Shown one piece after another: positions 1 through 64,000 of a stretch of 64,000 nucleotides of DNA (position 1 is its first letter; every line of letters begins with the position of its first letter). Source of the DNA: Candidatus Sericytochromatia bacterium. GTDB lineage: Bacteria; Cyanobacteriota; Sericytochromatia; S15B-MN24; JAQBPE01. Made by a program: the position numbers and the translations under genes. The notes under the pieces were generated by a model. It was given only the letters and a program-made list of their open reading frames with translations, had not been told where the DNA came from and searched no databases. The stretch lies in assembly GCA_035285325.1 (NCBI GenBank), contig JAYKJB010000038.1, positions 1-64,000 on the forward strand, read 5' to 3'.

Positions 1-200
1 CCCAGGCCGAGGCTGAACGCTTGCGCCTGGGAGAGGGCTCCATGTTCCAGGTCAACCTGCGCGAACAGGTGGCGGCCGAGGCCGCCGTGCGCGAGGTGGA
101 CGCGCTGGCCGAGCATCAGCGAGCGCGAGCCGCCTACCAGGCAGCGGTGGGGCGCTATGCGTTGCCGGAGCGCCCCGCAGCCCCTCCCACTCCCCGTTGA
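1..200 (+). CDS. C-terminal end of a TolC-family outer-membrane efflux protein (partial)
   Basis: Only the last 65 codons are present; the reading frame enters at base 3 and stops with TGA at 198-200. The visible segment has the pattern of the final TolC helix: residues like RLRLGEGSMFQVNLREQ, where a leucine/glycine turn, a serine and a VN..EQ stretch are typical of the second TolC repeat, followed by an Ala/Arg-rich helix and a short Pro-rich tail. By family such proteins form the trimeric outer-membrane channel of type I secretion or RND/ABC efflux, which would imply a diderm cell envelope. The partners would lie outside the window. The call rests on a short stretch, so it is moderately sure. 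Confidence 0.7.
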   Translation, partial: QAEAERLRLGEGSMFQVNLREQVAAEAAVREVDALAEHQRARAAYQAAVGRYALPERPAAPPTPR

Positions 201-231
201 CTTCAGGTCTGGGTTTGTTTAATCAAGGCTT

Positions 232-250
232 AACCCTGTTTTAGGGTTTT
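232..250 (+). terminator. Small hairpin with T-rich tail after the TolC-like gene
   Basis: AACCCT (232-237) pairs with AGGGTT (243-248) around a 5-nt loop, and the following bases are T-rich (TTGTTGG). The stem has only six pairs, so this is a weak intrinsic terminator candidate or simply part of an AT-rich promoter island ahead of the subtilase gene. Confidence 0.35.
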
Positions 251-318
251 GTTGGCCTTTTGTCGGTCGCTTCCCCGACAAGCTCCGGGTCGTTCCATCG
301 CTCTGGAAGGGGGCCCGT

Positions 319-1605
319 GTGTCCGTTCGTCTGGTTCCGTGGCTGCTGCTGGCTGCCACGCTGGTGGCTTGCGGCCATCCCACGCCCGGCGTGCGCTGGC
401 GGGAGGGGCAGCCCCTGCTCGCCCGGCAGCGAGCCACCCCCGAAGTCTTGTTCGTGAAGCTGAAGCCCGATGCGGCTCAGGTCGCGGGCACCCGCTTGGC
501 GGCCGCCCATGGCCTGCGAGAACTGGCTGGCGAGCAGCCCCTGCTCGCCAAAATGGGCTGGCGTGCTTGGCGTCGGCAGGCCGGGACGCCTGAGCCTGCG
601 CAACTGCGGGCCCGCCTGCAGGCCGACCCGGCGGTGGCCGAAGTGGCCTTCGACGAGGCGATCGCCCTGGTGCCGGAGGCGCCGCGACCGCCGGCTGCTC
701 CAGCCTTTGGGCCGGCCGCGACGGGCCCTGACCCGTTGGCCCCTCGCCAGTGGGCCGTGGCCAAGCTGCAACTGGAAGCGGCCCACCGCATCACCACGAG
801 CAGCCCCCGGGTGATGCTGGCGATTCTCGATTCCGGGGTGGACTGGACGCACCCTGACCTGGCGACGGCCGATGGCCTTTCCCGGGTCGTGAAAGGACGG
901 GACACCCTCAAGCACAACGATGAACCGCACGATGGCCACGGGCACGGGACCCACGCGGCCGGCATCGCGGCGGCCAGCGCCAACAATGGGGTGGGCGTGG
1001 TCGGGGTGGCTCCGAATTGTCGCATTCTGGCCGAGAAGGTGGTCTCCGACTACGGGTACGGCGACGTGGCCAGCGTGGCGGCCGGCATCGTCCATGCGGT
1101 CGACCAGGGGGCGCAGGTGCTGAGCATGAGCCTGGGGTCGCCCACCCCGAACCCGGTCGTGCGCGACGCCGTGCTGTACGCACAGGGCAAGGGTGCGGTG
1201 CTGGTGGCGGCCATGGGCAACAGTGGCCACGAGGACATCCTCTATCCGGCCGCCTTTCCGGGCGTGATCGCGGTCGGGGCGACTCGCTCTGACGACACGC
1301 GGGCTTCCTTTTCCTCCTTCGGCGACTGGATCTCGGTGGCCGCCCCAGGCGACAACATCGTTTCGACCGTGCCGAGCCACGCCAGCATGCACCCGGTGCG
1401 CGATTACGGCTGGATGAGCGGCACCTCCATGGCCACCCCGCATGTGGCCGGCCTGGCGGCCTTGCTGCGTGATCTGCATCCGGATTGGACCTTCGAGCAA
1501 GTCAAGCAACGGATCGAACAGACGGCCACCCCGCTGGGCGGTTCGGCATTCAACAAGTACTTCGGCCACGGCCGGATCGACGTGTATCGCGCCGTCAAGT
1601 CCTGA
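319..1605 (+). CDS. S8 family (subtilisin-like) serine peptidase, lipoprotein
   Basis: A secreted, probably lipid-anchored subtilase of 428 residues. The GTG start at 319 follows a GGAAGGGGG ribosome site. Residues 1-18 form a lipobox signal (LVAC, Cys18). Residues about 40-125 resemble a fervidolysin-type propeptide that would be cleaved on maturation. The catalytic domain carries the full triad: Asp171 in AILDSGVDW, His209 in GHGTHAAG and Ser370 in SGTSMATPHVAG, with the oxyanion Asn in AAMGNSG. No C-terminal accessory domain is present. A paralogue with the same layout lies at 17717-18940. The substrate is unknown. It sits alone between a TolC-like gene and PEP carboxylase, followed by a long GC hairpin. 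Confidence 0.93.
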   Translation: MSVRLVPWLLLAATLVACGHPTPGVRWREGQPLLARQRATPEVLFVKLKPDAAQVAGTRLAAAHGLRELAGEQPLLAKMGWRAWRRQAGTPEPAQLRARLQADPAVAEVAFDEAIALVPEAPRPPAAPAFGPAATGPDPLAPRQWAVAKLQLEAAHRITTSSPRVMLAILDSGVDWTHPDLATADGLSRVVKGRDTLKHNDEPHDGHGHGTHAAGIAAASANNGVGVVGVAPNCRILAEKVVSDYGYGDVASVAAGIVHAVDQGAQVLSMSLGSPTPNPVVRDAVLYAQGKGAVLVAAMGNSGHEDILYPAAFPGVIAVGATRSDDTRASFSSFGDWISVAAPGDNIVSTVPSHASMHPVRDYGWMSGTSMATPHVAGLAALLRDLHPDWTFEQVKQRIEQTATPLGGSAFNKYFGHGRIDVYRAVKS

Positions 1606-1629
1606 ACCGCTCTCGCCTCGTTCGTGTCT

Positions 1630-1663
1630 CCTCGCCCGGCCGGCTTGCCCGCGCCGGGCGAGG
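1630..1663 (+). terminator. Strong GC hairpin between the subtilase and PEP carboxylase genes
   Basis: CCTCGCCCGGC (1630-1640) is perfectly complementary to GCCGGGCGAGG (1653-1663), giving an 11-bp stem with a 12-nt loop. No T-run follows on either side. By position, just after the subtilase stop, it is a plausible terminator without a U-tract; it could also act on the 5' leader of the PEP carboxylase gene. Confidence 0.5.
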
Positions 1664-1728
1664 GCCTGGTGCGGTAGCATGGTCGTGGGCGTTTCTGCCC
1701 ACGGGCCGATCGGCCGGGAGACCTGGCG

Positions 1729-4563
1729 ATGCAACTGACCCCCTGGGAAAACGAACGCAAGCATCAGCCCTTGCGTGAGGACATTCGCTACCTTGGAAAC
1801 CTGCTGGGGCAGGTTCTGCGGGAGCAGGCGGGTCCCGAAGTGTATGCACGCGAAGAGGAACTTCGCCTCGGCTTCAAGCAGCTGCGCGCCACGCCGGACG
1901 ACCAGGCCCTGCGGGCGCGCCTCGAAGCGGCGATCGCCGAACTCGACACGGCCACGGCGGCTCAGGTGCTGCGTGCCTTCACGCTCTACTTCCAGCTGGT
2001 CAATCTGGCTGAGCAGCACCATCGCGTGCGTCGCATCCGGCAGCGGGGGCAGGAGGCAGAGGCGCCGGCGCCTGCAGGTTCGCTGGACGCGGTGATCGGG
2101 GGCCTGGTCGGGCAGGGGGTTTCTCCCGCTGCCCTGCAGGCCTTGCTGAATCAGCTGAGCATCGCGCCGGTCCTGACGGCGCATCCCACCGAAGCCTTGC
2201 GGCGCACCGTGCTGGAAAAGCTGCATGGCCTCTCTCACGCGCTGACCGCCCGGGACAGTGGCGTGCTCGAACCGGCCGAGCGGCGGCGCCTGGATGCCCG
2301 CATTGCTGCCGAGATTGAATGCCTCTGGCAGACGGACGAGGTCCATCACCGGGCGCCCAGCGTCCTCGATGAGGTGCGCCATGGCCTGTATTACCTGGAC
2401 GAGGTGCTGTTCGATGCGGCCCCGCGCGTCTGGCAATCCCTGGAAGAGGCGCTCGCGCATCACTATCCGCAGGCCAGCTGGACCGTGCCCCCCTTCCTGC
2501 GCTTTGGCTCGTGGATGGGCGGCGATCGCGACGGCAATCCCTACGTCACAGCCGAGACGACCTATGAGGCCCTGCTGATGGCGCACAAGCGCCTGCTGCG
2601 CCGCCACCTGGCCCAGGCGGAGCGATTGTCGGCCGACCTCAGTCAGAGCACTCACTGGGTGGGCGTGTCGGACACCCTGACGGAGAGCCTGCGGGCGGAC
2701 GCCCAGCGCTTTCCCGAGGTGGTGCGTGAGGCTCAGGAGCGCAACCCGGCCGAGCCGTACCGTCAGAAACTGGCGGTGATCCAGCATCGGCTGCAGCGCA
2801 CTCGCGCCTGCTGGCCCGACACGCTGGCCGCTGCGCAGGCCTTCAAGGCCTCCCCGGATGAGGCGGGATACCCCGATGCGCAGAGCCTGCTCCAGGAACT
2901 GGCCCTGCTCCAGGCCAGCCTGGTGGAGCAACGGGGGGCGCGCATCGCGCACGATCGGCTCGACACCTGGCGTCGCCAGCTGGCCATGTTCGGCTTTCAC
3001 GGGGCGCGCCTGGATTTCCGTCAGCACAGCGAGGTGCATCGCGCCGCCCTGGCCGACGTGGTGGACACGCTGCGCTTGCTGGAACGCCCGTTCGCGACGC
3101 TGTCGGAAGCGGAGGCCACCGCCTGGGTGCTGGGCGAACTCGCCGGGCATCGTCCACTGGTGCCCGAGGACCTGACGGATTTCGCGCCGGCCACCCAGGA
3201 GGTTTTGCGCACCTTCCGGGCGATCGCCACGGCGCGCCGCACCTTCGGTCCCGCGGCGATTGGCAGCTTCATCGTCAGCATGACGACATGTCCGCTGGAT
3301 GTGCTGCTGGTGTTGCTGTTCGCGCGCGAGGTGGGGCTTTTCCGCGCCGAAGCCGGTGGTCGCGTGCGCAGTGGGCTGCAGGTGGTACCGCTGTTCGAGA
3401 CGGTGGCCGACCTGCGCGCGGCCCCGCGCATCCTGGCGGCCTTGCTGGAAGTGCCCGTCTTCCGTGCCCACCTGCGTGCGTTCGACGACGTGCAGGAGGT
3501 CATGCTGGGCTACAGCGACTCCAACAAGGACGGGGGCATCTTGACCTCAGCCTGGGAGCTGTACCAGGCCCAGCAGGCCATCTGGGCGGTGGCCCGGCCG
3601 GCCGGCGTCTCGCTGCGCCTGTTTCACGGCCGTGGTGGCTCGGTGGGTCGTGGCGGCGGTCCCTCCCACCTGGCGATCCTGGCGCAGCCACCTGGCACGG
3701 TGGCCGGTCGCCTCAAGCTGACGGAGCAGGGCGAGGTGATCAGCCAGAAGTACGGCCTCGATAGCCTGGCCCGGCGCAACCTGGAACTGGTCACCTCGGC
3801 CGTGATCGAGGCCTCGCTGCGTCCTGAGCTGCACGCGGCGGCACCGCAGGAGGTCGCCCGCTGGGAGGCCGTCCTGGCCGATCTCAGCCGGCGGGCCTTG
3901 GTGGCCTACCGCGGCTGGGTCTACGACGACCCTGACTTCCTTGACTTCCTGCAGCAGGTCACGCCCCTGTCCGTGCTGGCGGGGCTTCAGCTGGGTTCCC
4001 GTCCCGCCAAGCGACGCGCCTCGTTGCGCATCGAGGATCTGCGGGCGATTCCCTGGGTGTTTGCCTGGACCCAGACGCGCATGATCCTGCCTGGCTGGCT
4101 GGGCGTCGGTACGGCGCTGGAGGGCTTCTGCCTGGCGGATCCGCAGCGCAACCCCGAGGTGCTCGCCACCATGGCGCGTCAGTTCCCGTTTTTCCGGGTG
4201 CTGCTCTCGAATGTGGCCATGACCCTCGCCAAGGCCGACCCGGCGATCGCCTCGCGCTACGTGAGCGGTCTGGCCGGCGACGAGGCCCGCCTGCAGCGCC
4301 TGTGGGACGCGTTGCAGGCGGAGTACCATCGCAGCGTGCGCCTGGTGACCCAGGTGCTCGGTCATGAGGCCTTGCTCGCGGACGATCCGACTCTGCGGCG
4401 CTCGATCGCCGTGCGCAATCCCTATGTCGACCCGATCAACTATCTGCAGGTCGACTTGCTGCGGCGCCACCGGGCCAGTGGCGAGGCGCTCGACCCGGCC
4501 CTGCGGGATGCGTTGAAGCTGAGCGTCAGTGGCATCGCCGCCGGCCTGAAGAACACGGGCTAG
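1729..4563 (+). CDS. ppc: Phosphoenolpyruvate carboxylase
   Basis: Cytoplasmic anaplerotic enzyme that carboxylates PEP with bicarbonate to oxaloacetate and phosphate. The 944-residue length fits the bacterial family. The catalytic His is His152 in LTAHPTE. Other family blocks are visible: GSWMGGDRDGNP, GYSDSNKDGG, the glycine-rich FHGRGGSVGRGGGP loop from about residue 632, and the C-terminal end SVSGIAAGLKNTG, close to the usual QNTG terminus. The ATG at 1729 follows a GGGAGA ribosome site. It is monocistronic, with a convergent exonuclease gene 24 bp downstream. Confidence 0.98.
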   Translation: MQLTPWENERKHQPLREDIRYLGNLLGQVLREQAGPEVYAREEELRLGFKQLRATPDDQALRARLEAAIAELDTATAAQVLRAFTLYFQLVNLAEQHHRVRRIRQRGQEAEAPAPAGSLDAVIGGLVGQGVSPAALQALLNQLSIAPVLTAHPTEALRRTVLEKLHGLSHALTARDSGVLEPAERRRLDARIAAEIECLWQTDEVHHRAPSVLDEVRHGLYYLDEVLFDAAPRVWQSLEEALAHHYPQASWTVPPFLRFGSWMGGDRDGNPYVTAETTYEALLMAHKRLLRRHLAQAERLSADLSQSTHWVGVSDTLTESLRADAQRFPEVVREAQERNPAEPYRQKLAVIQHRLQRTRACWPDTLAAAQAFKASPDEAGYPDAQSLLQELALLQASLVEQRGARIAHDRLDTWRRQLAMFGFHGARLDFRQHSEVHRAALADVVDTLRLLERPFATLSEAEATAWVLGELAGHRPLVPEDLTDFAPATQEVLRTFRAIATARRTFGPAAIGSFIVSMTTCPLDVLLVLLFAREVGLFRAEAGGRVRSGLQVVPLFETVADLRAAPRILAALLEVPVFRAHLRAFDDVQEVMLGYSDSNKDGGILTSAWELYQAQQAIWAVARPAGVSLRLFHGRGGSVGRGGGPSHLAILAQPPGTVAGRLKLTEQGEVISQKYGLDSLARRNLELVTSAVIEASLRPELHAAAPQEVARWEAVLADLSRRALVAYRGWVYDDPDFLDFLQQVTPLSVLAGLQLGSRPAKRRASLRIEDLRAIPWVFAWTQTRMILPGWLGVGTALEGFCLADPQRNPEVLATMARQFPFFRVLLSNVAMTLAKADPAIASRYVSGLAGDEARLQRLWDALQAEYHRSVRLVTQVLGHEALLADDPTLRRSIAVRNPYVDPINYLQVDLLRRHRASGEALDPALRDALKLSVSGIAAGLKNTG

Positions 4564-4587
4564 CGGTCGCGCGGAGCCGCCCATCGC

Positions 4588-5475
4588 CTAGGGCATCGGG
4601 GTCAGTTGCACCCGCACGGTGCTGCCGTAGACCTCGCGCACGGCTTGCGCGAGTAGCGCGGCGCGGCGGTCCCCCAGCCGGGCGAGCAGGGGCGCTCGCA
4701 GCGCGATCGGCAGCGTGCCGTCCGATTGCGGGACGTCGATGCGGCCTTGCTGGGCCAGCATGGCCGCCAGGCTGCGGCTTTCTCGCTCGATGACCTGCAG
4801 CAGGCGCTGGTCGGGCGAGACGTCGCAGGAGGGCTCGGGCACGGCCGTCTCGGCGCATGGCGCGGCACTCGCGGGTGAGACCGGCAGGCCCTGCAGCGGC
4901 GGCAGACGGAGGCCCTCGGTCTGCGCCAGTTCCCGCACCATGTGCCAGAAGGCGATCGCCGTGGCCTCGACGTCTGCCATCGCGCGATGGCGGGCTTGCA
5001 TCGGAACCTCGTAGTAGGCCACCAGGCTGTCCAGGTTGTGCCGGCGCAGGTGCGGGTTGCAGCGCCGCGACAGTTGCACCGTGCAATAGCGTCCGTTGAA
5101 GGGCCAGCTCAGTCCGGCCTGCTCGAATTCAAACTGCAAGAAGCGGGCATCGAAGCCGGCATTGTGCGCCACGAAATGGCCGGGTGCGGCCGCCAGGTGG
5201 GCACGGAAGGCTTCCATGGTGGCCTGCGCGCGTGGTTGACCACGCACCATCGCGCTGGTGATGCCGGTCAGGCGCGTGATGAACTCTGGAATCGGTCGTC
5301 CCGGGTCGATCAGGCTTTCGAAACGGCCAACCACGCGCCCGTGCTGCAAGGTCAGGCAGGCCACCTCGATCACCCGGGCGGAAGGCGGGGCGCTGCCGGT
5401 GGTCTCGGTGTCGACAACGTGGAATCGCTCGCCTCGCCCGGCGGCCTGTATCAGCCCTTCCCACTCGCTTGGCAT
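4588..5475 (-). CDS. DnaQ-like 3'-5' exonuclease (DEDDh family)
   Basis: A 295-residue protein whose N-terminal ~180 residues form an RNase T/DnaQ exonuclease fold. ExoI is VVDTETTG with the DxE metal ligands, ExoII is HNAGFDARF, and ExoIII is HRAMADVEAT, whose His/Asp spacing marks the DEDDh class. By family it removes 3' nucleotides, as in Pol III epsilon proofreading or a stand-alone repair nuclease. The remaining C-terminal ~100 residues (many Arg/Ala) are not recognised. The ATG at 5475 is chosen because AGGAG lies 11 nt upstream and the fold begins soon after; the open frame extends further upstream without similarity. It shares a divergent promoter with the lipoprotein at 5603. Confidence 0.85.
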   Translation of the reverse strand: MPSEWEGLIQAAGRGERFHVVDTETTGSAPPSARVIEVACLTLQHGRVVGRFESLIDPGRPIPEFITRLTGITSAMVRGQPRAQATMEAFRAHLAAAPGHFVAHNAGFDARFLQFEFEQAGLSWPFNGRYCTVQLSRRCNPHLRRHNLDSLVAYYEVPMQARHRAMADVEATAIAFWHMVRELAQTEGLRLPPLQGLPVSPASAAPCAETAVPEPSCDVSPDQRLLQVIERESRSLAAMLAQQGRIDVPQSDGTLPIALRAPLLARLGDRRAALLAQAVREVYGSTVRVQLTPMP

Positions 5476-5602
5476 TGGGTATAACGCTCCTGAGCTTGAT
5501 ATGTTCCCCAGGGGGGCCCGGTCGGCACCAGGGGGCGACGGCTCGTCCCGTGCTCGACGACTTCGCAGGCGTTTTTGTGCGCCCACGAGGAGGGGTGTTT
5601 CC

Positions 5603-7657
5603 GTGGTTCAACGCGCTCTGGTCACGCTTCCACTGGTCTGCGCCACCTTGTTGCTGGCTTGCCAGGCATCCCCCGGAATGAAGCCGTCTGCCGTTTCCGC
5701 CGACGCCGTCAAAGCCGGCAAGGGGGGCAAACTCATCGGTCAGGACGGCAACAACGTCGTGAGCGACCGCGGAGCCGCGCTGATCGGGATGGACGGCGCC
5801 ACGCTGCGCACGGTGGTCGGGTCGGTGAAGGCGCCGCTCAGCCTGAAGGCCAGTGGAGGCGTGACGCTGATCTCGGACCGCGGGCTGGGCATCATCTCGG
5901 ACCGCGGAAGCAACCTGGTGTCGGATCGCACCAGTGGCTTGGTGGCCCACGTGCCGCGGCTGGTCGGGACGCGCGACCTCAGCCGCCCCTCGGACGCGGC
6001 CCGTGCGGGAGCGCTTCGCCACGTGCTGCAGCAAGCCGCGCCCCTCGCAGAAGGGCTCGCGGTGGGCGCCCGCGTGTACCTGGCGGATGCGGCCGGACAG
6101 CGCATCCTCGGGTTGCCGGAGGGGCGGACCGATGCCAACGGCCAGTTCCAGATCGCCAACGTGCCCAGGGATTACACCTTCGTGGTGGTGGCCGAGGTGC
6201 CCACGGAAGCAGGGCGGACGGCCAAACTCCAGACGATCGTGCGGCCTGCGGCCCTGCCCAGCGCAGTCACGCTCGAAGCGGCCTCGACCCTGGTGGCGGC
6301 CGGGGTGCTGAAGGGCCTGGTCGGTCAGGACATGGGGCAATTCAATCCGGCCAGTTTCCAGACCGTCGTCGAGGCGACGCGCCGCAACCTGACGCCTCAG
6401 GAGCTGCCCGACCTGACGGACCGCCTGGCGGTGGAGCGCCAGATGAGCGCCTTGGCTGCTCGCATCGAGGGCCTGGAGGCCAGCCTGGAAGCCATGCGCA
6501 AGGACCTCCGCGCGGTCGAAAAGTCGCTGGAGGAACTCAAGCGGGAACTGGCCACGCGGCCTTCGGGCGAGGCCACGCCGCTCACCGGAACCCCTGCCTC
6601 GGACCTGCCGGCGACGCCCACTGCCCGCCCGAGTGCCGCGCAGACGGTCGCCCCCACTCAGGTTGCCACCGCCACGCCATCGCCGTCGGCCCAACCGACC
6701 CCGACCCCGACGCCAGCGCCAGGCTCTGCCGAGACCTGGCAGGTCACCACGGTGGCCGGCGTGGGCCAACAGGGGGCGGCAGCGGGCAGTCTGGCCTCGG
6801 CCTGGTTCAATCAACCGCAGGGGGTCGACCTGGATGCCAATGGGCGCATCTTCGTGCAAGAAACCATGAGGGTTTGGCTGCTGGATGCGGACAAGGCGTC
6901 GGTGTATGCCAGCACCGATTTCCCCTTCACGGGTCTTGCCCTGAATGGTTCCGGCGCCTTGTATCTGAGCATGTCCCAGGGCGTCTGGCTGGCTGGCTAC
7001 GCGCTGTACCCGGTCGCAGGCGACCAGAGCGAGGCGGGCCACGCCAATGCGGGGGGAAAGCTCGCCCGCTTCACCACGCCGGGGGCCTTGCTGGTCGATT
7101 ACCAGGGCAACCTGCTCGTCGCCGACACCGGCAATCACCGCATTCGCAAGGTGGCCCTGATCGACCAGTCGAATGCCGTCTCGGATCTGGCAGGAGGCCC
7201 GCTGGGCAGTGCCGATGGCGCCGCCTTGAATGGCGCCCAATTCAATGCGCCGAACGGCCTGGCCCTCGACCCTGCCGGTCACTTGCTGGTGGCTGACACC
7301 GGCAACCATCGCATCCGGCGCATCGCGGACGGGGTCGTGACCACGCTGGCCGGTAGTTCTGAAGGGTTTGCGGATGGCACGGGCACGGAAGCCCGTTTCA
7401 ACCGCCCCCGCGGCCTCGCGGTGGATGCCCAGGGCAACCTCTACGTGGCGGACAGTTACAACAACCGCATTCGCAAGGTGACGCCGCAAGGCGTCGTCAC
7501 CACCGTGGCCGGGGCTGCCCCCTCGGGCAAGCTGGATGGTCCCGGCCTTGACGCTCGCTTTTTCAGGCCGTCCGACGTGGCCGTGGGCCCAGGGGGCGTG
7601 TTGTACGTGGCTGACACGGGCAACAACCTCGTGCGGAAGCTCACGCCCCGCCCATGA
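5603..7657 (+). CDS. Lipoprotein with octapeptide repeats, coiled coil and NHL beta-propeller
   Basis: 684-residue exported lipoprotein. The GTG start at 5603 follows GAGGAGGGG; the lipobox is LLLAC with Cys20. Residues 44-114 carry an 8-residue repeat of the form [LIV][IV][SG]x[DR]Gxx starting at 44, 52, 60, 89, 97 and 105 (for example LISDRGLG). Residues about 155-235 look like a carboxypeptidase-regulatory beta-sandwich. Residues about 270-315 are a Glu/Arg/Leu coiled coil, followed by a Pro/Thr linker to about 375. The C-terminal half contains five NHL repeats with signatures such as [14 protein letters not shown], which would build a propeller for ligand or protein binding. Its stop overlaps the selO start. 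The function is unknown; a cell-surface scaffold is inference. Confidence 0.88.
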
Positions 7658-9279
7658 CACAGGAGAAGACCAACCCCGCTTTCGACGCTGGAACCCAAGC
7701 TTGGGGAGGGCCCGGGTGGCTCGCTTTCGACAACCGCTTCGTGCGCGAGCTCCCGGTGGATCCGCGTTCGGACCTCGGCAGCCGTCAGGTCCGGGGAGCC
7801 CTCTCCTCACGGGTGGCGCCGACGCCTGTTGCCGCCCCGCGCCTGCTGGCCCATGCCGCGGAAGTGGCCGACATGCTGGCGATTCCGGCTGACTATGTTC
7901 GGCATCCCGACTTCGCCGAAGTCTTTGCCGGGAACCGCCTTCTCCCCGGCATGGAGCCGATTGCCACCAATTACGGGGGCCATCAATTCGGTGTCTGGGC
8001 AGGCCAGCTGGGGGATGGTCGGGCCATCTCGCTGGGCGAGTGCCTGCTCCCTTCCGGCGAGCGCTGGGAGCTTCAGTTGAAAGGGGCGGGGCCGACGCCC
8101 TATTCGCGTGGTTCGGATGGACGCGCCGTCCTGCGCTCCTCCGTGCGCGAGTTTCTCTGCAGCGAGGCCATGCATCACCTCGGCGTGCCCACCACGCGGG
8201 CGCTCAGCCTGGTGGCAACAGGGGACGCGGTCGTGCGCGACATGTTCTATGACGGGCATCCCCGCCCGGAACCTGGGGCGATCGTCTGCCGGGTGGCGCC
8301 CTCGTTCATTCGCTTCGGTCATTTCGAATTGCTGGCCGCCCGGGGGGAAACGGACCTGTTGCGCCAGCTGGCGACGTTCACGCTGCGACGGGACTATCCT
8401 CATCTGAGCCCTGAGGGGCTGGCGGACGACGCGGCATTGACCGAGATGTTCAGAGAGGTCTGCACCCGCACGGCCCGCATGGTGGCGGCCTGGATGCGGG
8501 TGGGCTTCGTGCACGGGGTCATGAACACGGACAACATGTCGATCCTGGGCCTCACGATCGATTATGGACCCTATGGCTGGCTGGAAGACTTCGACCCCAA
8601 CTGGACTCCCAACACGACCGATGCCGGGCAACGCCGCTATGCCTTTGGCCAGCAACCGCAGGTGGCCCTGTGGAACCTGACCCGTCTGGCGGAGGCGCTG
8701 GCCCCTCTATTCGACCGCCCGGAGCGTCTTCAGGAGGGGCTGGATGCCTATGTCGACACCTTCAATCAGGCCACACGCGAACACCTGGCGGGCAAGTTGG
8801 GCCTGCGTGCGCTGCGCGAGGGCGATCTGGCCCTCGCGCGTGAGCTGGACACGCTCATGCAGCGCGGTGAGGTCGATATGACCCTGTTCTATCGGGGCTT
8901 GATCCAGCTGGACCTGGAGGAGCCTCGACCTGAGGCGCTCGGGGAGGTTTTCTACAGCGACGCCAAGCGCCAGGCCGTCTGGGCGGACCTGTCGAACTGG
9001 CTGGAACGCTATGCACGTCGCGTGCAGTCTGAAGCCTGGTTGAGCGCTGAGCGTCAGGCCCTGATGCGGCTTGCCAATCCCCGCTACGTGTTGCGCAATT
9101 ACCTGGCGCAGGAGGCCATCGATCAGGCCGAAGCGGGCGATCCCTCCGGCATCGAGCGCCTGCTGCAAGTGCTGCGAGCGCCCTGTGAGGACCAGCCCGA
9201 GCACGCTCGCCTGGCCGCGCTTCGCCCCGAGTGGGCCCGTCATGCGGCTGGCTGCTCCATGCTGTCTTGCAGCTCTTGA
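7654..9279 (+). CDS. selO: Protein adenylyltransferase SelO (YdiU family)
   Basis: Pseudokinase-fold enzyme that by family transfers AMP from ATP onto Ser/Thr/Tyr of target proteins and is linked to redox stress. The 541-residue protein shows the family blocks NYGGHQFG and [20 protein letters not shown]. The catalytic Asp293 is in VHGVMNTDN and the metal-binding Asp303 in IDYGPYGW, ten residues apart as expected. It ends in SCSS, so a cysteine occupies the position where eukaryotic homologues carry selenocysteine. The ATG overlaps the preceding stop (ATGA) and has no clear ribosome site, suggesting translational coupling to the NHL lipoprotein gene. Confidence 0.95.
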
Positions 9280-9314
9280 GAGCGGCACCTCCTCACGACG
9301 CGCGCGCCCTGAGG

Positions 9315-10550
9315 TCAATTCGCGGCCTGGCGCTCTGAACCGTGTTCCCAGACCAGCTGGTCGCGCGCCACCTCCCAGAACTGGCTGAAGGAACGCATCG
9401 TCCGCGCCGGGTTGGGGGTGAAGCGTGCCACGTGTCGCAGGCGCGCCAGTTGCGGCAGGTGTTCGGCGTAGCCGGGATTCAGGCTTGCCGTCGCGGTCGT
9501 ACCTGCCGGCAGTCCCTTCAGGCTCGCCAGGTCGCCGATCCAGACCGCATCGCAGAGACTGGCGAGGCGGGTCAGCACGAAGCGCCAGCGCAGGGTGCTC
9601 CAGGGAAATCGGGCGTGGAAGGGCAGGTGCAAGACCCCCAGACGCCAGGCGGGCAAGGCGCTGCGGCTGCGCAGATCCCACGGGTGCAACAGTTCCCAGG
9701 GGCCTTCCCGCAGGGGGCGTGGGCCCTCCCCGCGAGGCTTCCACCAGCCTTCACCGGCCTCGACGAGCGGCACGAACAGCTCGTCCCACAGCGCCAGAGG
9801 TGGCACGGCGTGGTTTTCAGGCTGGTCCGCTGCCTTTCGCTCGCCTGGCTCAGGGCCGACATCGCCGGCTTCCCGAGCCAGCTGGGCCAGGCGGTCGTAA
9901 TCCGTGTCGATCGCCGTGCCCGGGCTGTGCCAGCTGGCAGGGGCGTAGCGCGCCACGTTGGCGCCATTGAACAGGTAGGGTTTGCTCGAGAAGGTGCCGG
10001 CCACCCATTGCCAGCTGAGGCTGTTGCTTGCCAGGTCGCCATCGAGCAAATGGGCGTACATCCAGGCGGCTCCGACCGACCAGTGGACCTTGCGCAGGTG
10101 TACCAGGTAGGAGGCCAGCCACATGCGGGCGTGGTTGTGCAGGTGTCCGGTGTGGTGGAGCGTTTGCACGGCCTGATCGATCGCGGGCACGCCGCTGGCA
10201 GCCGCCAGCACGTCTGCTGGCATTTGCCGCGCGTAGGCTCCCGGCCAGACCGGTGGGCGCAGATCGCGGAAGATGCGAGCTCCTTCGCGCTCCCACACGT
10301 GATGGAAAAATTCGCGCCAGCCCAATTCCATCACCAGCTTGTCGTCGGCCGTCAGCGGTCCTCGTTCAGCCAGCGTCGCCAGAATTTCCCGCGGCGCCAC
10401 GAAGCCGTGCGTGATGAACGGGGAGAGCCCGGTCACCCGACCATCCAGGCTGTTGCGGGTGCGGGCGTACGCCTTGGGGTCGACCCCGCGCAGCCGCCGT
10501 CGCCAGGTCTCATCGTGCGGGAGGGTGCGGTCGAACAGACTCAGTTGCAT
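9315..10550 (-). CDS. Photolyase/cryptochrome FAD-binding-domain protein lacking the N-terminal antenna domain
   Basis: 411 residues. Residues about 25-220 are the helical FAD-binding domain of the photolyase/cryptochrome family: RNSLDGRVTGLSPFITHG, ELGWREFFHHVW, GHLHNHARMWLASYL and DGDLASNSLSWQWVAGT. The Rossmann-like antenna domain that normally precedes it is absent. Instead about 190 residues follow, with an alpha/beta look (HPWDLRSR, WRLGVLHLPFH, DAVWIGDLASLKG), which I cannot place. The function may be DNA repair or light sensing. The ATG at 10550 overlaps the stop of the renalase-like gene by one base (TGATG), so the two are co-translated. It converges with selO, 35 bp apart. Confidence 0.85.
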   Translation of the reverse strand: MQLSLFDRTLPHDETWRRRLRGVDPKAYARTRNSLDGRVTGLSPFITHGFVAPREILATLAERGPLTADDKLVMELGWREFFHHVWEREGARIFRDLRPPVWPGAYARQMPADVLAAASGVPAIDQAVQTLHHTGHLHNHARMWLASYLVHLRKVHWSVGAAWMYAHLLDGDLASNSLSWQWVAGTFSSKPYLFNGANVARYAPASWHSPGTAIDTDYDRLAQLAREAGDVGPEPGERKAADQPENHAVPPLALWDELFVPLVEAGEGWWKPRGEGPRPLREGPWELLHPWDLRSRSALPAWRLGVLHLPFHARFPWSTLRWRFVLTRLASLCDAVWIGDLASLKGLPAGTTATASLNPGYAEHLPQLARLRHVARFTPNPARTMRSFSQFWEVARDQLVWEHGSERQAAN

Positions 10551-11554
10551 CACGCCACCCTCGGCAGGGCCGCGCGATGCAGCCAAGCAGCGGTGTGCCA
10601 GCCCGAAAGCCAGGCGTCCTCGACGCGCGAGCCTCGGCACCAGTCCCCGCAGGCCGCCAACCCCAGACCCTCATCCAGCAGCCCTTGCACCCCGAGCGCC
10701 TCAACCACCTTGGCGTAGCGCCAGCGGTGGGCGCGTGCGTGGCGGGGCGCCGGCAGTGCCTGCCCCGCCCAGTCGTCGAAGGCGGCGAGCAGGGGAGCCA
10801 CCACGTCCTCTGCCGGCGCTTCCAGGTGCGTGTGGGACCACGATGCGCCGGCATGCAGCACCCACCGCTCGCCCGAGTCGCGTCCCGGCTTGCTGGCGTC
10901 CCGTGCGACCCAGGCCAACACGGGATGTTCGGCCTCCATGGCGTCGAAAGGCAAATCCAGCGGCTCGTCCCAGGAGACCATGAGAGCCCAGCACGGGGCC
11001 ATGCGGGCCTGGGCCACGCGGGCGGCCAGACTCGGGGCGACCGGCTCCAGCAGCTCGTGGGCCTGCGGCGCGGGCACGGCCAGCACCACCTGGGTGAAGG
11101 GGCCCCAGCGCTGCCCTCCCTCCGCGTCCAGATACCAATCCTGGCCATGCCGCTGCAGGCCCACGATGCGGACACCCCGTTCGATCGAGAGATTCTGGAC
11201 CAGGGCCTGGGCCAAGGCGCTCATCGACGGACTGCCCACCCAGCGGGTCGGGTCTTCCCGATCGCCGGGCTCGCGATCCGGGCGTCTCAGCCGCCAGGCA
11301 GCGCGCGCCACGCTGCCGGTCGCGATGCCCTCATTGATCCAGATCTCGAAGTCGGGGTCCCGCACGGTCACGAACTGAGCCCCGTGGTCGAAGTTGCCGG
11401 CTGTGGCGTCGTGACGGGTGCAGACCCGGCCCCCGGGGCCTCGACCCTTGTCGAACACCTGCACGTCGTGACCCATCCGCCTCAGGCGCTGGGCACAGGA
11501 AAGACCGGCCATTCCGCCACCCACGATGGCGATGGTTGGGGAGGCGGGCATCAT
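10550..11554 (-). CDS. Renalase-like FAD-dependent oxidoreductase
   Basis: 334-residue flavoprotein. The N-terminal dinucleotide fold is AIVGGGMAGLSCAQRLRRMG followed by VFDKGRGPGGR, and the block FDHGAQFVTVRDPDF is characteristic of the renalase/amine-oxidase-like group. The central VVLAVPAPQA and C-terminal ACGDWCRG also fit FAD binding. The natural substrate is unknown; bacterial renalases oxidise dihydronicotinamide isomers. GGAGG lies 5 nt before the ATG at 11554; a second ATG at 11551 (8 nt) is equally possible. It is the first gene of a two-gene unit with the photolyase, which suggests a light or oxidative-stress role (inference). Confidence 0.85.
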   Translation of the reverse strand: MMPASPTIAIVGGGMAGLSCAQRLRRMGHDVQVFDKGRGPGGRVCTRHDATAGNFDHGAQFVTVRDPDFEIWINEGIATGSVARAAWRLRRPDREPGDREDPTRWVGSPSMSALAQALVQNLSIERGVRIVGLQRHGQDWYLDAEGGQRWGPFTQVVLAVPAPQAHELLEPVAPSLAARVAQARMAPCWALMVSWDEPLDLPFDAMEAEHPVLAWVARDASKPGRDSGERWVLHAGASWSHTHLEAPAEDVVAPLLAAFDDWAGQALPAPRHARAHRWRYAKVVEALGVQGLLDEGLGLAACGDWCRGSRVEDAWLSGWHTAAWLHRAALPRVA

Positions 11555-11570
11555 TGGTACCTCCGGTAGC

Positions 11571-11603
11571 ACACAAGCTTGTGTAATTATTGTACAGGAC
11601 AAT
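11571..11603. promoter_or_regulatory. Palindromic operator candidate in the divergent promoter region
   Basis: ACACAAGCTTGTGT (11571-11584) is a perfect 14-bp palindrome, followed by the interrupted inverted repeat ATTGT-ACAGG-ACAAT (11589-11603). On the minus strand two TnnACAAnnnT elements (TGTACAATAAT and TACACAAGCTT) are directly repeated with an 11-bp period. MerR-family light regulators of the CarH/LitR type bind repeated TGTACA-like half-sites and control photolyase genes, so this may be such an operator; that link is inference. Confidence 0.45.
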
Positions 11604-11667
11604 GGTTGCACATCCAAGCCTCTGGTTACAATGGGGGCGTGCCGACCGGCAGGAGGGAAGTCACCCC

Positions 11668-12120
11668 GTGGAACTGCGTGTCAATGGACAGCTCCTGCGC
11701 TGTGAGGCGCCTGCGGAGATGCCGCTGCTCTGGGCCTTGCGAGATTTGCTGGGACTTACGGGCACGAAGTTCGGGTGTGGTCAGGGCCTGTGTGGCGCCT
11801 GCACGGTCCTGCTCGATGGCGTGGCGGCACGGGCCTGCATCACGCCGGTGGCTGCTGTGGGGACGCGCGCGGTCACGACCATCGAAGGCTTGCACCCGCA
11901 AGGGGAGCACGCCCTGCAGCGCGCCTGGCGAGATCGTCGGGTGCCGCAGTGCGGTTACTGTCAGCCGGGCCAGCTCATGCAGGCCGCTTCCCTGTTGCGG
12001 GAGTATCCCCGACCTACGGATGCCCAGATCGACGCGGCCATGGCCGGCAATCTTTGTCGCTGTGGAACCTATCCGCGCATCCGCGAGGCCATTCACGAGG
12101 CGGCGGGGACCACGGCATGA
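11668..12120 (+). CDS. [2Fe-2S] subunit of a molybdenum hydroxylase (IorA-like)
   Basis: 150-residue iron-sulfur subunit of the xanthine dehydrogenase/isoquinoline 1-oxidoreductase family. The plant-ferredoxin-type cluster is [15 protein letters not shown] with a fourth Cys in RACITPV, and the second cluster is CGYCQPGQ plus [15 protein letters not shown]. It relays electrons from the molybdenum site. The GTG at 11668 lies 10 nt after AGGAGGG and gives the expected N-terminus VELRVNGQ. Its stop overlaps the ATG of the large subunit by four bases. It is cytoplasmic when made and presumably exported with its Tat-dependent partner. Confidence 0.92.
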
Positions 12121-14384
12121 TTCGCAAGGTGAGTCGTCGCGGATTCCTCAAGGGTCTGGCCGCCGGGGGGCTGCTGCTGGCGGTGGGAAGCGTGTCCCGT
12201 TCGGCCCAGGCCGAAACCTGGGGCGCGACCGGTCCCTTGCCGCGCGTCCCGCACGACCCGCTGGTCTGGCTGGCGATCGCGCCGGATGGGACGGTCACCA
12301 TCGTGGTGCATCGCTCCGAGATGGGGCAGGGCAGTCGCTCGACCCTGGTCGCGGCGGTGGCCGATGAGCTCGAGGCGGATCTGGCCCGCGTGCGCGTGGT
12401 GCAGGCGGAGGGAGACGAGGCGCGCTACGGTTCCCAGAACACGGATGGATCGCGCAGCATTCGCATGGACCTGACGCGCCTGCGGGAGGTCGGGGCGGCG
12501 GCCCGCCAGATGCTGATCGCCGCGGCCGCCCGCCGCTGGGAGCTGCCGCCCGACGAACTGCTGGCGATCCAGCACGAGGTGCGTCACCCGCCCAGTGGGC
12601 GGCATTTCGACTATGGCGAACTGGCGCCGGAGGCCTTCCGAGAGCCCGTGCCCCGTGCCGTCAAGCTCAAGCCGATGGCGGACCTGCGGGTGCTCGGCCG
12701 CGAGGGGATGCCGGCCTTTGACCTGTCCGACATGCTGACCGGCCGGGCCGTTTACGGGGCCGATGTGGTCTTACCGGAACTGGTCTACGCGGCGATCGCC
12801 CGTCCGCCCGTCGTCGGCGGGCGCCTGTCAGGCTGCGACACGGCCGCGGCGCGGCGTGTCCCCGGGGTCATCGCGGTCGAGACCCTGCCTGGCGCGTCGA
12901 TTCCGACCGGCTTCAAGCCGCTGGGGGGGGTGGCGGTGCTGGCTTCCAACACGTGGGCGGCCATTCAAGGCCGCGATGCGCTCGCGCCCCGCTGGGATGA
13001 CGGCCCTCATCAGGATTACGATTCGACCGCCTATCAGCAGGAGCTGGCCACGCTGGTGGCGCAACCAGGCCGACTCGTGCGCGAACAGGGGAACTGGGAG
13101 ACGGCACGTCGGGAGGCCGCGCGCGTGCTGTCGGCCACCTACCATGTGCCCCATCTGGCCCAGGCCCCGATGGAACCGCTCGTGGCGACCGCCCACGTGA
13201 CGCGCGACGGCTGTGAGATCTGGGCCCCGACCCAGCATCCCCAGGAAGCCCGCCAGACGGTGGCCAGCCTGTTGGGGCTTTCCGTCGAACGGGTGCGCGT
13301 CCACGTGACGCTGCTGGGCGGCGGGTTCGGGCGCAAGTCGAAGCCGGATTTCATCGCCGAGGCAGCCTGGCTTTCCCGGGCGATCGGTCGCCCGGTGCGC
13401 GTGCAGTGGACCCGCGAAGACGACCTTCGCCACGGCTACTACCACGCCGTCAGCACCCAGCGGATCGAGGCAGCGCTCGATGCCCAGGGGCGTTTGCAGG
13501 GCCTGTTGCACCGCACCGCCTTCCCATCGATTGCCTCCCTGTTTGCGCCGATGTTCGCCCTGCGCTTGCTGTACGATCGCCCGGTCGATCCCGAACTCGG
13601 CATGGGCTTTTCGGACTTTCCTTATGCGGTGCCTCACCTGCGGCTGGAAGCAGCCCTGGCCGAACCTCACGTGCGCATCGGCTGGTATCGGGCGGTGGCC
13701 AACCTGCAGCACGCCTTCGCCGTCAATTCCTTCCTGGCCGAACTGGCCGCGGCCACGCGCCAGGACCATCGCGACCTGCTGCTGACGCTGCTCGGTCCGG
13801 ACCACCGCGTCGAAGCGCCAGGCTGGAACTATGACGGCCCGGCCGGCCAGCATCCGATCGACACGGCCCGGCTGCGTGGCGTGCTCGACGTGGTGGCGCG
13901 GGAGGCCGGGTGGGGGCGGGACTTGCCAGCCGGACACGGCCTGGGGTTGGCCGTGCATCGGAGCTTCCTCAGTTACGTGGCGATCGCCCTGCGCGTCGCC
14001 ATCTCGCCCAAGGGGCAACTGCACATTCCCCGCGTCGATGTGGCGATCGACTGTGGCTTCGTCGCCAATCCGGACCGGGTGCGCGCCCAGCTGGAGGGCG
14101 CCGTCATCATGGGGCTCAGCAACGCCATGTATGGCGCCATCACCTTTGCCAAGGGGCGCGCCAGCCAGGCCAATTTCCACGACTATCCGGTGATGCGGGC
14201 CGATGCGGCGCCCCGGGAGATTCGCACCTGGTTGCTGCCTTCCGAGGGGCCGCCGGGCGGGGTGGGGGAGGCGGGCGTCCCGCCGGTGGCGCCGGCCCTC
14301 TGCAACGCGATTTTTGCCGCCACGGGGCACCGGGTGCGGGAATTGCCGTTGGCCCAGGCCAGCTTGCCGTTCTCCCTGGGATAG
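12117..14384 (+). CDS. Molybdopterin-binding subunit of an aldehyde/isoquinoline oxidoreductase (IorB-like), Tat-exported
   Basis: 755-residue large subunit. It starts with a twin-arginine signal ([13 protein letters not shown], residues 6-18), so the folded holoenzyme should be exported. Family blocks include [24 protein letters not shown] for molybdopterin binding, [14 protein letters not shown] and the C-terminal [14 protein letters not shown], whose GVGE glutamate corresponds to the base catalyst. By family it hydroxylates aldehydes or N-heterocycles using water. Many IorAB operons add a membrane cytochrome c as electron acceptor; none is encoded next to it here. The substrate cannot be read from sequence. 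Confidence 0.92.
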
Positions 14385-14465
14385 CGCCCCGTCCTCGCTG
14401 GGTGGGCCTGGCGTCCGCCTGGTTTGCCGTCGGGTGGGCGCTTGGGGGCCGGCGACGGACCCCAG

Positions 14466-14492
14466 CAAAAACCGCTCCCAGGCAGGGAGCGG
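14466..14492 (-). terminator. Rho-independent terminator of the XRE regulator gene
   Basis: CCGCTCCC (14472-14479) pairs with GGGAGCGG (14485-14492) around AGGCA. Read on the minus strand the hairpin is followed by TTTTTG (14466-14471), a canonical intrinsic terminator 24 bp after the regulator stop. Confidence 0.85.
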
Positions 14493-14515
14493 CGAGGAGT
14501 CGTCCGGCGCGGCGG

Positions 14516-15010
14516 CTACTGGCCGGCCTTGCGCAGGGAGAAGCGGCGCGCCTCTTCGAGCAGGCCGTCCAGGTAGCGGAAGGTGGAGCGTCGCTCGTCC
14601 GGCGTTTGTTCCCAGAAGACCGGGTCCGACAGAAACCCCGCGAAGATGCGGCGTGCGTTGGCCTCATCGACCAGCCGGCGCTCCTCCGGCGTGGCCGGGT
14701 GCTTGCCGTGCTGGGGCGAGGGAATGGCAGGCGGGGGAGGCGCTGAAATCGGCAGATAACCTGCGGTCACCAGCAGTTCGTCCGCATCCACCTCGAGCGC
14801 GGCCGCGAGGCGAATCACGTCCTCGCGATCGGGCGGATTACGGGCGCCTCGCTCGATCCGGCACAGGTGGGAGTAGGTGAACGGGCCGCGCTCTTCCATG
14901 TCGCGCAGCGTCAGCCCGGCTTCCTCCCGGTACTGACGCAGGAGCGCGCCGAAACGGGTTTGGAAGGGCGGTGGGTTGCCTTTGCGGCGGTTCGCTGATG
15001 TGGCTGGCAT
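14516..15010 (-). CDS. XRE-family helix-turn-helix transcriptional regulator
   Basis: 164 residues. Residues about 17-82 form a Cro/C1-type helix-turn-helix (FGALLRQYREEAGLTLRDM, then YSHLCRIERGARNPPDREDV, then LAAALEVDADELLVTAGY). A Pro-rich linker follows, and the last ~60 residues are helical and charged (EERRLVDEANARRIFAGFL) and not recognised; they may sense a ligand or dimerise. It is a single-gene unit with its own terminator. Its own promoter would lie in the gene-free stretch upstream. The targets are unknown. Confidence 0.88.
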   Translation of the reverse strand: MPATSANRRKGNPPPFQTRFGALLRQYREEAGLTLRDMEERGPFTYSHLCRIERGARNPPDREDVIRLAAALEVDADELLVTAGYLPISAPPPPAIPSPQHGKHPATPEERRLVDEANARRIFAGFLSDPVFWEQTPDERRSTFRYLDGLLEEARRFSLRKAGQ

Positions 15011-15466
15011 GGGGCCAGTCTAACAGCCTGCATCGTCGTCGCAAAGCGCTTCTTGGCTGTTTCGAGGCTTATCCATGATGGAAAAGATCGGTCTAAAATT
15101 ATGCCGCCCAGGTGCGAGCTTCCGCGCTGCCCGAGGCCCTCTCAAGGCCTTGATTTCCCGTGGGGGGGGCGTTTCGTCCCATTCTGGCGCTGCGGATGAG
15201 GTGGGCTCACCACACGGTTCAAGGCGGCGGAAGGGGTTTCCATTTGCCAGATGAGAAACCGCCCTGACCTAGGAAAAGTCAGAGGTTTTGGCCCCGGAAA
15301 TTCCGCTGTCAATTGGGAAAAAAAATCAAATCCGCCTGGGTCGCCATGAACGGGGGTTTTTATGGCTCTGGTGAGACGATTTGCAGATCAAGAAAATTGG
15401 TCTAAACTCGGCAACTTGATATTGTGAAAAATTGTAAAGGGATTGATGCTCGAGGCGGCGGCGCCA
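15011..15466. other. Gene-free 456-bp region with a duplicated promoter-like element and several hairpins
   Basis: No convincing coding frame is present. A sequence of the form GAAAA..T[CT]GGTCTAAA[AC]T occurs twice, at 15081-15099 and 15392-15408, about 310 bp apart and in the same orientation; each looks like an extended -10 box. Between them are small stems: AGGCC/GGCCT near 15133-15152, GGTTTC/GAAACC (15235-15240 with 15255-15260) and CTGAC/GTCAG (about 15264-15282), then a run of eight A near 15319. It may hold the promoter of the XRE gene and a small RNA, but nothing can be named. Confidence 0.5.
15381..15408 (+). promoter_or_regulatory. Promoter-like sequence pointing toward the antisense side of the response-regulator gene
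   Basis: TTGCAG (15381-15386), a 16-bp spacer and TAAACT (15403-15408), the second copy of the duplicated GGTCTAAA element. No plus-strand gene follows for almost 1 kb, so a transcript from here would run antisense through the response-regulator gene that ends at 15467. Confidence 0.35.
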
Positions 15467-16165
15467 TCAGCCCTCGAAAAAGTAGCCGCGTCGCCCGAGC
15501 GTCTTCAGCCAGCGCGGATGCTTCGGGTCGCTTTCGATCTTGGCGCGCAGGTTTCGCACGTGCGCATGCACCGCATCCACCGAGCGGGCCTGTCCCTTGA
15601 TCGCCGTCAACACGCTATCGGCCAGCTCCTCCGCCGAGAAAACCTCCTTCGGATGCTGCATCAGATGCGCTAGCAGCGCCGTCTCGAGGCGGGTCAGGGC
15701 GACCTCGTGCCCCTCGACCGCTACGACATAACGCGCCGGGGACAGGCGGAATTCCGGGGGGCCGAATTCGGCCCGGACCTCCTCTTCCGAGGCGGAGACC
15801 AGGCGCAGGAAGGCCTGCACCTTGAAGATCAGCTCCAGCGGGTCGAACGGTTTGACGATGTAGCCATCGAAGCCGGCCTTGTAGGCCTCGTACTTGTCGA
15901 CCGTCTGGTCGCGCGCCGTCAGCGTGATCATCGGAAGGCGGGCCGTTTCCGGGCGCTCGCGCGCCCAGCGGCATAGCGAGAGCCCGTCCTGGTCGGGCAG
16001 CATCAGGTCGATGATCAGCAGATCGGGCCGGCTGGCGGCGATGCCACGCCGCGCCTGAGCGGCGTCCTCGTAACCAGTGGTGGCGTACCCTTCGTTTTCC
16101 AGCAGAAAGGCGATCAGGCGTCTGATGGCGTCGTCGTCTTCCACGATGGCAATGTGCTTGGACAC
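15467..16165 (-). CDS. OmpR/PhoB-family response regulator
   Basis: 232-residue two-component regulator. The receiver domain (residues 1-118) has acidic EDDD at 9-12, phosphoacceptor Asp53 in LLIIDLMLPDQDG, the conserved Thr in ITLTARD and the Lys in IVKPF. The C-terminal winged helix includes LTRLETALLAHLMQHPKEV, SVDAVHAHVRNLRAKIE and LGRRGYFF, so it binds DNA. The GTG at 16165 is preferred because GGGAGAG lies five bases upstream and the receiver begins at once. No cognate kinase is adjacent. It diverges from the urate hydroxylase gene. Confidence 0.95.
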   Translation of the reverse strand: MSKHIAIVEDDDAIRRLIAFLLENEGYATTGYEDAAQARRGIAASRPDLLIIDLMLPDQDGLSLCRWARERPETARLPMITLTARDQTVDKYEAYKAGFDGYIVKPFDPLELIFKVQAFLRLVSASEEEVRAEFGPPEFRLSPARYVVAVEGHEVALTRLETALLAHLMQHPKEVFSAEELADSVLTAIKGQARSVDAVHAHVRNLRAKIESDPKHPRWLKTLGRRGYFFEG

Positions 16166-16265
16166 GTGGACTCTCCCGCGCGCGATTTGTCTCAAATGTA
16201 CCACGGAAGCAGCGCTCGCTGCTTCGTTCTGGCGCCCGGCGGGCTGGCCTTCAGGATGACCTTGC

Positions 16266-16294
16266 TTGTCTGGGGTCAGCCTGACGCCTATACT
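16266..16294 (+). promoter_or_regulatory. Sigma70-type promoter of the PuuD-like gene
   Basis: TTGTCT (16266-16271), exactly 17 bp, then TATACT (16289-16294). It lies about 80 bp upstream of the likely TTG start and points toward that gene. Confidence 0.7.
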
Positions 16295-16372
16295 GATCGG
16301 CGAGGGGGCTTTCTGTTCGCCCGGCAGCGCCCGCCTTGACCGCGATTGTTAAGTGTCGCGAGGTGTCTGCCC

Positions 16373-17566
16373 TTGGATGCCCATCTGCGGGAAATGCTCG
16401 ACCTGTTGCTGCGCTGGAGCCATCTGGTCGCCGGCATCCTGTGGATCGGCAACTCCATGCTCTGGAACTGGCTCGATCGCAACCTGACGCCGGGGGATGC
16501 GGCCGACCCGCTGCATGAGGGCACGATCTGGCTGGTTCACAGCGGCGGCTTCTACGAGATGAAGAAGCGGCAGCTGGAACCCCACCAGTTGCCGCCCCAG
16601 CTTCACTGGTTCTGGCTGCAGGCCACCACGACCTGGCTCACGGGGGTGGCCCTGCTGGTGGTGGTCTACTACATGGGCGGCCGTGCGGCCCTGGTCGATA
16701 CCGAGATCGCTCCGTGGTCACAGGGGCAGGCGATCGCCCTCAGCGTGGGCCTGCTGGTGGGCTGCTGGCTCGTGTACGACGTGCTCTGGCGCTCGCCGCT
16801 GGCGCAGCGGCCGCGCCTGGCCGCTGCGGTTTCCCTGCTACTGCTCGCGGCGCTGGCTTACGGCCTGACCCGCACCTTCAACGGACAGGCCGCCTTCCTG
16901 CACCTGGGTGCGATTCTCGGCACCCTGATGGTGTCCAACGTCTGGCAGCACATCTTGCCGTCCCAGCGGGAGCTGGTGCGCCTCACCCGGGCCGGTGAAC
17001 GTCAAGAACTGGCGCTGGCCAAAGCGGCCAAGCAGCGCTCCATTCACAACAACTACATGACCTACCCGGTCCTGTTCACGATGCTCTCAGGGCATTTCCC
17101 GAGCACCTACGGGGGGCCCCACGCCTGGCTGGTGTTGCTGCTGCTGGTCCTGAGCGGCGCCCTGGTGCGGCACCTCATGAACCTGCGCTTTCAGTGGCCT
17201 GCGTGGCGCTATGCCCTGGCCGCGACGCTGGCGATCGCGTTGCCGCTGCTCTACTGGCTGACCCGGCCGGCGCCGCTCCCCGCCACATCGGGAGCGCCCG
17301 TCGCCTACGCGCAGGTGCGCGCGATCCTGCAGGCACGCTGCAGCGAATGCCACGCGACGCATCCGCGCCATCCGGCCTTCGCGACCGCCGCCGCGGGGCT
17401 TGCGCTGGAGGATCCGACCCAGGTGCAAGCGGCCGCCTCGCGCATCCGGGCTCAGGCCGTCGACACGCGGGCCATGCCCCCCGGCAACGCCACGGGCATC
17501 AGCGAGCAAGAACGCGCCATCCTGGGCGCCTGGATTGCCCAGGGCGCTCGGCTGAACGCTCCCTGA
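16373..17566 (+). CDS. puuD: PuuD-like membrane urate hydroxylase with C-terminal cytochrome c
   Basis: Integral inner-membrane protein of about 397 residues with seven or eight hydrophobic segments, beginning LLLRWSHLVAGILWIGNSML, followed by a cytochrome c-like domain with one haem motif CSECH near residue 320 and a distal MPPGN. By family it converts urate to 5-hydroxyisourate, passing electrons to the respiratory chain through the haem. I chose the TTG at 16373 because CGAGG lies nine bases upstream; a TTG at 16346 in the same frame is possible. No 5-hydroxyisourate hydrolase or OHCU decarboxylase gene is near, so the rest of the pathway lies elsewhere or the substrate differs. Confidence 0.85.
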   Translation: MDAHLREMLDLLLRWSHLVAGILWIGNSMLWNWLDRNLTPGDAADPLHEGTIWLVHSGGFYEMKKRQLEPHQLPPQLHWFWLQATTTWLTGVALLVVVYYMGGRAALVDTEIAPWSQGQAIALSVGLLVGCWLVYDVLWRSPLAQRPRLAAAVSLLLLAALAYGLTRTFNGQAAFLHLGAILGTLMVSNVWQHILPSQRELVRLTRAGERQELALAKAAKQRSIHNNYMTYPVLFTMLSGHFPSTYGGPHAWLVLLLLVLSGALVRHLMNLRFQWPAWRYALAATLAIALPLLYWLTRPAPLPATSGAPVAYAQVRAILQARCSECHATHPRHPAFATAAAGLALEDPTQVQAAASRIRAQAVDTRAMPPGNATGISEQERAILGAWIAQGARLNAP

Positions 17567-17716
17567 GGGCGTCGCCTCCGCTGGCTCCGGGCGACCCGGA
17601 ATGGCGATTGCCTCGCCATCGGGCGCGCTGGCTGGCCGAGTCGGCAGCCTTCCCCATTGACGGCGGTCGGGGTGCGTGCGATCGTATTAACGTATTCTTT
17701 CTTAAGGCTTAATCTA

Positions 17717-18940
17717 ATGATAAAGATGCAACCCTGCCTCAGCCTCGTGGCCCTTGTGCTGACGGCCTGCGGGAACCTCCCGCCCGCCGTTCCCACGCCC
17801 GCGGTCCGTGAGGGCGGTGTTCGCGCGGCCGGCGTTCGCGCGGCCGAGGAGATCCTGGTGTCGTTCAAGCCGGGCGTGCAGGCGCAGCCCTTGTTGCAGC
17901 GCCTCGGCATCAAGGCACGCGCTCGCCTGGCAGCCCTGAACGTGCTGGTGGTCGCGGCCCCGGATCGGGCCGGGGCCCTGCAGGCTTTGCGCCGGGACCC
18001 AGCCGTGGCCTGGGCCGAGCCGAATGGGGTGGTGCGCCTGCCGCGCCCGACAGGGGAAGCGCCGGCCCTGGCCTTCCGCGTGGCGCAGGGGGGCGACCCG
18101 TTGATCGATCAGCAATGGGGCCTGGCCAAGCTGGAGGCGTCGGCCGCCTGGGGCGTGACGCCAGGGCGCCGCGAGGTCAAGGTCGGCGTGGTGGACACCG
18201 GCATCTACTACAAGCATCCGGAGTTCGGCGATCGCGTCGATCCGGGCTTCGACTTCATCAATCGGGACGACGACGCTCGGGACGACATGATGCACGGCAC
18301 CCACTGTGCGGGCATCGTGGCCGCGGGCTTCGACGATGGGCACGGCATCGCCGGGGTGGCACCGGGCGTGCGTCTGCTGGCGGTCAAGGTGATGGACCAG
18401 GTCGGCGAGGGCACCTGGGCCAACATTGCCGATGGCATCGTGTATGCGACCCAACGGCGCTGTGACATCATCAACCTGAGTTTGGGGGCCTCCAACTCGT
18501 CCTACACCCTCAAACAGGCCGTGGCCTACGCTGTCGAGGCAGGGGTGCTGGTGGTGGCCGCGATGGGCAACGAAAATACCGACACCCCCAGCTTCCCCGC
18601 CGCCTACCCCGGGGTCATGGCCGTCGGTGCCACCAAGGCCGATGACAGCCGGGCCGGCTTCTCCAACGTCGGGGCCCACATCTCCGTGGCGGCCCCAGGC
18701 CATCGCATCCTCTCGACGGTCCTGTACGGAAAATACGAGGCCGTGAGTGGCACGTCCATGGCGGCGCCGCACGTCGCCGGCCTGGCCGCGTTGCTCAAGA
18801 GCGCCCATCCGGACTGGACGGCGGCTCAGCTCAGGGCTCGCATCGAAGCCACCGCCGATGATCTGGGCGCACCGGGCCAGGACCCGGTCTTCGGGCACGG
18901 CCGAATCAACGCGCGTCGGGCGCTGACGGAGGCCCGTTGA
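17717..18940 (+). CDS. S8 family (subtilisin-like) serine peptidase, lipoprotein
   Basis: 407-residue subtilase paralogous in layout to the one at 319-1605. The N-terminus MIKMQPCLSLVALVLTACGN is a lipoprotein signal. Residues about 45-110 form a fervidolysin-like propeptide (EEILVSFKPGVQAQPLLQRL). The triad is complete: Asp160 in VGVVDTGIYY, His193 in MHGTHCAG and Ser347 in SGTSMAAPHVAG, with the oxyanion Asn in AAMGNEN. The ATG at 17717 follows AAGG at nine bases. The upstream region is AT-rich with a CGTATT direct repeat (17683 and 17691). Secreted protease; the substrate is unknown. Confidence 0.93.
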   Translation: MIKMQPCLSLVALVLTACGNLPPAVPTPAVREGGVRAAGVRAAEEILVSFKPGVQAQPLLQRLGIKARARLAALNVLVVAAPDRAGALQALRRDPAVAWAEPNGVVRLPRPTGEAPALAFRVAQGGDPLIDQQWGLAKLEASAAWGVTPGRREVKVGVVDTGIYYKHPEFGDRVDPGFDFINRDDDARDDMMHGTHCAGIVAAGFDDGHGIAGVAPGVRLLAVKVMDQVGEGTWANIADGIVYATQRRCDIINLSLGASNSSYTLKQAVAYAVEAGVLVVAAMGNENTDTPSFPAAYPGVMAVGATKADDSRAGFSNVGAHISVAAPGHRILSTVLYGKYEAVSGTSMAAPHVAGLAALLKSAHPDWTAAQLRARIEATADDLGAPGQDPVFGHGRINARRALTEAR

Positions 18941-19042
18941 GCGACCTGCCAGGGGACGCGCAAGCGCCCGCTGGTGACGCAGAACCTCACATCCCGAGAC
19001 CGCTCGGCCCGCAGGCGGTCCCGCCCGCGCGCGCAGGGACCG

Positions 19043-19240
19043 TCAAGCCGATTCGTCCTCGTCTTCCGGGAGGGCCTGGCAGTCCAGCAGCGTGACCGAA
19101 GTATTGAGCGGGTTTCCCAGTGCCTGCTCCAGGGCTTCCACCAGTTTCCACAGTTCCGCCTGCACCAGCTTGCGGGCCCGGTCCTCATCGTCCGGGCCCG
19201 CGAAGCGGGTTTCAATCAGGGCGTCGAGCTTCCAGCGCAT
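19043..19240 (-). CDS. Small acidic hypothetical protein
   Basis: 65 residues, mostly helical, starting MRWKLDALIETRFAG and ending in a DEDE cluster. No family is recognised. It begins 13 bp after the AIM24-type gene on the same strand, with only a weak AGGCG upstream, so coupling to that gene is likely. A 7-bp GC stem (CGGTCCC/GGGACCG, 19016-19042) lies immediately after its stop. Amino-acid use looks protein-like, but a gene this short is not certain. Confidence 0.6.
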   Translation of the reverse strand: MRWKLDALIETRFAGPDDEDRARKLVQAELWKLVEALEQALGNPLNTSVTLLDCQALPEDEDESA

Positions 19241-19253
19241 GCGCCTGACGCGC

Positions 19254-20075
19254 CTAACCCTCGTCGTCGCCGCCGAACAGTCCGCCGATCAGGGCGCCAC
19301 CGGCACCCGCCAGCGCCCCGGCGGGAGAGGCCGCCGCGGCTCCCTCGCGCTGGATCGGCAGCAGCTTCATGAGCCACGACGAGAAGGCATCGGGATTGCG
19401 GGTCTGCATCCAGATCGTGCCAGGGCCCGTGAACTTCATGACCAGCCCTTCGCCGGTGGTGGCCGAGTTGATGCCCCGCTTCAGGAAGCCGCCTTGCTCC
19501 GACGCCATGCCCACATCCATCTGCACGCCTTCCTCGTAAGCAACCAGATGCCCGCTGTCCACCGTGTAGCGCTCGCCGGGGGCCAGCTTCTTTTCGTGGA
19601 CCGCGCCGAAGCTCGTCAGCAGGGCCGTTCCGCTGCCTGCGATACGCAGGAAGAACAGGCTCTCACCGCCGACGAGGTTCTTGACGGCGCGACCGAGGTT
19701 GAAATTGGTATCGACCTCCACGCTCATGTCGCTCGCCAGATAGGAGCCACCCTGCACCAGCAGGGCCCGTCCCCCCAACTGCACCGCCATGATGTCTCCC
19801 GGGGTCCCGGGGGCCAGGGTCACCTCACCCGCCTTGTCGGTGGCGCGGATGGAGGTGATGAAGAAGCTCTCACCACCCAACACGGAGCGCTTGACCGCCC
19901 CGAGCGCGGCACTCAAAAAGCCTTTTTTCTCGCCGCCGGCGTTCAATTTGGCTTCCAGGACCAGGTCCGACGACATGCTGACCATGGCACCGGACTCACA
20001 GCGGATTTCCTCGCCGGGGCCCAGTTGGACCACTGCCAGCGAATAGGAAGGTTGATAAGCAATCTCGTAGCGCAC
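19254..20075 (-). CDS. AIM24 / TIGR00266 family protein
   Basis: 273 residues. The repeated beta-rich blocks of this family are clear: YSLAVVQLGPGEEIRCESGAM, LGGESFFI, APGTPGDIMAVQL, LVQGGSYLASDMSVEVDTNF, NLVGGESLFFLRIAGSGTA and VDSGHLVAYEEGVQ, with a Gly-rich C-terminus ending FGGDDEG. The fold is a trimeric beta-prism in solved relatives; the role is unclear, with envelope or mitochondrial-membrane links proposed. The GTG start at 20075 is preceded by GAGAGG at nine bases. It is soluble with no signal peptide. The small acidic protein follows in the same unit. Confidence 0.92.
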   Translation of the reverse strand: MRYEIAYQPSYSLAVVQLGPGEEIRCESGAMVSMSSDLVLEAKLNAGGEKKGFLSAALGAVKRSVLGGESFFITSIRATDKAGEVTLAPGTPGDIMAVQLGGRALLVQGGSYLASDMSVEVDTNFNLGRAVKNLVGGESLFFLRIAGSGTALLTSFGAVHEKKLAPGERYTVDSGHLVAYEEGVQMDVGMASEQGGFLKRGINSATTGEGLVMKFTGPGTIWMQTRNPDAFSSWLMKLLPIQREGAAAASPAGALAGAGGALIGGLFGGDDEG

Positions 20076-20217
20076 GATGAAACACCTCTCGAATCGAACG
20101 AACAGGGCGCGGCGTCATTGTAGTCGCGCAGGACGGTGGCCGCAACTGAGGTGTTCGCAAGCCTCCAGGCCGTCGTCAGGGGCGGCGATGCTGGCTGGGC
20201 TCACGGGACCTTCGCCA

Positions 20218-20580
20218 TCAAGGGGCGCTGCCGGGCGGACGCGGGGGAGGCTTGTGGCCCGGGTTCGGGCGACCGATCAGAAACTCGTCTTGCACCTCAC
20301 GCAGACGCGCGGCCAGATGGCTGTCCAGCTTGCGCGGGCGAGCCTCCGAGCCGGGACGGGGGCTCGCCTGTTGCTGCACGAAACGGTCGTGGATGCGTCG
20401 CCCCTCGATCTCCTGCACCGAGACGACTTCCCGCCCCTCGGGCAGCGCACCATCAGGGCTGGCAGGGTCTTCCGCCCGGCGCCCCCCGCTCGGCAGCCAT
20501 TCGTCCCGCGCTTGCGTGATGCCCGCGCGCAGGTGGGTTTCCAGATCGTCTCCGTGCGCCACGCCGCTCGCCTCCTGCAT
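20218..20580 (-). CDS. Hypothetical protein
   Basis: 120 residues, rich in charged and Pro/Gly residues (HGDDLETHLRAGITQARDEW near the start, a PPPRPPGSAP tail). No domain is recognised. The ATG at 20580 has GAGG eight bases upstream, and the gene sits between the YkgJ-type gene (63 bp upstream) and the AIM24 gene on the same strand, which supports it being real. The function is unknown. Confidence 0.6.
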   Translation of the reverse strand: MQEASGVAHGDDLETHLRAGITQARDEWLPSGGRRAEDPASPDGALPEGREVVSVQEIEGRRIHDRFVQQQASPRPGSEARPRKLDSHLAARLREVQDEFLIGRPNPGHKPPPRPPGSAP

Positions 20581-20643
20581 GGGTTATACCTCGACGCCGG
20601 GGCTTGGCTGAGCCGTGCGGGGCGCGAATCCCTCGGAGCCGCG

Positions 20644-20925
20644 CTAAAGGGTTGACCCCGTGGCGGCGTCAGCCAGTCCGTAGATGGCCAGATAGCGCGC
20701 CACCCGGGCCTCCAAGGTCGGCAGGGGGGCCACCTCCAGACAGATCGCATCGGGCTGGTAATTGCGGCAAACCGGCGGGCGATCGTCGTAGATCCGGCAG
20801 AGCTGGTCAGCTCCCAGATGACGACAGGGCTGCCCGAGCGGTTTGCACAGGGTGCTGATGTCCGGCGCGACGCAACACGCGCCGCAGGCCACGCAGGTGA
20901 TCGCTCCGTCGGCGGATACGCTCAC
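20644..20925 (-). CDS. YkgJ-family cysteine cluster protein
   Basis: 93 residues with the spaced cysteine pattern of the YkgJ (zinc/iron-chelating) family: CVACGACC near residue 10, then CKPLGQPC, LCRIYDDRPPVCRNY and a last Cys in AICLEV. It probably binds iron or zinc; the biochemical role is not established. The GTG at 20925 overlaps the stop of the PBP1A gene (GTGA), so it is translationally coupled to it. Cytoplasmic, no signal peptide. Confidence 0.85.
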   Translation of the reverse strand: MSVSADGAITCVACGACCVAPDISTLCKPLGQPCRHLGADQLCRIYDDRPPVCRNYQPDAICLEVAPLPTLEARVARYLAIYGLADAATGSTL

Positions 20926-23018
20926 GGCGCGCTGGCTTCCGGCGTCGCAGGGGCCGGCGGGACGACGGTCTCGACCGCCGTCGGTTCGGGCTGCGGCGGG
21001 CTGGGGGGCAGCGGCTCGGGGGTACTCCACTCGGTTTCCGGGAGCGGCTCCGCCAGGGGGGAGCCTTCCAGGGCCGGCTGCAGGGGCGGCCCGCTGGCCG
21101 AGGGGGGCGCCACCGGCGCCGGTTCGGTCGGCAGGCTCAGGCTGGCCTGCGGATCCAGGGTGGCCGACGCGTTGGGGTCCAGCGCCGGGTCGTTGGCGCC
21201 GGGCAGGCCCCGAACCGGCAAACCCCGGTGGGCCGCCCGCATGAAGCGGGACCACAGCGGCGCCGCCAGCTGTCCCCCGGTGGCCTTGCCGCCCAGCCGG
21301 GAGTTGTCGTCATTGCCGAGCCACACGACACAGGCCATGTCCGGCGTGTAACCAGCGAACCAGGTGTCCCGGTTCTCACTGGTGGTGCCGGTTTTTCCTG
21401 CCGCGGGCCGCCCGAACTGGGCCGCCGCGCCCGTGCCGAAGTTGATCACCCCCGAAAGGCAGCGATGCAGGGCGGCCACGGCCGTGTCTGCAAATACTGA
21501 GGTGCCGCGCGCCTGGGTTTGCTCGATCAGCTGGCCACTCTGGTCTTCCACGCGGTCGATCAGGTGTGGTTCGGCGTAGGCCCCGTTGGCCCCCAGTGTT
21601 GCGTAGGCCCCGGCCAGCTCGAGTGGGGTGACTTCGGCTGACCCCAGCGCCACGGAGAGTTCCGGCGGCATGTTGCTGGTGATGCCGGCCAGGCGTGCGG
21701 TGTTGATCACCTCCTGGATTCCCACCATGTCGGCCACCCGGACGGCCGGGACGTTGTAGGAGAAGGCCAGCGCCTGCGCGAAGGTTACCGTGCCCCGGAA
21801 GCGGTGGTCGTAGTTTTGCGGACGGTATCCGCCGAAGTTCGCCGGGCTGTCCTCCACGGTCGAACCCGGCAGGTAGCCCTTGCTGAAGGCCGTGAGGTAC
21901 ACGAACGGCTTGAAGGTGGACCCGGGTTGACGCAGGGCCTGGACGGCGCGGTTGAACTGGCTGGCGTCGTAACTGGTGCCCCCTACCAGGGCCCGGATGG
22001 CCCCCGTGCCCGGCTCCACGGCAACCAGCGCACCCTGCTTCACGCGAAATCCGGCATAGCGGGCGACGCCCGAGCGAATGATCGCTTCGGCCTCTTCCTG
22101 CAGGGTCAGGTCCATGGTGGTGTGGATCCGCAGGGCCCCCCTTTCGACCAGGTCGCGACCAAATTTTTCCGTCAGCTGCTTGAGCACCTGGCTGGTGAAG
22201 TACGGCGCCCGGTAGGCGTAATCAGGGGTATTGGCAAAGTTCAGCTTGCGGGAGGCCGCTTCGGCCGCCTCGGCGGGGGAGAGGAAGCCGGCGTCGACCA
22301 TCCGCTGCAGCACGATTCCCTGCAGCCCCTTGATCGATTTGGGATTGCGGTAGGGCGAGTAATACTCCGGGGCAGGCAGCAGGCCTGCCAGCAGGGCGGC
22401 TTCGCCGGCTTCCAGTTCCCGCGCCTTCTTACCGAAGTATTTCTTGGCGGCCGCTTCGACGCCCCAGGCCCCGTGGCCGAAGTACACCTGGTTCAGGTAC
22501 ATCTCCAGGATCTGACGTTTCGACAGGGTGCGTTCGAGCTGGAGGGCCAACCACATGTCCGCCACCTTCCGCGAGAGCGTCCGGTCGGCGCTCAGGAACA
22601 GATTTTTCGCCAGTTGCTGGGTCAAGGTGCTGCCCCCGCCCCGCTCACCGCGACTGAACAGGGCGCGTGCGATGCCCCGCGGGTCGATGCCGAAATGCTC
22701 GTAGAATCGAATGTCCTCCGAGGCAATCACAGCTTGCTGCATCGGCACGGCGATGTCGTCCAGGGGAACGATCTCGCGGTTCTCCCCATTCTGCAGGCTG
22801 GCCACCACGCGGCCGCGGCGGTCGTAGATCGTCGTGACTCCGGAGGGTCTGGCGGCCAGCAGGGTTTCGACCGGCGGGATGTGCCAGACCATGAAGCCGA
22901 CGCCGGTGGCCAGGCCCGCAGCCCCGGTGGCGGATAGCACCAGGGTCGCCACCAGCCACGTTTTGAGCAGGGAACGGGTGGGCGCGGAGGATGAGCGACG
23001 GCGGCGTTGAATGGTCAT
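20922..23018 (-). CDS. mrcA: Class A penicillin-binding protein 1A (transglycosylase/transpeptidase)
   Basis: 698 residues. A basic N-terminus and one membrane anchor (residues about 20-45) precede the GT51 domain, with catalytic Glu101 in ASEDIRFYEHFG and the block RGGGSTLTQQLAKN. The transpeptidase domain has Ser367 in GSTFK, Ser420-Tyr-Asn422 and Lys542-Thr-Gly. A Pro-rich tail of about 95 residues closes the protein, probably disordered. It polymerises glycan strands and cross-links peptides in the periplasm. The stop overlaps the YkgJ-type start. The start at 23018 matches the basic cytoplasmic tail. The gene symbol is by family only. Confidence 0.96.
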   Translation of the reverse strand: MTIQRRRRSSSAPTRSLLKTWLVATLVLSATGAAGLATGVGFMVWHIPPVETLLAARPSGVTTIYDRRGRVVASLQNGENREIVPLDDIAVPMQQAVIASEDIRFYEHFGIDPRGIARALFSRGERGGGSTLTQQLAKNLFLSADRTLSRKVADMWLALQLERTLSKRQILEMYLNQVYFGHGAWGVEAAAKKYFGKKARELEAGEAALLAGLLPAPEYYSPYRNPKSIKGLQGIVLQRMVDAGFLSPAEAAEAASRKLNFANTPDYAYRAPYFTSQVLKQLTEKFGRDLVERGALRIHTTMDLTLQEEAEAIIRSGVARYAGFRVKQGALVAVEPGTGAIRALVGGTSYDASQFNRAVQALRQPGSTFKPFVYLTAFSKGYLPGSTVEDSPANFGGYRPQNYDHRFRGTVTFAQALAFSYNVPAVRVADMVGIQEVINTARLAGITSNMPPELSVALGSAEVTPLELAGAYATLGANGAYAEPHLIDRVEDQSGQLIEQTQARGTSVFADTAVAALHRCLSGVINFGTGAAAQFGRPAAGKTGTTSENRDTWFAGYTPDMACVVWLGNDDNSRLGGKATGGQLAAPLWSRFMRAAHRGLPVRGLPGANDPALDPNASATLDPQASLSLPTEPAPVAPPSASGPPLQPALEGSPLAEPLPETEWSTPEPLPPSPPQPEPTAVETVVPPAPATPEASAP

Positions 23019-23174
23019 GAACGTACGAGGGGAGACCGAAGCAGCGGGTGGGGGCGGGCGCCATTATACCGCACGGATGGCTTTCTTCCGCGATGACACG
23101 CGGGCCCGGGCGCGTTCCCGACGGCGATCACTGAATACGCCCGAAAGCTGGGTAGGATCTGAACAGGCTTGCGT

Positions 23175-24008
23175 ATGAAAACCCGAATGGCCCTGCTGCG
23201 CGCGGCGTTGACCGCGATATCGGTTGGTGTACTGGCCGCTCCCGCGTGGGCGGACGCTCCCGTTTGCGCCATGTGTGGCAAAGAAATCGGTCCAGGGCGA
23301 TACGTCCAGGACCAATGGCGCGCCAACTTCCACCTGCAGCATCAGAGTGCGCCGCGCTGCTATTACTGCGCGCGTGCCATCTCCCCTTTCAATACCGGCG
23401 GCGGCGTGCGCTATCCGGGTGGTCGTGAGGTGTGCAACATCTGCCACCACACCGCAGTGGTCGATCCGAACCAGGCTGCCGCGGCGCTGGCGCGCGTGCG
23501 GCAGCGCATGAGTAGCTGGGGCCTGCAGTTCGACTACGGAGAGATTCCGGTCCGCCTGGTGGACCAGGCGACCCTCAATGCCATGTTTGGCCGGGGCAGC
23601 GCTTCCCACGATGGCAACATCAATGGGCTCACCACCAAGCGCTGGACCAAGGACGACAAGGGCCGCGTGCTGGCGCGCGAGGTCACGATTTCCATGCTTT
23701 ATGGGCTGCCGCTCGAGGTCTACGAAAAGACCATGGCCCATGAACTGATGCACGCCTGGATGTTTCTCGACAGCCAGCCGGAACACGAACCGGTGCTCGA
23801 GGAAGGGGTCTGCAATCTGGCCGCCTACTATGTGCTTCAAGAGAATCCGAGCGATCTGGCGAATTTCACGCGAGAGGCCATGTGGCGCTCGAAGGACCCG
23901 GTTTACGGGCAGGGGTTGCGGCGGGCGATCGCCTTCGTCAAGCGCCACGAATTCTCCGGTCTGGTCAAGATGCTGCGTGAACGGAAGGGCTTTCCGGCCG
24001 GCTTCTGA
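23175..24008 (+). CDS. Exported DA1-like metallopeptidase with a LIM-type zinc domain
   Basis: 277 residues. A signal peptide ends near AWA (residue 26). Residues 31-95 contain CAMCGKEIG, FHLQHQ, CYYCARAI and CNICHH, a LIM-like double zinc site. The C-terminal half is DA1-like: the zinc motif HELMHAWMF with His189, Glu190, His193, followed by the downstream glutamates in EEGVCNLAAYYVLQ. In plants DA1 is a ubiquitin-activated peptidase; here the signal peptide places the protein outside the cytoplasm, so the substrate must differ. The ATG at 23175 is chosen over an in-frame TTG six bases upstream. It diverges from the PBP1A gene, which may hint at a cell-wall context (inference). Confidence 0.85.
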   Translation: MKTRMALLRAALTAISVGVLAAPAWADAPVCAMCGKEIGPGRYVQDQWRANFHLQHQSAPRCYYCARAISPFNTGGGVRYPGGREVCNICHHTAVVDPNQAAAALARVRQRMSSWGLQFDYGEIPVRLVDQATLNAMFGRGSASHDGNINGLTTKRWTKDDKGRVLAREVTISMLYGLPLEVYEKTMAHELMHAWMFLDSQPEHEPVLEEGVCNLAAYYVLQENPSDLANFTREAMWRSKDPVYGQGLRRAIAFVKRHEFSGLVKMLRERKGFPAGF

Positions 24009-24119
24009 CCTGCCAGCGGGGAGGGCTGCCAGGGCCTGATCAGCGGGTGCTGCGCGGCCTCGGATGCGCGTGGTAGCATGCCGACCGGGGAACCGGAGCG
24101 CCGCTTCAGAGGCTGTTTG

Positions 24120-25388
24120 ATGCCGAACGCTGCACCGCCAGTCGCGGACGTCGTGATCGTGAATATCCGGGAGCTTTGCACCCTGGCGGGCCCCCCGGGG
24201 CAGCCGCGGCGAGGGCATTGGGCCAGTGAACTGGGCCTGCTGGCCGATGCGGCCGTGGCGATCGCCGGTGACCGGATCGTCTGGGTGGGCCGTTCGGACG
24301 ATGCGCAGAGGGCCGTCCCCACGCACGCCGAGACCCGGGTGCTGGATGCGCGGGGCCTGACGGTCACGCCGGGCCTGGTGGACCCACACACCCACCTCGT
24401 ATTCGGTGGCAGTCGCGAGGAAGAGTTCGTGCAGCGGCTCTCCGGGGCCAGCTATGCCGAGATTCTGGCGGCGGGGGGAGGCATCCACCAGACGGTCGCC
24501 CACACGCGGGCGGCCGCGCCCGAGACCTTGTTCGAGGAAGGACGGGCACGCTTGCGGCGCATGCTCGCGCACGGCACCACCACGGTGGAGGCCAAGAGTG
24601 GCTACGGCCTGTCTTGCGCTGAGGAGGTCAAGCAGCTGGAAGTCGTGCGCCGGCTGGCCGCAGAGGGACCGCTGGAACTGGTTCCCACCTTCATGGGGGC
24701 GCACGCCGTGCCGCCCGGAATGGAGGCCGATGCCTACACGCAACTCGTGATCGACGAGATGCTGCCCGAAATTGCCCGTTTGGGGCTTGCACGCTACGTG
24801 GATGTCTTCTGCGAGCAGGGCGTCTTCACCCCCGCGCAGACGGAGCGTATGTTTGCCGCTGCCAAGGCGGCCGGCTTCGGCTTGCGCCTGCACGCCGATG
24901 AGCTGTCGGACCTCGGGGGGGGCGCACTGGCGGCCCGCTGGGGGGCCGCCTCCGCTGACCATCTGCTGATGACCGGGGCTGACTCCGTGGCGGCCCTGGC
25001 CGCTTCCGACACGGTGGCGGTCATGCTGCCTGGCACGCCCTTCTTTCTGGGCATGCGGGAACGCGCCCCGGCGCGGGCCCTGCTGGCGGCCGGCGCAGCC
25101 CTGGCGATCGGGACCGATTTCAACCCCGGCTCGTGCTTCTCGGAGTCCATGCCGATGATGATGACCCTGGCCTGCTTGCACCTGAGCCTGACGCCCGCGG
25201 AGGCTCTGGTGGCCTCCACCTGGAACGCGGCCTATTCACTGGGCCTCAGCACGCGGATCGGCAGCATCGAGGTCGGCAAACAGGCCGATCTGGTGGTCTG
25301 GGACGTGCCGAATCACGCGCACCTGGCCTACCACTTTGCGGTTCCGCTCGTGAAGCACGTGCTCAAGAAGGGCCAGGTGTGCCTGTGA
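24120..25388 (+). CDS. hutI: Imidazolonepropionase
   Basis: 422-residue amidohydrolase of histidine degradation, opening 4-imidazolone-5-propanoate to N-formimino-L-glutamate. Metal and substrate blocks are visible: GLVDPHTHLVFGG, EAKSGYGL, PTFMGAHAVP, RLHADELSDLGG, the aspartate in AIGTDFNPGS, and TWNAAYSLGL near the end. The ATG at 24120 has AGAGGC six bases upstream; an in-frame ATG at 24078 has no ribosome site. No hutH, hutU or hutG gene is nearby, so the pathway is dispersed. The stop overlaps the start of the M1-like gene. Confidence 0.96.
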   Translation: MPNAAPPVADVVIVNIRELCTLAGPPGQPRRGHWASELGLLADAAVAIAGDRIVWVGRSDDAQRAVPTHAETRVLDARGLTVTPGLVDPHTHLVFGGSREEEFVQRLSGASYAEILAAGGGIHQTVAHTRAAAPETLFEEGRARLRRMLAHGTTTVEAKSGYGLSCAEEVKQLEVVRRLAAEGPLELVPTFMGAHAVPPGMEADAYTQLVIDEMLPEIARLGLARYVDVFCEQGVFTPAQTERMFAAAKAAGFGLRLHADELSDLGGGALAARWGAASADHLLMTGADSVAALAASDTVAVMLPGTPFFLGMRERAPARALLAAGAALAIGTDFNPGSCFSESMPMMMTLACLHLSLTPAEALVASTWNAAYSLGLSTRIGSIEVGKQADLVVWDVPNHAHLAYHFAVPLVKHVLKKGQVCL

Positions 25389-27412
25389 TGGGGGGGCAGG
25401 CCACGGGGGTGCTGGCGTCCCTGCTGCTGGCCATGCCCTTGCCGCTCGACGTGGGGGCGCCCGTGCCGGCCTCGCCGGCCGAGACCAGCCTGCGCCTGAG
25501 CGCGACGCCCCGCGTGAGCCTGAGACTGCAACCTGAGCTACGCCGCTTGAAGGGGGAGGCCACCTGGCAACTGACGGGGGAGTGTCCCCGCAGCCTGGTG
25601 GGCATCTTGCATCCTCGCCTGGTGGTGGAGGCCGTGAGCCTGAACGGCCGCACGTTGTCCTTCGAGCGCAGCGGGGAGCGTCTGGTGGTCGATGTGGGCT
25701 CGCGTCCCGCGCTAGCGGCTGGCACGCTGGTGTTGCGCTATGCCGGGCGTCCGTTGGCGTCCCAGCAGGGTGCCTTGACCCAGGATGTCGATCCTCGCGT
25801 TGTCGTGTTGCGCGAGGGAGGGCAATGGCTCCCGCAATGGCAGACCTTGCCACGCAGCGGGGTTCAGCTGTCGGTCGAGCTGCCGGATGGCTGGCGGGTT
25901 CAGGCCATCACGCCGCGGGCAGAGGTTCGGCGGGAAGGGCGCAGCTGGGCCTGGCAATTGCCCGCCGGACAGCTGCCGGCTTGGTTGGCCGGTCCGCATC
26001 GTGAGGGGCGCCTGGACGGGGTCTCGACCTGGTCGCTCGCTCCGTTGCCGGAGAATGCCAGCCGTCTATCGCCCTGGCTCGCCGGGCGACTCGGCGAGGC
26101 GGTACAGCCTGCCCTGGCGACCTGGATTGAACTGCCTGGTGGCTTTGCGCCCATGGCCGGGGCTGGGGTGCTGGCGTCGCGTCGTCCGCCCGGCGGCGGG
26201 GAGTCGCTGCTGCTCAGCTTGCATCTGTCCGCAGCCAGACCGCAGGCCGCGCTGATGGCTGAACGGCTGTGGTTGGTCGAAGGGTTGGCCTGCTACCTGA
26301 CGCGACTGGCGCAGGCCGCTGGCGCTCCTGCCCGGGTGCGGCGCGAAGCGGAGGCCGCCTATGGGCGCTTCGTGCAGGAACGACCGACCCAGGATCGCCC
26401 GATCGCGCAGGCCTGGTCGGCTGCAGAGCCTGCCTGGACGGCCCTGATTCGGGATAAGGGGGCGCTTTCCTGGGCGATCTGTCACGAGGCCGCGGGCGAT
26501 GAGGCCTTCTGGGGCTTGCTGCGCGCCTGGCGAACCGAACTGGGCCGCGGGGGCGGCACGTGGGAGGAGTTTCAGGCTGTCTCCGCGTTGCCGGTTCAGC
26601 CCTGGCGTCGCTGGTTCGAATTGCCCGGGTTGCCGGGGGTGCGTTTCGAGAACGTCTCCCTGCGTGGCGCGGATGGGGCCTGGCAGGTGTCCGGGGAACT
26701 GGCTCAGCCGCGGGGTGGCACGGGCTATGACACCGACCTGGTCCTGGTTGCTCAGGACGGTGTTCAGCGCGTGTCCTTCAAGACCTTCTCGGAACGGACG
26801 CCCTTTCACTTCTCGAGCCCGAGTCGGCCGTTGCGTCTGGTTTTCGACGCCTCCGGGCGTGCACCGGTCGCCCGCCGCGAGGTCGTGCGCATCACCGAGG
26901 CGCTGGCGGCCCCAGGGGCGCTGATCGTGTTTGGTACCCAGGGAGATGCGGCCACCGCCACCGCCAGCCAGGAGGTGGCCCAGGCCCTGCGGGAGCGCCT
27001 GCGGCAACTCGATGGCGTCACGCGTGACCTGCTTCCGGACTCGGCCCTGGCCGAGCTGCCGTCGCGTCCGCTGATTCTGGTCGGCACCCCGGCGGTCAAT
27101 GCGGTGGCGCATCGTCTGGCCGATCAGTTCCCGGTGCGCTTCGTGCGCCCGGCCGGCAGCCAGGCGCCGGCGATCTGGTGGCAGGGGCGTGCCTGGACGG
27201 CCCGCGATGCGGGGGTGGTTCAGGCCATTGCGAACCCTCAGGCGCCCCGAGAGACCGTCCTCTTGCTGGCGGGCCTGTCACCGGCCGCCTTGCGGGCCTC
27301 GCTCAATCATCTGGAGCAGGCCAATACCTTCTGCTTGTACGACCGGCGTGGCACGCTGGAGATGGGCACGGCGCTGTGTCCGTTTCCAGACTTGGAGTAC
27401 CCGCTCTACTGA
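25388..27412 (+). CDS. M1-family-like protein with a degenerate zinc site (pseudo-peptidase)
   Basis: 674 residues with a probable signal peptide or anchor at residues 1-28. The middle resembles M1 aminopeptidases: RLWLVEGLACYL aligns with the RLWLNEGFA-type block (Glu298). Nineteen residues before that Glu sits His279, the spacing of the second His in HEXXH-18-E, but the motif reads LLSLH, so the first His and the catalytic Glu are missing. The helical C-domain pattern follows (ALIRDKGALSWAI, GDEAFWGLLRAW, WEEFQAVS, RRWFELPGLPG). The last ~170 residues are an alpha/beta region (LIVFGTQGD, RPLILVGTPAVNAV, ETVLLLAGLS) I do not recognise. It overlaps hutI by one base (TGATG). Confidence 0.7.
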   Translation: MGGQATGVLASLLLAMPLPLDVGAPVPASPAETSLRLSATPRVSLRLQPELRRLKGEATWQLTGECPRSLVGILHPRLVVEAVSLNGRTLSFERSGERLVVDVGSRPALAAGTLVLRYAGRPLASQQGALTQDVDPRVVVLREGGQWLPQWQTLPRSGVQLSVELPDGWRVQAITPRAEVRREGRSWAWQLPAGQLPAWLAGPHREGRLDGVSTWSLAPLPENASRLSPWLAGRLGEAVQPALATWIELPGGFAPMAGAGVLASRRPPGGGESLLLSLHLSAARPQAALMAERLWLVEGLACYLTRLAQAAGAPARVRREAEAAYGRFVQERPTQDRPIAQAWSAAEPAWTALIRDKGALSWAICHEAAGDEAFWGLLRAWRTELGRGGGTWEEFQAVSALPVQPWRRWFELPGLPGVRFENVSLRGADGAWQVSGELAQPRGGTGYDTDLVLVAQDGVQRVSFKTFSERTPFHFSSPSRPLRLVFDASGRAPVARREVVRITEALAAPGALIVFGTQGDAATATASQEVAQALRERLRQLDGVTRDLLPDSALAELPSRPLILVGTPAVNAVAHRLADQFPVRFVRPAGSQAPAIWWQGRAWTARDAGVVQAIANPQAPRETVLLLAGLSPAALRASLNHLEQANTFCLYDRRGTLEMGTALCPFPDLEYPLY

Positions 27413-27442
27413 ACCCCCAGGATCGTCCCGCAGGGACATCCT

Positions 27443-28123
27443 TCAGGGCGAAACGCTCGGGGCTGGAGGGGCCTGGTAACCCGGGTCTTCCTGGGATACG
27501 CGGGCCTTGTGGATGCGATCGCCGATCGTGAGTTCCCGCACCACGTCCATCCCACTCGTGACCTGGCCGAAGATGGCGTACGACTCCTCCAGATGAGGGG
27601 CCGAGTCCAGCGTCACGAAAAACTGGCTGTCACCGCTGGTGGGGGACTTGCCGCGAGCCAGGCCCACCGTGCCAGGCAGGTAGCGCACCGTCTGCCCGAC
27701 AAATTCCGGGGCGATCGTCTTGCCGGATCCGCCCCGGCCGATCTCAGGATGGGCCGCCGGCTTGTTGCGCGTGCCCGGATCGCCCATCTGAACGGCGGTT
27801 CCCCGCACGATGCGATGGACGGCCAGCCCATCGTAGAAGCCCGCGCGAACCAGGCGCACGATCTGCTCCACCGTTTTGGGGGCTTCCCTCGGGAAGGTCA
27901 CGAAAGTGAAGTTGCCCTTGCTGGTCTCGAAGGTGAGCCGCGCGCCCAGATGGATCACGTGGCCGGCCTCTTCCTCCACGAGCGGGAGCGGGGCGCCGGG
28001 CTGGCGATCGGCTTGCTGGGGCGTGGACTGGGACTTGGCGGCCATGGCCCAGGCCGGTGCATCGGACAGGCCAAGGCCCGTGAGCAGGGCAAGCGTCGAC
28101 AGACAGAGCAAGCGCGTGTGCAT
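27443..28123 (-). CDS. Exported cyclophilin-type peptidyl-prolyl isomerase
   Basis: 226 residues with a signal peptide ending near PAWA. The cyclophilin core follows: ARLTFETSKGNFTFVTF, APKTVEQIVRLVRAGFYDGL, VHRIVRGTAVQMGDP, TVGLARGKSPTSGDSQFFVTL and YAIFGQVTSGMDVV. It would assist folding of exported proteins in the periplasm. The FHR motif Phe is replaced by Val (VHR), seen in some bacterial members. No ribosome site is visible before the ATG; TACAAT ends eight bases upstream, so a leaderless message is possible. It converges with the M1-like gene. Confidence 0.92.
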   Translation of the reverse strand: MHTRLLCLSTLALLTGLGLSDAPAWAMAAKSQSTPQQADRQPGAPLPLVEEEAGHVIHLGARLTFETSKGNFTFVTFPREAPKTVEQIVRLVRAGFYDGLAVHRIVRGTAVQMGDPGTRNKPAAHPEIGRGGSGKTIAPEFVGQTVRYLPGTVGLARGKSPTSGDSQFFVTLDSAPHLEESYAIFGQVTSGMDVVRELTIGDRIHKARVSQEDPGYQAPPAPSVSP

Positions 28124-28150
28124 AGTGAGGAATTGTAGCAGCCCATTTCT

Positions 28151-29260
28151 TCAAGGCGCCAGCGGTTTATTCACAGACAGGGCCTCGTGATAGATGCGTT
28201 GCAACCGCAACATGTTGTCAGACAAGCCATAACGCTGTTCGATGCGCTGGCGCACCAGGGGGCGCCGGCGCCTGATCTCGTCGGGGCTGGCGATCGCCTG
28301 CTGCATGACCTGTGGCAAGCCCTCCGACAAGCGTGACGGGTCGAGGGTCCAACCCACGCCCGAAATCACCTCACCGTCGGCGCCCACATCCGTGGCGGCC
28401 GGCACCGCGCCACAGGCCATCGCCTCCAGCAGGGCCAGCGAGAGACCCTCGATGCTCGAGGGCAGCAAGAAGACGTCGCTGCCACGCAAGATGTCGATGC
28501 GCGCCGCCTCGTCTTGAATCCAGCCCAGCCAATGAACCCCGCTGAGGTGGCCCCAGCGAGCCCGCAGCCTGGCGGCCAGCACGCCGTCCCCGACCAAGGC
28601 GAGCTTGGTGTCCGGGGAACGACGCAAGCCTGCCCAGGCGCTCAGCAGCTGGTGGACATTTTTCTCGGGGTCCAACCGCCCCATGTAGGTGAACAGCAGA
28701 TGCGCCGGATGAGCCCGACGAAAGTGGCTCTCTCCGGGGCTGTATCGACGCAGATCCACCCCGTGGGGAAGCACCCGCAGGCGGTTGCCGGGTACCCCCA
28801 GCTCGGCCACGCGCCGGGCCTGACCCTCCGAAAACACGATCACCCGCTGGCAGGCCCGCAGGGTCGGCCCGTACAGCTGATAGACCAGGGCGGATACTTG
28901 CCCGGGAAAGCTCGGGCGGTGGTCCAGGGCCACGTGGAAGGTGGCCACCAAGGGGATTCCGAGCTGCTGACAGAGCCTGGGCAGGCACCAGTCGAGGGGC
29001 CCCAGCGCGAATGAGGCGTGGACCAGGTCAGGGCTGAACAGCTGCAGCTTGTCAGCCAGTTGCCGCAGCGCGGCAGGGCGTGGGACGACGAACAGGGGGG
29101 TGCGCAGCAGGGCCGGCAGGCACTCCTCGCCATCCGCAGCGTCGTGGACGTGGCAGAACATGACCTGGTGCCCGGCCTGACGAAGGGCTCCGATCAGTTC
29201 TCGGCAATAGGTGACGATGCCGCAGAATGGGTACTTCTTGCCCAAGACCGCGATGCGCAT
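28151..29260 (-). CDS. Glycosyltransferase family 4
   Basis: 369 residues, GT-B fold. The N-terminal domain starts MRIAVLGKKYPFCGIVTYC, and the C-terminal domain has YMGRLDPEKNVHQLL, ALVGDGV, and the acidic EX7E block in SIEGLSLALLEAMACG. It transfers a sugar from a nucleotide donor to an unknown acceptor, probably an envelope glycan or glycolipid. The ATG at 29260 follows GGAGG at seven bases; the open frame continues upstream without support. No other glycan genes adjoin it. Confidence 0.9.
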   Translation of the reverse strand: MRIAVLGKKYPFCGIVTYCRELIGALRQAGHQVMFCHVHDAADGEECLPALLRTPLFVVPRPAALRQLADKLQLFSPDLVHASFALGPLDWCLPRLCQQLGIPLVATFHVALDHRPSFPGQVSALVYQLYGPTLRACQRVIVFSEGQARRVAELGVPGNRLRVLPHGVDLRRYSPGESHFRRAHPAHLLFTYMGRLDPEKNVHQLLSAWAGLRRSPDTKLALVGDGVLAARLRARWGHLSGVHWLGWIQDEAARIDILRGSDVFLLPSSIEGLSLALLEAMACGAVPAATDVGADGEVISGVGWTLDPSRLSEGLPQVMQQAIASPDEIRRRRPLVRQRIEQRYGLSDNMLRLQRIYHEALSVNKPLAP

Positions 29261-29448
29261 CGTGGTTCCTCCATCCGCGACCCTAACGACTTTCCAGGCG
29301 GATGCGGATGTGCGAGCTGGCTGATTTCTCCTGGGCAAGGGGGAGGTCGATCCGCAGATCGATCCGTCCCCTTCGCCCACGTGCCGCCATTTCAGGGGGT
29401 TTGCCGGCTCGTTGGCCGTCCGGAAAGCCAAAAAAATGGTTCAGAAAA

Positions 29449-29503
29449 GGTTAAGTTTCCGAACTTCAACGCAAGTTTAGGGGCCTTTAAACCTAAATTA
29501 ACC
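29449..29503. promoter_or_regulatory. AT-rich nested inverted repeat upstream of the 214-residue membrane protein gene
   Basis: GGTTAA (29449-29454) is the inverse of TTAACC (29498-29503), and inside lies TTTAGG (29476-29481) facing CCTAAA (29492-29497). The half-sites match those of the DtxR-type palindrome at 42997-43012, but the spacing is 10 instead of 4. It lies 57-111 bp before the start codon, in a ~300-bp non-coding stretch (29261-29559) otherwise without recognisable features. Confidence 0.4.
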
Positions 29504-29559
29504 CCAAGAGCCGTTTGTGAGATCAGCCCAGGGCCCTCGCCCTGACGCCAGGAGGAACC

Positions 29560-30204
29560 ATGCCCACTGCCGTTGCCAACCGTCCCCTCGTCAGCGCCAA
29601 GCCCGTTGCCGCTCCGGCCGCGTTGCCCGCTGGTGACAAGCCTGTGGCCGCGCCGGCTGCTGCCCCTACGCTGTCGCCGGTGGCCGCGAACACCCCTTCG
29701 CTGATGAACGGGCTCGACATCATTCGCACCAGTGCGGCGGTCGGCCAGGCGGCCGGGCGGGTGGCCTTCACGCCCCCCGTGATTGTCGACATCTTCAAGT
29801 CCAGCATTCGCTCGGGTTTCAGTCTGACCAACATTGCCTGGTTCGTGGTGCCGTCGGCCATTCGCAATGGTCGCGATGTCGCCAGCGATAAGATTTCCGT
29901 GGGCCGGGCGGCGGCCAACGTGTCGACCGAAGCCACCATGGGCATCGGCAAGGGCATCATGGCCGGCACGGTGGTGCAGTCGCTGTCGATTGCCACCGGT
30001 CCGCTGATGGGGCTGCTGCCCATCTCGCCCGCGATCCTGCCGTTCGTGAGCATCGGGGTCGGCCTGGTGGGCATGGTCGGCACCTACTGGGTGATGAACA
30101 AGGTGGTCAAGGCCACCGGCATCGACCAGAAGATGGCCGACACGCTGACCCGCTGGTTCGGCGGCGACAAGGCCGGCACGACGACCCCGCCCAAGGTCCA
30201 GTAA
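29560..30204 (+). CDS. Hypothetical membrane protein with Ala/Pro-rich N-terminus
   Basis: 214 residues, no family recognised. Residues 1-45 are Ala/Pro/Val-rich and probably disordered. Hydrophobic, glycine-containing segments follow around residues 85-105, 128-165 and 170-185 (for example ILPFVSIGVGLVGMVGTYWV), suggesting two or three membrane passes or hairpins, and the end is polar. AGGAGG seven bases before the ATG is one of the strongest ribosome sites in the window, and a GC hairpin follows the gene, so it is probably an abundant single-gene product. The function is unknown. Confidence 0.8.
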   Translation: MPTAVANRPLVSAKPVAAPAALPAGDKPVAAPAAAPTLSPVAANTPSLMNGLDIIRTSAAVGQAAGRVAFTPPVIVDIFKSSIRSGFSLTNIAWFVVPSAIRNGRDVASDKISVGRAAANVSTEATMGIGKGIMAGTVVQSLSIATGPLMGLLPISPAILPFVSIGVGLVGMVGTYWVMNKVVKATGIDQKMADTLTRWFGGDKAGTTTPPKVQ

Positions 30205-30222
30205 CGCCCCGCCCGCGTCGAG

Positions 30223-30247
30223 GGGGAGCGAGTGCCGCTCGCTCCCC
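30223..30247 (+). terminator. GC hairpin after the hypothetical membrane protein gene
   Basis: GGGGAGCGAG (30223-30232) pairs perfectly with CTCGCTCCCC (30238-30247) around TGCCG. A second, looser stem (GCAGGGG/CCCCTGC) follows within 50 bp. No U-tract is present. By position it is the likely transcript end. Confidence 0.6.
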
Positions 30248-30342
30248 GGCAGGGGCGAAGAAGTGGCTCGCTCCCCTGCAGGCTCCTGCCCGCGTGCTCC
30301 CTATGATGACCTCACGCCCCCGAGGGTTCTGCGTGAGGTCAT

Positions 30343-31824
30343 ATGGCTGGTTTGCCTCAAGCGTCCAAACCACTGCACCTGGTGGTGATCGATAGCTGGT
30401 TGCCTGCGGCGGTTGCGAGCGAGCTCCAGGCGGGCCGCTTGCCCGCGCTGGCCCATCTGCTGGCTCACGGGACGATCGACTACGGTTGCACGACCACCTT
30501 TCCCTCCGTCACGCCGGCTTGTCTGGCGGCGCTGGCGACCGGCGTGGGGCCGGAGCGGAATCACATCACGGGTGTGCTCTGGTACGACCGGCATCCGGAT
30601 CGCTATGTCCACTACTGGCCCTATCCGCAGAGCCTGGTCTGGGGAACCCTGACGCACGTCCTGGGGGATTTTTTCCTCCGCATGAACGCGCACCATCTCA
30701 ACGCGAGCCAGCCGACCCTGTTCGAGGCCCTGGAGTCCCGAGGGGTGCGCGCCGCGGCGGTCAATTTTCCGCTCAGTCGCGGCAGCACCTTGCACCGGGC
30801 GTGCGTCCCGTGGCTGCTACGTCAGCTGGGGGGGCTGCCACGCGAGTGGGCCGTGGCAGGGCCGCGCTACCTGCGCCTGGGGGATCTGGTTCCGGGCGAT
30901 CGCCCGGTGGCCGGCGGCCTGTGGCGCAAGTATGGCTTCAACGACCGGGCGAGCGCCGCCTACAGCGCCGAGTTGATTCGACAGGTGCGGCCGGACTTCA
31001 TGCTCACCTATTTCAACGAGAACGATCTGCGCACCCATCACCATGGGCCCGACGGCATCGGCTGGAGCTTGCGTCGCGTGGACCAGGAACTGGGCCGCTT
31101 GCTGGAAGCCTATGGTTCCTGGGATCGCGCGGTGAGGGAGGCACGCTGGATGATCGTCGGGGATCACGGGCAGAGCCATACCTTTCCCTGGCGCAGCGGC
31201 CACGCGGTGAACGTCTTCAAGGCCTTCCCGGACTTCCGTGTCGCGCCGCTCCGGGATGGAGGGTTGCGGAGCAACGGGCACGACTTTGCGGTCGGCCCGA
31301 ACGATCGCATGTGCTATTTCTACTTCCACGAAGGGCGCGCCCACCTGCGGGACACCATCCGCGACCGCGTCTCCGAATGGCCCGCGGTCGACCAGGTGCT
31401 CTGGCGTGAGGGGGACACCTGCTGGGCTTTTTCCCCGGCCCGGCGGGCACGCCTGGGTTGGCAGTCCGGTGGACCGATCCGCGACGCCTGGGGCCAGGCC
31501 TGGACGCTGTTCGGCGATCCAGGTGCGCTGGATGGGCGCCTGGAGGGGGAGCGTTTTCTGGACGGGGCCTACCCCAACTGTTTGGCGCGCGCCCACGGGG
31601 CCTTGAACGCGCCCCAGGCCTCCACCTTGATTCTCACGGCCCGGCTGGGTTACGAGTTCACCAGCGGCTTTCCGATGGGGCGGGCCAACCACGGCTCGTT
31701 GCACCGGCTGGACTCCTGTGTGCCCCTGGTGACGGTGGACGTGCAAGCGCCGGCTCTGGCCCGCATCACCGACCTGTATGAGGTGGTGATGCACGCCATG
31801 CTGTCGCGGCCAGTCAGGGCGTGA
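30343..31824 (+). CDS. Alkaline-phosphatase-superfamily enzyme (nucleotide pyrophosphatase/phosphodiesterase type)
   Basis: 493 residues, no signal peptide. The metal-binding Asp is in LHLVVIDSW, and the nucleophile region is TTTFPSVTPACLAALATG, as in type I phosphodiesterases. Further ligands are in YFNENDLRTHHHG, IVGDHGQSH and the late GRANHGSLH. It therefore has a full set of zinc-ligand blocks and should hydrolyse phosphomono- or diesters; the substrate is unknown. The ATG at 30343 is four bases after GAGG. It converges with the small gene at 31840. Confidence 0.88.
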   Translation: MAGLPQASKPLHLVVIDSWLPAAVASELQAGRLPALAHLLAHGTIDYGCTTTFPSVTPACLAALATGVGPERNHITGVLWYDRHPDRYVHYWPYPQSLVWGTLTHVLGDFFLRMNAHHLNASQPTLFEALESRGVRAAAVNFPLSRGSTLHRACVPWLLRQLGGLPREWAVAGPRYLRLGDLVPGDRPVAGGLWRKYGFNDRASAAYSAELIRQVRPDFMLTYFNENDLRTHHHGPDGIGWSLRRVDQELGRLLEAYGSWDRAVREARWMIVGDHGQSHTFPWRSGHAVNVFKAFPDFRVAPLRDGGLRSNGHDFAVGPNDRMCYFYFHEGRAHLRDTIRDRVSEWPAVDQVLWREGDTCWAFSPARRARLGWQSGGPIRDAWGQAWTLFGDPGALDGRLEGERFLDGAYPNCLARAHGALNAPQASTLILTARLGYEFTSGFPMGRANHGSLHRLDSCVPLVTVDVQAPALARITDLYEVVMHAMLSRPVRA

Positions 31825-31839
31825 ACGGTCGGTCCGGCC

Positions 31840-32037
31840 TCAGGACGCGGTCGAGCTCGAGAAGACCCGCGAGGCCAGACTCTCGAGCTCTGCCTCGATT
31901 TCCAGAAGGGCCTTGCGCCAGTCCCACGAGCTGCAACTGCTCACATGGTCGATGGCGGCATCAAGCGTGACGAGTTCCGCACGCCAGTTCCATTCGCTGG
32001 GGACGGGGGCCGTGGCTGTCGGGGAGGCGAGATTCAT
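31840..32037 (-). CDS. Small hypothetical protein
   Basis: 65 residues, starting MNLASPTATAPVPSEW, with an amphipathic helical region (ALLEIEAELESLASRVF) and a Ser-rich end. No family is recognised. It follows panB by 67 bp on the same strand. No good ribosome site is seen; TATGAT lies about ten bases before the ATG, which would fit a leaderless message. Composition is protein-like, but certainty is limited. Confidence 0.5.
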   Translation of the reverse strand: MNLASPTATAPVPSEWNWRAELVTLDAAIDHVSSCSSWDWRKALLEIEAELESLASRVFSSSTAS

Positions 32038-32104
32038 GGTGACTTCATCATAACATCAGGGACGTGACTTCGTCGTGGGGCCCGAGGACGGGCGCCCCTT
32101 CCCT

Positions 32105-32986
32105 CTACGGCGCCTTTCCATCAATGCCCTGAGCGAGAAATTCCTGAGCCGGAAGTTCCACGTGGGCACTGTGACTTGCCTCGGGAAACCGACCGGCGCG
32201 TACGTCGCCCGCGTAGTTCGAAATGGCCTGGACCATGGGGGCATGGAGTTCGGCATATCGGCGCGCGTGCTTGGGCAGGAAATCGGTGTACAGGCCGAGC
32301 AGGTCATGCACGACCTGAATCTGGCCGCTGCAGCCGACGCCCGCCCCGATCCCGATGGTGGGGATGCTGATCTGCGAGGTGACCAGGGCCGCCACTTCGG
32401 CCGGCACCAGTTCGAGCACCAGGGCACAGGCCCCTGCCGCTTCGACGGCCTGGGCCTGGGCGACCAGCGCCTGGATGGCCTCCGGCGTCTTGGCCTGGAC
32501 CTTCATGCCGATCGCGTGGACGGCCTGCGGCGTGAAGCCGAGGTGCGCCACCACCGGGATCCCGGCCTGAACGATCGCCGAGATGCAGGCGAGCTGGTGG
32601 GCGTATCCCCCTTCCAGTTTGACGGCCTTGGCGCCGGCCTCTTTGAGGAATCGACCCGCGTTGCGCACGGCCTCCTCCACGCTGGCGTGATAGGACAAAA
32701 AAGGCATGTCGCCAATCACCCAGGCGCGGCGAACGCCCCGCGTGACCGCCCGCGTGTGATGCAGCATGTCTTCCATCGTGACGGGCAAGGTGCTGTCATA
32801 GCCCAACACCACCATCCCGAGTGAGTCACCCACCAGCAGCACGTCGACGCCAGCCTCATCAGCCACCTTGGCCGAGGTATAGTCATACGCGGTCAACGCG
32901 ACGATTTTTTCGCCTCGCGCGCGCATCGCAGCCAGTTCTGCGGTGGTGACAGGGCTCCAGTTTTGCTTGTTGGACGGGCCGTACAC
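32105..32986 (-). CDS. panB: 3-methyl-2-oxobutanoate hydroxymethyltransferase
   Basis: 293-residue cytoplasmic enzyme of pantothenate synthesis that adds a hydroxymethyl group from methylene-tetrahydrofolate to 2-oxoisovalerate. The family blocks are clear: ALTAYDYTSAKVADEAGVD, LVGDSLGMVVLGYDSTLPVT, GDMPFLSYH, AVKLEGG, VVAHLGFTPQ, ELVPAEVAALV and the GIGAGVGCSGQ loop. The GTG start at 32986 follows GAGAGG. The other pantothenate genes are not adjacent. It diverges from trpS across 139 bp. Confidence 0.97.
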   Translation of the reverse strand: MYGPSNKQNWSPVTTAELAAMRARGEKIVALTAYDYTSAKVADEAGVDVLLVGDSLGMVVLGYDSTLPVTMEDMLHHTRAVTRGVRRAWVIGDMPFLSYHASVEEAVRNAGRFLKEAGAKAVKLEGGYAHQLACISAIVQAGIPVVAHLGFTPQAVHAIGMKVQAKTPEAIQALVAQAQAVEAAGACALVLELVPAEVAALVTSQISIPTIGIGAGVGCSGQIQVVHDLLGLYTDFLPKHARRYAELHAPMVQAISNYAGDVRAGRFPEASHSAHVELPAQEFLAQGIDGKAP

Positions 32987-33060
32987 GAAGCATCCTCTCC
33001 ACGATCAGTCAGTCGGCTGCGGGCTTTTTACCCCGGTGGGGCAGGTGGGTCGTCGCGCGT

Positions 33061-33089
33061 TTGCTGGCTGGGGATCACCGCGCTACAAT
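33061..33089 (+). promoter_or_regulatory. Sigma70-type promoter of trpS
   Basis: TTGCTG (33061-33066), a 17-bp spacer and TACAAT (33084-33089), 37 bp before the trpS start codon. Confidence 0.65.
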
Positions 33090-33125
33090 GCTGCCGGGTT
33101 CGCACCGCAAGGAAGGAAAACCACG

Positions 33126-34145
33126 ATGGGCAAGACGCGCGTCATGAGCGGCATGCGTACCACGGGAACGCTCCATATCGGCCATTACATGGGGGTTCTG
33201 GTCAACTGGGTGCGGCTTCAGGACGAGTTCGACTGCTTCTTCGCCGCGGCCGACTGGCACATGCTGACCACTGGATTTGCCAAGACCGAGGGTCTGCGTG
33301 GGCATACCCGCGCCATCGTGCTTGACTGGCTGACGGCGGGCGTGGACCCGACACGTGCCACCATCTACGTGCAATCGGCGGTCACGGAGACCGCTGAGCT
33401 GCATTTGCTGCTTTCCATGCTGACGCCCGTGAACTGGTTGCAGCGGGATCCGACCCTGAAGGAAATGGTGCGGGAACTGCACATGGCGGAGGACACGGTC
33501 AGCTACGGATTGTTGGGCTACCCGGCCCTCCAGACAGCCGATATCCTGGGGGTCCTCGGCCAGCTGGTGCCGGTCGGCGAGGACCAGGTGGCTCACCTGG
33601 AGATCTCGCGCGACATCGCCCGGCGCTTCAACCACCAGTTTGGCGTCGAGCTGTTCCCGGAGCCACGCCCTCTGCTGGCCGAGATGCCGGTGGTGTTCGG
33701 TCTGGATGGTCGCAAGATGAGCAAGAGCTACGGCAATGACATCAAGCTGGCCGATCCGGCCGAGGCGGTGACTCAGAAGGTCATGGCGTCCGTGACCGAT
33801 CCGTCCCGGGCGCGCAAGACCGATCCGGGCCATCCGGAGGTCTGCTCGGTTTATACGGGCTGGGAAACCTATGCGGCGAGCGAGGCTGCCGAGGTGGCCG
33901 CGGAGTGTCGGGGTGGGCGGATGGGGTGCGTCGCTTGCAAGCGCGGGTTGGCCGAGCGCATCAATGGCCTGCTCGAGCCGATGCGGCAGCGTCGGGAGGA
34001 ATTGGGACGCGACACGGAGCGTCTGGATGATATCGTGGCCGACGGCAACCGGCGGGCGCGCGAGGAAACGGCCAAGACGTTGGCCCAGGTGCGAGAGGCG
34101 ATGGGGTTGAACCAGTTTTGCCCGAATGGGCGTTTGAGGGCCTGA
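33126..34145 (+). CDS. trpS: Tryptophan--tRNA ligase
   Basis: 339-residue class I aminoacyl-tRNA synthetase that charges tRNA-Trp. The HIGH signature is TLHIGHYMG near residue 17 and the KMSKS loop is GRKMSKSYGND. Other TrpRS blocks are AEDTVSYGLLGYPALQTADI and VGEDQVAHLEISRDIA. The C-terminal helical part contains a CRGGRMGCVACK segment as in the TrpS2-like branch. The ATG at 33126 is preceded by AAGGAAGG. The pseudouridine synthase gene follows 78 bp downstream. Confidence 0.97.
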   Translation: MGKTRVMSGMRTTGTLHIGHYMGVLVNWVRLQDEFDCFFAAADWHMLTTGFAKTEGLRGHTRAIVLDWLTAGVDPTRATIYVQSAVTETAELHLLLSMLTPVNWLQRDPTLKEMVRELHMAEDTVSYGLLGYPALQTADILGVLGQLVPVGEDQVAHLEISRDIARRFNHQFGVELFPEPRPLLAEMPVVFGLDGRKMSKSYGNDIKLADPAEAVTQKVMASVTDPSRARKTDPGHPEVCSVYTGWETYAASEAAEVAAECRGGRMGCVACKRGLAERINGLLEPMRQRREELGRDTERLDDIVADGNRRAREETAKTLAQVREAMGLNQFCPNGRLRA

Positions 34146-34223
34146 CGTCACGTGAGCGGGGCCACCGATCCCACAACTGGGCGTGCGCATACTCAGGACC
34201 TGCCTGAGAATCGCCCATCCACC

Positions 34224-34973
34224 ATGCCTGCCCAGCGCCTGCAGAAAATTCTTGCCCAAGCAGGGGTCGCGTCCCGTCGTCACAGTGAGGACCTGATCCG
34301 CGAAGGGCGCGTGAAGGTCAATGGTGCGGTGGTCAGCGAACTCGGCTTCCAGGCCGATGCTGAACGTGACACGATCGAGGTGGACGGGCGTCCGATCGTC
34401 TGGACCTCGGCCCGGAGCTATTTTCTGCTTTACAAGCCGCGAGGCTATCTGAGCACGTGCTTCGATCCGCAAGGGCGCAAGACCGTGCTGGAACTGGTTC
34501 CCTTCGTTCCAGGACTCCATCCGGTCGGTCGGCTCGACAAGGACACCTCCGGCCTGCTGCTGCTGACCAATGACGGGGCCTTGACCGAAGCGCTGACCCA
34601 TCCGCGGCACGGCGTCTCCAAGCTCTACGTGGCCGAGGTACTCGGTCGCCCTTCCCCCACCGCGCTCAAGGCCCTGCGAGAGGGCGTTCCGCTGGAGGGC
34701 GGACGCACCTTGCCAGCCGCGGTGGAGTTGCTTGAAAAGCGCGCCGAGAGTACCGTATTGGCGATCACGCTGCGAGAAGGACGAAATCGTCAGGTCCGAC
34801 GTATGATGGAGCATGTCGGGCATCCGGTCCGGCGCCTGGAACGGGTGGCCATCGGTGACCTCACGGCGGGTGACTTGTCGGAAGGGCAATTTCGGGCATT
34901 GACGGCGGAGGAAGTGCAAACGTTGCGACGGGATGCACGGCGAGGGAAGGCACGGGGAGGATCGCGTGGCTAG
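34224..34973 (+). CDS. RsuA/RluB-family pseudouridine synthase
   Basis: 249 residues. An N-terminal S4 RNA-binding domain (RLQKILAQAGVASRRHSEDL) leads to the catalytic domain, with the nucleophilic Asp in HPVGRLDKDTSGLLLLTND, plus YFLLYKPRGYLST, KLYVAEVLG and EGRNRQVRRMMEHVGHPV. It isomerises a uridine in 23S or 16S rRNA; the site cannot be told from sequence (RluB-like length). I chose the ATG at 34224 because the S4 domain begins immediately; a GTG at 34152 is an alternative. It overlaps the RodZ-like gene by eight bases. Confidence 0.94.
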   Translation: MPAQRLQKILAQAGVASRRHSEDLIREGRVKVNGAVVSELGFQADAERDTIEVDGRPIVWTSARSYFLLYKPRGYLSTCFDPQGRKTVLELVPFVPGLHPVGRLDKDTSGLLLLTNDGALTEALTHPRHGVSKLYVAEVLGRPSPTALKALREGVPLEGGRTLPAAVELLEKRAESTVLAITLREGRNRQVRRMMEHVGHPVRRLERVAIGDLTAGDLSEGQFRALTAEEVQTLRRDARRGKARGGSRG

Positions 34974-35865
34974 CCTGAACGAGGTAGGCCAGCGCCTGAA
35001 ACAGGCGCGAGAGGCCCAAGGGTTGAGCCTGACGGAAGTGTCGGCCCGCACCCGGATCACCGTGCGCCATCTGCGTGCGCTCGAGGAGGGGATCGAAGCC
35101 GATCTGCCCGAGGTGTTTTACATCCGTGGGTTCTTGAAAAAGTACGCGGAGGTGGTGGGATTGTCGCCCGGGGATGTGGCCGATGCCTACCGCTCGGCCC
35201 CCGTTCCGACGGCCCCTCTGCCGGACCTGCGTCAGAGTTCCGGTCCATGGGGTTATTACCTCGGAATCGCCGCCTTGCTGGTGGGGTTGCTGGGGCTGGC
35301 CTGGTATTTCCAACCGCGGGTGAGCGTGATCGAAGCGCCGCAGGCCACGCCCATGGAGCCGGCGCTTGCGTCGCCCGCGCCGGTGGCCACTGCGGCGATC
35401 GCCAGCGAAGCCCTGGCGCTTGCGCCAGCGGCCAGTGGCACGCTGGCGGCGGCGACGGCCGCGCTGCCCGTCGCCAGCCCGGCAAGTGCCTCTGCGGCCG
35501 AACTCGTTCAGGCGGCCACGCCTCCCGTGGCGGCCCAGGCTCCCTCGCCTGACGCGACGGCCACGGCGCCGGTCTCGCCTGCACCTTCCGTGACGCCCAC
35601 CCCTCGCCCCTCGCCGACGCCCAAGCGCAGCGTGGCCATCACCTTGGCCTTGCAGGAGCGCTCCTGGGTCGAGGTGCGGGTCAATGGCACGCTCCAGATC
35701 GAGGGTGTGCTCTCGCGCGGGACCATGAAGCGATTCTCCGGGCGCGAAGTCGAGGTTTCCGCGGGCAATGCGGGCGGCGTGCTGGTGTTTCGGGACGGCA
35801 AGGCGCTTGGCCCGTTGGGCTCGCACGGCGCGGTGCTGACCCGCGTGTATCGCCCCACGCCCTGA
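34966..35865 (+). CDS. RodZ-like membrane protein with cytoplasmic helix-turn-helix
   Basis: 299 residues. Residues 1-70 are a RodZ-type helix-turn-helix (VGQRLKQAREAQGLSLTEVS, then FYIRGFLKKYAEVVGLSP). One membrane helix lies around residues 92-110 (YYLGIAALLVGLLGLAWYF). A long Ala/Pro/Thr-rich periplasmic linker of about 110 residues leads to a beta-rich C-terminal domain (ALQERSWVEVRVNGTLQIEG) of the RodZ/DUF4115 type. In rod-shaped bacteria RodZ links MreB to the wall machinery. The GTG at 34966 has GGGAGG five bases upstream. Confidence 0.88.
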   Translation: MASLNEVGQRLKQAREAQGLSLTEVSARTRITVRHLRALEEGIEADLPEVFYIRGFLKKYAEVVGLSPGDVADAYRSAPVPTAPLPDLRQSSGPWGYYLGIAALLVGLLGLAWYFQPRVSVIEAPQATPMEPALASPAPVATAAIASEALALAPAASGTLAAATAALPVASPASASAAELVQAATPPVAAQAPSPDATATAPVSPAPSVTPTPRPSPTPKRSVAITLALQERSWVEVRVNGTLQIEGVLSRGTMKRFSGREVEVSAGNAGGVLVFRDGKALGPLGSHGAVLTRVYRPTP

Positions 35866-35890
35866 TGCCTCGCGTGAGACGTGGGCTGGC

Positions 35891-36406
35891 GTGACGCTTG
35901 TGAAGCAGGAGCCCCCTTCAACGCCTGGTGATGCCCTGACGGACATCGGCACCCGCGTCCGCAACATGGCGGGGGCGGCAGGCATGATCGTGTTCCTGCT
36001 GCTGCGCATGCTGCTGGTCAAGGTGATCGGGGAACGGTTGCGGGTCTTCAAGAACTGGCTGCTGTATCGGCTGGCGGTTGCGCTGGCGACCTTTTTCAAG
36101 TGGTTTCAGCCCCATTGGGAGCGCCTGAACCGTTTGGCCCAAGAAACCAGCCACCGCTGGCTCCGCCAGGGCCTCGCCTTGTTGATCACCTGGATCGGGC
36201 CGCTGGAGCGGCGCCTGGGCCAGTGGGCCGGGGTGGTGCGTCAGCAATCCAGTCAGCTGGCCACCCGGGGCACGCTGACGGTGGCCGAGCTCTTGCGAGG
36301 TTTCTTCAACGCGCTGGGGGCGGCCCTGGCCGCCGGCTTCAGTCGTCCGGCGGTCCAGCGATTGATGCAGCGCATCGCGGCCCTGCTGGAAGAGGCCCAA
36401 CGCTGA
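35891..36406 (+). CDS. Hypothetical protein with one hydrophobic segment and amphipathic helices
   Basis: 171 residues, rich in Leu, Arg and Trp. A hydrophobic stretch (MIVFLLLRMLLVKVI, residues about 32-46) is followed by Trp/Leu helices that may lie on the membrane (WLLYRLAVALATFFKWF). No family is recognised. The GTG at 35891 lacks a strong ribosome site and GTG at 35900 is an alternative. It follows the RodZ-like gene by 25 bp on the same strand, so it may act with it. Confidence 0.7.
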   Translation: MTLVKQEPPSTPGDALTDIGTRVRNMAGAAGMIVFLLLRMLLVKVIGERLRVFKNWLLYRLAVALATFFKWFQPHWERLNRLAQETSHRWLRQGLALLITWIGPLERRLGQWAGVVRQQSSQLATRGTLTVAELLRGFFNALGAALAAGFSRPAVQRLMQRIAALLEEAQR

Positions 36407-36506
36407 GCCGCTGAGTGCCTCCGGGCCCGCGGGCTTGCTCCCACTCACCTGACCGCCACCAGGCGTGTAAAATGAGGCAGCGCAGGGGGCGCGGAAGGAG
36501 ACGACC

Positions 36507-37832
36507 TTGGACATCGCGATCATCGGCAGCGGCTACGTGGGGCTCGTGACTGGGGCGTGCTTTGCCCACCTGGGCCATCGGGTCGTGTGCGTGGACAACC
36601 AGGTGTCCAAGATCGAAAAACTCAAGGCCGGCCAGATGCCGATCTACGAGCCCGGGCTGGACGTGCTGGTCACGACCAATGTGGTGGAAGGCCGACTGCG
36701 CTTCAGCAGTGACATTGCCGAGGCCACCGCGTGTTCGGAAGCGATCTTCATCTGCGTTGGAACGCCGCCCAAGCCCAATGGCGAGGCCGACCTCTCCGCC
36801 TTCGAACGGGTCGCCCACGAGATGGCGCCGGCGATGAACGGCTACAAGCTGATCGTCGAGAAGAGCACGGTGCCGGTCCGGACCGGGGAGTGGTTGGCCG
36901 AGTTGTTCCGCAGTCACCTGCCGGCCGGAGCGGATTTCGACATCGCGAGCAATCCGGAATTTTTGCGCGAGGGGTCCGCGATCAAGGACTTCCTGGAATC
37001 GGACCGGGTCGTTCTGGGCGTCAATTCCGACCGAGCGGCGTCGCTGCTGATCAAGCTTTACACCCCGCTCAATGCCCCCATCCTGGTGACCGATCTGAAC
37101 AGCGCCGAACTGATCAAGCACGCCTCCAATGCGTTTCTGGCCATGAAGATCAGCTTCATCAACGCCGTGGCGCAGGTCTGTGAGCGAACCGGGGCCGATA
37201 TCACCAAGGTGGCCAAGGGCGTGGGGCTGGACAAGCGCATTGGCGAGCAGTTCTTGCGGGCCGGCGTGGGCTACGGCGGCGCTTGTTTTCCCAAGGATGT
37301 GGCGGCTTTCATCTCCATTGCGGAAAAGCACGGCTACGATCTGGAACTGCTGCGGGCGGTGGAGCGCATCAACGAGTCGCAACGTCAGCACGTCTTCGAC
37401 AAGATCGTGCGCGCGCTGGATGGGCAACTGCTCGGGGCCAGGATTGGCGTGCTCGGACTGGCCTTCAAGCCCAACACGGACGACATGCGCGGGGCCGCCA
37501 GCGTGGACATCATCCGACGTCTTCAGGCTGAAGGTGCCGAGGTCTGGGCGTATGATCCGGTGGCTCAGGGCACGGCTCAGGAAGTTCTGACCAACGTCAA
37601 GTATGCGGAAACGCCCTATGGTGTGGCGGAGGGCGCGGATTGTCTGGTGCTGCTCACCGAATGGAATGAGTTTCAGAGTCTCAATCTGCCCGTGGTGAAA
37701 TCCCTCATGCGACGTCCCATCATGGTGGATGGCCGCAACATGTTCGATCCGACGAAGATGTCCCATCTCGGCTTCACCTACGATTCCATCGGACGTCCGG
37801 GGGGGGCTCCCCTCGCCACCCTGGCGGTGTAG
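36507..37832 (+). CDS. UDP-glucose/GDP-mannose dehydrogenase family protein
   Basis: 441 residues, likely UDP-glucose 6-dehydrogenase, which oxidises the sugar C6 twice with NAD to give a uronic acid for envelope polysaccharides. The N-terminal Rossmann fold is IAIIGSGYVGLVTGACFA, the middle helix has SNPEFLREGSAI, the catalytic Cys is in GGACFPKDVAAF, and the C-terminal domain starts LGLAFKPNTDDMRGA. A TTG start at 36507 is preceded by GGAAGGAG at seven bases, a strong case for TTG. The hydrolase gene begins one base after the stop. Confidence 0.95.
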   Translation: MDIAIIGSGYVGLVTGACFAHLGHRVVCVDNQVSKIEKLKAGQMPIYEPGLDVLVTTNVVEGRLRFSSDIAEATACSEAIFICVGTPPKPNGEADLSAFERVAHEMAPAMNGYKLIVEKSTVPVRTGEWLAELFRSHLPAGADFDIASNPEFLREGSAIKDFLESDRVVLGVNSDRAASLLIKLYTPLNAPILVTDLNSAELIKHASNAFLAMKISFINAVAQVCERTGADITKVAKGVGLDKRIGEQFLRAGVGYGGACFPKDVAAFISIAEKHGYDLELLRAVERINESQRQHVFDKIVRALDGQLLGARIGVLGLAFKPNTDDMRGAASVDIIRRLQAEGAEVWAYDPVAQGTAQEVLTNVKYAETPYGVAEGADCLVLLTEWNEFQSLNLPVVKSLMRRPIMVDGRNMFDPTKMSHLGFTYDSIGRPGGAPLATLAV

Positions 37833-37833
37833 C

Positions 37834-38616
37834 ATGCCTGTGCTCCAACTGGACGCCGCCCTGGCCTACCAGACCTGGGGCACGGGCGGGGAACCGGTGC
37901 TGTTGTTGCACGGGGCCCTGTCCACAGCGGAGCAGAATTATCGCCTCGTCCTGAGCCCCCTGGCGCAGCGACATCGCTTGATCGGCCTCGACTTCCGGGG
38001 TCACGGGGGGAGCAGCAACCCCTCCGGCCTGTTCACCCTGGCGCGCCTGCGCGATGATGTGCTGGCCTTGCTCGATGCGCTCGCCTTGCCGCGCGTGCAC
38101 GTGCTGGGTACCTCGCTGGGGGGCTACGTCGCGCTGGCCCTGCGCAGCGCCGCGCCAGAGCGCGTGGCCACGCTGGCGCTGGCGGGTGTCAAACCCGGCT
38201 GGAACGCTGGACACGCGAGGGAACGCCAGGATTTTTTCCAGCCCGAGTCCATCCTGGCTGAATATCCCCATTGGGACCGCTACCTGGCCGATTTGCACGG
38301 GCAGCACCACGGTCCGGACCATTGGCGCACCCTGGCTGGACAGGTGGGCACCCTGTTGCAAACCCTGCCCGACCAGCCGGCGGTGGGCTGGGATGCCCTG
38401 GCCGCCGATGCGGGGCGGCTGCCGCTCTTTTATGCCGTGGGAGACCGGGATGCGCTGGTCCCGCTTGACACCGTCGTGGCGGTTCACGCGCGTCGGCCGG
38501 ATGCCCATATTCTGGTGGTGCCGCGGGCGGGTCACCTGTTTCGCGAGTACGAGCCGACGGTCTTTTCAGCGGCTTACACGGCGTTTCTCCGGCGCTACCC
38601 CCTCACGGGGGCGTGA
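37834..38616 (+). CDS. Alpha/beta hydrolase
   Basis: 260 residues with the usual alpha/beta-hydrolase landmarks: LLLHGALSTAEQN (oxyanion HG), DFRGHGGSS, nucleophile Ser in LGTSLGGYVAL, the acid in AVGDRDALVP and His in PRAGHLFREY. The substrate is unknown; an esterase or lactonase activity is typical. The ATG lies one base after the dehydrogenase stop, so the two genes are co-transcribed and probably coupled. Confidence 0.9.
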   Translation: MPVLQLDAALAYQTWGTGGEPVLLLHGALSTAEQNYRLVLSPLAQRHRLIGLDFRGHGGSSNPSGLFTLARLRDDVLALLDALALPRVHVLGTSLGGYVALALRSAAPERVATLALAGVKPGWNAGHARERQDFFQPESILAEYPHWDRYLADLHGQHHGPDHWRTLAGQVGTLLQTLPDQPAVGWDALAADAGRLPLFYAVGDRDALVPLDTVVAVHARRPDAHILVVPRAGHLFREYEPTVFSAAYTAFLRRYPLTGA

Positions 38617-38649
38617 GCCTGGCCTGTTCGGCACCGACCCGTTGGCCAG

Positions 38650-38686
38650 AAAAAAACGCACCTCACAGGGCTGGCCTGGAGGTGCG
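38650..38686 (-). terminator. Rho-independent terminator of the ankyrin gene
   Basis: CGCACCTC (38657-38664) pairs with GAGGTGCG (38679-38686). Read on the minus strand the stem is followed by seven T residues (38650-38656). It lies 21 bp after the ankyrin gene stop and may also serve the convergent hydrolase transcript. Confidence 0.85.
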
Positions 38687-38706
38687 GGTCAGAGAGACCA
38701 GCGTGT

Positions 38707-40062
38707 TTATGGCGCCTCGGCGCTCAGCAGTTCGGCGATGCCATCCAGGGTCTGACGGTAAATCTTGTCGGAGTTGGCCCCGGACGCCGCGAGCATTTTC
38801 TGCGCGGCCACCAGCGACGTTCTGGCTTCTTGCAACTTGGCGCGCGAGAGGCTGTCCTTGCTACCGTAAGCGAGCAAGTTGAAGACCTGCTCGACCTTGT
38901 CTTCCAAGGGCTGGTCGGATGTGCGTTCCCCCCCTGATTCGGGTGCCGCCAGATGATCGTTGTAGGCTGTATACAGGCGCGAGAGTTGCTCCTTGAAGCG
39001 CGAACTGAAGGTGACCGTGTCACCCGCCGCCACGCGAATGGGGGCAGGCCGCGCCGGTGAGGGCAGGCCTCCTTTGATGCTGGCAGGCTTGGCCGGCGCA
39101 GGCATTTCGAACGGCATGTCGTGCCCTCCGCCCAGCGTTTGCGTATCGGGCAGCGCGCTTTGCGCTCCGGGTTTGGGCGCGCTGTGGCCATGGTCGTCTC
39201 CGTGGGCGGCGGGCTTGGGAGCGGCCGGCTTGGGGGCGGCATGACCGTGGGCGGCAGGCGGCTTGGGGGCAGCGTGCCCGTGAGCATCGCCGTGGGCGGC
39301 AGCCGGCTTGGGTGCGGCGTGCCCGTGAGCATCGCCGTGGGCGGCAGCCGGCTTGGGTGCGGCATGCCCGTGGGCATCGCCGTGGGCGGCAGCCGGCTTG
39401 GGTGCGGCGTGACCGTGCGCATCGCCGTGGGCGGCAGCCGGCTTGGGTGCGGCGTGACCGTGGGCACCGCCGTGGGCAGCGGCCGGCTTGGGGGCGGGTT
39501 GGCCGTGGTCGTCACCGTGGGCTTCTGGCTTGGGAGCCTCGTGGCCATGGGCATCTTCCCGACTGGCTTTGGGCTTGGCCGTCGCAAACAGGGCCAGCAC
39601 GTTATTCATGCGCCGTGCGCGGGCGTACTCGGCGGCCGAGAGACCATTGTTGTCCTTCATGTTGGGGTCGGCCCCCTCGGCGAGCAGCGCTTTGGCCACC
39701 TCATAGAAGAACTTGGGGGCCTTCGGGCCAGCATAACCGCGCACGGTGGCCAGCAGGAGCGGTGTGCGCCCCTGATAGTCCCTGGCGTTGACGTTGGCCC
39801 CCTTGGCCAGCAAGGCCTTCGAGGTGAGGGGCCAGCCGGATTGCGCAGCCCAATGCAGGGCCGTGTAGCCGTTCTCGTCTTGGGCTTCGACCGACGTGCC
39901 CTCACTCAACAATTTCTGGACCTTCGGCAAGAGCCCCGCATAGGCTGCCTCGATCAGTTCATTCTCCTGCGTCGTGCGCGCAGGCGCGGCCCAAGCGGGA
40001 GTTATGGCCGCGTGTACAACGACAGCCGCCACGGCGAGGCTGAAAAAAGACTTCGAGGACAT
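38707..40062 (-). CDS. Exported ankyrin-repeat protein with His-rich tandem repeats
   Basis: 451 residues. A signal peptide ends near PAWA (residue 25). Residues about 33-160 are three to four ankyrin repeats (ENGYTALHWAAQSGW, YQGRTPLLLATVRGY, NNGLSAAEYAR). Residues about 168-300 are low-complexity repeats of the type AAPKPAAAHGDAHGH, which could bind metal or act as a flexible wall-spanning linker. The last ~110 residues are helical (SRFKEQLSRLYTAYNDHL) and unrecognised. The ATG at 40062 is preceded by AAGGAGA; a start seven codons upstream is less likely. Single-gene unit with its own terminator. Confidence 0.85.
   Translation of the reverse strand: MSSKSFFSLAVAAVVVHAAITPAWAAPARTTQENELIEAAYAGLLPKVQKLLSEGTSVEAQDENGYTALHWAAQSGWPLTSKALLAKGANVNARDYQGRTPLLLATVRGYAGPKAPKFFYEVAKALLAEGADPNMKDNNGLSAAEYARARRMNNVLALFATAKPKASREDAHGHEAPKPEAHGDDHGQPAPKPAAAHGGAHGHAAPKPAAAHGDAHGHAAPKPAAAHGDAHGHAAPKPAAAHGDAHGHAAPKPAAAHGDAHGHAAPKPPAAHGHAAPKPAAPKPAAHGDDHGHSAPKPGAQSALPDTQTLGGGHDMPFEMPAPAKPASIKGGLPSPARPAPIRVAAGDTVTFSSRFKEQLSRLYTAYNDHLAAPESGGERTSDQPLEDKVEQVFNLLAYGSKDSLSRAKLQEARTSLVAAQKMLAASGANSDKIYRQTLDGIAELLSAEAP
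39246..39515 (-). repeat. 45-bp tandem repeat inside the ankyrin gene, six units
   Basis: The marker CGTGGGC[GA]GC recurs at 39246, 39291, 39336, 39381, 39426 and 39471, exactly 45 bp apart, with a few base changes per unit. Each unit encodes 15 residues of the AAPKPAAAHGDAHGH type. Degenerate copies flank the array on both sides. Because the period is a multiple of three, unit gain or loss would keep the frame. Confidence 0.92.
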
Positions 40063-40096
40063 GGGCTCTCCTTGGTGGGCCATTCAAAGCACCCTC

Positions 40097-40102
40097 AGTA
40101 TA
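40097..40102 (-). promoter_or_regulatory. -10 box candidate of the ankyrin gene
   Basis: TATACT on the minus strand about 35 bp before the ankyrin start codon. No good -35 hexamer sits at 16-18 bp, so this is only a partial promoter match. Confidence 0.35.
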
Positions 40103-40196
40103 CAAGACGGATCCGCCCGTTCGTCCATGCGCATCGATCACAATTCCCGCTCTTGATTGCTGGCGGATGGCGGGGGCCGGAGGCCGAGGCGCTCTC

Positions 40197-41018
40197 TCAG
40201 GGGGGCGGCTTGAGGCTCGCCGTGGCAACGGGCGGCGCACTCGGGCGGAGGGAGCCGCTCGCTTCAGCGGTGAGGGGCGGCAGCGGATAGGGCGGGTCCG
40301 CGTCTCGCAGGCGGAATCCATCGAAGAGGCGTTCATAGGTGGCCGTTGCCTGGGCCCAATAAGCATCAGGCACCGACAACATGACGATGTAACCCCGGTC
40401 GCGATGGACCCGTGCACGGGCCACATGGCGGGTCACGGGTCCCCCGTTGGGACTGGTGCCGACCATCACCACCTGGTAGGCCGTGGCGCCCGAGAGCAGG
40501 GCCTCGCTTTCGCGCACTTCCGGTACGCCCGCGAAGTTTTGACGAAGGCTGCGTCGCGTCACATCGGCCAGCGCGGCGTCACGGTCAGTCGGGTCGAGAC
40601 GATTGACGGTGATGACCCGCAACCCCTCCGAGACGGCGCCACCCGTGTCGAGTGGAATGGAGCGCCCCACGGCGACGCGCAAGGTCGAGAAGCCAGCGGC
40701 ATCGGTCTGGTCCAGTACGGCGTGTCGTTCTTCCTGGCCCGCCTCGTTGACCTTCAGACTGGAAAGCGGCCCCCACGGGCCGGGGTACACCAGTTCAAAG
40801 TCTGAGGCCTCGTGACGCTGGGGGCTATTCTGGGGGGGCCTGGCCGCCATTTCGGCCCGCTGCGCATCGAACTGACGACAGGAGGTCTCCTTCCCTGTCA
40901 GCGTGCCGAGGCACAGGCCAGTCGCGGGGGTGAGGGCCAGGCAGCCGGCCACGGTGGGCGCGACCAGAACCAGCAGAGCCATCAGGGGACGACGGGAACG
41001 AAACCATTCAGGGCGCAA
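40197..41018 (-). CDS. Hypothetical lipoprotein
   Basis: 273 residues. The signal LLVLVAPTVAGC ends in a lipobox Cys at residue 26. The body has a mixed alpha/beta pattern (SDFELVYPGPWGPL, FSTLRVAVGRSI, ATAYQVVMVGTSPNGG, GYIVMLSVPDAYWAQA) that loosely recalls PsbP/Mog1-type proteins; I do not claim that family. A TTG start at 41018 is supported by AAGGAG five bases upstream. It is the last gene of a GT2-peroxiredoxin-lipoprotein unit. The function is unknown. Confidence 0.82.
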   Translation of the reverse strand: MRPEWFRSRRPLMALLVLVAPTVAGCLALTPATGLCLGTLTGKETSCRQFDAQRAEMAARPPQNSPQRHEASDFELVYPGPWGPLSSLKVNEAGQEERHAVLDQTDAAGFSTLRVAVGRSIPLDTGGAVSEGLRVITVNRLDPTDRDAALADVTRRSLRQNFAGVPEVRESEALLSGATAYQVVMVGTSPNGGPVTRHVARARVHRDRGYIVMLSVPDAYWAQATATYERLFDGFRLRDADPPYPLPPLTAEASGSLRPSAPPVATASLKPPP

Positions 41019-41073
41019 GCGAACTCCTTCGGACGAACCGCTCCAGCTGCCGCCGAACGGCGGCCCACGGGCC

Positions 41074-41538
41074 TCAGACGACCGCTTTCAGTTTGGACAG
41101 GACTTCCTCGGCGTGAATATCGGTCTTGGGCTTCTTGAACACGTGCTGGACGATGCCGTCCGGTCCGATCAGGAAGGTGGTCCGCAGGATCCCGGTCACC
41201 GTTTTGCCATACATCGACTTGCTGCCCCAGGCGCCGTAGGCGGTGGCGACGGCATGGTCTTCATCCGCGAGCAAGGGGAAGGGCAACTGGTATTTCTGGA
41301 CGAATTTTTCATGGGACGGAATGGCGTCCGGACTGATGCCCAGTACCACGACCCCCTGGTCCAGCAAAGGTTGCCAGTGGTCACGGAAGGAGCAGGCCTG
41401 CTTGGTGCAGCCAGGGGTGTCATCCTTCGGATAGAAATACACCACCACGGTCTGGCCCCGAAACTGTGACAGCGAGAGGCGCGCGCCCGTGCTGGCCTGC
41501 AGGTTGAAGTCCGGGGCGGCTTGGCCGGTTTCGATCAT
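41074..41538 (-). CDS. bcp: Thioredoxin-dependent thiol peroxidase (BCP-type peroxiredoxin)
   Basis: 154 residues, the usual BCP length. The peroxidatic Cys is in YPKDDTPGCTKQACSFRD with the resolving Cys five residues later, and the motifs VVVLGISPD and KFVQKYQLPFPLLAD are typical. It reduces peroxides in the cytoplasm with thioredoxin. The ATG at 41538 has AGGAG nine bases upstream. It lies 34 bp after the glycosyltransferase gene in the same direction, and the lipoprotein follows. Confidence 0.95.
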   Translation of the reverse strand: MIETGQAAPDFNLQASTGARLSLSQFRGQTVVVYFYPKDDTPGCTKQACSFRDHWQPLLDQGVVVLGISPDAIPSHEKFVQKYQLPFPLLADEDHAVATAYGAWGSKSMYGKTVTGILRTTFLIGPDGIVQHVFKKPKTDIHAEEVLSKLKAVV

Positions 41539-41572
41539 CGGTGAAGGCTCCTGCTTTGACCCGCCGAGGTCG

Positions 41573-42835
41573 TCAGTGCGCGGCCTTGGCCTCGGGGGCG
41601 GGTGGGGTCTGGTTGGATCCACCGCAAGGGCGTCCCTTCCAGAGCAGGCCCTTGCGCGTCCAAACGTACCACGAGGCGATCGCCGCGGCCACCATGAACC
41701 CACTCGCCAGGGGGTGCAACAGCGGACTCCACAGCGGCTGCTTCAGACGCAACGCAAGCGCCAGGCGCACGCCGACGCCGATCGCCAGCTGCAGGAGGCC
41801 GGCGCTGGTCAGACCCGGCCAGTGGAGCAACAGACCCAGCAGGACGGCGATCGCCGGTAATCCATGCAGCACGGCATACCCGGCCACCCCCGCCGCATAG
41901 GCCTGAGGGTGGCCGCCAGACAGTGGAAACAAATGTCGGCAGTGCTGCTCCCATAGCGCCTTCGGGGCCTCCTCTGTCTGCCGCGTCAGGTGGCCCTCCG
42001 CGTCGCGCAGCACCACCTTTCCGCCGCCAGCCTTGACCGCGCTGGCCAGCGCCACGGCGTCCGAAAAATGGCTCGCGCAGGCCTGGTGTCCCCCGGCCCG
42101 AGTATACTCGCGACGTGTAAACATGAGAAACGCGCTGTCGGCCGCTGCCAGCCCAGCGGGCGGGAGTCCCTCGGCCCAGGCCAATGGCAGGCTGGACAGC
42201 AACAAAAATGGCCGCATGGGCAAGATGGCGGCGCCCATGGGCGTGTGAGGGGTGACCCGCGGTGACCAGGACAGCAATCCGCTGCCTTGTTCCCGGGCGA
42301 TCGCCACCGCCGTGGCGATCGCCTCGGGCGCCAGCAAGACATCCGCCTCCAGAAAGCAAATCCAGTAGCCGCGGGAGGCTTCAAACAGCTGCTGACAGGC
42401 CCAGGTCTTGCCGGTCCAACCAGCTTCCGGGGGGCCTCCCGCCAGCAGTCGGAAGCGGGTATCTCCAGCCGCCGCCGCGCTGGCTGCTTCCGCCGTGCCG
42501 TCGTCGGAGCCGTCGTCGAGGACCAGGACCTCAATGTCCGCGTGGGTCTGGGCCAGCAACGCGCTCACGCAAGCCCCGATGCGTGAGGCTTCCTGTCGGG
42601 CCGGGACCAGCAGGGAAACCAGCCTCTCCGAATCGGTTGCGGAATCCTCCGAGGGACGGGCTCCCAGGTTACGAGGGGGCGAGGGGGCGGCGGGAGGGGC
42701 GGGGGGGGCCTCTTCCGAGGAGACTGGTGGGGCCGTCGTCCCAGGACTGAAGGCCAGCAGGTTCCGTCCTGTCAGAACCGCCTGTGCCGCCCCCGCCAGG
42801 GGCCAGAGCATGGCCAGGAAAGCCGTCAGGTTCAT
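41573..42835 (-). CDS. Membrane-associated glycosyltransferase family 2
   Basis: 420 residues. A membrane helix opens the protein (LTAFLAMLWPLAGAAQAVL), then a Pro-rich linker. The GT-A domain has SLLVPARQEASRIGACVSAL, VLVLDDGSDDGTAE, the GWTGKTWACQQL block and FLEADVLLAP. Three hydrophobic segments close the protein. The pattern resembles CrtQ-like or hopanoid/carotenoid-lipid glycosyltransferases, but the acceptor is unknown. I chose the ATG at 42835; upstream codons read into the regulatory region and look non-coding. It diverges from the metal regulator gene. Confidence 0.85.
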   Translation of the reverse strand: MNLTAFLAMLWPLAGAAQAVLTGRNLLAFSPGTTAPPVSSEEAPPAPPAAPSPPRNLGARPSEDSATDSERLVSLLVPARQEASRIGACVSALLAQTHADIEVLVLDDGSDDGTAEAASAAAAGDTRFRLLAGGPPEAGWTGKTWACQQLFEASRGYWICFLEADVLLAPEAIATAVAIAREQGSGLLSWSPRVTPHTPMGAAILPMRPFLLLSSLPLAWAEGLPPAGLAAADSAFLMFTRREYTRAGGHQACASHFSDAVALASAVKAGGGKVVLRDAEGHLTRQTEEAPKALWEQHCRHLFPLSGGHPQAYAAGVAGYAVLHGLPAIAVLLGLLLHWPGLTSAGLLQLAIGVGVRLALALRLKQPLWSPLLHPLASGFMVAAAIASWYVWTRKGLLWKGRPCGGSNQTPPAPEAKAAH

Positions 42836-42969
42836 GGGGTGGGGGTCCTCGCGCCGCGTCTCGCCGCCGGTGCCGACTGGGTCTCCCCGGCAACTTACCC
42901 TGGCGACGCCCTGCTTCCACGAGCCGGCCTGACAGGCCGGGGGCGCCCTGCTGACGAGCGTCGCCAGGC

Positions 42970-42997
42970 TTGATTTTGCCATCATAAAGGCTATGAT
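42970..42997 (+). promoter_or_regulatory. Promoter of the DtxR-family regulator and metal transporter operon
   Basis: TTGATT (42970-42975), 16 bp, TATGAT (42992-42997). The -10 box ends seven bases before the ATG at 43004, so transcription should start at or next to the initiation codon, giving a leaderless message. Confidence 0.6.
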
Positions 42998-43012
42998 TTA
43001 GGCATGCCTAAA
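42997..43012. promoter_or_regulatory. DtxR-family operator overlapping the start codon
   Basis: TTTAGGCATGCCTAAA is a perfect 16-bp palindrome. Its TTAGGC/GCCTAA arms resemble boxes bound by DtxR-type iron and manganese repressors. It overlaps the end of the -10 box, the expected transcription start and the ATG itself, an ideal place for metal-dependent autorepression. Confidence 0.8.
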
Positions 43013-43753
43013 GATGAAGACACCGCCGCTTCAGCCACCGCGAAGGTGCCGCCCGTGAGTCGCTATCCGCACAGTGAGCGCGGTGACACCACCACGGCCA
43101 TTCAGGACTACATCAAGGCCATTTTCAAGTTGCAGGACGGCTCGGCCGGGGTCACCAACACGGCGATTGCGGAGAAGCTTGGCTACACTCCCGCTTCCGT
43201 CACGGGCATGCTCAAGAAACTCGCGCGGGCCGAGCTGGTGACCCATCATCCGTATCAAGGGGTGGTGCTCACCGAGAAGGGGCGGCGGCTGGCGCTCGAG
43301 ATGATCCGCCATCACCGCCTGATCGAGCTGTACCTGATGCGCGCCCTGGGATACTCCTGGGACGAGGTCGATGCGGAGGCGGAGCGCCTGGAACACGTCA
43401 TCTCCGAGGAGATGGAAGATCGCATGGCGGCCTTCTTGCAGGAGCCGACGGAGGATCCCCACGGGGATCCGATTCCCACCCGCGATGGCGTCATGTCCAC
43501 GATTCGCTATGCCCCGCTGGCCACCATGCAACCCGGCCAGTTCGTGCGCATCCGGCGGGTCAAGGACAGCGACCCGAGCCTCTTGCGCTACCTGGGCCAG
43601 CTGGGGCTGTTCCCCCACGTGGTCCTCGAGGTGGTCGACCGGGCCCCCTTCGACGGACCGCTGACGATCCGCATCTCTTCCGCTCAGCACGCCCTCGGGC
43701 CCCAGGTGGCCAACAGCGTCTTCGTCGAGCCGGTGCGGGAGGGAGCCAGCTGA
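43004..43753 (+). CDS. DtxR-family metal-dependent transcriptional repressor (MntR/TroR-like)
   Basis: 249 residues. The N-terminal winged helix (TAIQDYIKAIFKLQ, TNTAIAEKLGYTPASVTGMLKKL) is followed by the metal-binding dimerisation domain (HHRLIELYLMRALGYSWDEV, EAERLEHVISEEMEDRM, and a Pro/Asp/His loop EDPHGDPIP) and a C-terminal SH3/FeoA-like domain (QFVRIRRVKDSDPSLLRYLG). By family it binds DNA when loaded with manganese or iron and shuts off uptake genes. It heads the transporter operon, has a palindrome on its own start and overlaps the next gene by one base (TGATG). No ribosome site is visible, which fits a leaderless start. Confidence 0.93.
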   Translation: MPKDEDTAASATAKVPPVSRYPHSERGDTTTAIQDYIKAIFKLQDGSAGVTNTAIAEKLGYTPASVTGMLKKLARAELVTHHPYQGVVLTEKGRRLALEMIRHHRLIELYLMRALGYSWDEVDAEAERLEHVISEEMEDRMAAFLQEPTEDPHGDPIPTRDGVMSTIRYAPLATMQPGQFVRIRRVKDSDPSLLRYLGQLGLFPHVVLEVVDRAPFDGPLTIRISSAQHALGPQVANSVFVEPVREGAS

Positions 43754-44637
43754 TGTGGCGGCGTGTAGCCTGGCTGCTTGCGTTGGCTTCTCTGCTGGTC
43801 TCCTGCGGGCAACCTGGGTCGCAGGACGGGCCGCGGCTGGTGGCCACCACCACGATGGTGGCCGACATGGTGCGTCAGATCGCGGGCCATCGCCTGCGCG
43901 TGCAGGGCCTGCTGACGCCGGGGGCCGATCCGCATATCTACCGTCCCGTGCCCCGCGACGCGGAGGCGATCGCCCAGGCGCCGCTGGTCTTCTCTCATGG
44001 GTTGCACCTGGAGCCCTGGTTGCCGGACCTGGTGCGTCAGAGTGGCGGAAAAGGGCGTCAGGTGGTCGTGGCGGAAGGCCTGGCCAACCGACGCAGCCCC
44101 ACCGATGCGAGCCTGCCAGACCCTCATATCTGGTTTGACGTGCCGCGCTGGCGTCGGACGATTCCCCGGGTGGTGCAAGCGCTGTCGGCGCACGACCCGG
44201 CCGGCCGGCAGGTGTTCGAGGCCAATGCCAGGCTGTATGACCAGCAACTCGGTTTGCTCGATGCCTGGATCCGTCGCGAACTGGCCCAGGTTCCTCGCGC
44301 GCGGCGGCGTCTGGTGACCAGTCACGACGCTTTTGGCTATTTTGGCGCGGCCTATGGCTTCGAGGTGGTCCCGATCCAGGGGGTCTCCACCGAGTCCGAG
44401 GCCGGCACGCAGGATCTCGTTCGGGTCGTGCAACGCGTGAAGCAGGCCCAGGTGCCGATGGTCTTCGTGGAAACATCCGTCAATGCGCGCCTGGTGGAGC
44501 AGGTGGCCCGCGAGACCGGCGCTCGCGTGGGGGGGCCGCTCTACAGCGATGCGTGTGGTGCCTTTGATACCTCCGGGGGCAGTTACGTGGGGATGCTGCG
44601 CGATAACGTGGCCGTGATCGTCGAGGGCTTGCAATGA
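43753..44637 (+). CDS. Metal ABC transporter substrate-binding lipoprotein (TroA/ZnuA/MntC family)
   Basis: 294 residues, lipobox ending in VSC (Cys18). Cluster A-I ligands can be read off: His61 in GADPHIYRP, His125 in DPHIWFDV, His191 in TSHDAFGYF and Asp265 in YSDACGAFD. The third ligand is His as in TroA/ZnuA, not the Glu of strictly manganese-specific members, and there is no His-rich loop. It would capture Mn or Zn at the outer face of the inner membrane. It overlaps the ATPase gene by four bases. Confidence 0.94.
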   Translation: MWRRVAWLLALASLLVSCGQPGSQDGPRLVATTTMVADMVRQIAGHRLRVQGLLTPGADPHIYRPVPRDAEAIAQAPLVFSHGLHLEPWLPDLVRQSGGKGRQVVVAEGLANRRSPTDASLPDPHIWFDVPRWRRTIPRVVQALSAHDPAGRQVFEANARLYDQQLGLLDAWIRRELAQVPRARRRLVTSHDAFGYFGAAYGFEVVPIQGVSTESEAGTQDLVRVVQRVKQAQVPMVFVETSVNARLVEQVARETGARVGGPLYSDACGAFDTSGGSYVGMLRDNVAVIVEGLQ

Positions 44638-45413
44638 CCCAGGCGCGTGAAACCGGTGAGCCAGAGGCGCTCGCCACCACCTCCCTTTCGGCCGGTTACC
44701 CGGGTCATCCCGTGCTGGAAGGGGTGACCCTGCGCCTTCCGCTGGGACGGTTGGTGGGGGTACTGGGACCCAATGGGGCAGGCAAGAGTACCCTGCTCAA
44801 GGCCATCCTGGGCCTGCTGCCGATTTCCCGGGGGCGGGTGTCCGTGTTGGGGGGAACCTGCCAGCAGGCCGGCCATCGCCTGGCCTACGTGCCCCAACGC
44901 AATGCCGTCGATTGGGATTTCCCCGCTACGGTGCTGGATGTCGTGCTGATGGGACGCTACGCCCATACCCCGTGGTGGCGACCGGCCAGTCGGGCCGACC
45001 GGCAGGCGGCACGTGAGGCGCTGGCGCGCGTGGGGCTGCTCGATCTGGCAGACCGTCGGATCGGGGAACTGTCGGGCGGACAGCAGCAACGGGTGTTTCT
45101 GGCCCGGGCGCTGGCGCAGGAAGCAACCCTGTATCTGCTGGATGAGCCCCTGGCCGGGGTCGATGTGGCCAGCGAGGCCGTGATCATGCGCGAACTGCGC
45201 GCCATTCGGGATGCGGGGGGCGGCGTGGTGGTGGTCCACCACGATCTGCACACGGCGCCCGCCTACTTCGACCACGTGGTGCTGCTCAATCGGCGCTTGG
45301 TGGCAAGTGGGCCGACGGCGGAGGTGTTCGTCCCGGACCTGCTGGCGACGACGTATGGCGTGCCGGTGAGAGCCGCCGCCTCCGAGCCCTCGGCCCTGCT
45401 GAGGCAGGAGTGA
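44634..45413 (+). CDS. Metal ABC transporter ATP-binding protein
   Basis: 259 residues. Walker A is GPNGAGKSTLLK, the signature is LSGGQQQRVFLARAL, Walker B is LYLLDEPLAGVD and the switch His is in VVVVHHDLHT. By context it powers uptake by the two adjacent permeases. Cytoplasmic. The ATG overlaps the binding-protein stop; the first permease starts seven bases after its own stop. Confidence 0.96.
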   Translation: MTQARETGEPEALATTSLSAGYPGHPVLEGVTLRLPLGRLVGVLGPNGAGKSTLLKAILGLLPISRGRVSVLGGTCQQAGHRLAYVPQRNAVDWDFPATVLDVVLMGRYAHTPWWRPASRADRQAAREALARVGLLDLADRRIGELSGGQQQRVFLARALAQEATLYLLDEPLAGVDVASEAVIMRELRAIRDAGGGVVVVHHDLHTAPAYFDHVVLLNRRLVASGPTAEVFVPDLLATTYGVPVRAAASEPSALLRQE

Positions 45414-45420
45414 GCGAACG

Positions 45421-46299
45421 ATGTCCGAACTGAACGTTGCTCCGCTCTCGCTCGCCTGGGAAGCCCTCACCCTGCCCTATGCCTTCATGCGCTACAGCCT
45501 GGCGGGCACGGCGCTGGTCGGGGCCGCCTGCGGCCTGCTGGGCTGCTTCATCATCCTGCGTCGCCTGTCGCTGTTCGGGGATGCGCTGGGACACGCGGTG
45601 TTTCCCGGGGTGATGCTGGCCTCGTTTCTGGGAGCCGGGCATCTGGGCGTTTTCCTGGGCGCGCTCGCGGCCGGTCTGGCGGCGGCCGCCTTGGTGGCCT
45701 GGATTCCCTCGGTGACGCGGCATCGCGCCGATACCGCCATGGGGGTCGTCTTCACCGGATTTTTCGGGCTCGGCGTGGCCTTGTTGACCCTGCTCCCCGT
45801 GGGCACCCATCGGGTGGCCACCCTGATGTTCGGCCGCGCGCTGGGGGTCGGCCCCGCCGATGTGCTGGCGGCAGCGGGCGTTCTCCTCACGGTGCTCCTC
45901 TTCATCACCCTGGCGTTTCGTCCCCTGGCGCTGGCCACCTTCGATCCGGTGGCTGCAGGGCTCCAAGGGGTGCGCGTGGGACTGCTGACCGTCCTGCTCA
46001 TGGTGCTGCTGACCGCCACGGTGGTCGTGAGCTTGCCGATTGTGGGCGCTGTGCTGGTGGTGGCTTTGCTGGTCATCCCTGCCGCAACCGCGTCGCTGCT
46101 GGTGGATCGGCTCGCGCCGATGCTCGCGCTGGCCGCCTTGCTGGGTCTTCTGGCGGCTGAAGGCGGCCTGGTCATGAGCCACGTGTGGGGCTGGGCCAGC
46201 GGCGCCTCCATGGTGCTGGCCTCCGCCGCCTATTTCCTGCTCGCGCTGGGCTGGTCGCAGGGGCGTCGCCGCTGGGCGACGGGAGGTCTGCGTGCCTGA
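45421..46299 (+). CDS. Metal ABC transporter permease (first of two)
   Basis: 292 residues of the ABC-3 (ZnuB/TroC) family with eight or more membrane segments. The typical blocks are YSLAGTALVGAACGLLGCFI, LSLFGDALGHAVFPGV, GVVFTGFFGLGVALL and LPIVGAVLVVALLVIPAATASLL. The acidic and His residues after FGDALGHA are conserved in the family. It overlaps the second permease gene by eight bases. Confidence 0.95.
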   Translation: MSELNVAPLSLAWEALTLPYAFMRYSLAGTALVGAACGLLGCFIILRRLSLFGDALGHAVFPGVMLASFLGAGHLGVFLGALAAGLAAAALVAWIPSVTRHRADTAMGVVFTGFFGLGVALLTLLPVGTHRVATLMFGRALGVGPADVLAAAGVLLTVLLFITLAFRPLALATFDPVAAGLQGVRVGLLTVLLMVLLTATVVVSLPIVGAVLVVALLVIPAATASLLVDRLAPMLALAALLGLLAAEGGLVMSHVWGWASGASMVLASAAYFLLALGWSQGRRRWATGGLRA

Positions 46300-47176
46300 T
46301 GGGAGTGTCTGGCTGGCGGCACCGTGGTTCTGGCAGGCCACCGGCTTGATGGCCGTGGTGGCCGCGCTGTGTTCGCTGGTGGGGGTGTTTCTGATTCTGC
46401 GCGGGTTGAGCCTGTTGACGGATGCCATCAGCCACGCCGTGCTGCCGGGGGTGGTGGCCGGCTACTTGCTGGCGGGCTACATGCCGCTGGCCTTCCTGGC
46501 CGGTGCCGTGCTGTCGGGCCTGGCCTGCGTGTCCGCCATCGGGACGCTCACCCGTCGGACCCGGCTCAAGGAGGATGCCGCCATGGGCGTCGTCTTCCCG
46601 CCCATGTTCGCGCTGGGGATCGTCATGCTCTCGAGCCTGCGTGGGGTCGATCTCGACCCTGGTTGCGTGGTGTTCGGCGAACCCCTGGCCGCCAAGCCGG
46701 AGAGCTTGGTGCTGGCCGGTTTGCTGCTGGTGACGACGCTGGCGGTGGGGGCGCTGGCCTACCGCCCGTTGACGCTGGCGACCTTTGACCCGCTGCAAGC
46801 CCGCCTGCTCGGTGTTCCCGAGCGCTTCATTCACACGGCCTTGCTGGTCTTCGTCGCTCTGGCCACAGTGGTGGCCTTGCGGGCGGTGGGCATCGTGCTG
46901 GCGATCGCCTTTTTCATCACGCCCGGGGCGACGGCCGCCTTGCTGGTCAAACGCTTGCCGGCCCTGCTGGGGCTGGCGGCTCTGCTGGCCGTTGCGGAGG
47001 CTTTTTTGGGTATGCTGCTGGCCGTTTCGCAGAACGTCAGCCCTTCGGGCGTCACGGCCTCGCTCGCGTTATTGGTGTTCCTGACCGTGGTGACGGTCCA
47101 GGTCGTCGTCGCTCGCGTCCGTGCGCGCCTGGCTGGGTCGCTCAGGGCCGTTCCAGACTCTCCCGCTGGCGCTTGA
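46292..47176 (+). CDS. Metal ABC transporter permease (second of two)
   Basis: 294 residues, same ABC-3 family as the preceding gene ([70 protein letters not shown]). Two different permeases in one operon, as in TroCD, suggest a heterodimeric channel. The GTG start lies inside the end of the previous gene. Its 3' end overlaps the convergent J-domain gene by 35 bp. Confidence 0.95.
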
Positions 47177-47849
47177 CCTCGTCGGCCAGGCCCCGCAAGC
47201 GGTCCTCCAGGAAGCGCAGGCCTTTGGTGGAGGTGTCCCGGCTGAGCTGGGCGCGAACGAACCCCTTGAGGTCCTCCAACACGTGGCCGAAGGCTTCCGA
47301 CGGCTCCTGTTCGCTGGGTCGGTAGGTGCGTCCGCACCCCAGGCAACTCACGGTCGTGGCGTGGCGCTCGGTGACCAGGTTGCGCATCTGACAGTGGGGA
47401 CAGCGGGCATAGGTGGGCCCGGCGCTCCCGCTCGGGGGCTCCTCCGTCGCGCCCTGGTCGGTCGGGCGGCTACCCAGCGGTTGCTGGCAGGTGCTGCAGC
47501 GGACGGCCACCTGGCGAGGGTCTTGCGCGACCCGATTGAGGGCACCGCAGTGTTCACACAGGGCCACCGACACCTTGCCAGGGGAGCGAGGCCCCGTGGG
47601 GCCTGACGGGTGACTGCGCGACGCATTCGCGGTGGTCTTGGTGCTGCGGCGGTCGCGATCGTAAGCCGCCCGCCGGGTCGGGTCGAGCAACACGTCCGCG
47701 GCTTCGTTGACCAGCGCCAGCCGTCCGGCATCCCCGCCCAGGTCCGGGTGCAACTGCTTGGCCAGCTGGCGATAGGCGGTCTTGATCTCACGTGCCGAGG
47801 CCGTCGGCGCCACGCCGAGGCGCGCGTAATAGTCGGGCAGTGCGGGCAC
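47142..47849 (-). CDS. J-domain protein with zinc-ribbon motifs
   Basis: 235 residues. Residues 5-70 are a J domain ([35 protein letters not shown] with the HPD tripeptide), so it should stimulate an Hsp70 ATPase. Three cysteine pairs follow: CEHCGALN with [17 protein letters not shown] and CLGCGRTY, likely two zinc ribbons. The C-terminal 50 residues are a charged helix. It is not canonical DnaJ because the G/F region and the four-repeat zinc domain are missing. The partner is unknown. Confidence 0.9.
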
Positions 47850-47881
47850 GCGTCACCTCCTGCGGCTGGAACTGGTCGTGT

Positions 47882-49069
47882 TCAGACGATCTTGACCGTC
47901 ATCTCTCGCTCGATGCGCTCGGCCAGGCCTTGAATTCGCTCGCGCAACTCCTGTTCGGAACTTCCCGTGACCAGCAGGCCCATGTGATGTGGCTTGGCAG
48001 GGAGTTCCTGCACGTGAGAGCCCAGGTAAGCGCTCACATCGGGACGGGCCGCGGCGGTGGCGGAGGCCAGCACGCCGGCGTAGACATCCCGGTCACGGCT
48101 GATGCTGTAAGGCGGCAGCACCTCTCCAACTTCGAGGCGGGCCCATTCGGCCCACAGGTTGATGCCGCTTTCGGCCTCGACCATGTTCTCGATCAGGCCC
48201 GCACCGACCCGCGCGCTGGCTTCCAGGAAGTAGAACTGCCCGTCTTCGCGGCCCCGGATGTATTCGATGTGAAAGACGCCCGCCAGCATCCCGAAAGCCG
48301 CAATCACGCGACGGTTCAGGGCATACAGCTTTTGCGCATCCTCCCCCTGCTCTTCCAGACGCCAGCTGGTGTAGACGCCCCCTTCCGTGTGCAGGTCCAG
48401 AATCGGTTTGCCATAGCGGTGCGCCGCTTCGAACAGCACCTGGCCGCCAGAAACGACCCCATCCACGTGAAACACCTCACCCGGCGTGTAGCGTTCGAGC
48501 AAATGGTGGCTGGCGCGATCGCCCAGCGCATCCAGGCTTTTCCAGACCGCATCGGCCTCCGTCAGTTTCTGGATGCCCTTCGAGGAGGCGGCCATGCGCG
48601 GCTTCAGCACCCACGGCGCCGGCACCTCCGCCATGAAGGCCGCGATGGCGGGGTGATGAATCGCCCCGATGAAGCGAGGCACCAGGATGTCCCGCCCCTG
48701 CGCGCGCTCGCGCATGGCGAGCTTGTCGCGGAAATAGCGCGCGGTGGTTTCCCCCATGCCGGGGATGCGCAGGTGCTCGCGCAGGCGCGCCGCCACCTCG
48801 ATGTCATACTCGCCCAGGCCGATCAGACGGTCGATGCGTTCGGTGCGCGCCAGGTAGCCGACGGCATTCTCCACCCCCAGCGGGTCGAAAATATCAGGCA
48901 CGGCATACAGCGCATCCATGAGGTCGCGGGGCCAATCGTAGCCGAGCGCGTCCGCCCGCGTGAGGACGACGACGCGATGCCCTTGCCGCTTCAGTTCTCG
49001 CAGGAAGGACTCCCCATAGAGCCCGTGAGTGGCAGCCATCACGACGAAGAAGTGCAGTTTTGCGCTCAT
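47882..49069 (-). CDS. ATP-grasp family protein (carboxylate-amine ligase-like)
   Basis: 395 residues. The N-terminal pre-ATP-grasp region (LHFFVVMAATHGLYGESFLRE) is followed by the ATP-grasp fold: PWVLKPRMAASSKGIQKL, LLERYTPGEVFHVDGVVSGG and the metal-binding YFLEASARVGAGLIENMV. Related proteins ligate an amino or imino group to a carboxylate through an acyl phosphate. The substrate is unknown. It starts 54 bp after the end of the membrane protein gene, behind a GC hairpin at 49107-49133. Confidence 0.85.
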   Translation of the reverse strand: MSAKLHFFVVMAATHGLYGESFLRELKRQGHRVVVLTRADALGYDWPRDLMDALYAVPDIFDPLGVENAVGYLARTERIDRLIGLGEYDIEVAARLREHLRIPGMGETTARYFRDKLAMRERAQGRDILVPRFIGAIHHPAIAAFMAEVPAPWVLKPRMAASSKGIQKLTEADAVWKSLDALGDRASHHLLERYTPGEVFHVDGVVSGGQVLFEAAHRYGKPILDLHTEGGVYTSWRLEEQGEDAQKLYALNRRVIAAFGMLAGVFHIEYIRGREDGQFYFLEASARVGAGLIENMVEAESGINLWAEWARLEVGEVLPPYSISRDRDVYAGVLASATAAARPDVSAYLGSHVQELPAKPHHMGLLVTGSSEQELRERIQGLAERIEREMTVKIV

Positions 49070-49106
49070 GCGCCCATTCTACCCCATCGTGGCGGCTGTT
49101 GGCTGC

Positions 49107-49133
49107 GCTCGGCTCGGAAAGCGTCAGCCGAGC
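49107..49133 (-). terminator. GC hairpin at the end of the 521-residue membrane protein gene
   Basis: GCTCGGCT (49107-49114) pairs with AGCCGAGC (49126-49133). The stem overlaps the last codons and the stop of the membrane protein gene and has no U-tract, so it is only a possible terminator. Confidence 0.35.
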
Positions 49134-50689
49134 AGCAGTTTGCGCTTCTGCTCCTCCAGCATGTCCACCAGCATGGCCTTGACCTGATGCTCTGTTCCAA
49201 TCTCGCCCATGTGCCTCAGCAGGGAGGCGCTCAACGCGCTGATCAGGCCCTTGGTCAGGCTCACGTTTTCGGGGTCGCTGATCGCCCGCAACATCGTGCC
49301 GTGCATCTGCGCCAGGCTCTCGGTGATGATGCGTTTCAACAGGGCGTCCGGCAAGCTTCCCAGCACGGGCACCTGGCGCAGCTGGAGATAGGCGGGGGAT
49401 TCCTCCAGCGCGTCCTGTGCCGCACGCGCCATGAGCTCCTCCAGGCCGGGGCGCACGTCGGGGAGCACCTTCTGAATCACCAGGGCCACGTTGCTCTCGA
49501 TCAGGCGGGCGACCTCCTGACGCTGCGCGGGCGTCAAGGAATCGAGAGCCTGCTGAACGCTGAAATTCTGGATACTGGTCTGGTAGCTCGACAGCAACTT
49601 GACGTTGACGAGGTCTGCCACCGTGTCGAGGGGCTTGGTCAAGTAGGGTTTCAGAATCGCCACCGGGTTGATCAGGCCCAGTCGCTCCATGCGCGCGCTG
49701 ACCGAGATAATCCGGATGGCGTGTAAAGGCCCCTGAAGCGAGGGGGGGAGGGCGTACATGACCAGCGGGAGCACGTAGATGACGTCGTACCAGCGCGCGG
49801 CCGTGAACAGCGTGAAGGTCTGGTAGACGCCGCGGCGTACCCCGATGGCGCCCCGGATCAGAAACTCCGCCACGAAAATGGGCAGGAAGAGACAGTCAAT
49901 CAGCCAGAAATGGTCGGCTGGCTCGCCGTCCTCGCCGTAGGTCTGCCAGTAATTCCTGGCCAGCAAGGGCGCGATCTCACGTTCGAACCAGGCCTGCTCG
50001 GCCTCCAGCCGGGCAGGGGCCAGGTTGCCCTCGGACCAGAACCCCGGCAGGATACGAACTTCGCCCCCCCGCTTGTTGGCGTTCCCGCCCATCATCGCGC
50101 TGGAAACCGAATAGTGATCCCAGGGACGCGGCCTGATTTTCAAGGCTGCTTCGAAGCGGACCAGGCTGAGGCGGTCTGCCCAGCGGACCAGTTCCTGGGG
50201 CGAGGCCGTGTCTTGCCAAGCGTGCTGGCGAAACTTGGCCTTCAGCTGCTCGGATACGCCCCGCAACCCTGAGCTCAAGAAGGGGTCCTGGTCCAACATC
50301 CGTCGCGACAGGCTCCGCATGCGAGCCAGCTGGGACCGGGTCTCCGGGCTGGACGGGGCCTCGCGCAACATCCTGAACGTCGCCTCGGCCGACCGGCCGT
50401 AGGCATCCGTCTCGCGGTGGGGCTCGATCCCCTTCACCAGGTCGTAGCGCGTCACCACCTCCTGCCAGCCAAACGCCTGGTAGTGATGGCGCAGGTCCAG
50501 GTAGGTGTAGTCGAACAGCACCAGCAACAGGTTGACGACTGCCAGCAGCAGGATCAACCAGTTCGCAGGGACGTCAAAAAGCCTCCAGGCACGCCACTCG
50601 CGTGTGCCTGGCGTTGGAGCACGCTCGAGCGGCGGACGGACGAGCCGCTCCACAGCTTGCGTGATTTCAGGACGATCCGAGCCCCTCAC
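49124..50689 (-). CDS. Hypothetical membrane protein, 521 residues
   Basis: The first membrane segment is at about residues 42-62 (WLILLLAVVNLLLVLFDYTYL). A ~200-residue hydrophilic region follows (including VKGIEPHRETDAYG), then membrane segments at about 265-285 (FWLIDCLFLPIFVAEFLI) and 300-320 (WYDVIYVLPLVMYALP), and a long helical cytoplasmic tail ending EEQKRKLLLG. The middle hydrophobic part loosely recalls ion-transport domains, but no selectivity filter or voltage-sensor arginine ladder is evident. The GTG at 50689 is 39 bp after infA. I believe similar proteins occur in cyanobacteria, but could not check. The function is unknown. Confidence 0.75.
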   Translation of the reverse strand: MRGSDRPEITQAVERLVRPPLERAPTPGTREWRAWRLFDVPANWLILLLAVVNLLLVLFDYTYLDLRHHYQAFGWQEVVTRYDLVKGIEPHRETDAYGRSAEATFRMLREAPSSPETRSQLARMRSLSRRMLDQDPFLSSGLRGVSEQLKAKFRQHAWQDTASPQELVRWADRLSLVRFEAALKIRPRPWDHYSVSSAMMGGNANKRGGEVRILPGFWSEGNLAPARLEAEQAWFEREIAPLLARNYWQTYGEDGEPADHFWLIDCLFLPIFVAEFLIRGAIGVRRGVYQTFTLFTAARWYDVIYVLPLVMYALPPSLQGPLHAIRIISVSARMERLGLINPVAILKPYLTKPLDTVADLVNVKLLSSYQTSIQNFSVQQALDSLTPAQRQEVARLIESNVALVIQKVLPDVRPGLEELMARAAQDALEESPAYLQLRQVPVLGSLPDALLKRIITESLAQMHGTMLRAISDPENVSLTKGLISALSASLLRHMGEIGTEHQVKAMLVDMLEEQKRKLLLG

Positions 50690-50728
50690 CGGGAACTCGC
50701 CAGATGCAGGGCCGGCATGGGCCGAATG

Positions 50729-51007
50729 CTATCGCTTGTTAGGACCGCCCGGCCCTCCAGGGGGCGGGCCACCTCCTGCGCCGTAACCGGTCTTTTCCCG
50801 GAACGTGATGCGACCTCGCGAGAGGTCGTAGGGTGAGAGTTCGACCCGCACCTTATCTCCCAGCAAGACCTTGATCCGGAACCGGCGCATGCGACCAGCC
50901 AGGTGACCGAGCACCTCGTGGCCATTGTCCAGGATAATGCGGAACATCCCATTGGACAGAGCTTCCTGTACGGTGCCTGTCAATTCGATGACGTCTTCTT
51001 TACCCAT
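50729..51007 (-). CDS. infA: Translation initiation factor IF-1 with C-terminal extension
   Basis: 92 residues; the first 72 are a canonical IF-1 OB fold ([65 protein letters not shown]). It binds the 30S A site during initiation. About 18 extra Gly/Pro residues ([15 protein letters not shown], then basic NKR) extend beyond the usual end. The gene is not in a ribosomal-protein operon, where infA is often found. No strong ribosome site lies before the ATG at 51007. Confidence 0.95.
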
Positions 51008-51473
51008 AGCGACGACTCGGACCGCTTTTCTTGACGCTGACCGCGGGGGGAAGCGTCGACTGAGACGAAGGACGGAACTGCGTGGTCGCCCCGCACCAGC
51101 CGCCATCATCATCCTGTAGGACCGGTTGCCCGGGTCGAAAACCACACACCTCCCAATGTGAAGCTTCCAACGCAGGGTCACCAGCGATGTCCAGGTGGTG
51201 AAGCGAACTGACTCGAACGAGCCATCCCAGCAACGCTAACATACCCACGCGAGCGGTGGAATGATTCAAATCACCACCGTTGTCCTGCGGTTGGACACGA
51301 AAAGGCGCGCGCGATCTGCGCGGTGATGGGGCTTATTTTGCTATACTGGGCCACTGTCCCGCGTTTGAGGAGATCACTTCCGCGGCCGGAAGCCCCCTCC
51401 CTTGATCAGATCGGCTGACGCCCTGATCAGCAAGCCTGTGGACGCACCTACGTAGAAAGATCGGCGCAAGCGG
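51008..51473. other. 466-bp divergent intergenic region between infA and the SNF2 gene
   Basis: It holds the start signals of two divergent genes. TATACT at 51342-51347 is a -10 candidate for the plus-strand helicase gene, without a convincing -35. The implied ~125-nt leader contains CTTCCG/CGGAAG (51377-51392) and TGATCAG/CTGATCA (51403-51429), two stems that could form in RNA. I see no tRNA or named riboswitch. Confidence 0.45.
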
Positions 51474-54400
51474 ATGCAGGACTGGGATCTCAAGAAGTGG
51501 GGCGACCCGGCCACGCTGCGCCGAGGCGCTGCTTACGTGAAGCGCGGGGCCGTCGGCTCTCGCGAGGTGACGGAACCTCAGGTGGGGCACCTGGTCATCG
51601 AGGCGGAGGTCGACGAGGGTCCGTTGACCCCCGTGCGGGTTCGCTTGCATTGGGACGGGCGGCAACTCGAGGCGGTCTGCAGCTGCCCCATGTCCCCTCC
51701 CTGCAAGCACGCGATGGCCCTGGCGATGGCGCACATCCAGGACGCCTCGCGGGCGCCGGTCAGCCAGGGGGCCGAGACGGTCTCCGGGCTGCGTCCCGGC
51801 CAGGAGGTGCTCTGCTACAACGTGCATCTCGCGCCGCCGCCCAAGCGTCTGGAGAAACAGTACGCCAGAAACCTGGCCGTGTGGGTGTCCCTGGAACGCG
51901 CGGTGGTGATGGATGACGGGCTTCCAGGCCTGCCACGCCCCCTGGCGATGTGGGGGCCGATCAAGCGGGATGGTCTGACAGCCTTGGACGTGGCCGTGCT
52001 GGACCTGATTGAACCCTATTATCGCAGCCACCACCGCGATTTCTCGTCTCCCCACGCCCACGGCATCCCGTTGCGCGATGAGATGGTCAATCCGGTCTTT
52101 GCCTGGCTGGCGCGCAGCCCCTTCGTGTTCGGGGCTGGCCGGACGCCGCTCGAAATCCGGCCCGACCTGCCCATTCGCAGCGTGGGTGGGCCCTATGAAT
52201 CGCTGTGGGACATCGAAGGGCAACTGGTGGTGGGCGCCACCGCCCGCCTGGTGGGGGCCGAGCCTGCCTGGCTGCAGGTGCGGGAAACAATGCGCCCCTT
52301 GCTGGAAGTGCCCGGGGAGGGCGCCGGGGAGGCGCTGGAGCCAGGCCAGACCTCCGACCCTGGCGAAGCGAATCTGGCGGAGACCGTTCGCCACGACGAC
52401 GTGGCTCCGCGCGCGCGCCTGACGCTCTCGGAGGAAGGCGAGCGCCTGATCGCTCGGGTCACCTTCCGCTACGATGCGTCCGGTCCGGTATCCCCCACGG
52501 ACAGTCGCGCCCTGCTCGGCGGCGAGAAAAATGGGGTCTGGGGTGCCTGGCAGCGCGACCCGGCAGCGGAGAAGGCCCTGGTCGAGCGCCTGGGCCCAAC
52601 CGGTCTGGATGCGCGCGGGGGTGGCCAGTACTGGGCCTGGGGCGATCTGGCGCTGGCCTTCCTGATGGATGAGGTGCCGCTCCTGCTTGCAGAAGGCTGG
52701 GAGGTCTTTGGCGAGGAGCGACTGGCCAATCTGAGGGTCAATCGCCAACGGGCGCACCTGTCGATGGGGATTTCCTCCGGCATCGACTGGTTCGATCTGA
52801 AAACCGCCGTGCGCATCGATGGGGAACTGGTGCCCTGGACGGCCCTGCGAGAAGCCTTCAAGCAAAATTCCAGGTTCGTGAAGTTGGGCAGTGGCGCCTA
52901 TGGCCGTCTTCCCGAGGAATGGCTGGCGCGTCAGGTTCAGTTGGCCCAGAGCCTGGGCATTCAGGGCGAGGGGGAAGCGGAAGGCTTCTCCCAGCGCCTT
53001 CCGCGTTATCTGGCCCCCTCTGCCCGCGAGTTGCTCGAACTGGCCTCCGATGCCTCGGTCGATGTGGACTGGCGGCAGTTTTTGCAGGGCCTCGAAGGGA
53101 TTGACAGCATTCCCGAGGTCGAGACACCGACAGGTTTTCGCGGTGAGTTGCGCCAGTATCAGCTGCGCGGTCTGGCGCGCCTGTGGTTCTGGCGGGAGTA
53201 TGGCCTGCACGGCATTCTGGCCGACGAGATGGGCCTCGGTAAGACCATCCAGGCGATCGCCCTGTTGCTGCACCAGAAGTCCTCCGGCAGCACCGGGCCC
53301 AGCCTGCTGGTGGCGCCCACCAGCGTGGTCTACAACTGGGAGCAGGAAATCGCGCGCTTCGCGCCGGAGCTGAAGGTGCTGGTGCTGCATGGCTCGGATC
53401 GTCACGCACGCTTTGACAGCCTGCCCGATGCCGATGTGGTGGTCACCAGTTATGGCCTGCTTCAGCGAGACCGCAATGTTTTGCTGGAGCAACCGTTTCA
53501 TTTCGCGATTCTGGACGAGGCCCAGAAAATCAAGAATCCTCGCTCCCAGGCGGCCAAGATGGCCTGCCGCATTCGGGCCCGCCATCGGCTCTGCCTGACG
53601 GGCACGCCGATCGAGAACAACCTGCTGGAATTCTGGAGCCTGTTCCACTTCCTGATGCCCGGCCTGCTGGGCTCGGAGCGCCATTTCCGGCAAACCTACT
53701 TCAAGCCGGAGGCGACCGAGACCGCCTCGTCGCGCGATCAGCTGCGGCGGATGACCCGTCCGTTCTTGCTGCGGCGTCTGAAGGCCGATGTCGCGACCGA
53801 TCTGCCGCCGCGCACCGAGATGGTCAGCTACTGCGAATTGGGCCCCGAGCAGCGCAAGCTCTACGATGAAACCTTGGCGGCCGTGCGCGGCCACATCTTC
53901 TCCGAGGTGCGCTCCAGGGGGTTGCGGCGGGCGCACTTCCACGTGCTGGAAGGCTTGCTGCGGCTGCGCCAGGTGGCCTGCGACCCCCGCTTGGTGCTCA
54001 AGGACGAGGCACGCGTGCCCTCGGCGAAGGTGGAGCAGTTCATGGAACTGCTGCGCGAGATGCTGGCCGAGGGGCACCGTGTGCTGGTGTTCTCGCAATT
54101 CGTGAAGATGCTGGCCTTGCTGCGGACGGCGCTGGAGCAGGAAGACATCGCCTACGCCTATCTCGATGGTCAGACCCGCGATCGCCTGGAGCGCGTCCAG
54201 CGCTTCAATGCGGATGACACGCCGGTGTTCCTGATCAGCCTGAAGGCGGGTGGCACGGGTCTCAACCTGACCGGGGCCGATTACGTCATCCACTTCGACC
54301 CGTGGTGGAATCCCGCCGTTGAGGATCAGGCGACGGACCGGGCCCACCGGATCGGGCAGACGCGGCACGTGTTCAGCTACAAGCTGATTGCCCGCAACAC

Positions 54401-54521
54401 GGTCGAGGAGAAGGTCCTGAGCCTGCAGGCCCAGAAGCGCCAGATGGTCCAGGATGTCCTGGGTAGCTCGGATCTCGGCTCGGAATTGACCCTGGAAGAC
54501 CTCGAATTCCTGCTTGAGTAA
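51474..54521 (+). CDS. SNF2-family ATP-dependent helicase with SWIM zinc finger
   Basis: 1015 residues. A SWIM finger lies at residues 69-79 (CSCPMSPPCKH: Cys69, Cys71, Cys77, His79). After a ~470-residue middle region, the SNF2 motor has motif I DEMGLGKTIQA (Lys590), motif II ILDEAQKIKNP (Asp681), motif III LTGTPIENN, motif V ISLKAGGTGLNLTGA and motif VI DRAHRIGQTRHV. It should translocate on double-stranded DNA and remodel bound proteins, as suggested for bacterial RapA/HepA-like enzymes. The ATG at 51474 lacks a strong ribosome site. It is monocistronic, followed by an AT-rich hairpin. Confidence 0.95.
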   Translation: MQDWDLKKWGDPATLRRGAAYVKRGAVGSREVTEPQVGHLVIEAEVDEGPLTPVRVRLHWDGRQLEAVCSCPMSPPCKHAMALAMAHIQDASRAPVSQGAETVSGLRPGQEVLCYNVHLAPPPKRLEKQYARNLAVWVSLERAVVMDDGLPGLPRPLAMWGPIKRDGLTALDVAVLDLIEPYYRSHHRDFSSPHAHGIPLRDEMVNPVFAWLARSPFVFGAGRTPLEIRPDLPIRSVGGPYESLWDIEGQLVVGATARLVGAEPAWLQVRETMRPLLEVPGEGAGEALEPGQTSDPGEANLAETVRHDDVAPRARLTLSEEGERLIARVTFRYDASGPVSPTDSRALLGGEKNGVWGAWQRDPAAEKALVERLGPTGLDARGGGQYWAWGDLALAFLMDEVPLLLAEGWEVFGEERLANLRVNRQRAHLSMGISSGIDWFDLKTAVRIDGELVPWTALREAFKQNSRFVKLGSGAYGRLPEEWLARQVQLAQSLGIQGEGEAEGFSQRLPRYLAPSARELLELASDASVDVDWRQFLQGLEGIDSIPEVETPTGFRGELRQYQLRGLARLWFWREYGLHGILADEMGLGKTIQAIALLLHQKSSGSTGPSLLVAPTSVVYNWEQEIARFAPELKVLVLHGSDRHARFDSLPDADVVVTSYGLLQRDRNVLLEQPFHFAILDEAQKIKNPRSQAAKMACRIRARHRLCLTGTPIENNLLEFWSLFHFLMPGLLGSERHFRQTYFKPEATETASSRDQLRRMTRPFLLRRLKADVATDLPPRTEMVSYCELGPEQRKLYDETLAAVRGHIFSEVRSRGLRRAHFHVLEGLLRLRQVACDPRLVLKDEARVPSAKVEQFMELLREMLAEGHRVLVFSQFVKMLALLRTALEQEDIAYAYLDGQTRDRLERVQRFNADDTPVFLISLKAGGTGLNLTGADYVIHFDPWWNPAVEDQATDRAHRIGQTRHVFSYKLIARNTVEEKVLSLQAQKRQMVQDVLGSSDLGSELTLEDLEFLLE

Positions 54522-54557
54522 ATATTCGGGATAATTGATCTTATCTGGAATATTTTG
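54520..54557 (+). terminator. Long AT-rich hairpin at the end of the SNF2 gene
   Basis: AAATATTC (54520-54527) pairs with GAATATTT (54548-54555), and inside it GATAA (54530-54534) pairs with TTATC (54541-54545) around TTGATC. The result is a ~14-bp stem with one mismatch and one wobble, followed by TGTCT. It overlaps the stop codon and is a likely terminator. The next 230 bp to the convergent PHP gene contain nothing I recognise. Confidence 0.6.
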
Positions 54558-54784
54558 TCTCGCGCGTTCGGGGGTGCCACCCTCCGGCCGGCGGAGTTCA
54601 TTGCAGCACAGGGGATTTCAGCGTTCGCCCCTTCAGCCACCGTTCAGACCGGAGCCCGCCCGTTCCTTCGGCGTCCTCCGATAACCCTTCATGCCTGTAT
54701 TGGCGCAGTATTCAGCCCGGTGTCAGGTCGTGGTCCGGCTGGTGTCACCTGGCACATAACGCTGAAAATGACGAGCGCTCGCCG

Positions 54785-55600
54785 TTATCGGGCCAGCGAG
54801 AGCGTGCGCCCTGCAATGGTGTGTAATTGTTTGACTCCCAGCGCCCGCAGGAGGTCCATGGCCTGAGGATAACCGGCGCCGACATCCTCGGGCCGATGGG
54901 CGTCCGAGCAGAGCACCAGAGGCACCTCGGCCTCGACCAGCAGCGCGATCCATTCCGGCGCCGGATAGATTTCCCGCACCGGCTTGCGCCAGCCCGCGGT
55001 GCTGACCTCGACGGCCATGCCGCTGGCCTTGATCTGCGGCGTCAGGCGCCTGTACCAGTCCATGGCCACCCGGGGCGCGTGAAATCCGAACACCTTGATC
55101 ACATCCGCGTGGCCGATGATGTCGACCGGCCGATCCGCAATCATCTGCTCGAGAATCTGGAAGTAGGTGTTGTGGATTTCCTCGACGTCGCCCCGCTCCC
55201 ACTGCTCGCGCATCTCATCGAGATCGAAGCCGAAGCCGCCCAACCAGTGGACGGAGCCAATCGCGTAATCGAACGGATATTGTGCCAGGAAGGTCTTCAT
55301 GGCGGCCCCGTTTTCCGGCATGTAATCCATCTCGATGCCAATCTTGACCGGCACGCCGCGCTCGCGGGCTGCCAGCAGCATGGCCAGATAGGCGTCCAGA
55401 TCCTCGGTTTTTTTGCGGGCGACCCAGGGATTCCAGAGCAAATGCTTGGTCTGATGAAAGCGGTAGGCGTGTTCGGAGATGCCCAGATCGGTCACGCCGG
55501 CCTTGTGGCCCCAGGCCACGAACTCATCCAGCCAGGCTTGGGTGTAGGGGCCTCGCTCGACATGAACGTGATAGTCGGTGACGGTTTGGAAGGCACGCAC
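54785..55600 (-). CDS. PHP-domain phosphatase (histidinol-phosphatase-like)
   Basis: 271 residues with the PHP metal-binding motifs: TDYHVHVERG, DLGISEHAYRF, KIGIEMDYMPEN, AIGSVHWLGGFG, DIIGHADVIKVFG and LCSDAHRPEDVGAG. It resembles the HisK-type histidinol phosphatases, though other phosphoesterase roles are possible. The GTG at 55600 is preceded by AGGAG at seven bases. It is the last gene of a minus-strand run that begins with dapD, 94 bp after the aminotransferase. Confidence 0.85.
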   Translation of the reverse strand: MRAFQTVTDYHVHVERGPYTQAWLDEFVAWGHKAGVTDLGISEHAYRFHQTKHLLWNPWVARKKTEDLDAYLAMLLAARERGVPVKIGIEMDYMPENGAAMKTFLAQYPFDYAIGSVHWLGGFGFDLDEMREQWERGDVEEIHNTYFQILEQMIADRPVDIIGHADVIKVFGFHAPRVAMDWYRRLTPQIKASGMAVEVSTAGWRKPVREIYPAPEWIALLVEAEVPLVLCSDAHRPEDVGAGYPQAMDLLRALGVKQLHTIAGRTLSLAR

Positions 55601-55694
55601 GGTGGGACTCCTGCTGGTTGATACGGGGAAACCTTACATGATGCGGCGCGACGAGCGCTTGGAGGGGCGTTTCAACAGGCCGCCAGGGGTGGTG

Positions 55695-56843
55695 TCAGGT
55701 CGGTGTCTGGACATCGGGGTGGTCGAAGAAGGCCGCTATTCTGGCGGCGCCTGCCTGCAGGTCGGCCACGGGGGCCACCCAGGACAGCCTGAGCCAGCCC
55801 TCCGCCTCGAAGGCGGAGCCTGGAATCGTCACGACCCGCTGGCTCTCCAGCAAGGCCAGGGCGGCATCCAGCGAGGTTCTGGCGAAATCGGGCGGGAGGG
55901 CCACCAGGGTGTAGAAGGCCCCCTCCGGCGCGATGTGGCGCAGGCGGTGGTGGCTCAGGGCCGCGCGGATCGCCTGTCGTTGGGCGAGATAGTGGGCGAG
56001 CGCGGCCTCGATACCCGGAGATTCCGTCAGCACGGCGTGCGCGACCCGTTGGGAATAGGTGCTGGCGGAGGTCAGCAGGAACTGGTGGGCCTTGACCACC
56101 GCTTCCGTGATCGGCTTCGGGGCCAGCAGCCAGCCTAGGCGCAATCCGGTCAAGGCGTGGCTCTTGGAGAGGCTGTTGGCAACCAGGGTGCGGTCATACA
56201 GGCTGGCCAGAGAGGGGGGGCGTGGTTCGACATAACACAAGGCGCGGTAAACCTCGTCGATGAGCACGTAGGGGCGCTCGCCGCCTCGCTGTGACAACCC
56301 CTCCGCCAGGGCTAGCAGTGCCGCCGCCGACCAGACCCGCCCGGTCGGATTGGCCGGCGTGGCGAGCACGATGAGGCGCGTGTTCGGCGAGAGCGCCGCG
56401 AGCACACGGGCCGGGTCGGGGGCGTAGTCCTCGGCAGAATCCATCACCACGAAGCGGTGAGCAATTCCCTCCAGGGCACACAGCTTGGCATAGGCGGGGT
56501 AGCAGGGGGCCACGATCAGCACCTCGTGACAGGCGGGGTCACAGAGCACCTTGATGGCCAGGTAGAGGGCTTCCTGCGAGCCGACCGTGACGCACACGTT
56601 CTCCGGCTGATCGAGACCTGGATAGGCACAGGAGGCGGCGATCGCCTCTCTCAGGTCCAGAGCGCCGGCATTCGGCGTGTAGGGGCAGCCGTGTCGTTGC
56701 ACCCAGGCCGTGGCCCGTTCGAAGGGGGCCAGGTCGGGTCTCAGCAAGGGTTCCCCGAGGCCCAGGTCAATGTCACCGGGTTGTTTTTTCGCGTGGATGG
56801 CGCGGATCAGGGAGGCAGGGATGGCGGACAGTTGCGGGTTCAT
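55695..56843 (-). CDS. Class I/II PLP-dependent aminotransferase (possible DapC)
   Basis: 382 residues. Fold-type I blocks are clear: GLGEPLLRPD, YTPNAGALDLREAIA, VTVGSQEALYLAIKVL, ATPANPTGRV, YVLIDEVYRAL, the PLP lysine in NSLSKSHALTGLRLG and RLSWVAP. The acceptor is unknown; because dapD and dapE precede it, N-succinyl-LL-DAP aminotransferase is a reasonable guess (inference). The ATG at 56843 lies only 13 bp after the ferredoxin terminator and has no clear ribosome site. Confidence 0.88.
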   Translation of the reverse strand: MNPQLSAIPASLIRAIHAKKQPGDIDLGLGEPLLRPDLAPFERATAWVQRHGCPYTPNAGALDLREAIAASCAYPGLDQPENVCVTVGSQEALYLAIKVLCDPACHEVLIVAPCYPAYAKLCALEGIAHRFVVMDSAEDYAPDPARVLAALSPNTRLIVLATPANPTGRVWSAAALLALAEGLSQRGGERPYVLIDEVYRALCYVEPRPPSLASLYDRTLVANSLSKSHALTGLRLGWLLAPKPITEAVVKAHQFLLTSASTYSQRVAHAVLTESPGIEAALAHYLAQRQAIRAALSHHRLRHIAPEGAFYTLVALPPDFARTSLDAALALLESQRVVTIPGSAFEAEGWLRLSWVAPVADLQAGAARIAAFFDHPDVQTPT

Positions 56844-56855
56844 GGTTCTGGGCGT

Positions 56856-56882
56856 AAAAAAAGCCCCGTTTGGCACGGGGCT
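56856..56882 (-). terminator. Rho-independent terminator of the ferredoxin gene
   Basis: AGCCCCGT (56862-56869) pairs with ACGGGGCT (56875-56882) around TTGGC. On the minus strand the stem is followed by seven T residues (56856-56862). It is a canonical terminator 17 bp after the ferredoxin stop and immediately before the aminotransferase start. Confidence 0.9.
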
Positions 56883-56898
56883 CCGCTCGGCGCGGGAC

Positions 56899-57135
56899 TC
56901 AAAGGTCGCCGTCGTCCCCGATGGCGTTCACCGGACAGCCGGCCAGGGCCTCCTGACAAGCGGCATCCTCATCAGGCGAGGTCGGCTGCTTGTAGCAGAC
57001 GTCGTGGGTGCCGTCTTCCACCGCGCGGAAATTGTCCGGCGCCAGCGATTCACACAGGTTGCAGAAGATGCAGGTTTCGTCGACGTAATATTTGCCCGTC
57101 GCGTTGTCAGCGTATTTGGTCGCTTTATCGGCCAT
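56899..57135 (-). CDS. Ferredoxin with one [4Fe-4S] cluster
   Basis: 78 residues. The cluster ligands are CIFCNLC near residue 22 plus a distant Cys in the GCPVNAI block; the second half is acidic with two extra Cys (DVCYKQP and AACQEA). This is the single-cluster bacterial ferredoxin type with the block ESLAPDNFRA. It is a small cytoplasmic electron carrier with an unknown partner. The ATG at 57135 follows CAGGAG at seven bases. It has its own terminator and lies 152 bp after dapE. Confidence 0.92.
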   Translation of the reverse strand: MADKATKYADNATGKYYVDETCIFCNLCESLAPDNFRAVEDGTHDVCYKQPTSPDEDAACQEALAGCPVNAIGDDGDL

Positions 57136-57287
57136 GGAGATGCTCCTGAAAGGGTCGAGGATGGGGGAGCCGGAGTCGTGGCGCCCCGACGGGCCTCGGT
57201 GTGTCGGTCGTGGACCCTCCCGAGTCCGTATCATGCCAGATTGGCGTCCGTCCGGCAACCGGGCCGCCCGCGCAGGGGCCTGGCACG

Positions 57288-58361
57288 TCAATTTTCAGCG
57301 GTCAGGAACTGTTGCAGGTGGCGGTGGCAGGTTTCGAGGTCCGCGAACGCGATCGACTCGCGGGCCTGATGCGCCTGTGCCGTTTCGCCCGGTCCGAAAT
57401 TGAGGGCTGGAATGCCACGAGCGGTCAGGCGGGCGACATCCGTCCAGGCTTGCTTGGGCTCGAGCGGCAGCTGGGCACGGGCCTGCCAGGCCTGAACCAG
57501 CGGATGGTCCAGACACACGTCGCCAGCTGGCGCCTCATCGACCCACTCGACCTCCGCCTCGCCGTCAACCAGCGCCAGCAGTTCCTGCTTGGCCTGCATC
57601 AGACTCTTGCCGGGCGCGAAACGCAGGTTGACGTTGACGCTGAAGGCATCCGGAATCACGTTGCGGGAATTGCTGGTGCTGGCCATCGTGGGATTGGCCA
57701 CCTCGTAATACACCAGTTCACCCTGACGCACGGCCACGCGGTCCCGGTCGCGCAGCCGGCTGAGCACGGGGATGGCCGCATAGATCGCGTTCTTGCCCTG
57801 CCAGGGCCGGGCACTGTGGGCCCGCTGCCCCCGAAAGGTGAGCAGGGCGTGCAGTCCGCCGACACAGCCCAGTTGCAGGCGATTGTCCGTGGGCTCCAGG
57901 CAGATGCCGAGGTCCAGCGGGGGGATCAGGCCTCGCTGGAAGACTTCCTCCAGGCCATTCTCACTCGCGGGGCCCTCCTCCTTGTCGTAAAACACGCCAA
58001 CCAGGTTAAAACGCTGGCTGTGCAATGGTTCGGAGAGTAATGCGAGCATGACCGCCAGGCCGCCCTTCATGTCACTGGCGCCACATCCGTAGACCCGTCC
58101 GTCTCGCATCTCCAGCGGCTGATCCTGGGCAGGCCTGACCGTGTCGAGGTGTCCGAACAGGCCGATCGTGGGCCGCCCCTCTTGCCGTGTCGTTTGGCAT
58201 ATGATGGAGTTGCAGTAGCGCGTGGTGTGTAGGTTTTTGGGTTTTCCGAGGAGATGCTCGTGGACCACGGTGGCCAGGTCGGCTTCCTGGCCAGTGACCG
58301 AAGGGATGCCACAGAGGGCGAGCGTCATGCCCGCCAGATCGCGCGCGTCCGGCAGGCTCAC
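57288..58361 (-). CDS. dapE: Succinyl-diaminopimelate desuccinylase (M20 peptidase family)
   Basis: 357 residues. Zinc-ligand blocks of M20 enzymes are present: LFGHLDTVRPAQD, GCGASDMKGGLAVML, YDKEEGPASENGL, LEPTDNRLQLGCVGG, RAHSARPWQGKN in the lid domain and the late NFGPGETAQAHQ. By family and context it removes succinate from N-succinyl-LL-diaminopimelate for lysine and peptidoglycan synthesis. The GTG start overlaps the dapD stop (GTGA), so the two genes are coupled. Confidence 0.94.
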   Translation of the reverse strand: MSLPDARDLAGMTLALCGIPSVTGQEADLATVVHEHLLGKPKNLHTTRYCNSIICQTTRQEGRPTIGLFGHLDTVRPAQDQPLEMRDGRVYGCGASDMKGGLAVMLALLSEPLHSQRFNLVGVFYDKEEGPASENGLEEVFQRGLIPPLDLGICLEPTDNRLQLGCVGGLHALLTFRGQRAHSARPWQGKNAIYAAIPVLSRLRDRDRVAVRQGELVYYEVANPTMASTSNSRNVIPDAFSVNVNLRFAPGKSLMQAKQELLALVDGEAEVEWVDEAPAGDVCLDHPLVQAWQARAQLPLEPKQAWTDVARLTARGIPALNFGPGETAQAHQARESIAFADLETCHRHLQQFLTAEN

Positions 58362-59182
58362 ACCGACACCTCGAAGGTCCGCAGCACGTCGTTCAAGCTG
58401 GTCTTCAGATCCGTGCTGGCCTGACGTTCCCCGATGATCAGCGCGCAGGGCACCTGAAATGAACCACCTGGAAAGGTTTTAGGGATTGAGCCCGGAATCA
58501 CGACAGCCCGGGCCGGTACCCGACCCTTGCGGATCGGCACGTCGGGTTGGCGGGCATCGACGATCGGGGTCGAGGCCGTGAGCACCACGCCAGCGCCCAG
58601 CACCGCTTGTTCTTCCACGATGACGCCCTCCACCAGGATGCAGCGCGAACCGATGAAGGCCCCGTCTTCCACGATCACGGGCCGGGCGGCCGGGGGCTCC
58701 AGCACCCCGCCGATGCCCACTCCCCCGGACAGGTGGACGTTCCGGCCAATCTGGGCGCAACTCCCGACCGTGGCCCACGTGTCGATCATGGTGCCGGCCC
58801 CCACGTAGGCCCCCACATTCACATAGCCGGGCATCAGGATGCAGCCCGGCTCAAGGAAAGAGCCGTGCCGGGCCACCCCAGGGGGAACGACCCGAATGCC
58901 GGCCTGCGCGAGGTTCGTTTTGGTCGGCACCTTGTCAAAAAAGCGCAGGTCGCCCGCCGCGATCTCGGCCAGCGGTTGCTTGGCGAAGTAGAGCAAGATG
59001 GCCTGCTTGACCCAATCATTCACGACCCACCCGTCCGGCTGTTTTTCGGCCACGCGGACCTGCCCCTGATCGAGCAGGGACAAGGTTTCGTCGATGGCCG
59101 ACGTGACGTTCGCCGCACTCAGCAGGCTGCGGTCTTCGAAGGCTTGACGGATCAACGAGGCCAGCGTGGTGAGGTCAGACAT
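58358..59182 (-). CDS. dapD: Tetrahydrodipicolinate N-succinyltransferase
   Basis: 274 residues. The left-handed beta-helix of the DapD family is visible in its hexapeptide-type runs (GAYVGAGTMIDTWATVGS, LSGGVGIGGVLEPP, EDGAFIGSRCILVEG) with the N-terminal helical region (DGWVVNDWVKQAILLYF). It transfers succinyl from succinyl-CoA to tetrahydrodipicolinate. I prefer the ATG at 59182, with GGAG six bases upstream, over one four codons earlier. First gene of the dapD-dapE unit. Confidence 0.97.
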   Translation of the reverse strand: MSDLTTLASLIRQAFEDRSLLSAANVTSAIDETLSLLDQGQVRVAEKQPDGWVVNDWVKQAILLYFAKQPLAEIAAGDLRFFDKVPTKTNLAQAGIRVVPPGVARHGSFLEPGCILMPGYVNVGAYVGAGTMIDTWATVGSCAQIGRNVHLSGGVGIGGVLEPPAARPVIVEDGAFIGSRCILVEGVIVEEQAVLGAGVVLTASTPIVDARQPDVPIRKGRVPARAVVIPGSIPKTFPGGSFQVPCALIIGERQASTDLKTSLNDVLRTFEVSV

Positions 59183-59417
59183 TCCAGGCTCCATTTTTGG
59201 GTATGACGGTGTATGGGATTGGCGTGGTGAGCGGTCGCCTTCATTTCATCATAGGCCATCCTTCGGAAGGCGACCACGAAACCCCGTCAAATGCCTCGGA
59301 GATGCCCCTTGTGGCCGCTTGACGGGTCTCGGACCCGACTTCTATCCTGAGGCACCCAGAGGTTCGTTGCGCTGTCGTCCGCCTCGTGGCCTGATGGGCC
59401 GACTGCAAGGAGTATCC

Positions 59418-60419
59418 GTGTCGAAGAAGTACGCAATCTTGGTGGTGGACGACGAGCCGGACAATCTCTTGCTCCTCGAACGGGTTCTGCGGCGTGAGTA
59501 CAACGTGTTTTCCGCCAACAGCGGGGCCGAAGCGCTCGAGTTCCTCGAGGGCATGGACGTCGACATGATCATTTCCGACCAGCGCATGCCGCAGATGACC
59601 GGCGCCGAATTGCTGGGCGCGGCCTACCTGCGGGATCCGGACCAGGTGCGCATCTTGTTGACCGCCTATTCCGACGTCAAGGACATCATCGCCGCCATCA
59701 ATGCGGGCCACATCTATCAGTACCTCTCCAAGCCGTGGGACCCTGATGAACTTAAACTTGTCGTGAAGCGCTCCTTGGAGTCCTACCAGCTGACGTTGGA
59801 CAACCGTCGGATGCTGGCGGAGTATCGCAACGACGAGGCCATGGTGCTCTCGGCCTTTTCCAACATCGTGGGGCGTCTCGAAGAACGGGCGCCGCATTGT
59901 CGCGGGCGGGCCGGCCGTGTCAAGGAATATGCCAGCGCGCTGGCGCGGGAGCTGCGGCTGTTCGGTGAGGAGATGACCCAACTCGAGGCGGCCGCCCACC
60001 TGTATCAGCTGGGCACCTTGGTGCTGCCGGACGCGTTTCTCAACGCGTCGCCCGAGGCCCTGGATGAGGCGGCGCGTCAGGCGCTGGCGCTCGGTCCCTC
60101 CTCCAGTGAGGAGATGCTGCTTCCACTGCCGTTCTTCGTCAGGGCCACTCCGCTGTTGGCACAACTGTTGGAATGCTACGACGGCTCCGGGCCACAGGGC
60201 TTGCGGGGCCACGACATCCCGCTGCTGGCTCGCGTCTTGCGGGTGGCGATCGCCTTCGAAGAGCTGGTGCAGGGTCAGCCAGGCGTGGCCGGCATCGCCA
60301 AGGACGCGGCGATCGCCGCGCTCAAGGCGGACCAGGGCGTGCGGTTCGACCCTGAACTGGTTAGCCAGTTTGCCGATGTCCTGGCGGCCAATCCGGACCT
60401 TGCTCCATGCCTCAGTTGA
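59418..60419 (+). CDS. Response regulator with a degenerate HD-GYP domain
   Basis: 333 residues. The receiver (1-120) is intact: DDEPDN, phosphoacceptor Asp54 in IISDQRMPQMTG, ILLTAYSD and YLSKPW. Residues about 150-330 align by eye with HD-GYP domains (RAGRVKEYASALARELRL, QLEAAAHLYQLGTLVLPDAFL, ECYDGSGPQGLRGHDIPLLAR), but the HD pair is Tyr196-Gln197 and GYP is GPQ, so cyclic-di-GMP hydrolysis is very unlikely. A binding or scaffolding output is inferred. The GTG at 59418 is preceded by AAGGAG at five bases. It overlaps the next gene by 13 bp. Confidence 0.88.
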   Translation: MSKKYAILVVDDEPDNLLLLERVLRREYNVFSANSGAEALEFLEGMDVDMIISDQRMPQMTGAELLGAAYLRDPDQVRILLTAYSDVKDIIAAINAGHIYQYLSKPWDPDELKLVVKRSLESYQLTLDNRRMLAEYRNDEAMVLSAFSNIVGRLEERAPHCRGRAGRVKEYASALARELRLFGEEMTQLEAAAHLYQLGTLVLPDAFLNASPEALDEAARQALALGPSSSEEMLLPLPFFVRATPLLAQLLECYDGSGPQGLRGHDIPLLARVLRVAIAFEELVQGQPGVAGIAKDAAIAALKADQGVRFDPELVSQFADVLAANPDLAPCLS

Positions 60420-61405
60420 TCCTTGCGGACAAGTCAGACCTGTTTCGGCGCTCCATCTCCGCGGTGCTACAGAACGAGGGCTACGAGGTGTTGCCCGCTG
60501 AAACGGGGCAGAAGGTATTCCAGCTGGTGCATGCGACCAAGCCGGCCGCCATCATTCTGGATTCGGAGACGCCTGATCCCAGCGGTCTGGAGACGCTGCT
60601 GCTGCTCAAGCGCAATCCGCAGTTTCGGCGTTTGCCCGTCATCCTGATCACCCGGGATACCACCTCTCCGCAACTGCTCAATACCATTCGCTCCGTCACG
60701 GACGCGATCATGTTCAAGCCGGTGGATGTCAACACCCTGCTGCGCAATCTGGCGGCCGTCGTGGTGCCAGCACCGGGGGTGAACCAGCCGGTCGAACTGG
60801 CGTTCGGTGCGGTACGCTTGGTGGCCAGGGTGCGCTTCGTCGACCAGTACGGCACGCTGTACCTCGACAAGGAGGCGCAACGGATGCGGGATGGTAGCAT
60901 TGGCCGCGCGTATGGGGTGGCGCCGCTGGGCAGTATGGGCACCCTGAGTTTCGAGACCGACCGCGCCCAGCGGGTGTTCCAGCGGGTGCTGCTCGACGAG
61001 GAGAACGAAGCGGGTTTGGCGGTTTACCCGGCCGGCGACCCAGGGAGTTCGGACCCGCCCGAGGTGTTGCGGGTTCCGGTCAATTACCGCGGTCGATACC
61101 TGGTCCCGGGTTCGGTCGTGAAGGCCGCGCTAATCTCACAGTTGCATGGGCAAGGCGTTTTGCTGGCGGGCCTCGATGAGGAGCCGCGCTTCAACAGTCC
61201 CATTCAGGCCACGGTGATCAGCTCGGTGGTCGGCACCGAAATGGGCGTCACCCTCCAAGGCAAGGTGGCCTCGACGCGAACCGGCGCGACCGGACTTTAC
61301 GAAGCCGAGGTGTTGCTGACCGAGCCACCAGGCTCAGCCTACGTCAATCTGTTGGCCGAGGCGTCCTCGGGGCGCCCGTTCCGCCATGTTGGACAAGCGG
61401 GGTGA
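60407..61405 (+). CDS. Receiver-domain protein with unrecognised C-terminal region
   Basis: 332 residues. Residues 1-120 form a receiver: LILADKSDLFRRSI, Asp52 in IILDSETPDPSG, VILITRDT and IMFKPVD. The remaining ~210 residues are beta-rich (VRLVARVRFVDQYGTLYL, RGRYLVPGSVVKAALIS, TLQGKVASTRTGATGLYEAE) and may be a PilZ-like or other binding domain; I cannot name it. It has neither a DNA-binding helix nor an enzyme motif. It overlaps both the gene before it and the kinase after it, so all three are translated together. Confidence 0.8.
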   Translation: MPQLILADKSDLFRRSISAVLQNEGYEVLPAETGQKVFQLVHATKPAAIILDSETPDPSGLETLLLLKRNPQFRRLPVILITRDTTSPQLLNTIRSVTDAIMFKPVDVNTLLRNLAAVVVPAPGVNQPVELAFGAVRLVARVRFVDQYGTLYLDKEAQRMRDGSIGRAYGVAPLGSMGTLSFETDRAQRVFQRVLLDEENEAGLAVYPAGDPGSSDPPEVLRVPVNYRGRYLVPGSVVKAALISQLHGQGVLLAGLDEEPRFNSPIQATVISSVVGTEMGVTLQGKVASTRTGATGLYEAEVLLTEPPGSAYVNLLAEASSGRPFRHVGQAG

Positions 61406-62252
61406 TGCCTCGATGAATTCCTCCTCCACCGCGCAAGACGCGAATCACGCAGCCCAATCCGAGCGGCTGCGCAGCTTGGGGCAGCTGGTGGCCGGCGTGA
61501 TCCACGAGTTGAACAACCCGCTCAATATCGTGAACGCCAATCTGCAGATTCTTCGGGAGTACCTGGATCAGCAACGTGAGCTGATTGCCCTGTACCAGCA
61601 AACCGGCGTGACGTCGCCGGAAATTGAGGCGCACACCATCGCCATCGACTGGCCTTTTCTGAGCGAAGACCTGCCACGTACGCTCACTTCTTGTCTGGAA
61701 GGCGCTGGGCGGGCCCGCAGCTTGGTGGATGACCTTCGTCGATTTTCGATCGCGAATCAGTCGGAGGTGGGTCCGGTCGATCTCAGGCGCCTGATCACCT
61801 CGACGGTCCGCCTGGTCGAAAGCTCCTATCGCAGCCGGGTCGAGTTCAAACTTGAATGCGATCAACTCCCGCCCATTCAGGGAATCACGGGACACATCCA
61901 GCAAGTCTTGATGAACCTGATCGTCAACGCGGTGCAGGCCATCCCCGAAAAAGGCACGATCACCCTGCGCTCTCGGGCCACCGAGGCGCATGTCACGCTG
62001 GAAATTCAGGACAACGGGACCGGCATTCCCCCCGAGGTCTTGCCGCGCATCTTCGAGCCCTATTTCTCGACCAAGGGCCCGGGCGAGGGGACCGGTCTCG
62101 GGTTGTGCATCACCAAGCGCATCATCGAAAAGCACGGTGGACGCCTGCATGTCGAGTCTTCGGTGGGGCAAGGGACCTCCTTCCAGATTGTGTTGCCGTT
62201 GGAGTGTGACCGCGCGCTGCTCGATGATCCCGGTTCACCGTATGACCTGTAG
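61386..62252 (+). CDS. Soluble sensor histidine kinase
   Basis: 288 residues, no membrane segment and almost no sensor region. The phosphoacceptor is His40 in VAGVIHELNNPLNI; the following helix is long, with an insert of about 40 residues before DDLRRFS. The ATPase part has MNLIVNAVQAI (N box), IQDNGTGIPPEV, IFEPYFSTK and GTGLGLCITKRI. It may take its input from a partner protein. The ATG at 61386 overlaps the receiver gene; an ATG at 61413 is also possible. Confidence 0.92.
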   Translation: MLDKRGDASMNSSSTAQDANHAAQSERLRSLGQLVAGVIHELNNPLNIVNANLQILREYLDQQRELIALYQQTGVTSPEIEAHTIAIDWPFLSEDLPRTLTSCLEGAGRARSLVDDLRRFSIANQSEVGPVDLRRLITSTVRLVESSYRSRVEFKLECDQLPPIQGITGHIQQVLMNLIVNAVQAIPEKGTITLRSRATEAHVTLEIQDNGTGIPPEVLPRIFEPYFSTKGPGEGTGLGLCITKRIIEKHGGRLHVESSVGQGTSFQIVLPLECDRALLDDPGSPYDL

Positions 62253-62371
62253 CGTCGGCTGGCTGGGGTTTGGTGACGTGCTTGAGGGTTCGGGTATGAA
62301 TCCGGGGAAGCGAGGCTGGCGACGCCGGCGTGCGCGCACGTGTCACGCCACGGTCTCGGAAGGTCAGGGCT

Positions 62372-64000
62372 GTGTTCGGTAATTCCACCACACCACAGCA
62401 GCGAATCAATAACCGCTATGAGTTGCTCGAGTCGGTTGCTGAAGGGGATATGGGAACGGTTTACCGGGCCTTTGACCACCTCCGCCAAAAGCCGCTCTGG
62501 TTGAAGATTCTCGACGCGGACCATCCGATGGCCCCGCCTCGGTTGAATCGCTTCAAGAACGAGTTTCGGCGCACCCCGGGGGTGGGCATCGAGGGGGCCT
62601 GGGACGTCTACGATATGGGGCTGACCGAGCAGGGCTCCCTGTTCATGACGCTGGAATGTATTCCGCTCGAGGGAAGCCCGTCGGGGGGCCAGGCGGCTCC
62701 GGCCGAGGCCGGGAGCGGTGGTTTGGATGCCGAGTGGTACCGCATCGTACGAGAACACGACACCCTCGGCGTGGCGACGCTTGAACTTCTGATCGCGCAG
62801 ACGGTGGCGGCCGTCGGGGCTGAACGCGGGCTGGTGCAGATCTTCGAGGATGATGGTCGCGAGTTATTCAACATCCCTCACGGCGCGCCTCTCTCAGAGG
62901 TGCTGGATGTGTCTCGCACCCCGCTGGAAAGGGCCCGCTACGAGCGTCAGACCGCGGAGTGGTCGCACGGAGGACGCGTGGCTCAGGCCGTGCCGTTTTT
63001 TCACGATGGCTTGCTGCACGGATGCCTCTGGGTCGATGCGCGTGATAATTGCCTGAATTCGTCCCGTCTCGCGGCCTACAGCGAAGCCTGGGGGGTCCTG
63101 CTGGTCGCGGAGCGTCGCTTGCGGATGATTCGTGAGGACAAGCACCATCTCGAGCAGCTGAATGAACTGTCGCGCGCCGTTTCGGCGACCTTGGATCTGA
63201 ACGAGATCCTCGATATGGTGTTGCGCCAGGCCCTCGATGTTTCTGAGGCCGAGCACGGCGCGGTGTTCTGGGGGATGGAGCGTCTGGCGACGAGGGACCG
63301 TGGTGGCCAGGCTGTTCCGGACCTGCAGGTCAGCCAGAGCGTGATTCAGCAGGTGCTGTCTCAAGGCAAGCCGCTCGCCTTGATCGACACCCAGGAAGAT
63401 GAGCGATTCGCGACCAAGCACAGCATCATGAACCTGCGCTTGCGCTCCATCATGTGCGTTCCCCTGCGTGCCGGGCAGGAGGTCAGCGGGGTGCTTTACG
63501 TCAGTTCACAGAGTGTGGCCCGAACCTTCGGTCCCAGCGACCTGTCCGTGCTGGAAGGTTTGGCCGGGCAGGTGAGCCTGGCACTGGCCAATGCCCGTGC
63601 TTACCAGACCATTCGGGAGCTGAATGCGGGCCTGGAGGAAAAGGTTTCGCTGCGCACCGAAGAATTGCAACGCACCCTGCAAGAACTGAAAAAGACCCAG
63701 GGGCAGCTGGTTCACGCGGAAAAGATGTCGTCGTTGGGTCAGATGGTGGCCGGGGTGGCCCATGAACTGAACAACCCCTTGAACTTCATCCACGGGAACG
63801 CCAAGGTGTTCCGCAATTATGCTCAGGACCTGTTTGGTCTGATCCGAACCTATGAACAAAAATTGCCGAATGATCCGGACATCCAGCGCCGGAAGGATGA
63901 CATCGATTTCGAATACCTGCAGGATGATGTGACCAAGACCATCGATAGCGTGGTCAAGGGCACGACCCGCTGTCAGAAGATTGTGGCCGATCTGAAAACC
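62372..64000 (+). CDS. Hybrid sensor: protein-kinase N-lobe, two GAF-like domains and histidine kinase (partial, runs off the window)
   Basis: 543 codons are open to the window end. GTG at 62372 follows GGAAGG at eight bases. Residues 15-101 match only the N-lobe of a Ser/Thr kinase: YELLESVAEGDMGTVYRAFD (glycine loop), Lys45 in LWLKIL and a hinge-like FMTLECIP. No HRD or DFG follows. Residues about 130-255 are a GAF-like domain, 263-410 a clearer GAF (LNEILDMVLRQALDVSEAEH), then a coiled coil and a DHp helix with His464 in VAGVAHELNNPLNF. The long DHp insert resembles that of the preceding kinase. The ATPase domain should lie beyond base 64000. Confidence 0.88.
   Translation, partial: MFGNSTTPQQRINNRYELLESVAEGDMGTVYRAFDHLRQKPLWLKILDADHPMAPPRLNRFKNEFRRTPGVGIEGAWDVYDMGLTEQGSLFMTLECIPLEGSPSGGQAAPAEAGSGGLDAEWYRIVREHDTLGVATLELLIAQTVAAVGAERGLVQIFEDDGRELFNIPHGAPLSEVLDVSRTPLERARYERQTAEWSHGGRVAQAVPFFHDGLLHGCLWVDARDNCLNSSRLAAYSEAWGVLLVAERRLRMIREDKHHLEQLNELSRAVSATLDLNEILDMVLRQALDVSEAEHGAVFWGMERLATRDRGGQAVPDLQVSQSVIQQVLSQGKPLALIDTQEDERFATKHSIMNLRLRSIMCVPLRAGQEVSGVLYVSSQSVARTFGPSDLSVLEGLAGQVSLALANARAYQTIRELNAGLEEKVSLRTEELQRTLQELKKTQGQLVHAEKMSSLGQMVAGVAHELNNPLNFIHGNAKVFRNYAQDLFGLIRTYEQKLPNDPDIQRRKDDIDFEYLQDDVTKTIDSVVKGTTRCQKIVADLKT

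Follow-up and report, generated by a model that had tools for sequence, protein, structure and literature searches.

A probable exported, non-catalytic M1-family pseudo-peptidase encoded next to hutI in a Sericytochromatia bacterium

Introduction

Pseudo-peptidases are common. Active enzymes of peptidase family M1 carry the zinc motif HEXXHx18E and a catalytic tyrosine in the motif YxKG. In the pseudo-metallopeptidases reviewed so far, the dead protein is used either via its pseudo-active site or via its other domains, and both situations occur (PMC11266112). The M1 case in that review is the yeast protein Tma108, a eukaryotic M1 member with an almost intact site, which binds nascent chains at the ribosome and for which a non-enzymatic binding role has been proposed; Tma108 keeps HEXXHx18E and is without one substrate-binding residue (PMC11266112). 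Our literature search, carried out in a limited collection, found no paper on TAF2 or M1 pseudoproteases.

Here we describe a putative M1 pseudo-peptidase, pseudo-M1, encoded in the window, i.e. the whole stretch of 64,000 nucleotides that was analysed, from a Candidatus Sericytochromatia bacterium (assembly GCA_035285325.1, contig JAYKJB010000038.1). The protein shares with the M1 metallopeptidase structures 6iff/6a8z the N-terminal beta domain and the helical catalytic lobe, the WLxEGxAxY and KGAL helix being aligned; in 6iff/6a8z, however, the active site is intact and the aligned chain has no alpha/beta module.

Results

The pseudo-M1 ORF spans positions 25388 to 27412 on the + strand, with the ATG at 25388 and the stop codon at 27410-27412, and encodes 674 aa. 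It follows hutI (imidazolonepropionase, 24120-25388, + strand), whose TGA (25386-25388) has one base in common with the pseudo-M1 ATG, as stated in the initial annotation of this DNA. GC content by codon position was 0.74/0.56/0.81, similar to that of the neighbouring hutI. Upstream of hutI lies the gene of a DA1-like peptidase with an intact HELMH (23169-24008, + strand; PF12315, E 3.9e-17). The sole ortholog of pseudo-M1 that we found belongs to Cyanobacteria bacterium RYN_339 (G001), from the same family and another genus. The order of the locus is the same in the two genomes, namely a penicillin-binding protein gene on the opposite strand, the DA1-like peptidase gene, hutI and pseudo-M1, with one extra gene in RYN_339 between the first two; the hutI/pseudo-M1 overlap is present in both. 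In the other genomes of the order, hutI is mostly found between urocanase-like and ftcD-like genes, identified by eye, and since hutI elsewhere in the order has these hut-type neighbours, the DA1-like/hutI/pseudo-M1 cluster is specific to the family. As a default reading of pseudo-M1, a role in histidine breakdown was rejected, as the hut cluster around hutI elsewhere in the order has no pseudo-M1 gene. The coupling of pseudo-M1 translation to hutI is positional, and such a role need not follow from it. The urocanase of the window genome is on a different contig. We also observed that hutI is apart from hutU/ftcD in the family of the window genome, whereas the majority of the other genomes in the order seemingly carry hutU, hutI and ftcD in a row.

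The pseudo-M1 sequence alone gave no M1 match in Pfam (PF01433 was not reached), no meaningful match in the PDB and no hit in 84,980 genomes; a weak match to the endoglucanase 1cx1 in the PDB was without support and was set aside. The two-sequence alignment, searched against the same 84,980 genomes, matched solely RYN_339, on the ortholog's own contig again. By contrast, the profile of four degenerate proteins matched the intact-M1 profile with 99.5% probability (hhalign, E 6.3e-23, 450 columns, from column 45 to column 498), and a profile of the degenerate members only retrieved from the PDB the M1 structure 6iff as its best match (E 1.4e-9) and the puromycin-sensitive aminopeptidase (1e-7). 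In a shuffle test, pseudo-M1 scored 11.8 bits; of 1000 block-shuffled sequences, 330 gave a reported score, the highest being 1.4. Furthermore, a reciprocal match (1.2e-6 and 2.1e-6) was obtained with a HEXXH-intact protein from a genome in another family of the same order (G002), which passes Pfam M1 and in turn matches intact M1 aminopeptidases of cyanobacteria. This homolog is like pseudo-M1 in the catalytic lobe and the C-terminal beta domain (~27% identity), but it has an intact HEMAH...E and YRK, is not beside hutI and is without the alpha/beta module. Homology of pseudo-M1 to M1 peptidases, the N-terminal beta domain and the catalytic lobe included, was shown at the profile level for residues ~45-490, in agreement with the M1 fold type initially proposed. 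The full-length single-sequence AlphaFold2 model reached a pLDDT of 37 and was not used for fold search, so that the M1 assignment rests on sequence profiles rather than on superposition. M1 peptidases are detectable by Pfam in 13 of the 18 genomes of the relatives set, in which the window genome is counted; in the window genome itself Pfam detected none.

The features of the protein, all on the + strand, begin with a hydrophobic N-terminus (25388-25480), a probable signal peptide identified by eye; the ortholog start, inspected in the same way, is also hydrophobic. The M1-type N-terminal beta domain follows (residues ~41-205, 25508-26002), aligned by hhalign to intact M1 proteins; the match to PDB 6iff starts at profile position 38. 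The M1-type helical catalytic-lobe remnant (26255-26623) includes WLVEGLACY, with E298 at 26279-26281, and KGAL (residues 357-360); the M1-like C-terminal helical pattern noticed in the initial annotation was confirmed. The M1 part ends with a C-terminal beta domain (residues ~413-490, 26624-26857) and is followed by the alpha/beta module (residues 505-674, 26900-27409), characterized by GTQGD...VGTPxxN...WWQGR...NPxAP. Identity to the ortholog, calculated on one sequence pair, was 46% in the C-terminal beta domain, which is the best conserved part, 39% in the module and 25-31% in the former catalytic lobe.

HEXXH is absent from pseudo-M1, which bears out the loss previously reported, and the position of the catalytic tyrosine of YxKG is occupied by Arg355 (26450-26452), where all seven intact M1 proteins in the alignment have Tyr and the RYN_339 ortholog has Leu. 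LLSLH (residues 275-279, 26210-26224) had been placed over HEXXH. This register found no support: MAFFT, in two modes, left no residue of pseudo-M1 or of the ortholog over HEXXH, and hhalign put SLHLS (277-281) there. As far as these alignments can place it, LLSLH over HEXXH is one of several possible registers, and the zinc helix is not recognisable. The 19 residues from H279 to E298 were instead found as described. Since only 7 of the 674 residues are His, the presence of H279 at the exact M1 distance would be a ~1% coincidence for one pre-chosen position, and we regard this distance as a suggestive but weak hint of a vestige of the zinc site.

The spacing did not extend to the ortholog. An assembly gap splits the RYN_339 gene at the motif zone, with contig C461 ending in ...PLGAWL and contig C389 beginning with cc-CTC-ACG-TGG. 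The ortholog has a His (VWLTHGL) in the E298 column and, if the gap hides no indel, a Leu at position 275 and, in the H279 column, a codon of the form NCC, which would encode Ser, Pro, Thr or Ala and not His. Given the His in the E298 column and the probable absence of His in the H279 column, the H-E spacing is not conserved; on the same proviso about the gap, the conservation of LLSLH in orthologues, a check proposed with the initial annotation, was not confirmed.

The two fragments of the ortholog (273 + 396 aa) give a total length near-equal to that of pseudo-M1, without stops, and the identity over the longer fragment is 38%. Site loss is common to the two orthologs and the full-length frame is kept in both, as judged from one split ortholog. 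That a near full-length ortholog occupies the corresponding locus of a different genus argues against a sequencing effect or a dying gene, and pseudo-M1 is rightly regarded, on this comparison, as kept by selection, and as the product of neither a sequencing effect nor a recent mutation. The description of a conserved pseudo-peptidase is thereby upheld, and the objection foreseen for it, an effect of sequencing or of recent mutation, did not hold, as the ortholog is likewise degenerate. In the window genome, a paralog (G000:C63, L032:1387-3297) is also a degenerate M1 protein, with TRAML...D and the catalytic Tyr lost; its RYN_339 counterpart (G001:C294, L031:1360-3186) has HEVLA, a Gln at the distal Glu and likewise no catalytic Tyr. 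These differing remnants (HEVLA...Q vs TRAML...D) suggest a separate decay of the site in the paralogs. The C63 paralog was also seen to be extended in its N-terminal region and to be without the alpha/beta module. This paralog, the lost catalytic Tyr and the HEXXH-intact G002 homolog had escaped the initial annotation.

The module of pseudo-M1 matched the C-terminal end of WP_327053497.1, a haloarchaeal protein of the prolyl oligopeptidase family (tblastn 1e-8, blastp 6e-15), and the module of the RYN_339 ortholog matched the same protein (blastp 1e-10). The haloarchaeal C-terminal module, GTQGDAAxxTA...RPSSNAVxxRLADxFPV...NPxxP, shows 35% identity, but it is carried by an S9-type hydrolase, of secreted type, and not by an M1 fold; the extra alpha/beta domain of the initial annotation is indeed present and is not peculiar to pseudo-M1. 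A profile search found a weaker relative in a 565-aa protein without M1 features (G006:C58, L038:1399-3096). Judged by these matches, the module is an unnamed alpha/beta unit common to bacteria and archaea. In the 565-aa protein we observed that the module-like C-terminal stretch (GTPESNAYL...IPNPYNP) is joined to an unrelated N-terminal part.

Against the PDB, the module sequence gave nothing significant, and its best Pfam family was S_layer_C (PF05124), at 18.0 bits and under the cut-off of 23.9. The two-sequence AlphaFold2 model of the module (pLDDT 60, pTM 0.64) had as its best PDB match the S-layer anchor domain of Methanococcus voltae (9FSA, E 1.7e-4, 24% identity, TM-score 0.48/0.58), followed by BcsB and glucuronidase domains. 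The M. voltae anchor domain is reported to dimerise the S-layer anchor (PMC11410804). A relation of the module to the S-layer anchor fold is suggestive only. The model is of moderate confidence, the TM-score is low, and the M. voltae domain, differently from the module, belongs to a lattice-forming S-layer protein.

Discussion

We consider it probable that pseudo-M1 is an exported M1-family pseudo-peptidase that works as a non-catalytic, surface-associated binding protein. The hydrophobic N-terminus would direct its export through the membrane, the alpha/beta module may tether the protein to the envelope or bring about its dimerisation, and what was once the peptide cleft, if working at all, would serve as a binding surface, so that binding would take the place of peptide cutting; most likely, judging from its residues, the protein does not cut peptides. 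The C-terminal beta domain and the module are better conserved with the ortholog than the former catalytic lobe, which favours use via other domains, with the caution that only one sequence pair is compared. Pseudo-M1 would be similar to Tma108 in its proposed non-enzymatic binding role, but not in its site.

The other explanations start from the same data. The lack of a Pfam M1 match and of a meaningful PDB match for pseudo-M1 alone could indicate that the resemblance is to a generic beta-domain plus helices and not to M1; this is hardly credible, as the profile matches are significant, colinear over three domains and tied to intact-HEXXH proteins. Hardly more probable is that pseudo-M1 has remained a metallopeptidase through a displaced or atypical site involving H279 and E298: these residues are at the M1 distance, but there is neither an HE pair nor a catalytic Tyr, and, barring an indel within the contig gap, the ortholog keeps neither of the two residues.

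A gene in decay, whose active site was lost as the protein was no longer used, would explain the rapid sequence divergence, the weak conservation (25-31% identity) of what was the catalytic lobe and the absence of an intact M1 by Pfam in the window genome. We judge such a pseudogene improbable, because the frame is open in two genera with near-equal length and a conserved locus, the GC pattern is of the coding type and identity in the C-terminal half is 39-46%. Slightly more room, although still little, is left for the idea that pseudo-M1, itself inactive, pairs with or regulates a working peptidase, e.g. the DA1-like neighbour. In the mitochondrial processing peptidase, an inactive alpha subunit helps the beta subunit. 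Family M16 has known cases of inactive partner subunits (PMC11266112), and the DA1-like gene with its HELMH is two genes upstream in both genomes; nevertheless, this is adjacency with hutI in between, and the DA1-like protein may act elsewhere.

Beyond the surface-associated binding protein that we prefer, it is conceivable, although we hold it as a tentative and rather doubtful idea, that the family, in this cyanobacterial side lineage, has surface pseudo-aminopeptidases of its own, i.e. two M1 paralogs each without catalysis, one of them with an S-layer-anchor-like module, with M1 folds serving the cell envelope in a structural or binding capacity. If true, both detected M1-type paralogs being degenerate in one bacterial genome, one with a surface-type module, would make a compact case of an enzyme fold turned into a binding protein. 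The comparison also documents an unnamed alpha/beta module across bacteria and archaea.

Homology of the module to the post-M1 segment of an M1-M28 fusion in another genome (G007) was plausible by eye and was rejected at an hhalign probability of 0.1%; the G007 match in the module profile search is circular, as that search included a G007 row. In this fusion (G007:C2, L009:1-3120), an M1-type domain with an intact HEILH is joined in frame to an M28 peptidase domain. Finally, the DA1-like peptidase (23169-24008) carries paired Cys motifs before HELMH that are LIM-domain-like, at a sub-threshold level.
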